The translations under genes were made by a program, and so were the position numbers. Positions 1-36,489 of a DNA stretch of 36,489 nt are shown here, in pieces. This DNA is from Bacteroidota bacterium (GTDB lineage Bacteria > Bacteroidota > Bacteroidia > B-17B0 > Aurantibacillaceae). Numbering within the stretch: position 1 is the stretch's first letter; the number at the start of each line of letters is the position of its first letter. The notes under the pieces are model-generated. The model did no database searches. It saw only the letters and a list, made by a program, of their open reading frames with translations, and was not told the origin of the DNA. The stretch spans positions 1-36,489 of the forward strand of contig JACDDR010000036.1 of assembly GCA_013816895.1 (NCBI GenBank), written 5' to 3'.

Positions 1-1245
1 TGCCAGCACCGTGCTGTCGCCATACTGGTTAACAAAATACGATTGGATATCTTTTTTTATTTTCTTATCCCATAAATAGCCCGCCGGAATTTTATTGTCT
101 ATTAAATGATTTGGCACATCTGATCCGCCATGATCGGCCGTTAAAAACACCACGTAATTATTTTTACCTACTTCTTTATCCAATATATTCAGTAGCTCCT
201 CAATGTCCTTGTCCAGTCTAAGGTAAGTATCTTCTACTTCAACGGAACGAGGCCCATAAGCGTGCGCTATAATATCCGTACTCGAGAAACTGATGCAAAA
301 AAGATCTGTAACATTATCCTTACCGAGCTGCTCGTTCTTGATACACTCTATCGCAAGGTCTTTTGTAATGCTGTTTCCAAAAGGAGTAGATTTTAAAATT
401 CCATAATTTCCTTTTTCAATAAAATTTTTATAGGAATAAGGAAAGGTTGGTTTATCTTTCTTATTAGGAACGCTTTCGTAATTATTATCATCCGCTATTG
501 AACTTGTGTAACCTTCAGGATATGCCATTGTACTCCACCCACCTTCAAGGTATTTTTTTGGCAATTGCTTCGCGTTAAAATCTTTTACCCATTGCGGCAG
601 CTCATTTACATACCAGCTCGATGTAACAAAGTTTCCGGTTTCTTCATCATACCAGTAGGCCCCGTCAGCAGCATGTCCTGCAGGTAATATAGCGCTACGG
701 TCTTTTAAAGCAATACCAAACACTTTTGCTTTTTTATTACTCGTCATTTTTATCTCATCGCCAATGGTAGAACTCAACTGATTTTTTGGCGACATCATTC
801 CGTTTTTATTTGCACAGCCAAGACTTTTTACCGATGAATCAGAAACACAATACATCATTGCGTTATTCTTTTTTGAATACCAGTCGTTCGCAATTATTCC
901 GTGAGTACGCGGTGTTGCACCTGTGTAAATGCTCGAGTGACCGGGTGCTGTGTAAGTTGGAATATAATTATAATGATTGTTTTTAAAATAATATCCGTCG
1001 TTTACCAGTCTGCGGAAACCTCCATTGGAGTAACGGTTCCAATAGCGATAGATAAAATCATTACGCATTTGATCTACCACTATTCCAACAACCAGTTTGG
1101 GTTTATGGGCATCTTCTGTCTCCAATCTTTTTTTAAGCGTTGTCTCTGATTCACGCTCAACCTTTCCTGCATCATCCGCGTTATTGTTCTGTGAAAAAAT
1201 AAATACAGGAATACTTAATACTATACCTAAAAAAAATCCGTTCAT
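1..1245 (-). CDS. PafA-like alkaline phosphatase, 3' end outside window
   Basis: Partial gene: 415 N-terminal codons are present and the frame stays open to the window edge. It encodes a periplasmic phosphomonoesterase of the alkaline phosphatase/NPP superfamily. Residues 1-19 look like a signal peptide ending in FSQ. The expected PafA active-site residues are all visible: metal ligand D58 (VVDQM), nucleophile T99 (YTAPGHSS), N120 (IANDW), K181 and R183 (LKDRSA), D324 and H328 (STDIIAH), D371 and H372 (TADHGG). The spacing fits Elizabethkingia PafA (T79, N100, K162, R164, D305, H309, D352, H353) with a shift of 19-20. The last metal His would lie beyond the window; PafA proteins are about 540 residues. 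The K-x-R pair argues for a monoesterase rather than a diesterase. The ATG is 1 bp after the stop of the upstream sugar dehydratase gene, so the two are probably co-transcribed. Family assignment is firm; the substrate is inferred. Confidence 0.9.
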   Translation of the reverse strand, partial: MNGFFLGIVLSIPVFIFSQNNNADDAGKVERESETTLKKRLETEDAHKPKLVVGIVVDQMRNDFIYRYWNRYSNGGFRRLVNDGYYFKNNHYNYIPTYTAPGHSSIYTGATPRTHGIIANDWYSKKNNAMMYCVSDSSVKSLGCANKNGMMSPKNQLSSTIGDEIKMTSNKKAKVFGIALKDRSAILPAGHAADGAYWYDEETGNFVTSSWYVNELPQWVKDFNAKQLPKKYLEGGWSTMAYPEGYTSSIADDNNYESVPNKKDKPTFPYSYKNFIEKGNYGILKSTPFGNSITKDLAIECIKNEQLGKDNVTDLFCISFSSTDIIAHAYGPRSVEVEDTYLRLDKDIEELLNILDKEVGKNNYVVFLTADHGGSDVPNHLIDNKIPAGYLWDKKIKKDIQSYFVNQYGDSTVLA

Positions 1246-1246
1246 A

Positions 1247-3130
1247 CTAATCTAATTTCTGGAAAACTGAATTGTTACTTTTAAATTCCGGCACCAGCTC
1301 TTTCATGCGCTGCACCATCAGTTCATTATTCTGTGTATCAAAAGTGGCAATCAGCTCGTTAATAATTGAGTTCACATCATCAAAACCATACTCCCTTACT
1401 TTGCCTATTAATATTTGTGAATGATGCGTAGGCAACACATTTTCATTATCCGCCAGCAATTCTTCGTATAGTTTTTCACCCGGACGTAAGCCTGTGTAAG
1501 TGATGTTAATGTCCTTGCCTTCTTTTAATCCTGAAAGTAAGATCATCTTTCGTGCCAGGTCAACAATTTTAATTGATTTACCCATGTTAAACAGAAAGAT
1601 CTCTCCTCCCTTTCCCATACTTGCCGCTTCCAGCACTAACTGGCTTGCCTCAGGGATGGTCATAAAATAACGGGTGATATCGGGATGCGTAATTGTAATT
1701 GGACCACCGGTATCTATCTGCTTTTTAAATCGTGGTATTACTGAGCCGTTGGAGCCCAATACATTTCCGAACCGTGTTGTAATGAATTTGGTATTTGTTT
1801 TTTTACCCAGACTTTGAATATAAATTTCAGCAATACGTTTACTGGCACCCATAACGTTTGTTGGATTTACAGCCTTGTCGGTACTCACAAACACAAAACG
1901 TTCCACTCCATGCGTTGCAGCGAGATCGGCCGTATTTTTTGTACCCAGCACATTTGTAAGAATGGATTCAGAAGGATTGTTCTCCATCATTGGAACATGT
2001 TTGTAAGCAGCGGCGTGAAAAACAATATTCGGTTTAAATGTGGCGAACACGTTGCTCATGCGTTCAAAATTCCTTACGTCCGCCATCACAACTTCAAAAG
2101 GTATGCTGCTAAACTTGTCGGAAAATTCCAGTTCCAGATCATGCAATGGGGTTTCGGCCTGATCGAGTAAATATATTTTTGCAGGTTGATATTTGGAACA
2201 CTGCCGCGCGAGCTCACTGCCAATACTGCCCGCAGCGCCTGTTATTAAAATAATTTTACCTTTTAACTGAGCGCTGATAATATCATTGTCCAGTTTTATC
2301 GGATCTCGTTCCAAAAGATCTTCAATATTAATACTGCGGATCTGATTAAAACTTAATTCGCCGTTGATCCATTTTGTAACCGGCGGAACGTTCAGTACGC
2401 GAACATTATTGGCAAGACATAAATCAGTGATCTCATTCTTCTTTTGAGGAGAAAGATTTTGAATGGAAATGATAACAAATTCGATTTCATGTTCTTTTAC
2501 AAGCTGAAGCAATTTATCAGGCGTGGAAATAAAAATGCCTTCTACACTTCTTCCCGCCTTTTCTTTATCGTCATCAATAAATCCAACCACTTTGTATTTA
2601 ATGGCCGCGTCCCTGTCAAGCGTGCGCTTTGTGATCATACCTGCCTCACCGGCACCGTAAATGATCACGTTCATTTTTTCTTTCGCAGGGTTCTTACTTT
2701 CAAAATAAATGGCTTTAACAGCAAGGCGGGAACTTATCATTAAAAATAAAGTCACTAATCCGTCGATGATAATCACCGAAGTGGGAATAAAATACGCGTC
2801 TAAAATAAATTTAAGAGAAAGAAGATTTAATGCAAAAACGAGGAGACTTCCTGTAAGAACTACAATAAAAATACGCGTTGTGTCACGTGAACTTGTATAA
2901 CGCACTACACCTTTGTATGTTTTTGAAAGGGCGAAGGAAATAAACCGGATACTAAGAACTATCAAAAAATCGTAAGGCAGATTTTTAGCGTCGGTAGGCG
3001 GAATGGTTGTAAAATCAAACTTAATTAAGAACGCAATGGTTAAGGCAAATGCGCAAATAAGTACATCGAGGATCAGGATAGACCAGCGCGGCAAATTATA
3101 ATCCCAGAAGAGCTTAAATAACCTGTACAT
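1247..3130 (-). CDS. Membrane nucleotide-sugar 4,6-dehydratase (CapD/WbpM/PglF type)
   Basis: The 627-residue product has the full architecture of the large CapD/WbpM family. There are about four N-terminal transmembrane helices (roughly residues 16-130), a first Rossmann-like domain with YGAGEAG at 158-164, and a C-terminal extended SDR domain with the NAD-binding GAAGSIG at 298-304. The catalytic Tyr of ordinary SDRs is replaced by Met: S416-T417-D418-K419 is followed by M427-GAS-K431, the Ser/Met/Lys triad known from WbpM-type UDP-GlcNAc C6 dehydratases. The likely reaction is NAD-dependent 4,6-dehydration of a UDP-HexNAc, the first step toward deoxy-amino sugars of capsule, O-antigen or protein glycans, at the inner face of the cytoplasmic membrane. 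It lies 17 bp after the secreted-protein gene and 1 bp before the phosphatase gene. Family is certain; the exact sugar product is not. Confidence 0.92.
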   Translation of the reverse strand: MYRLFKLFWDYNLPRWSILILDVLICAFALTIAFLIKFDFTTIPPTDAKNLPYDFLIVLSIRFISFALSKTYKGVVRYTSSRDTTRIFIVVLTGSLLVFALNLLSLKFILDAYFIPTSVIIIDGLVTLFLMISSRLAVKAIYFESKNPAKEKMNVIIYGAGEAGMITKRTLDRDAAIKYKVVGFIDDDKEKAGRSVEGIFISTPDKLLQLVKEHEIEFVIISIQNLSPQKKNEITDLCLANNVRVLNVPPVTKWINGELSFNQIRSINIEDLLERDPIKLDNDIISAQLKGKIILITGAAGSIGSELARQCSKYQPAKIYLLDQAETPLHDLELEFSDKFSSIPFEVVMADVRNFERMSNVFATFKPNIVFHAAAYKHVPMMENNPSESILTNVLGTKNTADLAATHGVERFVFVSTDKAVNPTNVMGASKRIAEIYIQSLGKKTNTKFITTRFGNVLGSNGSVIPRFKKQIDTGGPITITHPDITRYFMTIPEASQLVLEAASMGKGGEIFLFNMGKSIKIVDLARKMILLSGLKEGKDINITYTGLRPGEKLYEELLADNENVLPTHHSQILIGKVREYGFDDVNSIINELIATFDTQNNELMVQRMKELVPEFKSNNSVFQKLD

Positions 3131-3147
3131 AAGTACCGTAAAAATAC

Positions 3148-3828
3148 TTATTTTTTCTGAGCCCGGGGCGGCTGAACCGTGGCAGTTTTTGTGGCTTCAA
3201 TTGGCGGGATCACTTTCACTACAGGCTTAAAAGGCTTGTCACTTGCCGCTACCTCGCAGGCTGTGCAAATTTCTTTCCATTTTAATTCCATCCTGCATTC
3301 TGTTGGCTGTACATAAATTTTTTTCATGGTACTGTCGGGCATCTGGAACGCCATTTCCGTGGCCATGCTGCGGGGACCTTCAAACGAAAAGGGTTCTTTA
3401 AAATAATCTTCCAGGTGAATGTCTTTGATATGAACTTTTTTACCAAACACCATCGTGTACAACTCAAAAATAGCGCGTGCAATTTTAATGTTGATAAGGT
3501 TTGTGGTATTATCGTAGGTTATTTTTACATGCCCAATTACTTTTGTTTTATAGCTGATTGGGCCGGCATTTACCAAAGCGTCGCATGTGAAATCACTGCT
3601 ATCCGGGCGGATATTTATCTTCGGATTTTTAACCGTCCACTGGTAAGGAGCGGTGATAAACATGATCTCGTAAGTATTGGCACCACTGATATCTCCCACC
3701 GCGGCAAGCACTTTATTTACTGTTTCTTCATGCAGTGAAACCGTAAAATCATTGATCTCGTTTTTTTTCTGTTGTGAAAAAGAAGCAAATGAAATTAAAC
3801 AAAAAAGAAAGGGGATGAAAAATTTCAT
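3148..3828 (-). CDS. Secreted protein of unknown function
   Basis: This 226-residue protein begins with a clear signal peptide (about residues 1-18, hydrophobic FIPFLFCLISFASF then SQ), so it should be periplasmic or outer-membrane associated. No T9SS sorting tail or lipobox is seen. The body, about residues 25-190, looks mostly beta-stranded with alternating hydrophobic residues. The C-terminal region has two nearby cysteines (ICTAC) and ends in a Pro/Lys-rich tail. I do not recognise the family. The alternating amphipathic strands recall lipid-binding folds, but this is only an impression. The gene sits 14 bp after the DUF2130 gene and 17 bp before the sugar dehydratase gene on the same strand, so it is probably translated from one transcript with them. 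Confidence 0.75.
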   Translation of the reverse strand: MKFFIPFLFCLISFASFSQQKKNEINDFTVSLHEETVNKVLAAVGDISGANTYEIMFITAPYQWTVKNPKINIRPDSSDFTCDALVNAGPISYKTKVIGHVKITYDNTTNLINIKIARAIFELYTMVFGKKVHIKDIHLEDYFKEPFSFEGPRSMATEMAFQMPDSTMKKIYVQPTECRMELKWKEICTACEVAASDKPFKPVVKVIPPIEATKTATVQPPRAQKK

Positions 3829-3842
3829 ACGGTGTAAAAAAT

Positions 3843-5063
3843 TTATTCAAGAAGTTTTATGTCGCCCACCGCGTTACCGGCAATTCCTTTGATAGAGCCG
3901 TAAAACTGCGCTGTGTTGGTTAATGTTTTGTCGATCTGTTTCTCGCGTTCTTTCCAGATCTTTTCCATTTGTATTTTCTCGCGCGTAATGCCGTCTTTCA
4001 ATGCCAGCCAGCCTTCCAGAATGGCTTCAATGTTTTGCCGGAATTCAACTCCGGTAACATAACTGTAAATGAGGTGCGCTTTATCTGCCTTGTTTTCCTG
4101 GCTAACTACAGCTGTATTTATTTTGATGAGTGTATCCCTTAAAATAAAGGCTATCGCTTTAATATCAGCGAACCTGCAGATCCACACTCCCTCTCTAAAT
4201 CCAAAAGAATCCATGTCTTTTGGCAATGTTTCCGTTACCAGTATAGCCATATCGGCCTGCTGCGAACGCATATCCGTTTTCAATTTGTCTATCCAGTCGT
4301 TAGAAAAAGCTTTAGTGCGTTTGCTTTCGTAGATGATCTTACCGCAGGGTTGTGCCAGGTGATTGCGCACATGATGAATACAGTCTGCTCCTTTAATTCC
4401 TTTGGCCACTTCTTCCACCACGTCGAAAGGAAACGTGCTCCTTAGTAATTCTTCAAGGGCCAGTTCCTGCACTTCGCCCTGAAGCTGCATGCTGCCTTGT
4501 TCCATTTTACGCTGCATTACTTCAGTGAGCTCAACCTGGTCGGCCAGTTTTTTTTCCATCTCTCTGAACTTAAGCGCGTATTTCTCGCCTTCCATTTTTT
4601 TTGCCCGTTCCTCTATCTCCTTCTGCTTTTCCTGCATTTGCTTTTCAAGGTCAAGCTTCAGGCTCTCTTCCCGCTCTCTGAGCTGCTTTTCCTTTTGCAT
4701 CAGTTCAAGCTCTTTTACCTGGCTTTCTTTGAGTCTTTGGGACTTTTCTAGAAGCTCCTTATTCAGGGCTTCCATTTGAAGCTGCATTTCACCGGCTGCC
4801 TTTTTGATGGCTTCCTGCTCCAATTGCTGTTTTGCGGCCCGCATTTTATCGGCGATGATCTGTTCCTGATTCTCAGCCTGAAGTTTGATTTTCTCGCTTT
4901 CTTGCGCCAATTGGGCCTTTTCAGCTTCCATCTTCAACTTGTCCTCCTGGTACCTTTTCAGATACTTTCCCCTTATTTCGCCTTCTATCTCCTGAGCCAG
5001 GGCATTTCCGATGGGGAATTCATGCTGGCAGTTAGGACACCTCACTGTTGAATTATTGCTCAT
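3843..5063 (-). CDS. DUF2130 family coiled-coil protein
   Basis: The 406-residue protein has three parts. The N terminus has a single CPNC knuckle (C9, C12) in the context RCPNCQHEFP, half of a zinc ribbon. Residues 20-195 form a long Lys/Glu/Gln-rich coiled coil. Residues 195-395 match the DUF2130 domain. That domain shows GEVQELALEELL at 196-207, D227 in GADC, and IYESKRTK at 244-251, where E246 and K248 form an E-x-K signature. This order (acidic helix, D, ExK) is what PD-(D/E)XK nuclease folds show, so a DNA-binding or cleaving role is possible but not demonstrated. The gene is first in a minus-strand run and is divergent from sixA across a 151-bp gap. The family is common in bacteria and its role is unknown. 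Confidence 0.85.
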   Translation of the reverse strand: MSNNSTVRCPNCQHEFPIGNALAQEIEGEIRGKYLKRYQEDKLKMEAEKAQLAQESEKIKLQAENQEQIIADKMRAAKQQLEQEAIKKAAGEMQLQMEALNKELLEKSQRLKESQVKELELMQKEKQLREREESLKLDLEKQMQEKQKEIEERAKKMEGEKYALKFREMEKKLADQVELTEVMQRKMEQGSMQLQGEVQELALEELLRSTFPFDVVEEVAKGIKGADCIHHVRNHLAQPCGKIIYESKRTKAFSNDWIDKLKTDMRSQQADMAILVTETLPKDMDSFGFREGVWICRFADIKAIAFILRDTLIKINTAVVSQENKADKAHLIYSYVTGVEFRQNIEAILEGWLALKDGITREKIQMEKIWKEREKQIDKTLTNTAQFYGSIKGIAGNAVGDIKLLE

Positions 5064-5214
5064 AACAAAGCATTGTTTTATGTAAAATTATAGTTTTATT
5101 TTTTTTTATTTGCGCTTACTTTTCAAACATTAGTAACATGAAGAGTGGCCAGTGATTACGGGGAAGTCAACGCTTGTTTCGGATAACCATTTCAGAGATA
5201 AAAAATAAAAATAT
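5064..5214. other. Divergent intergenic region between DUF2130 and sixA
   Basis: This 151-bp AT-rich gap must hold promoters for both divergent transcription units. The minus-strand sequence 5082-5089 reads TAATTTTA and the plus-strand 5091-5098 reads TAGTTTTA. Each is one base away from the Bacteroidota -7 element TAnnTTTG, but neither has a TTG at the usual 19-21 bp spacing upstream. No ORF, hairpin or repeat of note was seen. The promoter assignment is left open. Confidence 0.3.
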
Positions 5215-5721
5215 ATGAAAGAACTATTCCTGATACGACACGCTAAAAGCGACTGGGGCACTGAGTTTCTGAAGGATGTGGACCGGCCGCTGAATGAGCG
5301 GGGTTATAGCGACGCTTACTTTATGAGCGGATGGTTTCTGAAAAATCAGACCGTGCCGGCAAAAATTCTTTCAAGCACTGCTACCCGCGCATTGAACACT
5401 GCGCTTATCTTTGCACGGACTTTCGATTTTAACATGAGCAATTTTGCACTTGAAAAAAATATTTATGAATCCTCCTCTAAAAATTTAATTTCCATCATCC
5501 GGGAACAACCGAATGATGTAACTTCTCTTGCTGTTTTTTGCCATAACCCCGCTATCACTGAAGTGTGTAATGCCCTGCTTAACGACTTTTTTATTGAGGA
5601 TGTACCAACCTGCGGAATAACAGGCATAAAATTTTCCGTGAACGGATGGCAGGATATAGCGGAAAAGAAAGGCGAACTGGGCTTTTACCAGTTTCCTAAA
5701 AACTTTAAGAACAATAACTGA
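5215..5721 (+). CDS. sixA: SixA-like phosphohistidine phosphatase
   Basis: This 168-residue member of the histidine phosphatase superfamily has the RHG-type signature LIRHAKSDWG at residues 6-15 (R8, with H9 as the phospho-accepting His). Second-half residues are R58 (TATRA) and H110 (CHNPAITEV). The length and the RHAKS form match SixA, which removes phosphate from phosphohistidine, for example on histidine-containing phosphotransfer proteins. It has no signal peptide and should be cytoplasmic. The ATG was chosen because the protein starts directly with the first beta strand (MKELFLIRHA) and no upstream start is better. It lies 10 bp before ppk1, so it is likely the first gene of the polyphosphate operon. 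SixA function is inferred from family; the in vivo substrate could be another phosphoprotein or small phosphate ester. Confidence 0.88.
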   Translation: MKELFLIRHAKSDWGTEFLKDVDRPLNERGYSDAYFMSGWFLKNQTVPAKILSSTATRALNTALIFARTFDFNMSNFALEKNIYESSSKNLISIIREQPNDVTSLAVFCHNPAITEVCNALLNDFFIEDVPTCGITGIKFSVNGWQDIAEKKGELGFYQFPKNFKNNN

Positions 5722-5731
5722 ACTCAATTGG

Positions 5732-7843
5732 ATGAAAAAAAAATCAACCCCATATATTAATCGCGAGATCAGTTGGCTATCCTTTAACGAAAGGGTATTA
5801 CAGGAAGCTGCGGATAAAACCACGCCTCTTATTGAACGTTTGAAATTCCTGGGGATTTTCAGTAACAACCGCGATGAATTTTACAGGGTGAGAGTAGCAA
5901 CCGTAAGACGCCTTTCAAAGCTCGGTAAAAAAGCAATCAGTGTTTATGGAGAAGATCCGAATGAGCTTCTCACAAGATTGCAGCGTCGCGTTATTGAACA
6001 GCAGAATCGTTTTGAAGATATTTACCAGGAACTTACCAAAGAACTTGCAGCCAGTAACGTTTTTATTATTAATGAGAAGGAACTAAGTCACGCGCAGCAA
6101 AATTTTGTGCGTGATTATTTCAGTGAAGAAGTAGTTTCTACCTTATTCCCGGTAATGATCGACGATGGCAAGCCTTTCCCTTACATGAAAGATAAGGCCA
6201 GTTATCTTTACCTCAAACTGGAGTCCATTCTTACAAAACAAAAAAACAAGTTCGCACTTATTGAAATTCCCTCGAAGGTTACACCCCGTTTTGTAGTGCT
6301 GCCAAAACAGGGCAACAAGCATTATATAATTTTGCTGGATGATGTAATTCGTTTTAACACCGATCAGATCTTTGATGTTTTCGGGTACCGCACCGTGGAA
6401 GCTTACAACATTAAGCTGACGCGTGATGCCGAACTGGAGATGGACAATGACGTAAGTAAAAGCATGATCGAAAAAATTTCGAAAAGTGTGAAGGCACGCA
6501 AGCAGGGACAACCTGTACGTTTTGTGTATGACGTAGCAATGCCTAACGACATGTTGAAGTACATCATGAAAAAATTGGGGATGGCAAAAAAAGACAATGC
6601 TATTCCCGGTGGCAGATATCACAACTTTAAAGATTTTATGAATTTCCCGAATCCGGGAGATAAGTCTCTGGTATATAACAATCCGCAGCCTTTACAGCAT
6701 AAGTATCTTATCAATAATCCTTTCACCACTTTAAAAGTCATCAAGCAGCGTGATATTTTATTGCATTATCCTTATCACACATACAATCATATTATTCACT
6801 TACTGCGTGAAGCCTCTATTGATCCAACGGTGGAAAGCATTAAGATCACGCTGTACCGTGTGGCGGCTGATTCTTCCAAAATAGCCAATGCATTGATCAA
6901 CGCCGTAAAAAACGGAAAAAAAGTTTCGGTACTCGTTGAACTGCAGGCGCGCTTTGATGAAGCCAATAATATTTACTGGGCCAACAAACTACAGGAAGAA
7001 GGAGCCAGGGTTATTTATGGCGTGCCGGGATTGAAGGTGCACTCTAAGCTGATTCTTATTACCACGAAAGAAAACGGAAAGACCGTTAACTACGCGCACA
7101 TTGGCACCGGTAATTTTAACGAGAAGACCGCCAGGGTATATACCGATTTTTCATTACTCACCGCCAACAAGCAAATTGCTGAAGACCTTGGGAAGGTATT
7201 TGACTTTTACGAAAACAATTTCAAAGTATTCCAGTTCAAGCATCTTTTGGTTGCGCCGTTTTTTATGCGCAGAGAATTGATAATGCTTATTAATAAAGAA
7301 ATTCAGTTTGCGAAAGCCAAAAAGAAAGCGGCCATCACTTTAAAATTAAACAGTCTGGTGGATAAGGAAATGATTGAAAAGCTGTACGAAGCCAGTAAGG
7401 CGGGTGTTCAGGTAACATTGATCATCAGAGGTGCGTGTTCACTGGTAACAGAATTGGAAGGTTGGAGCGATAATATCAAAGCTTTCAGTATAGTAGATAA
7501 ATTCCTGGAACACACGCGTGTATTTATTTTTAATAACAACGGGCACGAAAAGATTTTTATTTCCTCTGCAGACTGGATGAGCCGTAACCTTGATAGCAGA
7601 AGCGAAGTAGCGGTTCCGATCTATAACGCGGAAGTGCGTAAGCAGATAAAAGATATTATCGCCATTCAGCTTTCGGGAAATACAAAAGTGAGAATTCTTG
7701 ACAAAAAACAGGAGAACGTTTATAAAAAACCAAAACCCGGCGAAAAGAAAGTTCGGGCTCAGGACGCTGTGTACGAATATTTAAAAAAAGACAATGAAAA
7801 ATTCATGAGTCTTAAACAACAAAAAATAATTTTAAATAACTGA
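5732..7843 (+). CDS. ppk1: Polyphosphate kinase 1
   Basis: The 703-residue protein is a full-length PPK1, which reversibly transfers the ATP gamma-phosphate to inorganic polyphosphate. The N-terminal domain opens with INREISWLSFNERVL (9-23) and NNRDEFYRVR (45-54). The catalytic half contains ITLYRVAADS (372-381), VHSKLILI with the autophosphorylated His H437, and HIGTGNFNEKTA (456-467). The second catalytic His, H594, lies in FLEHTRVFIF. These match E. coli H435 and H592. A small oddity is the segment RGACSLVTELEGWSDNI (566-582): many PPK1s have a CCLRPG-like motif at that place, and here it is not conserved. The stop codon overlaps the ppx ATG by one base (TGATG at 7841-7845), suggesting translational coupling of synthesis and degradation. 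Confidence 0.97.
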   Translation: MKKKSTPYINREISWLSFNERVLQEAADKTTPLIERLKFLGIFSNNRDEFYRVRVATVRRLSKLGKKAISVYGEDPNELLTRLQRRVIEQQNRFEDIYQELTKELAASNVFIINEKELSHAQQNFVRDYFSEEVVSTLFPVMIDDGKPFPYMKDKASYLYLKLESILTKQKNKFALIEIPSKVTPRFVVLPKQGNKHYIILLDDVIRFNTDQIFDVFGYRTVEAYNIKLTRDAELEMDNDVSKSMIEKISKSVKARKQGQPVRFVYDVAMPNDMLKYIMKKLGMAKKDNAIPGGRYHNFKDFMNFPNPGDKSLVYNNPQPLQHKYLINNPFTTLKVIKQRDILLHYPYHTYNHIIHLLREASIDPTVESIKITLYRVAADSSKIANALINAVKNGKKVSVLVELQARFDEANNIYWANKLQEEGARVIYGVPGLKVHSKLILITTKENGKTVNYAHIGTGNFNEKTARVYTDFSLLTANKQIAEDLGKVFDFYENNFKVFQFKHLLVAPFFMRRELIMLINKEIQFAKAKKKAAITLKLNSLVDKEMIEKLYEASKAGVQVTLIIRGACSLVTELEGWSDNIKAFSIVDKFLEHTRVFIFNNNGHEKIFISSADWMSRNLDSRSEVAVPIYNAEVRKQIKDIIAIQLSGNTKVRILDKKQENVYKKPKPGEKKVRAQDAVYEYLKKDNEKFMSLKQQKIILNN

Positions 7844-8730
7844 TGGTTTTTGCAGCAATAGATATTGGAAGTAACGCTATACGACTGCTTTTTTGCAGGG
7901 TGTATATTGTAAACGGAAAGCCTCATTTCAATAAAGAAGAACTGATTCGCATGCCTGTACGTTTGGGCGAAGATGTATTTATGAATGGAAGGATATCCGA
8001 TGAAAAGGCCACGAAACTCATTACAGCCTTAAAGGGATTCCACCAGTTAATAATGGCGTATGGCGTGCAGGCTTCCCGCGCGGTAGCCACCAGCGCCATG
8101 CGCGACGCTGTAAATGGCGAGGAAGTGATAGCAAGAATTAAAGCTGAGGCTGATATTGAAGTGGAAATAATTGACGGGAAGAATGAAGCGGCACTGGTAT
8201 TTTCCAATCACATCGAAGATATTTTAAATCCGAAACACGCTTACTTATATATAGACGTGGGCGGCGGAAGCACCGAACTCACTTTGTATTTTGATAATAA
8301 AGTTATTGCAGCCAAGTCCTTTAATATTGGAACGGTGCGAATGTTGCTGGATAAAGTGGATAAAAACGAGTGGGATGAAATGAAAGCCTGGTTGAAAAAA
8401 AATACATTTGGCATCCATCCACTCTTCGCGATCGGCTCTGGTGGTAACATCAACAAGATCTTTAAAATGAGCGGTAAAAAAGAAACCAAGCATTTAAGTT
8501 ATGAGCGACTGAAAGGTCTTTATGAAATGTTGTCGTCTTACACCTACCAGGAACGGATCGAACGCCTGGAGTTAAAGCCCGATAGGGCAGACGTAATTGT
8601 GCCTGCAGCTAAGATTTTTTTAAGCGTAATGAAAAACGCTGATGTAGAAAAAATATTCGTGCCCCAGATAGGTTTATCTGACGGCCTGGTACATGAAATG
8701 TATGAAAGACACCTTGTGAAAGAAAAATAA
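7843..8730 (+). CDS. ppx: Short Ppx/GppA-family exopolyphosphatase
   Basis: This ASKHA-fold phosphatase has 295 residues. Motifs are AAIDIGSNAIRLL (4-16), the phosphate loop, RAVATSAMRDA (79-89), the likely catalytic glutamate E115 in DGKNEA, IDVGGGSTEL (137-146) and GSGGN near residue 205. It should hydrolyse terminal phosphate from polyphosphate and/or pppGpp. The length covers only the two N-terminal actin-like domains; the C-terminal HD-like region that makes E. coli PPX about 510 residues is absent. Short forms are common in Bacteroidota and Actinobacteria. The start overlaps the ppk1 stop by 1 bp and the stop is 2 bp before the cdaA start, so all three genes are probably one operon. Whether polyP or pppGpp is the main substrate cannot be told from sequence. 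Confidence 0.94.
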   Translation: MVFAAIDIGSNAIRLLFCRVYIVNGKPHFNKEELIRMPVRLGEDVFMNGRISDEKATKLITALKGFHQLIMAYGVQASRAVATSAMRDAVNGEEVIARIKAEADIEVEIIDGKNEAALVFSNHIEDILNPKHAYLYIDVGGGSTELTLYFDNKVIAAKSFNIGTVRMLLDKVDKNEWDEMKAWLKKNTFGIHPLFAIGSGGNINKIFKMSGKKETKHLSYERLKGLYEMLSSYTYQERIERLELKPDRADVIVPAAKIFLSVMKNADVEKIFVPQIGLSDGLVHEMYERHLVKEK

Positions 8731-8732
8731 TA

Positions 8733-9539
8733 TTGACTTCTTTAAATATTATATTTTTTATTTCCTTTGGCTTAACGGACGCCATTGATATTTTTCTTGT
8801 TGCCATTATCCTGTACATTGCCTACAACCTGGTTAAGGGCACATCTGCCATCAATATTTTTATTGGCCTTGCCCTTATTTATCTTGCGTATATTTTCATA
8901 AAAGCGTTTGAATTAAAACTGCTCTCGGCTATTCTCGGAAAGTTTGTGAATGTAGGGGTGATCGTTATCATGATCGTCTTTCAGCAGGAAATCAGGAAAT
9001 TTCTTCTTTATATCGGCTCCAATGATTTTATAAAAAACATTAAATGGAAAAATGTTTTTAAACTGAATTTCTCTTCCTCCGTTGCCAATGAAATATTCCT
9101 GGATGTGGAAGAAGTTGCTACGGCCTGCGCTAACATGAGTCTCAGTAAAACGGGGGCTCTCATCATTATTGAGCGAAAGACCGACCTGAAATTTTTTATC
9201 AATACCGGCGATTCGATTGATTCTGCTTTATCGGCGCGGATGCTTGAAAATATTTTCTATAAAAACTCTCCCTTACACGATGGAGCAGTTATCATTAAAG
9301 GCAACCGGATAGTGGCCGCGAGATGCGTTTTACCTGTAACAGAAAAAGAAAATTTTCCGGCCCATTACGGCATGCGTCATCGCGCTGCGGTGGGGATCAC
9401 CGAAAACACGGATGCTCTGGCCATTAGCGTGAGCGAGCAAACTGGTGCCATTTCGCTAACCTATGGCGGAGAAATAAACGCGCAGCTTTCAAAGGAAAAA
9501 TTAAAATTCATGTTAGAAAAAAATTTAAAGCTTTTGTAA
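8733..9539 (+). CDS. cdaA: Membrane diadenylate cyclase CdaA
   Basis: The 268-residue product makes c-di-AMP from two ATP. Three N-terminal transmembrane helices (about 15-33, 37-57, 69-84) include the family-typical run NLVKGTSAINIFIGLALIY. The DisA_N (DAC) domain follows, with DGA at 183-185 (SPLHDGAVI), RHR at 215-217 (GMRHRAAVGITE) and SEQTGAIS from 234. Together these fix the family. The start is TTG at 8733: in frame there is a stop at 8703 and no ATG or GTG between that and the first helix, and the next Met lies deep in the membrane region. The product length from TTG fits CdaA. It lies 2 bp after ppx. In many Bacteroidota, to my knowledge, cdaA follows folP instead, so the link to polyP genes is notable. 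Confidence 0.94.
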   Translation: MTSLNIIFFISFGLTDAIDIFLVAIILYIAYNLVKGTSAINIFIGLALIYLAYIFIKAFELKLLSAILGKFVNVGVIVIMIVFQQEIRKFLLYIGSNDFIKNIKWKNVFKLNFSSSVANEIFLDVEEVATACANMSLSKTGALIIIERKTDLKFFINTGDSIDSALSARMLENIFYKNSPLHDGAVIIKGNRIVAARCVLPVTEKENFPAHYGMRHRAAVGITENTDALAISVSEQTGAISLTYGGEINAQLSKEKLKFMLEKNLKLL

Positions 9540-9580
9540 TAAAATAAATTATAAATATTAATTTCACCAAAATTTAATTC

Positions 9581-10093
9581 ATGCAAGTATCAGAACACAA
9601 AGTAGTATCCGTGAGCTATAACCTAACCGCAAGCAGTGAAAACGGCCCCGAAGAGTTAGTAGAACAAACTTCAACCGACAGGCCTTTTACCTTCCTGTTT
9701 GGTTTCGGAGGCGTACTTCCTGACTTTGAGGAAAACCTGACATCAAAACAAAAAGGAGATAAATTTGATTTCAAAATTGAAGCTTCCAAAGCTTATGGTG
9801 TTTTTGAAGAAGAATACATTGTTAAAGTGGATAAAAGCGCTTTCATGGTAGATGGCAAATTTGATGAAGCCCGCGTGAAAGTTGGCGAAGACATTGAAAT
9901 GAATGATGCTGAAGGAAATCAATTGGTTGGCCGTGTAATGGAAATTACTGACTCGTCCGTTGAAATGGATTTTAATCACCCTCTTGCAGGTTTTGATCTT
10001 CATTTCATTGGCGAGGTACTCGATGTAAGACCAGCTTCACAAGAGGAACTGGAGCACGGGCATGTTCATGGCCCGGGCGGACATCATCACTAA
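9581..10093 (+). CDS. SlyD-like FKBP-type peptidyl-prolyl isomerase
   Basis: The 170-residue protein has a SlyD layout. FKBP-half strands start at residue 5 (EHKVVSVSYNL). The PPIase core contains FLFGFGGVLPDFE (38-50) and KYGV-like SKAYGVFEEEY (69-79). An inserted insert-in-flap chaperone domain covers about 75-130, and the FKBP fold closes with NHPLAGFDLHFIGEV (126-140). The C terminus is His-rich (HGHVHGPGGHHH), as in SlyD metal-binding tails, so Ni or Zn binding is likely. It lacks a signal peptide and should act in the cytoplasm as a folding helper. It follows cdaA by 41 bp on the same strand and may be transcribed with it or from its own promoter. It converges with the PorP/SprF gene over a 13-bp gap. 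Confidence 0.93.
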   Translation: MQVSEHKVVSVSYNLTASSENGPEELVEQTSTDRPFTFLFGFGGVLPDFEENLTSKQKGDKFDFKIEASKAYGVFEEEYIVKVDKSAFMVDGKFDEARVKVGEDIEMNDAEGNQLVGRVMEITDSSVEMDFNHPLAGFDLHFIGEVLDVRPASQEELEHGHVHGPGGHHH

Positions 10094-10106
10094 GCAAAAA
10101 AATTAC

Positions 10107-11048
10107 TTAATTTATCTGTGGGGCAACGGTTGAGTTTTTCTCCCAGGTTGCTGCCTGCTTTTTCGAGAAACGGATACCAAGCATGATTTCATGGGTTCCG
10201 GTAGAATATTTCCTGATATTGGTTGTAGTATAATCGTATGAATATCCAATCATCAGGTAATTCTTATACATATAGCCTATTAAGAATGTAAAAGCGTCGT
10301 TGTGTCTGTAATTACCACCAATCCATACCTGTTCTTTATAAATTAATCGCATACCGCCTTCCAGTTTTGGCGGTGCCGGCACTGCGTATTTAATAAGGAA
10401 AGAAGGTTGAAGCTTAAAATCATCTCCTAAATCAAAAGTATACGCGCCATTCAGATTAAAATGACTCGCCAGCCTGCTTTTTGAAGATACGCCAGGGTAT
10501 AGACCAATAGGAGCCTGATACATTTGCGGAACGCTTAAGCCAAGATAAAATCTGTCTTTTTTGTGAAAGTAAATTCCCGCTCCCAGATCAGGAACGTAGG
10601 TTGTCTGATATGTTGTAAGAAGTGCCTGGTCACCGGTATCATGCAACACAAGCTTACTTCCGTCAATACCCCATTGCAGAATACCTCCGTTAAGTCCGAA
10701 AGATAATCTTACATCCTGTTTGTTTAATTTAAGATGATAGGCGTACGCAAAGGTAAGACCTGTTCTCCTGGTGGGGCCTACAATATCTGTATACAGATGC
10801 ATTCCCAGTCCCATATTTTTTGCTTTAATGGGTCCATGAATGGTTAACATGTAAGTTCTCGGAGCGTCTGTTATTCCAACCCACTGGTAACGGTTGTTGG
10901 ACCGTACATCTGCAAATTCATCTTTACCTGCTACGGCAGGATTAATTGCCAGTTCGTTGAGCATATATTGCGAGTACTGCGGAAGTTGCTGGGCAAAAGA
11001 GCAAACCGTTAGCAAACTAAAAAACCATATGTAATAAAATTTCTTCAT
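10107..11048 (-). CDS. PorP/SprF family T9SS outer-membrane protein
   Basis: The 313-residue protein starts with a signal peptide (about 1-19, ending CSFAQ) followed by QLPQYSQYMLNELAINPAVAGKDEF in two pieces, the hallmark opening of PorP/SprF proteins. The rest is a predicted outer-membrane beta barrel with repeated aromatic-rich strands and Gly turns, ending in EIMLGIRFSKK. SprF of Flavobacterium johnsoniae is needed to secrete and attach the adjacent SprB adhesin, and type B sorting-domain cargo usually has a PorP/SprF gene right next to it. Here the ATG is 4 bp downstream of the giant SprB-repeat gene's stop, so the two almost surely share a transcript and act as a cargo/partner pair. Assignment to the family is firm; the specific partner role is inferred from context. 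Confidence 0.95.
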   Translation of the reverse strand: MKKFYYIWFFSLLTVCSFAQQLPQYSQYMLNELAINPAVAGKDEFADVRSNNRYQWVGITDAPRTYMLTIHGPIKAKNMGLGMHLYTDIVGPTRRTGLTFAYAYHLKLNKQDVRLSFGLNGGILQWGIDGSKLVLHDTGDQALLTTYQTTYVPDLGAGIYFHKKDRFYLGLSVPQMYQAPIGLYPGVSSKSRLASHFNLNGAYTFDLGDDFKLQPSFLIKYAVPAPPKLEGGMRLIYKEQVWIGGNYRHNDAFTFLIGYMYKNYLMIGYSYDYTTTNIRKYSTGTHEIMLGIRFSKKQAATWEKNSTVAPQIN

Positions 11049-11052
11049 CTGG

Positions 11053-14000
11053 TTATCTGAATATGGTTAAAGGACCGGTATAAGGTTTAGGGTATGCCGG
11101 ATGATTTAAATTAATAATGTAATAATACGTTCCTACAGGTAAATCCTTGCCCTGGTACTTGCCGTCAAATGGCACATTGTAGCCCTTCGAATAAAACAAC
11201 AATTCACCCCAGCGGTTATAAACCTCAACCACATTATCAGTAAACTGGCCAATGTTATCAATGATCCATTTATCGTTCTTATTATCCGCATTCGGACTAA
11301 AGCCGTTCGGGATTTTTATCTCAGGATATAACAATACCTGCATCGTATCGCTGGCCGTACATCCATTGGCATCCGTTACTGAAACTGTATAAGTTGTATT
11401 AACGGTATTGGATGCAACCGGGTTGGTAAGAGAAGGGTTATCAAGCGTTAAAGCTGGCGACCATGTAAAGGTTACGCCTGTTGGTGAAGTAGGACTGCCG
11501 CCAATGGAAACATTCGAGAACAATGAAATGGTATACGTTGGGCCAGCATCCACCACCGGTAAAGGCAGTGAATTGATCACCACGGTATCCCTGTCAACAC
11601 AGGTAGACACACTTGACACCACTAATAAAACGTAGGTGCTGGTACCGGAAGCAGGCATAATATTCACGGTTGAAGAATTCGAAATTGAAACAGTACTTGT
11701 AATATTTGTCCAGTTATATCCTCCGCTTGCTCCAAGTGAATTATTGCCATTAAGAATAATAGATCCGCCGCTGCAGAAGGTGGAGTCTCTGCCCGCGTTC
11801 GCGTCCACCGTAACTGTCGGAACAATCTGAACAGTAGTAATAATAGTACAGCTATTCGCATCTACCGCGTTCAGCGTGTAATTTCCGGATAATACATTCG
11901 TGAGATTTTGTGAACTGCTGGTGAAGGAAGAACTGCTGGTCCAGTTATAGGTATAGGAAGGCGTTCCGCCCGTAAGGGTCACGCTGGCCGAACCATCGGC
12001 TGAAGTACTGCAGGATGAATTTGTAACTGTATTGGTTAAAGCAAGTGGTTGTGCCGGTCCGTTAATACTTGCCGTAGTAGTTATACTGCAACCTTTAGAA
12101 TCTATAACTGTGGCTGAATAATTTCCGGCACATAAAGAGAATTGAGGATTAGAGTTAGTGCCTGGTGTCCATGTGAAAGAATACGGCAAAATCCCCCCAC
12201 TTGGAATTAAAGTTATCTGTCCGTTACAATCACCAAAACATTTTATATTCTGAACATTGGATATACTTAATTGCATGGCAGGATTACCGGTAATTGTGAA
12301 AGACTGCAGCGCAATACAACCATCGGGAGCCGTAGCGGTTAAAGTAATAATGCCAGGGCAAACATTGGTAACAAATGGATTATTTCCACCAACACTCCAG
12401 CTATATGTCACTGCGCCCGCTGCAGTGCTTGTAGCAAGGGCATTAACGGATCCGGTACATGCGCCGAAACAGTTCACGTTGTTTTGCGTAGCTGTAATGG
12501 AAGGATTGTTAAAGTTACTAAGAGTAAACGCAGATGTTTTTGAACAACCGTTTAAATCCGTAACAGAAACAGAATAGTTACCCGGACCTATGTTTGTTAT
12601 GGATGATAAAGTAGATCCGGTTGGCGACCATAAAAAAGAATAGGGCCCTGGACCGCCTATGGGCACAATACTAATAGTTCCATTTGTGGAATTACATGTT
12701 GGAGGAGAAATGAAAGGCGAAAGAGTTAATCCTGGAGAAGATCCGATTGTTGTAGACGATGTTCTTATACAACCTTGTACATCTTGCATCTGAACAAAAT
12801 AACTGCCGGAACATAAACCGCTGATCACCGAATTAGTAACAGCATGACTCGTTAACCATGTATATGTAACGGGAGCAGTACCCCCTAAAGCCTGCACCGT
12901 AGCGGCGCCATTGCAGGAACCGGCACATTGCTCATTTAATATTGTAAAGTTTTCTCCTGCTATACCGGGCACGTTGCTTATTGGTACGTTGATGCTCTGG
13001 TTACACCCCACGTTGTCGGTAACCAGAACCTGGTACAATCCTGCACATAAGTTGGTTGCGGTTGGAGTATTGGCTCCGGAGGTCCAGCTGTATGTATATG
13101 GCCCAATCCCACCGCCAGCAGTAGCGATTGAAGTACCATTACATATATTACACGACGGCGATACTATAGCATTGGTAGCCGTAATTTGTGCCGGAGATGT
13201 AATCGAAGTAGTAAAATTATTGGTACAACCGTTGGAAGCCGTAACCATAAGGGTATAAACACCGTTGCATAAACCCGAGGCAATTGGTCCTGATTGTCCG
13301 TTACTCCAGTTTTCGGTAAACGGCGCTATACCATTTACGATAGAAGTTACAGTGGCTCCGCCTGCGCAGTTGCCAAAACAGATGTTAGCTGTTGTGTTGG
13401 TTGAAACAACAATATTTTGAACCGCTGCCACATTTACTGTTTGGGTAGACAAACAATTATTATTGTCTTTAATTTGAACAGTGAGTGTTCCTGCACAAAC
13501 GTTTATGATAACCGGAGAATTAGCTGCGACCGGCGTCCAGGTATAATTATAACCTGGTGTTCCACCTGTAGGGTTAAGATTTACAGAACCATTACAGATC
13601 CCATTACAAGTAGGCAAACCAACGTTTGGATTAATTGTTAGCGGCGCAGGCTGCGATATCGTTACTGCCGTAAACAGTATACAACTCATGGCATCTTTAA
13701 TTTGTGCTGAGTAAGTTCCTGAGCATAAATTTACAAGAGGGTTTACTGTAGATGGAGAAGGCGGTGAAATCCAGCTGATCGTATAACCCGGCGTTCCACC
13801 GGTAATTGTTGCAGGATTTATTGAAGCTGCTCCGGTACACATGGCGTTACATGAAATACTCGATGATGTAACCGGTGCTGAGCTTGGTCCGTTTGAATTA
13901 CTTAATGGGATCGTTACAGTGTTTGTACAGTTATTGGCATCAGCTACAACTACCGTGTAAATACCAGCTCCTAATCCGTTAGCTACTGAAGTAGTGGATA

Positions 14001-17000
14001 CAGCAGGGCTCCAAACAAAATTATAAGTAGGAGTTCCTCCGCTAACGAGAAGTGTAATAGCGCCATTATTTACCGAACAGGTTGCAGGAGCACTGGAAGG
14101 ATTAACATTTAAAAGTGGAGGATTACTTAGTGTAAAAGTTTGAAGAGCCTGACAACCATTCTGATCTTTTATTTGAACAGTATAATTACCCGCGCATAAA
14201 CCATTAATACTTTGTGTTGTAAATGTAGGAGGACCGGGTGTCCAGGTGTAATTCACAGTTCCAACAGCGTTGGCTGGTGTGCTTAGCGCAGCTCCGTTAC
14301 AGCTGGCGTTACAGGCTGGATTAGTAAACGTAACATTAGCAAGCACTGCCGGAGGATTAGTTAACGTGGTTACAGCGCTAACCTGGCAACCAGCATTGTC
14401 TGTTGCTATTAATGTATAGTTATTCGGGCATAGACCATTGGGATTCTGGCCAGATCCTGTGGGCGTCCAGTTAAAGTTCACAGTTCCCTGCTGGCCGGCA
14501 AGCGTGGTGGTAATACTTCCATTACACACAGCGTTACACAACGGACTGAAAGGTGCCAGCGTTGCAGTAAAGGCAGGTGGAGCTGTTACAGTAAATGTTT
14601 TTACTACCGAACAACCATTGGCGTCAGTAAGTGTGGCTGAATAACTTCCCGGGCATATACCTGTTGCGACTGATATTGTCGAAGGGCTTCCTGTCCAGCT
14701 AAAATTGTAATTCGGACTGCCTCCCGCCCCAACTAACGTAGCGGTGGCATTACAGGAGTTGGAACACGTAGCATTCAACGAAGTTAATGTGCTGGTTAAC
14801 AATGGAGGTTGGGTAATATTAATGGTATTTGTTTTTGTACATCCATTACCATCAGTTGCTACTACTGTATATACAGCAGGGCAAAGATTTAAAACCGTAG
14901 CTGTCGTGGATCCTGAAAAAGCTCCCACCGGTAACCAGTTATAGGATAAAGGCGCCGTGCCTCCGCTAGCATTGGCAACAATAGAACCGTTACAAGCATT
15001 AAAACATTGAACATTACTGGCTGTATTGGTCAATACAATAGCTGGCGGATTTATAAGATTAAATACCTGAGATTTTACACAGGAATTTGCATCTGTAGTA
15101 TTTAAAGTATACGCACCGGCGCAAAGATTGGTAACGGTTTGCGTACCTACACCTGTAATGGTTGCGGACGACCATGCGAAAGTATAGCCGGGGGTTCCGC
15201 CGGAGGTAACAACCGTTATTGATCCGTTACAGGAGGCATTACATTTAGGGTTTGTAACATTCGTACTTACTGTAAATGCTGGTGCTGTAGCAATATTTAT
15301 CGTTTGAGTAGTAACACAGCTGTTGGATTGTGAAACAGAAATAGCGTACGTACCGCTGATTAATGAACTACCGATAGAAACATTACCGATGTTAACAAAA
15401 CCTACGCCAATTGGTGTCCAGGTAAATCCAAATGGAGCAGTACCCGTTGCCGTAACGGTTGCTGATCCGGTATTTCCTCCAAAGCAATTTACCGACGTTG
15501 AAACAATAGACAAAGTAGGACCAGTGGGATTAGTAAGTAAACTTGATAGCGTTGTGGTACAACCCGCTCCGTCTGCTACCACAAGGGAATATACACCGGC
15601 ACCAAGACCAGTAAGACAACTTGCATTGCCGGCTACAGGCGACCAGGTAAAGGTATAACCCCCGCCGGTTCCACCACTTGGCGTTGCACAGATGCTTCCG
15701 TTATTAACGCCGCAACCGCTTGGTTGGGTAGTAGTAAACGTGGCAGTAATAGAGTTGGATTGCGTAACACTAAACGTTAAAACCTTTGAACAATTATTAC
15801 CGTCTTTCACTGTAAGAGTATATCCACCTATGCATAAACCATTAATTGAAGATGTTGTTTGTCCACCAGGGCTCCAGGAATACGTTAAAGGACCGGTACC
15901 TCCTGAAGCTGTTGCCGAAAGAACACCGTTGCAATTTGCAAAACATGTTGCATTGGTTTGCGTAGTATTAACAACAATAGCGGGCGGATTATTTAATGTA
16001 ATGGTTCCCGTATTTGCACATCCGTTATTATCTTTCACAATAACTGAGTAAGTTCCGGCGCAAAGATTGATTGCAGTTGACGTTGTTTGAGTTGGTGGTC
16101 CGGTGACATTCCATGTGTAGGTATAAGGAAGGACTCCCCCCGCCGGATTAGCAACCGCTGAACCGGTGCAGGCGCCAAAACATTGAATAGGTGTTCCGCC
16201 TGTTACAACCGAAACTGTTACTGTTTGAACAATTGTGGTGCTTACCGTAGCAACACAACCATTCGCATCTTTAATGCTGGCCGTGAAATTTCCAACACAC
16301 AAACCACTTATTGTCGTTCCGGTTCCAACCACTACGCTAACCGAATTGGTCCACGTTACCGTATAACCCGGAACACCGCCCGCAGGAGTAACCGTAGCCG
16401 CTCCACCGCACAAATTACAGCTTGATTGAGTTCCTGTAATGGCAGGTGTCAGAGCCGGTGGGTTGGAAATTGAAAAATTAACAGATTGCGAACAACCTTT
16501 AGAATCATTTACGTTTACAATATAATTACCGGCGCATAAACCAGAGAATATACCAGTTGTGTTTATCGTAAAAGGAAAAACATTTAACTGATAGGTGTAA
16601 GAAGGAGTTCCTCCATTAGCGGTAACGGTAGCTGAGCCGTTACAAAACCCGGCACAGCTCGGACTGGCCGTGTTGGCCGCAACGGTAATGGAAGTAGGCG
16701 CAACTAATGTTGTTGTAAATGTTGAAACACAGCCATTGGCATCTGTAACCGTTAAAGTGTAATTTCCGGCAAAAAGTCCTGAATTTGGATTACCTGTAAA
16801 TCCGTTAGACCAGTTTAAAGTATAACCAGGAGTTCCTCCCACCACTACTCCACTTAATGCCCCGTTAGAGCCCGTGTTACAGGAAGGCGGAGTGGGATTG
16901 ATTGTGGCGGATATCGCTGAAGTCGGCTGGCTAATGGAAACAGTTTTTGTAGCCACGCATCCATTGGCGTCAGTTGCAGTAAAGGTATAAACCTGGTTGG

Positions 17001-19665
17001 CACACACCCCGCCTACTACGCCACCTGCAACTGTACCAGTTGGGGTGGCCCACATTAATGTGTAACCGGGAGTACCACCTAAAACACTTCCCGACAAAGA
17101 ACCATTACAAACATTAAAACACGAAACCGAATTGGAAACAACCGAAGCCACCAGCACATTGGGTTGCGCCAGGCTGGTTGTAAAAGATTGTTTACAATTC
17201 TGATCTTTAATATATAGGGTATAAGTTCCCGCGCAAAGATTAGTATAAGGCGGATTTGTTGTTATAGATGCTGAAGTTGGTGTTACCAAAGTAAAGCTAT
17301 ATGCTCCTACCCCATTGGAAGGCACTGAATTTATAGACCCGTTACACACATTATTACAGGACAATGAGGTTGTTGTAATATTGGGGGTTATGCCCGGCGG
17401 TTGCTGTATAGTAAGAGTTACCTGGGTTGGTGCGCATAACGACGCGTCTTTTATACTCACAAAATAATTACCCTGGCACAGGTTGGTGGCGGTGGTAGTT
17501 CCGCCTGAAACAACTGAAGTCGTGGCCGGGCTCCAGGTAAAAGTATAAGGCGGGGTGCCGCCACTTACATTGACCGTTGCTGCACCTGAACAGGTACTGA
17601 AACAGGTTATGCTTTGTGTGGCAGAAGTTAAGGTAAATGCAGGCGGCGCGGTAATGGTGATAACCGACTGTGTTGTGCAACCGTTTCCATCTTTAGCTAA
17701 AACAGTGTATGTTCCTGCGCATTGCGATGTGATTGAAGATGTTGTTGAGATAATAGTGTTTCCTGCCGCAAACCAGGTAAACGTTGTTACTCCGAAACCT
17801 CCGGTAGAGCTCACAATAGCGGAACCCGTACAGGCGGCAGGACAGCTGATGTTACCTACGGTTGGCGTTATAACAATTGATGCAGGTTGTGTAATAACAA
17901 ACCCGAGCGTGTTGGTACACTGTGCTCCATTGTTTTTTATAGTTACAGTTTGTGTTCCGGCACATAAACCCGATGCAACATTTGTAGCGGAAGCGGCAGG
18001 ACTCCACGTATAAGTATATGGAGCAACTCCCCCGCTCACTGAAACTGAGGCTGTAGCATCGCATGTGCCAAAACAGGAAACGTTGGTTTGTGTAGGAGTA
18101 ATTGTTATCGCTGGTGGTTGGGTAATATTGGTGCTGGTTATTGCCTTGCACCCTTTAGTATCGGTTACAGTTGCCGAAATAGCACTTACGCATAGGTTGG
18201 TTACAGACGCAGTGCCTGCAGGCGGAACAATAAACGTGCTTCCTGTACTAAATGCAACTGTATACGATCCTGGGTTACCTCCCGATGGATTAATTACCAA
18301 TGAACCAGTACAATTTCCATTACATGCAATATTTGCAACAACCGATCCTGTTGAAACCGGCGGTGGCGAAGTTACTGTTTTTGTAATCGGGCCGCTGGAA
18401 CAACCATTTTTATCAGTAATGGTAAATGTATACACATTTGCGCATAAAGCTCCCAGTGTAAACCCTCCCGCTGTCGAAAATGTGGGAACCACTGCGGGCA
18501 ATACCGTTATAGTGTATGGTCCTATTCCTCCGGATGGATTTAAAGTCATAGTTCCATCACACACCGCATTACAACTTGTTGGTTTAATGAACGAACTTAA
18601 TGCGAAAGAAGGTGGAGTAAAATTAAAATTAGTGGCCCCAAAACTTCCATTAATAGTTAAAGGAATCTGCAAAAATGAATTATCATAAATTGAGATTACA
18701 TACTGGGATGGACAATCGCAGGCGCTAGAAATAGTATTACTCATTGGAACATTACTACCACTTAATAACGCTGAAGTATTTTGACAATTAATACCCGGGT
18801 TTCCATTAGAAACGTCAATTGTATAAGGTCCGGCAACGCAACTGGGATCAATTGTATAACTAAACACTCCGCTACACAGACCCGCACATTCCGGTTTTGT
18901 AGTAATGGTGGCGCCGCAAACTGCCGCAAGACTATTGTCCGTTAGTTTTGTACTTGAACCGAAATTTATATTTGCCGGTATACTTGTTCTTGAAGCGTTT
19001 GAGAAAGGAGCGTAAAAAGAAAACTTATTGGTTATAAAACTGCAATTGTCTTTAATAAAGAGTTTGTTTTTCACAAGGAAGAAAGAGGTATCGATTAAAA
19101 AAGTTGAACCTGTTCCTGAAACTTTTAGGTTACCTACTGAAAAAGAAGCCTTTCTGAAAAAATAAGTACCATTTTCAAATGTGGTTTCAAAACCCGACGC
19201 CTGGAACATACATCTGATCTTAAATTTACCGGTACCGAATTTTACATTGCTGCCAATTTCATAATATCCAAATGTGATACTATTCACCCCTGGCTTTAAG
19301 GAATTAAAATTTAAAGTAGATACAGCTTTCCAGGCCGATGCTGGGTTTAAATCAAAGGAACCGCCAATATTTAAAACAGATGCTCTGTCGCCATAAAAAT
19401 CAATCTTATTGGTATAATTTAAGCAGGTAAGTGACTGAATGTTATTTATTCCACTAACATTAATATCAATTTTTAACGATCCTGAATTATCATCAAAAAC
19501 CACATCTGTATTACCCGTAGGTACAAAATTTGCAGATTGACCGTTTGACGTTAAACTCCAGTGTTTGGGATCATTAAAATTACCGGAGCCTCCAACCCAA
19601 TAAAGAGTTTGGGAGCTCAGACTGCTAACTATTATAAATGAAACAAGTAAAAGTAAGGATCTCAT
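11053..19665 (-). CDS. Giant SprB-repeat surface protein, T9SS type B cargo
   Basis: A 2870-residue secreted protein. The signal peptide (1-19, ending SLSSQ) is followed by an N-terminal beta domain (20-250) opening LYWVGGSGNFNDPKHWS, common at the start of large Bacteroidota surface proteins. About 30 tandem SprB-type repeats of roughly 79 residues cover 255-2612. Each is marked by CxxxCxG, then GGTPxYTYxWSP, then CxGxYTVxVxDxxGC. Two PKD-like domains (2613-2781) lead to a gliding-motility-associated CHU_C/type B sorting domain (2782-2870: EIKIPNGFSPNADNKND start, YNRWGELLF, LPVGTYYYII). The expected fate is Sec export, T9SS translocation and display as a long filamentous adhesin or gliding protein. 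Four cysteines per repeat suggest disulfide-stabilised modules. The PorP/SprF gene 4 bp downstream is its likely partner. It is smaller than F. johnsoniae SprB (about 6500 residues), and what it binds is unknown. Confidence 0.96.
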   Translation of the reverse strand: MRSLLLLVSFIIVSSLSSQTLYWVGGSGNFNDPKHWSLTSNGQSANFVPTGNTDVVFDDNSGSLKIDINVSGINNIQSLTCLNYTNKIDFYGDRASVLNIGGSFDLNPASAWKAVSTLNFNSLKPGVNSITFGYYEIGSNVKFGTGKFKIRCMFQASGFETTFENGTYFFRKASFSVGNLKVSGTGSTFLIDTSFFLVKNKLFIKDNCSFITNKFSFYAPFSNASRTSIPANINFGSSTKLTDNSLAAVCGATITTKPECAGLCSGVFSYTIDPSCVAGPYTIDVSNGNPGINCQNTSALLSGSNVPMSNTISSACDCPSQYVISIYDNSFLQIPLTINGSFGATNFNFTPPSFALSSFIKPTSCNAVCDGTMTLNPSGGIGPYTITVLPAVVPTFSTAGGFTLGALCANVYTFTITDKNGCSSGPITKTVTSPPPVSTGSVVANIACNGNCTGSLVINPSGGNPGSYTVAFSTGSTFIVPPAGTASVTNLCVSAISATVTDTKGCKAITSTNITQPPAITITPTQTNVSCFGTCDATASVSVSGGVAPYTYTWSPAASATNVASGLCAGTQTVTIKNNGAQCTNTLGFVITQPASIVITPTVGNISCPAACTGSAIVSSTGGFGVTTFTWFAAGNTIISTTSSITSQCAGTYTVLAKDGNGCTTQSVITITAPPAFTLTSATQSITCFSTCSGAATVNVSGGTPPYTFTWSPATTSVVSGGTTTATNLCQGNYFVSIKDASLCAPTQVTLTIQQPPGITPNITTTSLSCNNVCNGSINSVPSNGVGAYSFTLVTPTSASITTNPPYTNLCAGTYTLYIKDQNCKQSFTTSLAQPNVLVASVVSNSVSCFNVCNGSLSGSVLGGTPGYTLMWATPTGTVAGGVVGGVCANQVYTFTATDANGCVATKTVSISQPTSAISATINPTPPSCNTGSNGALSGVVVGGTPGYTLNWSNGFTGNPNSGLFAGNYTLTVTDANGCVSTFTTTLVAPTSITVAANTASPSCAGFCNGSATVTANGGTPSYTYQLNVFPFTINTTGIFSGLCAGNYIVNVNDSKGCSQSVNFSISNPPALTPAITGTQSSCNLCGGAATVTPAGGVPGYTVTWTNSVSVVVGTGTTISGLCVGNFTASIKDANGCVATVSTTIVQTVTVSVVTGGTPIQCFGACTGSAVANPAGGVLPYTYTWNVTGPPTQTTSTAINLCAGTYSVIVKDNNGCANTGTITLNNPPAIVVNTTQTNATCFANCNGVLSATASGGTGPLTYSWSPGGQTTSSINGLCIGGYTLTVKDGNNCSKVLTFSVTQSNSITATFTTTQPSGCGVNNGSICATPSGGTGGGYTFTWSPVAGNASCLTGLGAGVYSLVVADGAGCTTTLSSLLTNPTGPTLSIVSTSVNCFGGNTGSATVTATGTAPFGFTWTPIGVGFVNIGNVSIGSSLISGTYAISVSQSNSCVTTQTINIATAPAFTVSTNVTNPKCNASCNGSITVVTSGGTPGYTFAWSSATITGVGTQTVTNLCAGAYTLNTTDANSCVKSQVFNLINPPAIVLTNTASNVQCFNACNGSIVANASGGTAPLSYNWLPVGAFSGSTTATVLNLCPAVYTVVATDGNGCTKTNTINITQPPLLTSTLTSLNATCSNSCNATATLVGAGGSPNYNFSWTGSPSTISVATGICPGSYSATLTDANGCSVVKTFTVTAPPAFTATLAPFSPLCNAVCNGSITTTLAGQQGTVNFNWTPTGSGQNPNGLCPNNYTLIATDNAGCQVSAVTTLTNPPAVLANVTFTNPACNASCNGAALSTPANAVGTVNYTWTPGPPTFTTQSINGLCAGNYTVQIKDQNGCQALQTFTLSNPPLLNVNPSSAPATCSVNNGAITLLVSGGTPTYNFVWSPAVSTTSVANGLGAGIYTVVVADANNCTNTVTIPLSNSNGPSSAPVTSSSISCNAMCTGAASINPATITGGTPGYTISWISPPSPSTVNPLVNLCSGTYSAQIKDAMSCILFTAVTISQPAPLTINPNVGLPTCNGICNGSVNLNPTGGTPGYNYTWTPVAANSPVIINVCAGTLTVQIKDNNNCLSTQTVNVAAVQNIVVSTNTTANICFGNCAGGATVTSIVNGIAPFTENWSNGQSGPIASGLCNGVYTLMVTASNGCTNNFTTSITSPAQITATNAIVSPSCNICNGTSIATAGGGIGPYTYSWTSGANTPTATNLCAGLYQVLVTDNVGCNQSINVPISNVPGIAGENFTILNEQCAGSCNGAATVQALGGTAPVTYTWLTSHAVTNSVISGLCSGSYFVQMQDVQGCIRTSSTTIGSSPGLTLSPFISPPTCNSTNGTISIVPIGGPGPYSFLWSPTGSTLSSITNIGPGNYSVSVTDLNGCSKTSAFTLSNFNNPSITATQNNVNCFGACTGSVNALATSTAAGAVTYSWSVGGNNPFVTNVCPGIITLTATAPDGCIALQSFTITGNPAMQLSISNVQNIKCFGDCNGQITLIPSGGILPYSFTWTPGTNSNPQFSLCAGNYSATVIDSKGCSITTTASINGPAQPLALTNTVTNSSCSTSADGSASVTLTGGTPSYTYNWTSSSSFTSSSQNLTNVLSGNYTLNAVDANSCTIITTVQIVPTVTVDANAGRDSTFCSGGSIILNGNNSLGASGGYNWTNITSTVSISNSSTVNIMPASGTSTYVLLVVSSVSTCVDRDTVVINSLPLPVVDAGPTYTISLFSNVSIGGSPTSPTGVTFTWSPALTLDNPSLTNPVASNTVNTTYTVSVTDANGCTASDTMQVLLYPEIKIPNGFSPNADNKNDKWIIDNIGQFTDNVVEVYNRWGELLFYSKGYNVPFDGKYQGKDLPVGTYYYIINLNHPAYPKPYTGPLTIFR
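11830..18903 (-). repeat. Array of about 30 SprB-type coding repeats
   Basis: About 7.1 kb of the giant gene consists of imperfect in-frame units near 236 bp, roughly 79 codons. I counted 30 starts by the C-x3-C-x-G or C-x3-NG motif at the head of each unit; the first, near 18900, is divergent and the classical ones begin near 18585. Units differ at the DNA level, with no long identical stretches seen by eye, so the array looks old rather than freshly expanded. The repeats explain the many antisense reading frames in this stretch. Confidence 0.9.
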
Positions 19666-19700
19666 ATATACTGAATACGAATGTAGGGGCTAATACGTTG

Positions 19701-19731
19701 CTAAGATACATGCAAAAAAGGACTTAATCAA
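19701..19731 (-). promoter_or_regulatory. Candidate promoter of the SprB-repeat/PorP operon
   Basis: On the minus strand TTG (19731-19729) lies 20 bp upstream of TATCTTAG (19708-19701), one base from the Bacteroidota -7 consensus TAnnTTTG, with the expected -33/-7 spacing. Transcription would begin near 19695, giving a leader of about 30 nt before the ATG at 19665. It was found by eye only. The plus-strand Nudix gene must also be served by this 116-bp gap; TTAATTTG at 19766-19773 is a possible -7 for it, without a well-placed -33. Confidence 0.4.
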
Positions 19732-19781
19732 CAGTTTGGGTGTGTGAAACTATTATATTAATTAGTTAATTTGGACTTTAA

Positions 19782-20345
19782 ATGAACGAAAGAAACGAAA
19801 AAAACAGCTGGCAAACGTTAAAAACGGAAGTAAAATTTGAAACTCCCTGGATTAAAGTGACTAAACACGATGTTCTTAATCCGGCCGGAAAACCCGCTCA
19901 ATACGGTGTTGTGGGCTTTAAAAACATTGCTATCGGCATTCTTCCCCTGGATAAAGACCTGAATACCTGGATCGTTGGACAATGGAGATATCCCCTTGAA
20001 CAATACAGCTGGGAAATAATAGAAGGCGGCGGACCGCATGGGATAGACCCCATAGAATCGGCCAAAAGAGAATTAAAAGAAGAAACCGGCATCCTTGCGG
20101 AAAAATATACCGAGTTGTGCCGCATTCACACCAGTAATTCCGTAACCGACGAATATGGGATTATTTACCTGGCACAAAGTTTGAGTTTCTCAGAAGCTGA
20201 GCCCGAAGAAAGCGAAGACCTAACCGTACGAAAAGTGACTTTTAATACCGCATATGAAATGGTAATGAACGGCGAGATAAGCGATTCTCTAAGCATGGTA
20301 GCTATCCTAAAAACAAAGATCCTGATCGATAAGGGATTAATCTAA
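19782..20345 (+). CDS. Nudix hydrolase, ADP-ribose pyrophosphatase type
   Basis: This 187-residue protein has the ADP-ribose pyrophosphatase-like layout: an N-terminal strand domain (WQTLKTEVKFETPWIKV) and a central Nudix fold with WEIIEGGGPHG leading into the Nudix box. The catalytic part of the box, RELKEETGI, is intact and holds the metal-binding glutamates. The first conserved position is unusual: in Gx5Ex7REUxEExGU the isolated Glu is replaced by Ile (GGGPHGIDPIESAKREL). The likely reaction is hydrolysis of ADP-ribose or a related nucleoside diphosphate sugar to AMP and a sugar phosphate, in the cytoplasm. It is divergent from the giant SprB gene and 18 bp upstream of the PGI/PMI gene, so probably heads a four-gene plus-strand unit. 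Substrate is inferred from subfamily resemblance. Confidence 0.88.
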   Translation: MNERNEKNSWQTLKTEVKFETPWIKVTKHDVLNPAGKPAQYGVVGFKNIAIGILPLDKDLNTWIVGQWRYPLEQYSWEIIEGGGPHGIDPIESAKRELKEETGILAEKYTELCRIHTSNSVTDEYGIIYLAQSLSFSEAEPEESEDLTVRKVTFNTAYEMVMNGEISDSLSMVAILKTKILIDKGLI

Positions 20346-20363
20346 AATATATAACTTTACAGC

Positions 20364-21359
20364 ATGAAGGAATTAGTTCAAAATTTCACACAACAATTAA
20401 AAGAATCAAAAGAAATCGCTGCAAGAGCGATTGTGTCGCCCGATCATAAAATTCAAAACATTGTTATCACCGGTCTGGGCGGATCAGGAATTGGCGGAAC
20501 CCTTATCACCGAACTGGTGAACGATACTTGCAAAGTGCCTATTATAATTAATAAAGATTACTTTCTGCCTGCTTTTGTAAACGAAAGCACTCTGGTGATC
20601 ATTTCCAGCTATTCGGGAAATACGGAGGAAACGTTAAGCGCCATGCAACAGGCAATTTCTAAAAAAGCACAGGTAGCTTGCGTAACCAGCGGCGGAAAAG
20701 TGATGGAACTGGCCAAACAACACCAGTTTGATTTTATCGAAATACCTGGTGGCAAACCGCCGCGTTCCTGCATTGGCTATTCCCTGGTTCAATTAATAAA
20801 GTTACTCGTGGTTAAAGGCTTTGCGCCAGAGTCGCTATTAACCGATCTTGATTCGTCGATCTCTTTACTTGATAAAGAAAACGCCGGCATTAAATCTGAA
20901 GCAGAACAAATAGCAAAAAAATTATTCAATAAAATTCCTGTCATCTATTCTCTCGGCTCCTGCGAAGGAGCAGCAGTGCGCTTCAGGCAGCAAATAAACG
21001 AAAACAGCAAAATGTTATGCTGGCATCATGTGTTTCCTGAAATGAATCACAACGAGCTTGTTGGCTGGACTACCCGCAACGAGAACATAGCCGTGGTTAC
21101 CTTTCATACTTCGTTTGATTATGATCGCACGAAAAAAAGGTACGAAGTGTGTAGGCCTTTATTTGAAAAATATTCGGCAAGCGTTACAGATATCACCGCA
21201 AAAGGAAATTCAAAACTTGAACAATTCTTTTACCTCATAAATATCGGAGACTGGATCAGCTGTTACCTCGCCGACTTAAAAGGAATTGATCCGGTTGAAG
21301 TTAAAGTGATCGATCATTTAAAAGGAGAATTAGCGAAATTCCAGGCGCAGGGAAGTTAA
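20364..21359 (+). CDS. Bifunctional phosphoglucose/phosphomannose isomerase
   Basis: The 331-residue protein consists of two SIS domains of the archaeal-like PGI/PMI family. It interconverts glucose-6-phosphate or mannose-6-phosphate with fructose-6-phosphate. Visible motifs: GLGGSGIGG (37-45), the phosphate-binding SSYSGNTEET (81-90), GGKPPRSCIGYS (129-140), GSCEGAAVRFRQQ with catalytic-type E201, and EMNHNELVGW (226-235) carrying H229, typical of the family. It has no signal peptide and is cytoplasmic. Family members are about 300-350 residues, so the gene is complete. It could supply mannose-6-phosphate for surface glycan synthesis. It lies 18 bp after the Nudix gene and 67 bp before lipB. 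Whether this is the cell's only PGI cannot be told from the window. Confidence 0.93.
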   Translation: MKELVQNFTQQLKESKEIAARAIVSPDHKIQNIVITGLGGSGIGGTLITELVNDTCKVPIIINKDYFLPAFVNESTLVIISSYSGNTEETLSAMQQAISKKAQVACVTSGGKVMELAKQHQFDFIEIPGGKPPRSCIGYSLVQLIKLLVVKGFAPESLLTDLDSSISLLDKENAGIKSEAEQIAKKLFNKIPVIYSLGSCEGAAVRFRQQINENSKMLCWHHVFPEMNHNELVGWTTRNENIAVVTFHTSFDYDRTKKRYEVCRPLFEKYSASVTDITAKGNSKLEQFFYLINIGDWISCYLADLKGIDPVEVKVIDHLKGELAKFQAQGS

Positions 21360-21426
21360 TTCCTGCCAACAGATTCTCGCCGAGCTCGAATTAGATAAAG
21401 ATAGTTTACCGTTTTAACCCCCTTCA

Positions 21427-22131
21427 GTGCAGAACAAAAAAATAGTTTTTGAAGATCTTGGCGTAATGGATTATAAAGCCTGCTGGGATTACCAGGAAAA
21501 GCTTTTTAATGAAATTATTTCGCAAAAAATCGCGAACAGAGATTTGCCTGATGAGGAAAAAATTTCCACAAAAAACTATTTACTGTTTGTCGAACATCCT
21601 CATGTTTATACGCTCGGAAAAAGCGGGGACGAAAAAAATCTTTTGGTGAATGAAAACGAACTGAAAGAAAAAGAAGCCTCTTATTATAAAATAAACCGCG
21701 GTGGCGATATTACCTATCATGGGCCCGGGCAGCTGGTCGCTTATCCAATCCTTGACCTTGACAACTTTTTTACAGATATTCATAAATATTTAAGGTTGCT
21801 TGAAGAAACAATTATTCTTACGCTTAAAGAGTACGGGATTGAGAGCGGGAGGAGTAAAGGAGAAACGGGAGTATGGCTTGACCCGGAAAGTTCAGATGCC
21901 CGTAAAATCTGCGCGATGGGTGTCAGGTGCAGTCGCTGGGTAACCATGCATGGCTGGGGCTTTAATGTTAATTCTGACCTCGATTATTTCAAAAACATTG
22001 TTCCCTGCGGCATTAACAATAAAGCGGTAACAAGCGTAAATAAAGAGCTCGGATATGGCGCCAATATGCCGGAAATTAAAGACAAATTAAAAAAGAATTT
22101 TTCAGTTTTATTTGATGCACAGTTGATTTAG
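21427..22131 (+). CDS. lipB: Lipoyl(octanoyl) transferase LipB
   Basis: The 234-residue enzyme transfers octanoate from acyl carrier protein to the lipoyl domains of 2-oxoacid dehydrogenases and glycine cleavage H protein. It shows EHPHVYTLGKSG (56-67), RGGDITYHGPGQLVAYPI (91-108), the catalytic Lys K160 (ARKICAMGVR), MHGWGFNVN (174-182) and the acyl-accepting C194 (IVPCGINNK). The start is GTG at 21427; no in-frame ATG near it keeps the N-terminal strand (KIVFEDLGVMDY) intact. The 67-bp gap before it holds nothing I recognise. It sits between the PGI/PMI gene and a secreted esterase gene on the same strand, a mixed operon without an evident functional theme. Confidence 0.96.
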   Translation: MQNKKIVFEDLGVMDYKACWDYQEKLFNEIISQKIANRDLPDEEKISTKNYLLFVEHPHVYTLGKSGDEKNLLVNENELKEKEASYYKINRGGDITYHGPGQLVAYPILDLDNFFTDIHKYLRLLEETIILTLKEYGIESGRSKGETGVWLDPESSDARKICAMGVRCSRWVTMHGWGFNVNSDLDYFKNIVPCGINNKAVTSVNKELGYGANMPEIKDKLKKNFSVLFDAQLI

Positions 22132-22166
22132 TTTTATTCTTTGAATTAATTCACTAATTTTATTTC

Positions 22167-23315
22167 ATGAGCACTACCAAAAAATTAATCGCGATTCACT
22201 TTTTTACGCTTCTTACTTTCATTTGCAACGCGCAAAACGGAGTAACCATTTACGACAGTATCCTGTCCGGTGGTCTTCAGCGCAAGTATCGTCTGTATGT
22301 TCCCAACTCGTATAATGCATCTAACCCTGCTCCATTGGTATTTAACCTGCATGGTTATAACTCTAATTCTTCACAACAGTTAGGCTACACTAATTTCTTA
22401 CCCATTGCAGACACCGCTAAATTCCTGGTTGTTCATCCCGACGGCACCTTCTCTAACGGTTCGCAGTATTGGAACGCTGGATTTGGCGGAACAGTTAACG
22501 ATGTTCAATTTATCAGCAATCTTCTCGATTCCATAAAAGCAACCTATAATATTGATCTTAATTCGGTTTACAGCTGCGGGATGAGTAATGGCGGGATCAT
22601 GAGTTATTATCTTGCCTGCAATTTATCCAACCGAATTGCAGCCATTGCATCTGTTACCGGTGATATGCTAAACTCCTGGTACGCCTCTGTACCAAACCCT
22701 CCAAGACCTTTTCCCGTGATGGAAATACATGGCACTGCAGATGGCACCGTTCCATATCTTGGCAATGCTAACTTCGCCCATATTGACAGCGTGGTTAAAA
22801 AATGGAGAAAGTATAACAACTGCACTCCAACCGCCATCATAACAAATGTGCCTGATATTAATACTTCCGACGGGTGCACAGCGGTAAATTACCGGTATGC
22901 AAACGGAACCAACGGTGCTGAGGTAGAATTGTACAAGATCAACGGTGGAAGTCACTCATGGCCCGGTGCATTTCCCTTTATCGCCAATACCAATGAAGAT
23001 TTTAAAGCTTCGGTGGAGATCTGGAGATTTTTCAGAAAATACAAACTCAACCAGTTCATAGCCAATGTTGGCGTTAAGAAAGAAAGTGCTGACCAAAAAA
23101 TAACCGTGTATCCTAATCCCGCTTCCTCCGTTTTAAATTTTGGGTTTGATACTAATTCCGGATTAACTCTTCACATAACAGATATAACAGGAAAAATAAT
23201 CATACAACAGGAACTAGGAAACACCCTTGATGTGAGCAGCTTAAAAACCGGTGTTTACTTTATTTCCATAGTGGGTAACGATCATGTACATCACTCGAAA
23301 TTCATCAAGCTATAA
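22167..23315 (+). CDS. Secreted PHB-depolymerase-like esterase with T9SS type A tail
   Basis: The 382-residue protein has a signal peptide (1-22, ending CNAQ), an alpha/beta-hydrolase domain of the LpqC/PHB depolymerase/feruloyl esterase group, and a T9SS type A sorting domain. The catalytic triad is visible: nucleophile S140 in GMSNGG, D192 in GTADGTVPY and H263 in NGGSHSWPG. The oxyanion side shows NLHGYNSNSS (60-69). The C-terminal tail (about 310-382) starts ITVYPNPASSVLNF and ends with LKTGVYFISI and a KFIKL-type terminus, so the protein should be exported across the outer membrane and anchored or released. It probably hydrolyses ester bonds in polyesters, acetylated or feruloylated polysaccharides; the substrate cannot be fixed. 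It converges with the propeller gene over only 4 bp. Confidence 0.92.
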   Translation: MSTTKKLIAIHFFTLLTFICNAQNGVTIYDSILSGGLQRKYRLYVPNSYNASNPAPLVFNLHGYNSNSSQQLGYTNFLPIADTAKFLVVHPDGTFSNGSQYWNAGFGGTVNDVQFISNLLDSIKATYNIDLNSVYSCGMSNGGIMSYYLACNLSNRIAAIASVTGDMLNSWYASVPNPPRPFPVMEIHGTADGTVPYLGNANFAHIDSVVKKWRKYNNCTPTAIITNVPDINTSDGCTAVNYRYANGTNGAEVELYKINGGSHSWPGAFPFIANTNEDFKASVEIWRFFRKYKLNQFIANVGVKKESADQKITVYPNPASSVLNFGFDTNSGLTLHITDITGKIIIQQELGNTLDVSSLKTGVYFISIVGNDHVHHSKFIKL

Positions 23316-23319
23316 TTGC

Positions 23320-25854
23320 TTACCTGGCAATCAATAGTTTTTTGGTTTCCACAGTAATCCCGTTATTCTTAATACTTACAAAATAAATTCCAGGAGTTAA
23401 CCCGGTAAGGTTTATTTTATTTTCAAATTGTGCTGCTCCAGAATAGATGGTTTTTCCTAAAACATCCATAATTTCCATTTCATTCAGGCCGCTTAATTTA
23501 TTCTCAAAAGCGATTGTTATTTCATTTGACGCAGGATTCGGATAAATCGTGATCAGGTTTGCATTCTTGTTTTTAAACTCCGGTATCCCGTTCGTAGTCA
23601 ACAATCCCATCTTCATGCCATTACCAAAACTGGTTACCCATATTTCATTCTGATTGTAGGGATTAAAGAAAACCCGTTCCGGTTGCTGGAAAGGATAACT
23701 CTGTACCAGTGAAAAAGTTGGTGTTGCCGCGTTTATATTGTTCGACATCCACAAACCGTTAGTTTCACTTGTCATATAGATCTGATTGGCATTAGCAGGA
23801 TTAAAGGTGCAGGATGTTACGCGGTCAATAACCGAAGCGTTAGTTAACTTGGTCCAGCTTGTTCCACGATTAGTAGTTTTATATAAACCTCCCAAACCAT
23901 TTGGCGCTCCGCCCCAGCCGCTGAACACACCAGCGTACCATGTATTTTGTGATGCATCAAAGGGATCTACCACAATATCTTTTGTCCAGTAATACATGCC
24001 GGTATGCGATACATCCGTCCAGGAATTTAAAACGGGATCATAAATAAATACGCCGGAGCTGGCCGTAAATACACCGGATGAATTCCTTCTGCCTGAGTAG
24101 GTAGCAACCATTTTCCCATCGTTTAACACAACGATACTCGCAGGGTGCTTTTCGGTTCTCGGAGGATTGGGCAAAAGCGTCCAGGTAGATGTTGCAAGGT
24201 TATTCAAGTCACTTGTAACGTAAATTCCTCCCAGTCCCGTTCCGCCACTGTAGTGAATAACACTGGCATAGGCACGGTTGGCATTATTAGGATCGAGCGT
24301 TATCCAAAATACGGGATGATTAAATACTTTTAAATTTTGCCAGGTGCCTCCGTTGTTTGTTGAATAAATAATTTTACCATTGGCATCCGTTGCATCCAGA
24401 ATATTGTCCTGTAACCGTGTGCTTTGGTACATATCATGAATGTTGGAGGTTCCGGCAAACAGCGTACCGTTAGTTGGATGCTGTGCGACACGATACATCG
24501 AATTAGCAGTACTTCCCGTATAATTAAATGACCAGGAGTTTCCGGCATCCGTACTTTTTATTCCCCTGATATCAGAAAAACAAGACCACATGGTATTCGC
24601 ATTCATCCAATGTACTTGCCAGCAGGTTGTGTTTTCAATCCCCGAACTTTGGTAGCTCTGCCCTGTAGGAGTATTTGCCGCTACCGGATGCTGTCCGGCA
24701 TTGTTCACGTAAGCCTGTTGCCAGGATGTTCCTCCATTCGAAGTCCGGTGAACAAAACCAAAATCCCCAAAAATAACTGAATTCGAATTATTAGGTGCTA
24801 CCGCAATGGCAAAAGGACATTCGCCGTAGGTCCAGTTTTTATCGCCTCCCTGCCCGCTCCAGCCGGTGTTAATATTCTGGTTACCACTTGTACTAAAAAC
24901 ATGAGACCAGGATGTTCCCGCGTTTGTTGTTTTGATGATATCAGGAACGCTGTTACTGTTGCTTCCTGCTAGATAAACGGTATTAATATCATTGCCAGCC
25001 ATGCCCACAAACATTGGAAAATCAGTAGCCGTATTAATTCCTGTTAATTTCGGCGCCCAGTTTCCGGAACCATAATCAACCGAATAAACACCAGTGGGAA
25101 AACCGAAATAAGCCGAGCCAACCAGGCCCACATATACATTAGCTGCATTTGCGGTAATGCAAAATAACCGTGTAGTTGTTCCTGATTTTGCACCTGCGAA
25201 TGACCAGATCCTGTCGGTTGATGGAATTCCCGTAATGGTTGATGTTGTCCAGGAAGACCCACCGTTGGTTGAAACCAGAAGTCCATCGTTCGTTCCTATA
25301 TAAATGTTATTGCCATCGAAAAAAACTCCGCCCACAACATTTCCCGCACCACTGTTTGTAGCAGTATGAATACTTGTGAAGGTATTTCCTCCGTTAGAAG
25401 AAAAATAAATATTGCTGTAATACGAAATAATCAGCCTGTTAGGATTATTGTAATCGGCGTCGATGCTAAAGGTTTCCTGTGTATTATCAGGGTTCCCGGG
25501 CAGTGCGGACCAGGTAACACCATTATCGGTACTTTTTTTAGGGATAATCATATTGTTGGCATAGCTGACTGTATATAATAATCCAACGCTTGAAGTAAAG
25601 CACACTTTGGAATTATGCCCACCGATCACCTGCTGAAAGTTAACCTGTGAGTAGGAGTCGCCAAAGGTTGTTGAATGAAACAGCTCGCCCATATCGCAGG
25701 CCACGTAATACTCGTTATTATTTGCAGGATTAATAGATAGGGCGAATAATGCGCCTCCTCCTCCGATACCTTTTGACGAAAAGGATGCAGGTTGCGAATA
25801 GACGTTCAGGATCAGTCCTGAAAGGAAAACCAAACAAAGATTTTTCATGGTCAT
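23320..25854 (-). CDS. Secreted Asp-box (VPS10/GH74-like) beta-propeller protein with T9SS tail
   Basis: The 844-residue protein has a signal peptide (1-20) and a long propeller region with at least eight Asp-box motifs of the S/T-x-D/N-x-G-x-T/S-W/F form, for example STDNGVTW, SSNGGNTF, STNGGSSW, TTNAGTSW, TSNGGTSW, STDAGNSW, STNNGGTW and TTNRGTSW. The opening (GIGGGGALFALSINP) and the late WGGAPNGLGGLYKTTNRG recall GH74 xyloglucanase or sortilin-like two-propeller proteins. I cannot point to the catalytic acidic pair, so enzymatic activity is not claimed. Residues from about 770 form a T9SS type A sorting domain (ITIYPNPASNEITIAF, LTPGIYFVSI, KKLLIAR end). It would be surface-exposed or released. 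It converges with the esterase gene, and the two could act on the same extracellular polymer, which is inference only. Confidence 0.85.
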   Translation of the reverse strand: MTMKNLCLVFLSGLILNVYSQPASFSSKGIGGGGALFALSINPANNNEYYVACDMGELFHSTTFGDSYSQVNFQQVIGGHNSKVCFTSSVGLLYTVSYANNMIIPKKSTDNGVTWSALPGNPDNTQETFSIDADYNNPNRLIISYYSNIYFSSNGGNTFTSIHTATNSGAGNVVGGVFFDGNNIYIGTNDGLLVSTNGGSSWTTSTITGIPSTDRIWSFAGAKSGTTTRLFCITANAANVYVGLVGSAYFGFPTGVYSVDYGSGNWAPKLTGINTATDFPMFVGMAGNDINTVYLAGSNSNSVPDIIKTTNAGTSWSHVFSTSGNQNINTGWSGQGGDKNWTYGECPFAIAVAPNNSNSVIFGDFGFVHRTSNGGTSWQQAYVNNAGQHPVAANTPTGQSYQSSGIENTTCWQVHWMNANTMWSCFSDIRGIKSTDAGNSWSFNYTGSTANSMYRVAQHPTNGTLFAGTSNIHDMYQSTRLQDNILDATDANGKIIYSTNNGGTWQNLKVFNHPVFWITLDPNNANRAYASVIHYSGGTGLGGIYVTSDLNNLATSTWTLLPNPPRTEKHPASIVVLNDGKMVATYSGRRNSSGVFTASSGVFIYDPVLNSWTDVSHTGMYYWTKDIVVDPFDASQNTWYAGVFSGWGGAPNGLGGLYKTTNRGTSWTKLTNASVIDRVTSCTFNPANANQIYMTSETNGLWMSNNINAATPTFSLVQSYPFQQPERVFFNPYNQNEIWVTSFGNGMKMGLLTTNGIPEFKNKNANLITIYPNPASNEITIAFENKLSGLNEMEIMDVLGKTIYSGAAQFENKINLTGLTPGIYFVSIKNNGITVETKKLLIAR

Positions 25855-25950
25855 AATTTTATTCTATGAATTTAAAATAAAATTTCGAATTAAAATGGCT
25901 TAAAGAACAATAAGGAAGATTAACTAATCAATTCTTAAACCTAAATGGAA

Positions 25951-26748
25951 TTAATAAGGACTTTGCTTTCTGATGAGCTTGTTGAATAATTTTGGAAGCA
26001 GTCGTTTAATCTTAACCAGCAGCAATTCTTTTCCACCAATCAAAATTTCTTCCTGGTCGTTTTGAATTGCCGCAATAATTTGCTTCGCGCACTCCTGCGC
26101 GCTCATTGCGTTTTCGTGACTTTCGTCCATTTTATTGTGGGAAGAGCCGGAAGAAGTAACAGCGTTGAACGATACATTTGTTTTTATTTTACCTGGACAA
26201 ACCAATAACGTTTTTATTCCCAGAGACTCTGTTTCCAACCTTAAGGATTCAAAGAAACCATGCAGCGCATGTTTTGCAGCGCTGTATGACGACCGCAGAT
26301 AAAATCCAAATTTCCCGGCTATGCTGCTAACCACAACAATCTGTCCTTCTTTCTGACGTTTCATGTAAGGAAGAACAGCTTTTGTAATGTTAATATGAGC
26401 GAAATAATTTACCTCCATTATTTTACGGTCTATTTCAACAGGGGTTTCTATAACTGAAGAACGCTGGCTGAAACCGCCATTATTTACCAGCATATCAATG
26501 CGACCGAATTTATTAATGATCTGTGCGATTAGTGAAGAAGCATTGGAAGTATTTTCCAGATCAAAAGGAAGAATAAAAAGATCGAGAGGTGGAAGGTTCG
26601 TAGCTACACCTACCCTTTTTAATTCTTCTTCACGTCGTGCTGATAATACGAGGCGTGCGCCCATGCGAGCCAGTTCAAGTGCAAGAGCCTCTCCGATTCC
26701 TGAAGATGCGCCGGTAATCCAGATAACTTTGTCTTTAAAACTCTCCAT
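25951..26748 (-). CDS. SDR family short-chain dehydrogenase/reductase
   Basis: The 265-residue classical SDR has TGASSGIG (12-19) for the cofactor, NNGG (89-92), active-site Ser in VVVSSIAGKFG (S141 or S142) and YSAAK (Y155, K159). The Arg-rich stretch after the glycine motif (SARREEEL) favours NADP(H). The profile resembles the DHRS7-like group, with a C-terminal extension rich in Leu and Lys (LLVKIKRLLPKLFNKLIRK) that could associate with membrane. The substrate is unknown. The ATG overlaps the 3' end of the GT9 gene by 14 bp, so it is translated from the same message as the two glycosyltransferases. It may be an unrelated passenger in a glycan operon. Confidence 0.9.
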   Translation of the reverse strand: MESFKDKVIWITGASSGIGEALALELARMGARLVLSARREEELKRVGVATNLPPLDLFILPFDLENTSNASSLIAQIINKFGRIDMLVNNGGFSQRSSVIETPVEIDRKIMEVNYFAHINITKAVLPYMKRQKEGQIVVVSSIAGKFGFYLRSSYSAAKHALHGFFESLRLETESLGIKTLLVCPGKIKTNVSFNAVTSSGSSHNKMDESHENAMSAQECAKQIIAAIQNDQEEILIGGKELLLVKIKRLLPKLFNKLIRKQSPY

Positions 26749-27757
26749 GTTGTTCGATCAAATCTACGACTTGTTGCGGATTAATTTTACGTATGCAATC
26801 GCAATCTTCATTATTAAAACATCTTTCACAATTCTCATCAAACACAACATAATGCGCGTCCTTTCCAAGGGGCATCCACCTTCCCGGATGAATGGGCCGT
26901 TTGGTTGAAAACAAACCAATGGCTTTTTTATTTAGTGCCGCCGCAATGTGAAGCGGCCCGGTACTGGCTGCAACCAACGAATCGCATTCCGCAATAAAAG
27001 CAATGAACTGCTGGAGCGATAGTTTTCCCGTTAAATTTATTACGCGCGGAAATGCGTGCAAAAAGTCCTGCATAAGTTTTCCATCTTCAGCAGTGCCGCT
27101 TATAAATACCTGATATTTTTGAACGTTTAATAAGTCAATTAACTTAGAAAAATTTTCGAGTCCCCATTCCTTTGCGCTGCCTTTGGATTTGGGATGTAAA
27201 ATAACATTGAATTTATTTTTATCTATTAATGAGGTGTACACGGGATCGAGCGCCGGAACTTTATTAAAACCGTAATAATTATAAATTTCTTTCAAAGGCA
27301 CTTCTGTATTGATCTTGAGAAAATCGAGAAGCTTTAAGTTTAACTGGGACTCATGAAGATAAGAGTTCTTACGCGATAACCTTATAAGCTTGTTACATGT
27401 AAGCCAATGATACAGTCTGTTGGTAGTGCCCACTCTTAAGGGCACGACAGATCGCGCTAAAAAAGCAATTCTCTTTTTCGGGAATACGTGAATGATAACG
27501 TCAGCATGCACCTCCCTTAACAATAATTTCTGATTTTTTTTGTCAAGCTTTTCAAGCTCATCGTAATTTAAAAACTCATCTACGTGTTCGCTAAGCGCAA
27601 TAACGTCTTTCGTATATGTCCTGCCTAAAAATATAATTTTACTTTTTGGGAAATACTTCTTAATGAGCCCCGCCATTGGCAAAGTCAGAACTACATCGCC
27701 AATACTATCCGTACGGCTCAGTATAATTTTAAAGTTATCCGGAAGTTTTTTGATGAT
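26735..27757 (-). CDS. Glycosyltransferase family 9 (heptosyltransferase-like), start uncertain
   Basis: The conserved body matches GT9 ADP-heptose:LPS heptosyltransferases: RTDSIGDVVLTLPMAGL near the N terminus, VILHPKSKGSAKEWGLENF (donor-side motif), VFISGTAEDG, LTGKLSLQQF, and SLVAASTGPLHIAAALNKKAIGLF in two pieces. A Cys-rich end follows (ENCERCFNNEDCDC). The start is the oddity. Ordinary start codons occur only at TTG 27682 or ATG 27676, which would cut off the RTDSIGDVVLT nucleotide-fold motif. The frame is open back to the TAA at 27769-27767 with no ATG, GTG or TTG in between. I give 27757 (ATC) as the upper limit; ATT at 27727 or CTG at 27721 are alternatives, giving about 328-340 residues. 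It overlaps the GT2 3' end, so coupled translation is likely. It probably adds a core-oligosaccharide or surface-glycan sugar. Confidence 0.8.
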   Translation of the reverse strand: MIKKLPDNFKIILSRTDSIGDVVLTLPMAGLIKKYFPKSKIIFLGRTYTKDVIALSEHVDEFLNYDELEKLDKKNQKLLLREVHADVIIHVFPKKRIAFLARSVVPLRVGTTNRLYHWLTCNKLIRLSRKNSYLHESQLNLKLLDFLKINTEVPLKEIYNYYGFNKVPALDPVYTSLIDKNKFNVILHPKSKGSAKEWGLENFSKLIDLLNVQKYQVFISGTAEDGKLMQDFLHAFPRVINLTGKLSLQQFIAFIAECDSLVAASTGPLHIAAALNKKAIGLFSTKRPIHPGRWMPLGKDAHYVVFDENCERCFNNEDCDCIRKINPQQVVDLIEQHGEF

Positions 27758-28502
27758 ATAATTGTCTTATTTTTTTATACTTTAGATATGTAGCATAGGC
27801 CGAAATTTTTGAGATCCGAAAACCCGCTGCTCCATCTAAAAACCCCAGATGTAAAAAATAATGGTCGATAAATTTCGCTACAGGGTTTACAAGCAGTTTA
27901 AGCGCCGGAGCTTTCTTTCCCTTTTCCACAAAAGCCTTAGAGGCAATCGTCGTGAAATATTCTACCTGTTTGTAATGATCTTCAACCGAGTAGTAGCTAT
28001 AATGCAAAATATCGCCTTTTAAGTGTTCCGTATTCTTATCGCCTTCAAACAGTTCGTACTTATCATGGGGATTAACGCCTGTCCATTGCCCTTTTGCACT
28101 CTTCCAAAGACGGAGTTTAGTATCCGGATACCATCCGCAGTATTTCACCCAATGGCCGCAGTAATTTGTAAGACGGTTCATGTAATAACCATCTTTTCTA
28201 AAATCTTTTTTCACCTCGAGGATTGATTTAACCAATTGCTCATCGAGCGCCTCATCTGCATCGAGCGATAAAACATACGGGTTTGATGCATAAGTAATGG
28301 CCCGGTTTTTTTGCTGTATGTGCCCGTCAAAGGCGTGCTGGAAAAATTTAACTCGGTGTTTTTCGCAAATGGCCTGTGTTTTATCCTTACTGAAAGAATC
28401 CAGCACTACGATTTCATCTGCCACGTCTTTAACCGAAAGAAGGCAGCGGTCCAGGTTCTTTTCTTCGTTATAGGTAATTATTACGACGGATAATTTTATC
28501 AC
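27735..28502 (-). CDS. Glycosyltransferase family 2 (WaaE/KdtX-like)
   Basis: The 255-residue GT-A enzyme has the family opening LSVVIITYNEEKNLDRCL (4-21), the nucleotide-binding VVLDSFSKDKT (32-42) and a D-x-D motif at D81-A-D83 (SLDADEAL). The acceptor region TNYCGHWVKYCGWYPD, KLRLWKS and GVNPHDKYE closely follows the WaaE/KdtX group, which adds a beta-1,4-glucose to the LPS inner core. No transmembrane segment is obvious except a hydrophobic C-terminal stretch, so it likely acts at the inner face of the cytoplasmic membrane. It is the first gene of a minus-strand GT2-GT9-SDR unit and is divergent from the GT-C/TPR gene across only 25 bp. The precise donor and acceptor are inferred from family resemblance. 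Confidence 0.92.
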   Translation of the reverse strand: MIKLSVVIITYNEEKNLDRCLLSVKDVADEIVVLDSFSKDKTQAICEKHRVKFFQHAFDGHIQQKNRAITYASNPYVLSLDADEALDEQLVKSILEVKKDFRKDGYYMNRLTNYCGHWVKYCGWYPDTKLRLWKSAKGQWTGVNPHDKYELFEGDKNTEHLKGDILHYSYYSVEDHYKQVEYFTTIASKAFVEKGKKAPALKLLVNPVAKFIDHYFLHLGFLDGAAGFRISKISAYATYLKYKKIRQLYHQKTSG

Positions 28503-28515
28503 GATTTAAAAATAC

Positions 28516-28523
28516 TATTTTTG
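28516..28523 (+). promoter_or_regulatory. Possible -7 element at the start of the GT-C/TPR gene
   Basis: TATTTTTG here is an exact fit to the Bacteroidota -7 consensus TAnnTTTG, but no TTG lies 19-21 bp upstream. It ends 4 bp before the GTG at 28528, so use of it would give a leaderless or nearly leaderless mRNA. The site is AT-rich and the match may be chance. Confidence 0.25.
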
Positions 28524-28527
28524 CTTA

Positions 28528-30354
28528 GTGATCGGCCAATTAAAAAATACATTTAATCAACATTTACTGCTTGTTATCGCACTTATTGTCTGCGCGCTGG
28601 TGTATTCCAAATTTCTTTTTTTTGGCCATATCAGCTGGGACGATCCTGAAATGGTTTTTAAAAATAAAGCGGTGCGCGACATGGATCTGAAAGCACTGTT
28701 CAGCAATCATTATGTAGGAAATTATATTCCGGTAACAATGACCGTGCACTCACTTGCCTGGCTTTTTTTTGAAAGCAATGATACCGGTCATCACCTTTTA
28801 AATATTTTGCTTCACCTTTTCAACGGCATTCTTGTTTATAGAGCCGGAAAGATAATTTTCAAGAACAACCATATTGCAGTTACAGGGCTGATTATTTTCC
28901 TACTTCACCCATTACAGGTGGAGTCTGTTGGCTGGATCAGCGAATTAAAAAATATTTTATCTGCTACGTTCTATCTCGCCGCGCTGTTAACGTATTGCAA
29001 ATTCAGAGAAACCAAAAGGCCGGCATTTTATCTTTTTTCGATCGCATATTTTGCAGCTGCCTGTTTGAGTAAATCCTCCGCTGTAGTGTTTCCCCTTGTT
29101 CTTATCGTTTTAGATTTTTTTCTTGATAAACGAATTTCAGGAAAAAATATTTTAAATAAATTGCCTTTTCTTGCTTTGTCGGTTCTTTTTGGCATTATCA
29201 ATATTAAAGCACAAACGGCAGACCAGTTTATCAATTATTCGCATGCTTTTCCGTATTTCCAAAGAATTGGTCTGGCAGGATTCGCACTCCTGAAATATTT
29301 GGGGTTGTTTCTTGTTCCCAACAACCTGAGCATTATTTATCCCTACCCTGAATTAAAAACATCTGTTATCGTAACTGGCTATCTGTTTCTTGCAGTTATT
29401 TCGGGCATCCTTATCTACCTTGTCAAAAAGAAAAAATACGATTGGCTGTTTCTTGTTCTTTTTGTTTTATTAAACCTGCTGTTGGTGCTACAGTTGCTGC
29501 CTTTCGGAGAAACGCTTTATGCCGACAGATATATGTATGTGCCCATGATTGGCTTCGCATGGCTCCTTGGAGCGTTGGCATCAAAAATTAAAATACAGCA
29601 GTTTATTATTGGCGCTGCACTTATTGCCGTTTTAGGATTTCTTACCTTTTCAAGATCCTCCGCCTGGAAAAGCGCGCTTGATTTGTATAACGACATCCTT
29701 AAAAAATACCCGACTCAATTTATTGCTTTAAACAGTGCCGGGGTGGAAAGTATGATGATGAACGATGATGGGAGGTCGCTCGAATATTTTAATAAGGCTG
29801 TTAAAGCCGCTCCCAAAAACTACAAGAGTTATTATAACCGTGGGCTTTTATATCTGAAAAACAATAAGCCCGACCTCGCCATCAAAAGTTTTAACCAGGT
29901 GATCAACCTTTATGATTACTCTAAGGCTTATGCGGGAAGGGCCTGCGCCTATTACATGCTGAATGATTTCCCAAAAGCGATAAACGACGCGAGGCATGTA
30001 CTTGAAATGGAGACAAACAATCCAAAAGCACATTTCGTACTCGGCAATTGTTATGACGCAATGAACAAATTGCCCGATGCGATGCGGGAATACAATAAAT
30101 GTATTGAATTAAATAACGAAGATCCTGATTACTATTTTAAACGTGCGATTGTTTTTGGAAAGGAACAGGACTTTACTTCTTGCCTTAACGACCTTTCCCT
30201 TTGCATTGAATTAAATCCATTTTATTATGAAGCCTATTATTGGCGGGGAGTGGCTAAGGTCAACCTGAAACAAGATCCCTGCGATGATTTCAGAATTTCG
30301 GCGCGTAATAATGTACCACAAGCTGTTGCCGCCTTTAATAAATATTGCCGTTAA
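28528..30354 (+). CDS. GT-C (PMT/TMTC-like) membrane protein with C-terminal TPR repeats
   Basis: The 608-residue protein has a multi-spanning membrane half (about 10-12 helices, residues 12-385) and about six TPR units (about 390-605). The first periplasmic loop carries the acidic pair D38-D39 (ISWDDPEMVF), as in GT-C enzymes that use polyprenyl-phosphate sugars. HPLQVESVGWISELKNIL (127-144) is the characteristic motif of the bacterial TMTC/O-mannosyltransferase-like TPR family. It may transfer a sugar from a lipid carrier to protein or glycan on the periplasmic side, with TPRs binding the acceptor or a partner. The start is GTG at 28528; no ATG occurs before the first helix. It lies 9 bp before the amidase gene on the same strand and is divergent from the GT2 gene. 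Catalytic function is inferred. Confidence 0.87.
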   Translation: MIGQLKNTFNQHLLLVIALIVCALVYSKFLFFGHISWDDPEMVFKNKAVRDMDLKALFSNHYVGNYIPVTMTVHSLAWLFFESNDTGHHLLNILLHLFNGILVYRAGKIIFKNNHIAVTGLIIFLLHPLQVESVGWISELKNILSATFYLAALLTYCKFRETKRPAFYLFSIAYFAAACLSKSSAVVFPLVLIVLDFFLDKRISGKNILNKLPFLALSVLFGIINIKAQTADQFINYSHAFPYFQRIGLAGFALLKYLGLFLVPNNLSIIYPYPELKTSVIVTGYLFLAVISGILIYLVKKKKYDWLFLVLFVLLNLLLVLQLLPFGETLYADRYMYVPMIGFAWLLGALASKIKIQQFIIGAALIAVLGFLTFSRSSAWKSALDLYNDILKKYPTQFIALNSAGVESMMMNDDGRSLEYFNKAVKAAPKNYKSYYNRGLLYLKNNKPDLAIKSFNQVINLYDYSKAYAGRACAYYMLNDFPKAINDARHVLEMETNNPKAHFVLGNCYDAMNKLPDAMREYNKCIELNNEDPDYYFKRAIVFGKEQDFTSCLNDLSLCIELNPFYYEAYYWRGVAKVNLKQDPCDDFRISARNNVPQAVAAFNKYCR

Positions 30355-30363
30355 AATTATAAT

Positions 30364-31161
30364 ATGAAAGTTACACTCATACAATCTGCATTATTCTGGG
30401 AAGATTCTCCAAAAAATATTTCCCATTTTGATTCACTGCTTTCTTCAATAAAAGAAACAACAGACCTGATTATTCTTCCTGAAATGTTTACAACAGGATT
30501 TGCAATGAACCCGGAAGCGTTTGTGGAACCCGCGAATGGCACAACTCTGCAATGGCTTAGGGAAAAAGCGAAAGAAAAAAACGCTGTAATAACCGGCAGT
30601 GTGGCCGTTGAAGAAAAAGGAAATTACTATAACCGCTTGTTTTGGGTTCAACCCAATGGCGAATATCAGTATTATAATAAACGTCATTTATTCAGAATGG
30701 CGAAGGAAGATCAATTTTATACAGCGGGTAATAAAAAAATAATTGGCAAAATAAATGATTGGAATATTTGTCCGCTTGTTTGTTATGATTTGCGTTTTCC
30801 AGTATGGAGCAGGAATACGTTTAAGAAAGTAAGCGAAACCAATTGTGAGGCAGAATATGATGTTTTAATATATGTTGCTAATTGGCCCGAGGTTCGCAGC
30901 TACCCGTGGAAACAGCTTTTAATAGCGCGCGCCATCGAAAACCAGTGTTATGTAATAGGTCTGAATCGCATTGGTAAAGACGGAAATGGTTTTGATCATT
31001 CCGGCGACAGTGTTGTAATTAATCCACGCGGAGAAATAATAAGCAACATAAAAGCGAACGAGGAAATTATTCAGACCATAGAACTGGACAAAAATTATCT
31101 GGAGGAATTCCGAAAGATTTTTCCTGTTGGATTGGATGCAGATGATTTTGAACTAAAGTAA
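30364..31161 (+). CDS. Nitrilase-superfamily amidase, omega-amidase (YafV) type
   Basis: The 265-residue protein has the Glu-Lys-Cys triad of carbon-nitrogen hydrolases: E40 in LILPEMF written ILPEMFTTGF, K106 in YNKRHLF and C140 in LVCYDLRFP. Other matches are the VANWPEVRSYPWKQLLIARA region and NQCYVIGLNRIGKDG. The MFTTGF and CYDLRFPVWSRN details point to the omega-amidase/YafV group, which hydrolyses 2-oxoglutaramate or 2-oxosuccinamate to the oxoacid and ammonia in metabolite repair. It is cytoplasmic, with no signal peptide, and full length for the family. The gene is 9 bp after the membrane GT-C/TPR gene, so co-transcription is likely, although no shared pathway is evident. Confidence 0.92.
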   Translation: MKVTLIQSALFWEDSPKNISHFDSLLSSIKETTDLIILPEMFTTGFAMNPEAFVEPANGTTLQWLREKAKEKNAVITGSVAVEEKGNYYNRLFWVQPNGEYQYYNKRHLFRMAKEDQFYTAGNKKIIGKINDWNICPLVCYDLRFPVWSRNTFKKVSETNCEAEYDVLIYVANWPEVRSYPWKQLLIARAIENQCYVIGLNRIGKDGNGFDHSGDSVVINPRGEIISNIKANEEIIQTIELDKNYLEEFRKIFPVGLDADDFELK

Positions 31162-31298
31162 GCTAAAAAAGATAACTACATGGAGTTCTCAGATTATTTG
31201 GCTTATTAGTTTAAATTTAAACGGGAGATGCTTTTCCAAAGTAAGAATGACATAAGGTTACCTTCTTTAAGAAATGGTATAAATAAAAAAATCTTTTC
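31162..31298. other. Intergenic region with a perfect 14-bp palindrome
   Basis: This 137-bp AT-rich gap separates the amidase and DUF2459 genes. It contains the perfect palindrome GTTTAAATTTAAAC at 31209-31222, flanked by ordinary AT-rich sequence. Such a site could be an operator, but its composition makes chance plausible. No ORF or clear terminator T-run is present. Confidence 0.4.
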
Positions 31299-31982
31299 AT
31301 GCTAAAACGCGTTTTTAAACTTGTTCTTAAAACTTTTCTGGTTATTGTATTAGCGCTTGGTACATATATGCTGGCGGCCTTTACGCTTCCAAACATTACA
31401 GTTAACAATTCATTCGTCAATAAAAAAGAAGGGGTGAAAATTTATATTGTGTCCAATGGAGTCCACACGGATATTGTGGTGCCGGTAAAAAATAAAAACA
31501 GGGATTGGACAAAACTATTTCCACCGGAAAGTTTTGACGTAAAAGACAGCATTTATAATTATATGGCCTTTGGCTGGGGAGACAAAGGTTTTTATCTAGA
31601 TACACCAACCTGGGGCGACCTTACATTTTCGACTGCTTTCAAAGCTGCATTTGGCATCGGTTCCACGGCTATGCATGTGCGTTATTTAAAACTACCAAAC
31701 ATTATCCCCGACAAAACTGTTGCATTAATAATTGATGAAAAAAGCTATAACGAATTAATTCAGCTTATTGAAAAAAGTTTTGAAAAAACAAACGATGCAG
31801 TTATAAAGATCGATCATCCCGGCTATAACGACCATGATAGATTTTACGAAGCCAACGGAACCTATTCAGCTTTTAAGACATGTAATGTCTGGACCAACAC
31901 TTGTTTAAAAACCATCGGAGTTAAAGTATCAGTCTGGAGCCCTTTCTCTAAAGGATTAATAAATTCGTTGAAGCAGAACTAG
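31299..31982 (+). CDS. DUF2459/TIGR02117 family protein
   Basis: The 227-residue protein has an N-terminal membrane anchor or signal (about residues 7-28) and then the DUF2459 signature: IVSNGVHTDIVVPV (50-63), YMAFGWGDKGFYLDTPTWGDL and a late KTCNVWTNTCLK. The family is known only as conserved hypothetical, sometimes near urease genes. The conserved His in VHTD and Cys in CNxWTN are suggestive of a thiol-hydrolase-like active site, but I know of no demonstration. It should face the periplasm. The ATG was chosen because the charged MLKRVFK precedes the hydrophobic segment. It stands alone, with 137 bp before and 266 bp after it, so it probably has its own promoter. Confidence 0.85.
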   Translation: MLKRVFKLVLKTFLVIVLALGTYMLAAFTLPNITVNNSFVNKKEGVKIYIVSNGVHTDIVVPVKNKNRDWTKLFPPESFDVKDSIYNYMAFGWGDKGFYLDTPTWGDLTFSTAFKAAFGIGSTAMHVRYLKLPNIIPDKTVALIIDEKSYNELIQLIEKSFEKTNDAVIKIDHPGYNDHDRFYEANGTYSAFKTCNVWTNTCLKTIGVKVSVWSPFSKGLINSLKQN

Positions 31983-32025
31983 GATTTTTTTAATCCCTAA
32001 AGTTTCTCAACAGGGACAATTTTGT

Positions 32026-32103
32026 TTACACATTAATACCAACACTTACTTTAATACGCCGGCCGTTGAGCCATTTTGCAGCTATTTTCGAAGTATTTTT
32101 CAT
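32026..32103 (-). CDS. Possible small ORF for a 25-residue basic peptide
   Basis: In the 266-bp gap before leuS, the minus strand has an ATG-to-TAA frame of 25 codons. The peptide begins MKNTSKIAAKWLNGRRIK and ends with VSVGINV, so it is strongly basic with one Trp. An in-frame stop lies 18 bp upstream of the ATG, so it is not the end of a longer frame. CATATTTG, one base from TAnnTTTG, lies just upstream of the ATG. I recognise no family. The residue pattern looks more protein-like than random AT-rich translation, but a frame this short may be chance. Confidence 0.25.
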   Translation of the reverse strand: MKNTSKIAAKWLNGRRIKVSVGINV

Positions 32104-32183
32104 AATTTCAAATATGATTTAAAAAGATGCCTTTCAGTTGAATCTTTCATTCAAAAACAGAATTTTATAATTGAGCAGATTTC

Positions 32184-32213
32184 TTGCCTGCCGCCTTCAA
32201 AATCTTATCTTTA
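32184..32213 (+). promoter_or_regulatory. Candidate leuS promoter
   Basis: TTG at 32184-32186, a 19-bp spacer and TATCTTTA at 32206-32213 match the Bacteroidota -33/-7 pattern with one mismatch in TAnnTTTG. Transcription would start near 32219, leaving a leader of about 30 nt before ATG 32249. This supports the internal ATG as the leuS start, because a start at TTG 32171 would lie upstream of the transcript. Confidence 0.45.
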
Positions 32214-32248
32214 CACTTGCATTCATATCACAGAAAAGCGTACTTTTT

Positions 32249-35011
32249 ATGGAATATAATTTTACAGAAATAGAAAAAAAATGGCAGGCGCGCTGGGCCA
32301 AAGAAAAACCTTTTAAAGCCGACAACAATTCTGTTAAGCCAAAATATTATGTGCTTGATATGTTTCCCTATCCTTCCGGAGCCGGCCTGCACGTAGGTCA
32401 CCCTTTAGGATACATTGCCTCTGATATCATGGCAAGATATAAACGTCATAAAGGATTCAATGTTCTTCATCCGATGGGTTATGATTCTTTTGGTTTACCC
32501 GCCGAACAGTACGCGATACAAACCGGCCAGCATCCTGCTATTACCACAGAACAAAATATTGCACGCTACCGCGAACAACTCGATAACATTGGGTTTAGTT
32601 TTGACTGGGACAGGGAAGTTAGAACCTCAGATCCGGAATATTATAAATGGACACAATGGGTCTTCATCCAGCTCTTTAACAGCTGGTACAACAAAAAAAG
32701 TAACAAGGCCGAAGAGTTAAGCACACTGGTTAGTGACTTTGAAAAAAACGGAAACAGCGTAATAGAAGCAGTTTGCGACGAAAACACGAAAATATTTTCA
32801 GCAAGTGAATGGAAATCATTTTCTGAAAAAGAAAAATCAGATGTGTTAATGTATTACCGCATTGCTTATCTCGGAGAAGCTTACGTTAACTGGTGCCCGG
32901 CTTTAGGAACCGTTCTTGCGAATGACGAAGTAAAAGACGGCGTAAGCGAACGCGGCGGTCATCCTGTTGAAAGAAAATTAATGAAACAATGGAGCATGCG
33001 TATTATTGCTTATGCCCAGCGTTTACTGGACGGACTCGATAAAATTGACTGGCCTGAAAGTTTAAAAGAATCGCAACGTTACTGGATCGAGAAAAGCGAA
33101 GGAACCTCTCTGAAATTTAAGATTGAAAATTCCGGTGATGTTATTGAAGTGTTTACTACGCGTCCGGATACCGTCTTTGGAGTTTCTTTCGTGACACTTG
33201 CTCCGGAGCATGAACTGGTGGAAAAGATAACGACTGCCACGCAAAAAAAGGAAGTAGATGAATATGTAATAAAATCTACCAATCGCAGTGAGCGTGAAAG
33301 ACAAGCCGAAGTAAATAAAGTAAGCGGAGTGTTCACCGGTGCGCATGTTATTCATCCATTTTCAGGAAAACAAATTCCGGTGTGGGTAGGTGACTATGTA
33401 CTCGCCGGATACGGCACAGGCGCAGTAATGGCGGTGCCGGGGCATGATTCAAGAGATTATGCTTTTGCAAAACAATTTAATTTGCCGATACCGGAAGTGG
33501 TTAAGGGTGGCGATCTTTCAAAAGAATCGTATGATGCCAAAGAAGGGAAACTGGTTAACTCAGACTTTTTAAATGGCCTGGAAGTTAAAGCGGCAATTAA
33601 AAAGGCAATTGAAGAAATTGAAAAAAAGAATTTAGGAAAAGGAAAAACAAATTACCGTTTGCGCGATGCGGTATTTGGAAGACAGCGGTATTGGGGCGAA
33701 CCCATTCCGGTTTTTTATAAAAACGGAATTCCACATACTTTGCCTGAAAACGAATTGCCTTTGGTTTTACCGGAGGTAGATAAATTTTTACCAACCGAAG
33801 ATGGCGAACCACCTTTGGCCCGCGCGAAAAACTGGAAATACAAAGGAGAGTACGATTATGAACTAACAACAATGCCAGGATGGGCGGGAAGCTCCTGGTA
33901 TTTTTTACGTTACATGGACGCGAATAACCCGAAGGAGTTTGCCGATCGGAAATTAACGGATTACTGGCAAAATGTTGATCTTTATATTGGCGGAAGCGAA
34001 CATGCTACGGGTCATTTACTTTATGTAAGATTCTGGACCATGTTTTTATTTGACAGGGGATATATTTCGGTGGAGGAACCTGCAAAGAAGCTTATCAACC
34101 AGGGAATGATCCAGGGAACATCTGCAATGGTTCACCGGGTGAGTGATTCAAACAAAATTGTTTCTGCAGGCTTAAAAAAGAATTACGAAACCACAGCCAT
34201 TCATGTAGACGTTAATCTTGTAGAGAATAACATTGTGAACATTGAAGAATTAAAAAAATGGCGCGACGATTTCAAAGATTCTGAATTTGAACTTGAAGAT
34301 GGTAAACTAGTTGCGAGCAGTGCCGTAGAAAAAATGAGTAAGCGTTGGTATAACGTTGTTACCCCTGATCTTATCTGCGAGAAGTTTGGCGCTGATACAT
34401 TGCGCTTGTATGAAATGTTTCTTGGTCCGCTTGAACAAAGCAAACCCTGGAACACAAATGGTATTACCGGAGTAGCAGGCTTCCTGAAAAAATTATGGCG
34501 ATTGTTCTATAACGGAGGCTCATTTAATATTTCGAACGAAGAACCCACAAAAGCAGAATTAAAAACATTACACAAAACCATTAAAAAAATAACGGAAGAT
34601 ATTGAACGGTTCTCGTTTAACACTTCGGTAAGTAATTTTATGATCTGTGTGAATGAATTAACAGAACAGAAGTGTAGCAAACGCGCCATACTTGAACCCC
34701 TTGTCATTCTTGTATCGCCATACGCCCCGCACATTTCAGAAGAATTATGGGAACAATTAGGATATAAAGATAGCATTGCTACCGCGCCTTTTCCTGTGTT
34801 AAATTCTTCATACCTGGTGGAGGACAGTTTTGTTTATCCCGTTTCGTTTAACGGAAAAACAAGATTAAGCATAGAACTGCCTGCTTCATTAACGGTTCAG
34901 GAAATAGAAAAAGAGATCATGAATAATGTGGAGGTAAAAAAACAGTTGAATGGGGTTTCACCAAAGAAACTGATAGTTGTGCCTAAACGGATAGTAAATA
35001 TCGTAGTTTAA
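32249..35011 (+). CDS. leuS: Leucyl-tRNA synthetase
   Basis: The 920-residue class I synthetase charges tRNA-Leu. Start at ATG 32249 (MEYNFTEIEKKWQARW) is preferred over an upstream in-frame TTG at 32171, because the extra 26 residues do not resemble LeuRS and the protein begins at the usual place. Catalytic motifs: HIGH-type HVGH in PSGAGLHVGHPLGY, and KMSKR in the late AVEKMSKRWYNVV (the fifth position is Arg rather than the common Ser). The CP1 editing domain is present (FTTRPDTVFGVSF and GTGAVMAVPGHDSRD, with the editing Asp). Extra segments occur after FNSWYNKK and between QGMIQGTSAMVHR and KMSKR, as I would expect in Bacteroidota. The anticodon-binding and C-terminal domains are complete. 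It lies 11 bp before the sensor kinase gene. Confidence 0.97.
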   Translation: MEYNFTEIEKKWQARWAKEKPFKADNNSVKPKYYVLDMFPYPSGAGLHVGHPLGYIASDIMARYKRHKGFNVLHPMGYDSFGLPAEQYAIQTGQHPAITTEQNIARYREQLDNIGFSFDWDREVRTSDPEYYKWTQWVFIQLFNSWYNKKSNKAEELSTLVSDFEKNGNSVIEAVCDENTKIFSASEWKSFSEKEKSDVLMYYRIAYLGEAYVNWCPALGTVLANDEVKDGVSERGGHPVERKLMKQWSMRIIAYAQRLLDGLDKIDWPESLKESQRYWIEKSEGTSLKFKIENSGDVIEVFTTRPDTVFGVSFVTLAPEHELVEKITTATQKKEVDEYVIKSTNRSERERQAEVNKVSGVFTGAHVIHPFSGKQIPVWVGDYVLAGYGTGAVMAVPGHDSRDYAFAKQFNLPIPEVVKGGDLSKESYDAKEGKLVNSDFLNGLEVKAAIKKAIEEIEKKNLGKGKTNYRLRDAVFGRQRYWGEPIPVFYKNGIPHTLPENELPLVLPEVDKFLPTEDGEPPLARAKNWKYKGEYDYELTTMPGWAGSSWYFLRYMDANNPKEFADRKLTDYWQNVDLYIGGSEHATGHLLYVRFWTMFLFDRGYISVEEPAKKLINQGMIQGTSAMVHRVSDSNKIVSAGLKKNYETTAIHVDVNLVENNIVNIEELKKWRDDFKDSEFELEDGKLVASSAVEKMSKRWYNVVTPDLICEKFGADTLRLYEMFLGPLEQSKPWNTNGITGVAGFLKKLWRLFYNGGSFNISNEEPTKAELKTLHKTIKKITEDIERFSFNTSVSNFMICVNELTEQKCSKRAILEPLVILVSPYAPHISEELWEQLGYKDSIATAPFPVLNSSYLVEDSFVYPVSFNGKTRLSIELPASLTVQEIEKEIMNNVEVKKQLNGVSPKKLIVVPKRIVNIVV

Positions 35012-35022
35012 AAATTTCTGAG

Positions 35023-36252
35023 ATGCTGAATAAAGTACTAAACATAGGCGTCCACAACACGGATTCTTTTTACCAGAACAGGGAGACGAAAATTCTAAAT
35101 CTGTTTTCACTCATAACAATTGTTGGCTGTTTAATAGGAACATTAAACATTTATTTTTTAGGAGAGGCCTATCCTTCAGTTATGGTAATCTTTGAACTCG
35201 TGGCAAGCGCGCTCATTTTTTATCTCAACAGTAAAAAAATGTACGCAGGGGCTGCTTACCTATTCGCGATCTCCATAAATTTTGCTCTCTTGCATATGAA
35301 TGTGCTGTATTCAAGCTCCACAGGAAGTTTTCTTTATTATTTTCCATTAATATTCTGCATCGCCTTACTACACAATCCCAATAAACCAAAAACACGGGTG
35401 GCCATTTTTTTTAGTTTAATCGCACTAAGCCTCGTCTGTAGCCGTCTTTTCAGTTTTCCGTTCATCGAAAAAGCAAATCTTACATCCGAACAAAATCAGA
35501 TTCTTTTCAATTTTAATCTTAATCTTGTAGCCTTCTTAACGGTAACGCTCGTTTTTTTGGTCATAAGCCTGATAAATAAACAATACCGGGAACTTACAGA
35601 TCTTGTTCAAACTGTAAAAAATGATAAACTAACCATCCAGAATTCTTTAAGAGAAAAAGAAGTATTACTTGCTGAGATCCAGCACCGTGTTAAAAACAAT
35701 CTTGCTGTGATCATCGGATTATTCAATCTTCAGAAAGATAATTCTACGAATGAAGAAACAAAACAATCCATAACCGAAGCAAAAAACCGGGTACTAAGTA
35801 TTGCCATGGTTCACGAAAGACTTTACAAAAAAGACGATCTCAGTAAAATAAATCTCAAATTCTATATTTCAGAATTAATAAAAGAAATAGTGAAGAGCCA
35901 TCCGTTATACGATTCAGTAACAATTGAAGAAAACATAGAGGATCTTGTAGGTGATATCACCAAAGCCGTACCCATTGGGCTAATTATTAATGAAGCGATT
36001 ACCAATTCATTGAAACATGGTTTCGTGAATACACAGATTAAACCCAAATTATCCATCAGCTTACAAAAAACATTTGACTTGATTTGTATTAAAATAAATG
36101 ATAACGGAAAAGGCTTTCCTGTTAACAAAAATCATAATGAGCGATCACTTGGCCTTAGCCTCATCGATTCCCTGACTGAACAAATAGATGGCAAAATTTA
36201 TTATGAAAACAAAGACGGAGGAGCCCAGGTTAAATTGACTTTCCCTATCTAA
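35023..36252 (+). CDS. Orphan membrane sensor histidine kinase (HisKA_2 type)
   Basis: The 409-residue kinase has about six N-terminal transmembrane helices (25-190) and no large periplasmic sensor domain. A short coiled linker leads to a HisKA_2 dimerisation domain with phospho-acceptor H221 in LAEIQHRVKNNLAVI. The ATPase domain shows an N box around N323 (IINEAITNSLKHGF), D360 in INDNGKGFP and SLGLSLI (375-381). The sensor is membrane-embedded, so it may sense a lipid, small molecule or membrane state. No response regulator gene is adjacent, so its partner is elsewhere. The start is 11 bp after the leuS stop, implying co-transcription, at least in part. The gene is followed by a bidirectional terminator. 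The signal and output are unknown. Confidence 0.92.
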   Translation: MLNKVLNIGVHNTDSFYQNRETKILNLFSLITIVGCLIGTLNIYFLGEAYPSVMVIFELVASALIFYLNSKKMYAGAAYLFAISINFALLHMNVLYSSSTGSFLYYFPLIFCIALLHNPNKPKTRVAIFFSLIALSLVCSRLFSFPFIEKANLTSEQNQILFNFNLNLVAFLTVTLVFLVISLINKQYRELTDLVQTVKNDKLTIQNSLREKEVLLAEIQHRVKNNLAVIIGLFNLQKDNSTNEETKQSITEAKNRVLSIAMVHERLYKKDDLSKINLKFYISELIKEIVKSHPLYDSVTIEENIEDLVGDITKAVPIGLIINEAITNSLKHGFVNTQIKPKLSISLQKTFDLICIKINDNGKGFPVNKNHNERSLGLSLIDSLTEQIDGKIYYENKDGGAQVKLTFPI

Positions 36253-36276
36253 CTTCCGTTTTTTAAAAATTTATCC

Positions 36277-36308
36277 AAAAAAAAGCTCCTATTTACGGAG
36301 CCTTTTTT
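36277..36308. terminator. Bidirectional Rho-independent terminator
   Basis: A hairpin with arms GCTCC (36285-36289) and GGAGC (36297-36301) and a 7-nt loop is flanked by an A-run at 36277-36284 and a T-run at 36303-36308. The A-run extends the stem by pairing with the T-run and gives a T-run on the opposite strand. It can serve the sensor kinase gene on the plus strand and the partial gene entering from the right on the minus strand. The short stem makes strength uncertain. Confidence 0.7.
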
Positions 36309-36334
36309 CGTTTTGTAATAAACTATTCAACTGC

Positions 36335-36489
36335 CTAATCTACATTATCGTGGAGAAAAGAATTATTCGGACGGATCTCAATTTTTTTATCGTCACCTTC
36401 CGATAAAGTGTAACGTGAAATATTCGACTCTGTACTCGGCGTTTTATTTTCGAGTGAAATATTTTTTCTCTCGAAAGCGGTTTGCTTTT
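36335..36489 (-). CDS. C-terminal end of a gene, possibly ftsZ
   Basis: Only the last 50 codons are visible, ending at TAG 36337-36335; the frame is open to the window edge. The visible peptide is acidic and hydrophilic, with FERKNISLENK, SNISRYTLSEGDDKK and the terminal EIRPNNSFLHDNVD. The ending FLHDNVD and the RYTLS segment resemble what I recall of the C-terminal tail of FtsZ in Flavobacteriia, where the extreme C-terminal peptide binds division partners. This recollection is not strong enough for a firm name. The alternative minus-strand frame, ending at ATG-TAG near 36349, is basic and less protein-like. It would use the bidirectional terminator immediately downstream. Confidence 0.5.
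   Translation of the reverse strand, partial: KQTAFERKNISLENKTPSTESNISRYTLSEGDDKKIEIRPNNSFLHDNVD

Follow-up and report, generated by a model that had tools for sequence, protein, structure and literature searches.

What do the few irregular units in a long SprB-type adhesin do, and how are its many similar units held together? The question is raised by a 36,489-nucleotide stretch of DNA (the window, in what follows) that encodes such a protein, where units 14, 21 and 27 share features that the original prediction ascribed either to duplication of a block of 6-7 repeats or to a structural joint placed regularly along the fibre. Adhesins of the SprB-repeat kind are very long proteins on the surface of Bacteroidota; they bear the load when cells attach and, in certain species, when they glide. 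The protein in the window matches the Pfam SprB repeat PF13573 in 23 stretches (E 5.1e-124, 404 bits against a cut-off of 28), and its C-terminus matches CHU_C (PF13585; E 8.2e-22, 77.6 bits against 27) and TIGR04131 (55.3 bits against 35). A PorP/SprF-family gene adjoins it, and relatives of that gene (64–84% identical) lie downstream of the adhesin in six of six full-length orthologs. By these matches the adhesin is a SprB-repeat protein and a T9SS type-B substrate with its cognate PorP/SprF barrel next door.

Table 1. Features of the adhesin locus (nucleotide positions in the window; C1–C4, cysteine positions within a unit)
Feature	Positions	Strand	Description
PorP/SprF-family outer membrane partner, 313 aa	10107..11048	-	TIGR03519, 279 bits
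SprB-repeat T9SS type-B adhesin CDS, 2870 aa	11053..19665	-	profile matches in text
CHU_C / T9SS type-B C-terminal sorting domain, aa 2783-2855/2856	11101..11319	-	PF13585, TIGR04131
Two terminal Ig-like domains, 31 and 32	11320..11814	-	31 with C1 and C4, 32 with C4 but no C1; approximate boundaries
Repeat array: 30 SprB-type Ig-like units, from aa 250 (unit 1) to aa 2631 (unit 30)	11773..18918	-	head motifs
Unit 28	12271..12501	-	follows unit 27; BC loop without GG
Unit 27	12502..12726	-	short head CNSTNG, no C2/C3, NFNNP tail
Unit 25	12958..13182	-	conserved short head CNICNG, C2 and C3 kept in window, SN..G tail
Unit 22	13639..13881	-	follows unit 21; BC-loop insertion ahead of GG
Unit 21	13882..14109	-	short head CSVNNG, no C2/C3, NSNGP tail
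Unit 15	15274..15516	-	follows unit 14; no C2 or C3; BC loop without GG
Unit 14	15517..15744	-	short head CGVNNG, no C2/C3, NPTGP tail, relocated Cys pair aa 1326/1350
Unit 9	16687..16911	-	full-length head without C2; no C3

The array has 30 head motifs, and the earlier numbering holds; a search of the array for DNA tandem repeats found none. In units 14, 21 and 27 the C1 codon begins at 15714, 14079 and 12696, respectively, 14–21 nt away from where the heads had been placed, and the heads (Table 1), the GLGAGVY, GLGAGIY and IGPGNY middles and the LxNxxGP or LSNFNNP tails that had been reported are all there. Other details needed amending. The second head cysteine is indeed gone from the three units, but not by mere substitution, since the head is one residue shorter. 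Units 9 and 30 lack it too, as had been said, but unit 15 had been overlooked. The irregular GG loop described in the unit after each odd one is strictly true of units 15 and 28 (no GG in 6/7 and 7/7 orthologous sequences, respectively), while unit 22 carries an insertion before an intact GG. AF2 models of units 13–17 and 20–24 (pLDDT 92.1 and 93.8) put C1 and C2, C3, and C4 in the A-B, E-F and F-G turns, respectively; with pTM of 0.54 and 0.67 the domain-domain orientation in these models is uncertain.

In the window exactly six of the 30 units lack C2, and those six lack C3 too (9, 14, 15, 21, 27 and 30; units 2–30 counted by script, unit 1 by eye); unit 14 still has four cysteines through its relocated pair. 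To look beyond the window we drew on two surveys of open frames of at least 250 residues with runs of at least two units, found in 79/80 regions of the first set and 51/60 of the second, omitting units with an unplaceable C1, C3 or C4 column. The regions were hand-picked among the best-scoring matches listed and are not a random sample. For the second set the rules were fixed beforehand and its regions had not been used in setting the junction rule described below; it does not come from a new family, as the same family supplied five of the first 80 regions. In the first survey C2 and C3 are both present or both absent in 1383 of 1406 units (C2 x C3 = [[293,8],[15,1090]]), and this joint gain and loss implies a disulfide inside the unit. 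The odd units are without a cysteine pair, not without a single cysteine.

Do units 14, 21 and 27 belong together? Averaged over seven orthologous sequences, the pairs 14/21, 14/27 and 21/27 have the top three residual similarities of 406 unit pairs, and a 215-unit tree (unit-1 rows omitted) needs only 2 changes of the subtype label, against 22.3 with shuffled labels. The clustering that had been predicted is thus found, with a weaker signal once the defining columns are masked: the three pairs fall to ranks 26, 40 and 51, and the poorly resolved tree then has 7 label changes, with a single clade not rejected (p-AU 0.739). Units 14 and 21 retain their short head in 7/7 orthologous sequences and unit 27 does so in 6/7, whereas other units switch between four and two cysteines among orthologs, and the subtype holds its array positions down to 42% identity. 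Conserved short heads occur at units 11 and 25 as well, giving the series 11, 14, 21, 25, 27. Their sequences thus indicate that units 14, 21 and 27 are a real, conserved subtype.

It could be argued instead that short-head units are drifting two-cysteine SprB units of no structural role, which converged by chance on three short motifs. Units with neither C2 nor C3 are indeed the commonest type in the first survey, the clustering is merely moderate with masked columns, and the GG association is not significant in the window alone (Fisher p 0.10). However, drift sits badly with the retention of short heads at fixed positions while other units switch, and also with their covariation with neighbouring elements, seen within arrays and again in the second set. 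A short head predicts that the following unit has an irregular BC loop (45 cases against 25.7 expected; second set, 35 against 27.7) and that the tail of the short-head unit itself lacks QP (154 against 72.7; second set, 56 against 49.6), the within-array associations in the second set having p 0.026 for the own tail and 0.011 for the next BC loop. Within arrays, short heads predicted no change in their own BC loop or in the previous unit's tail. Since they alter their own tail and the next loop and nothing upstream, a special joint with the next unit is suggested, and we regard mere drift as unlikely.

The joint of the original prediction is thereby retained, but its regular placement every 6–7 units is not, the gaps of 7 and 6 giving p = 0.147 in the window. 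Short-head spacing in 29 other arrays, not all of them independent, yields a combined p of 1.5e-6, on which we do not rely because the arrays include near relatives (L075/L083, L104/L146 and L088/L140), some have their short heads in direct succession, and many of the regular ones coincide with block similarity.

The other explanation offered originally was block duplication, and a rival in that line is that units 14, 21 and 27 are relics of an old 6–7-unit block duplication whose remaining units have diverged beyond recognition. Such an origin would account for their clustering; elsewhere the short-head period equals the best similarity period (4 in L104, L133, L134 and L103; 3 in L096 and L084), and 4-unit block duplications exist in two orthologs (L034, units 6–9; L037, units 25–28 twice more). 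Yet those copies span four units, not 6–7, the cluster weakens when the subtype's own columns are masked, and in L078 short heads stand exactly seven units apart with no offset-7 similarity. Averaged over orthologs, the flanks show no excess similarity (units 15–20 against 22–27, p 0.78; units 15/22/28, p 0.74; units 13/20/26, p 0.42), and none of the offsets 1 to 19 reaches p 0.05, the lowest value being 0.059 at offset 13. For the window units alone, offsets 6 and 7 give p 0.41 and 0.17, while offsets 9, 13 and 15 have uncorrected p of 0.02–0.05 but do not reach 0.05 with the orthologs. A copied 6–7-unit block is unsupported because the flanking units do not correspond, that is, do not pair in order at one offset, and we rejected it; that the odd units are relics of so old a copy appears quite improbable.

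How, then, are successive units linked? At first-survey junctions, absence of C1 from one unit goes with absence of C4 from the next (C1(i) x C4(i+1) = [[1254,4],[8,6]], p 1e-10), whereas C1 and C4 of one unit vary independently (p 0.43) and the opposite-neighbour pairing gives p 1. Where C1 is missing and C4 follows, a tail cysteine is found in the C1-less unit in 8/8 cases, against 0/6 where no C4 follows and a background of 11/1258. Counting this substitute, C1(i) or a tail cysteine matches C4(i+1) at 573/573 junctions of the second set ([[566,0],[0,7]]). With the five shared-family regions removed, the first set gives [[1206,4],[8,1]] (p 0.036) for C1(i) x C4(i+1) and [[1214,4],[0,1]] (p 0.004) for the balance. 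Only 4 of 1272 first-set junctions have C1 but no C4 next; three of these show an extra cysteine (in the tail of L087 and in strand G of L088 and L140), and in the fourth, L139, the assigned head looks doubtful. The junction p-values overstate independence because the informative junctions come mostly from six proteins in the first set and 12 in the second; tree-based independent-pair tests had just 4 and 2 supported pairs, on a poorly resolved unit tree. In the second set, none of the 17 informative junctions exceeds 61% identity to anything from the first; the ten tail-cysteine junctions, mostly >60% identical to each other, probably share one origin, and the seven double losses fall into about six groups.

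Array ends were compared in runs of at least three units (115/134 runs in the first set, 101/156 in the second). In the first set, C4 is missing from the first unit in 19/115 runs against 10/1253 other units, and C1 from the last unit in 12/115 against 14/1253; in the second set the excess of C1 loss in last units does not reach significance (p 0.24). C4 is retained by 96/115 first units, which from sequences read by eye in some arrays may pair with non-SprB domains or N-terminal cysteines; upstream cysteines do not discriminate among first units (90/96 versus 19/19 in the first survey). By eye, C4 is absent from unit 1 and C1 from the final Ig domain in the window and in 6/6 orthologs, and the terminal domains 31 and 32, read in the same way in these seven sequences, are predicted to end the disulfide chain.

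The pattern of loss is what a C1(i)–C4(i+1) bond between neighbouring units would give, although metal or redox sites are conceivable for these cysteines. A classical Ig-style C1–C4 bond within one unit, with the neighbour covariation a by-product of array ends and indels, might be expected of the two near-universal cysteines but is very improbable, since a unit loses C1 and C4 independently of each other (p 0.43 and 1.0), the pairing of losses between neighbours runs one way only, and the AF2 secondary structure puts C1 and C4 at opposite poles of the Ig sandwich.

We consider it likely that the fibre is daisy-chained, with the short-head subtype serving as an alternative joint. About 30 SprB-type Ig-like units would form a cell-surface fibre, exported by the T9SS and anchored by the PorP/SprF-like barrel. 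C2 (A-B loop) and C3 (E-F turn) would make an optional disulfide inside the unit, gained and lost as one, whereas C1, in the A-B loop, and C4, in the F-G turn, sit at opposite poles and would be out of mutual reach within a unit. We infer that C1 of unit i bonds to C4 of unit i+1, making the fibre a daisy chain held by disulfides. Units 14, 21 and 27, with an A-B loop one residue shorter, no C2–C3 bond and no QPP tail, each precede a unit with an unusual B-C loop in the window, and may form an alternative joint with it that retains the C1–C4 staple. For every two units the shortest covalent path, from C4(i+1) to C1(i+2), would be about 25 residues or roughly 9 nm. As this is close to the length of two Ig-like domains in their folded state, little extension and no unfolding of the fibre would be expected under load.

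One of the closest known systems is grappling hook protein A (GhpA) of Aureispira sp. CCB-QB1 (cryo-EM entries PDB 9flp, 9fls, 9flu-9fly and 9g8b), whose hook is a heptameric assembly. The eight best structural matches (VIA-align) are tandem Ig-like GhpA fragments (Z 10.9–13.5), and GhpA takes Foldseek ranks 1, 2, 13 and 16 and is the best profile match (E 9.9e-19); the adhesin thus has tandem Ig-like domains homologous to those of GhpA. A PDB sequence search with P0001 alone returned just two phage decoration proteins (E 0.0024 and 0.019). In GhpA residues 1200–1483, three successive domains each have one cysteine at C1 and one at C4, but, unlike in the window adhesin, no C2/C3 pair is seen; GhpA has 5898 residues, and identity is only 16–21%. 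Titin I65-I70 (3b43; Z 10.6) resembles the adhesin in general fold and beads-on-a-string layout, but at 12% identity kinship is not claimed.

The SprB-SprF pair of the Flavobacterium johnsoniae type runs on a periplasmic track and drives gliding. With F. johnsoniae SprB the window adhesin shares the SprB repeat family, the T9SS type-B C-terminal domain and the adjacent PorP/SprF-family gene. The twin C-tail cysteines of the SprF in that pair are absent from the window's 313-residue partner, whose sole cysteine is at position 16, near the N-terminus; as far as the available text of PMC12635249 goes, F. johnsoniae SprF uses its C-terminal cysteine pair for gliding, and a disulfide between SprF and GldK has been shown. 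SprB repeats are named in PMC7073777, and the available passages of PMC12635249, PMC9870892, PMC9143113 and PMC12618676 describe no repeat disulfides or repeat subtypes. A literature search covering titles, abstracts and passages of these four papers turned up no report of disulfides linking one SprB repeat to another.

If the beads are disulfide-linked, the fibre would be mechanically unlike tandem-Ig springs that can unfold, periplasmic oxidation would be needed before T9SS export, and reductants could open the fibre, which makes its mechanics directly testable. The junction rule would allow the start, end, break or non-standard joint of a chain to be read from sequence alone. On balance we lean, if only slightly, towards a wider reading, in which SprB-type adhesins throughout Bacteroidota would be covalent chains that resist unravelling by force, with short-head beads as programmed bends or hinges at fixed positions.

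By its sequence the adhesin is a T9SS type-B surface adhesin, since it carries 23 SprB stretches (Pfam, E 5.1e-124) and a type IX sorting domain recognised as CHU_C (Pfam) and in addition as TIGR04131 (NCBIfam), and adjoins a PorP/SprF-family barrel, a relative of which lies downstream of the adhesin in 6/6 full-length orthologs. The sole cysteine of this barrel is at position 16 and its C-tail has none, unlike that of F. johnsoniae SprF, whose two C-tail cysteines are required for gliding (PMC12635249). We therefore do not call the protein a gliding adhesin, and it may stay in place instead of travelling along a gliding track.

Features of the window around the SprB-repeat array
Feature	Window positions	Strand	Remarks
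SprB-repeat adhesin ORF	11053-19665	minus	2870 aa; holds the whole finding
Unit 14 of the adhesin	15517-15744	minus	relocated cysteine pair, aa 1326 (strand B) and aa 1350 (strand E)
CHU_C domain of the adhesin		minus	aa 2783-2855
PorP/SprF-family barrel gene	10107-11048		next downstream of the adhesin; Pfam, NCBIfam
T9SS type-A secreted protein	23320-25854		near the adhesin gene; C-terminal Por_Secre_tail domain

Thirty head motifs bear out the original numbering of the repeats. Four cysteines mark the canonical unit: the head motif CxxxCNG supplies C1 and C2, LCAGxY supplies C3 and DxNGC supplies C4. Units 9, 14, 15, 21, 27 and 30 lack C2, and exactly the same six lack C3 (scored by script for units 2-30 and by eye for unit 1). 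C1 is present in units 1 to 31 and C4 in units 2 to 32, counting as 31 and 32 the pair of Ig-like domains that precede the sorting domain; with the array ends judged by eye, C4 is missing from unit 1 and C1 from domain 32 in 7/7 sequences, the window and its six full-length orthologs. Such a pattern fits a single, unbroken chain with 31 predicted disulfide staples, each joining C1 of one unit, C1(i), to C4 of the next, C4(i+1).

The same rules were found in 80 regions of other genomes, chosen from best-scoring match lists (99 proteins, 134 runs of at least two units, 1406 units). C2 and C3 are gained and lost as one, as a disulfide would be (C2 x C3, [[293,8],[15,1090]]). Losses of C1 and C4 within a unit are independent (p 0.43), as are those of C1(i+1) and C4(i) (p 1), while C1(i) and C4(i+1) are paired ([[1254,4],[8,6]], p 1e-10). 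All eight C1-less units followed by a C4-bearing unit have an extra cysteine in their own tail, against 0/6 of those whose next unit is C4-less and 11/1258 units with C1. Of the four exceptions with C1 but no following C4, three (in L087, L088 and L140) have another extra cysteine and the head of the fourth (L139) is doubtful. In runs of at least three units, C4-less units are enriched at the start (19/115 v 10/1253) and C1-less units at the end (12/115 v 14/1253). In arrays starting near the N-terminus (L075, L083, L092, L099, L104) a cysteine was seen by eye right after the apparent signal peptide, in AQC or AQSC, and is a possible partner for C4 of the first unit. Seven units were noted with C1 and C2 but no C3; those in L104, L103 and L096 are the last of their arrays and the two in L078 are its final pair, while those of L095 and L085 lie away from the array end. 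At an array end, C1, having no partner in a next unit, looks as if bonded to C2.

A second set, comprising 60 regions of a single family around G077, was scored by rules fixed beforehand and gave 57 proteins, 156 runs and 729 units after removal of 6 runs already seen. The balance between C1 or a tail cysteine of one unit and C4 of the next held at 573/573 junctions ([[566,0],[0,7]]). C4 loss in first units was replicated (6/101 v 7/518, p 0.011); C1 loss in last units was not significant here (6/101 v 17/518, p 0.24). In this family 728/729 units lack C2 and C3. It had already supplied five of the first 80 regions, and without these the first set gives [[1206,4],[8,1]] for C1(i) x C4(i+1) (p 0.036) and [[1214,4],[0,1]] for the balance (p 0.004), so that outside the family most of the weight falls on the eight substitutions by a tail cysteine, found in three proteins (L109, L102, L121). 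The ten tail-cysteine junctions of the second set are mostly >60% identical to one another and probably have one origin; its seven double losses fall into about six groups. The informative second-set junctions are at best 37-61% identical to anything in the first set and so do not duplicate the cases from which the rules were drawn. On our reading, a substitute cysteine arose about four times and double losses occurred several times independently, and all of these events go the predicted way.

By strand position in AlphaFold2 models of units 13-17 (mean pLDDT 92.1, pTM 0.54) and 20-24 (mean pLDDT 93.8, pTM 0.67), the A-B loop contains both C1 and C2, the E-F turn contains C3 and the F-G turn C4. 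In the Ig-like sandwich the A-B loop and the E-F turn share a pole and the F-G turn is at the opposite one, so C2 and C3 could bond within a unit and C1 could meet only C4 of the next. A bond between neighbouring units is predicted, and we hold the whole explanation, chain and joint together, to be quite probable.

Units 14, 21 and 27 were originally singled out as a subtype, and this grouping stands. With similarity averaged across all pairs of seven sequences and unit means subtracted, 14/21, 14/27 and 21/27 are the top three of 406 unit pairs, falling to ranks 26, 40 and 51 when head, LCAG motif and tail are masked. A tree of 215 units, poorly resolved, explains the subtype with 2 changes (7 masked) against about 22 with shuffled labels, and does not reject a single clade (p-AU 0.878, or 0.739 with masking). 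The three units probably share their features by descent. Among the orthologs (L031, L033, L034, L032, L037 and L040, with 74 to 42% identity in their best segments; 8 further loci, partial or weaker matches, were excluded from unit-by-unit comparison) and the window, the short six-residue head, one residue below the usual length, is conserved in 7/7 sequences at units 14 and 21 and in 6/7 at unit 27. Other positions vary between forms with and without the C2-C3 pair, most of all in L040. The two relocated cysteines of unit 14 are both present in 6/7 sequences and both absent from L032; such strand-B and strand-E cysteines co-occur in survey units without C2 ([[9,5],[4,1087]]), and second-set units have none of either.

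The proposed spacing of every 6-7 units, by block duplication or regular placement, is not supported. Flanking units do not correspond in the seven-sequence averages (15-20 v 22-27, p 0.78; 15/22/28, p 0.74; 13/20/26, p 0.42), and excess similarity reaches p 0.05 at none of the offsets between 1 and 19; the array shows no sign of copying in such blocks. Short heads also occur at units 11 and 25 in 7/7 sequences, with C2 retained in 6/7 at each, and the shared series 11, 14, 21, 25, 27 is not periodic. Two orthologs carry copied blocks of four units: in L034, units 6-9 occur once more, an odd unit among them (its units 5-12), and in L037, units 25-28 occur twice more, each copy with an odd unit (its units 25-36), and one of these odd units is nearest to unit 21 of L037 itself, not to 27. 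These duplications are tandem and at different places of the orthologous arrays; the best period is also 4 in L104, L133, L134 and L103. In the 28-unit run of L078 (G007:C69) short heads are spaced exactly 7,7,7 with no offset-7 sequence similarity, a case of regular placement with no visible block duplication.

The cysteines of the predicted staple are retained at the joints after units 14, 21 and 27, and what is predicted to differ there is the surrounding joint. A QP/EP/PP tail ends 23/177 short-head units lacking C2-C3 against 849/1095 others in the first set, and 34/90 against 269/483 in the second. Permutation within each array of the first set showed that the tail of such units lacks QP more often than expected (154 v 72.7) and that the BC loop of the unit after them is more often irregular (45 v 25.7), with no excess for their own BC loop (23 v 24.7) or for the tail before them (50 v 62.9). 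Agreement in the second set is weaker (next BC loop 35 v 27.7, p 0.011; own tail 56 v 49.6, p 0.026), again with no excess for own BC loop (31 v 31.1) or previous tail (37 v 36.5). The irregular GG loop originally described after each of the three units is thus, on the next-loop permutations, a family-wide tendency; in the window, strictly GG-less loops follow only as units 15 and 28 (Fisher p 0.10), and unit 22 keeps its GG. The A-B loop, the tail and the BC loop of the next unit should all converge on one junction.

The SprB-repeat literature, as far as our search reached into it, gave no account of inter-repeat disulfides or repeat subtypes. GhpA, the grappling hook protein of Aureispira, supplies all of the top eight structural matches in a VIA-align look, as fragments with Z 10.9-13.5, and gives the best profile match as well (E 9.9e-19). 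In the stretch inspected, three successive GhpA domains have C1 and C4, and the staple may already be visible in deposited GhpA structures. C4(i+1) and C1(i+2) are usually 25-27 residues apart. The predicted bonds would let force pass between successive disulfides by way of some 25 residues for every two units, a covalent path of roughly 9 nm, near the length of two folded Ig-like domains. A fibre stapled in this way should not unravel when loaded. The C2-C3 bond would only stiffen the pole of the unit beside the joint.
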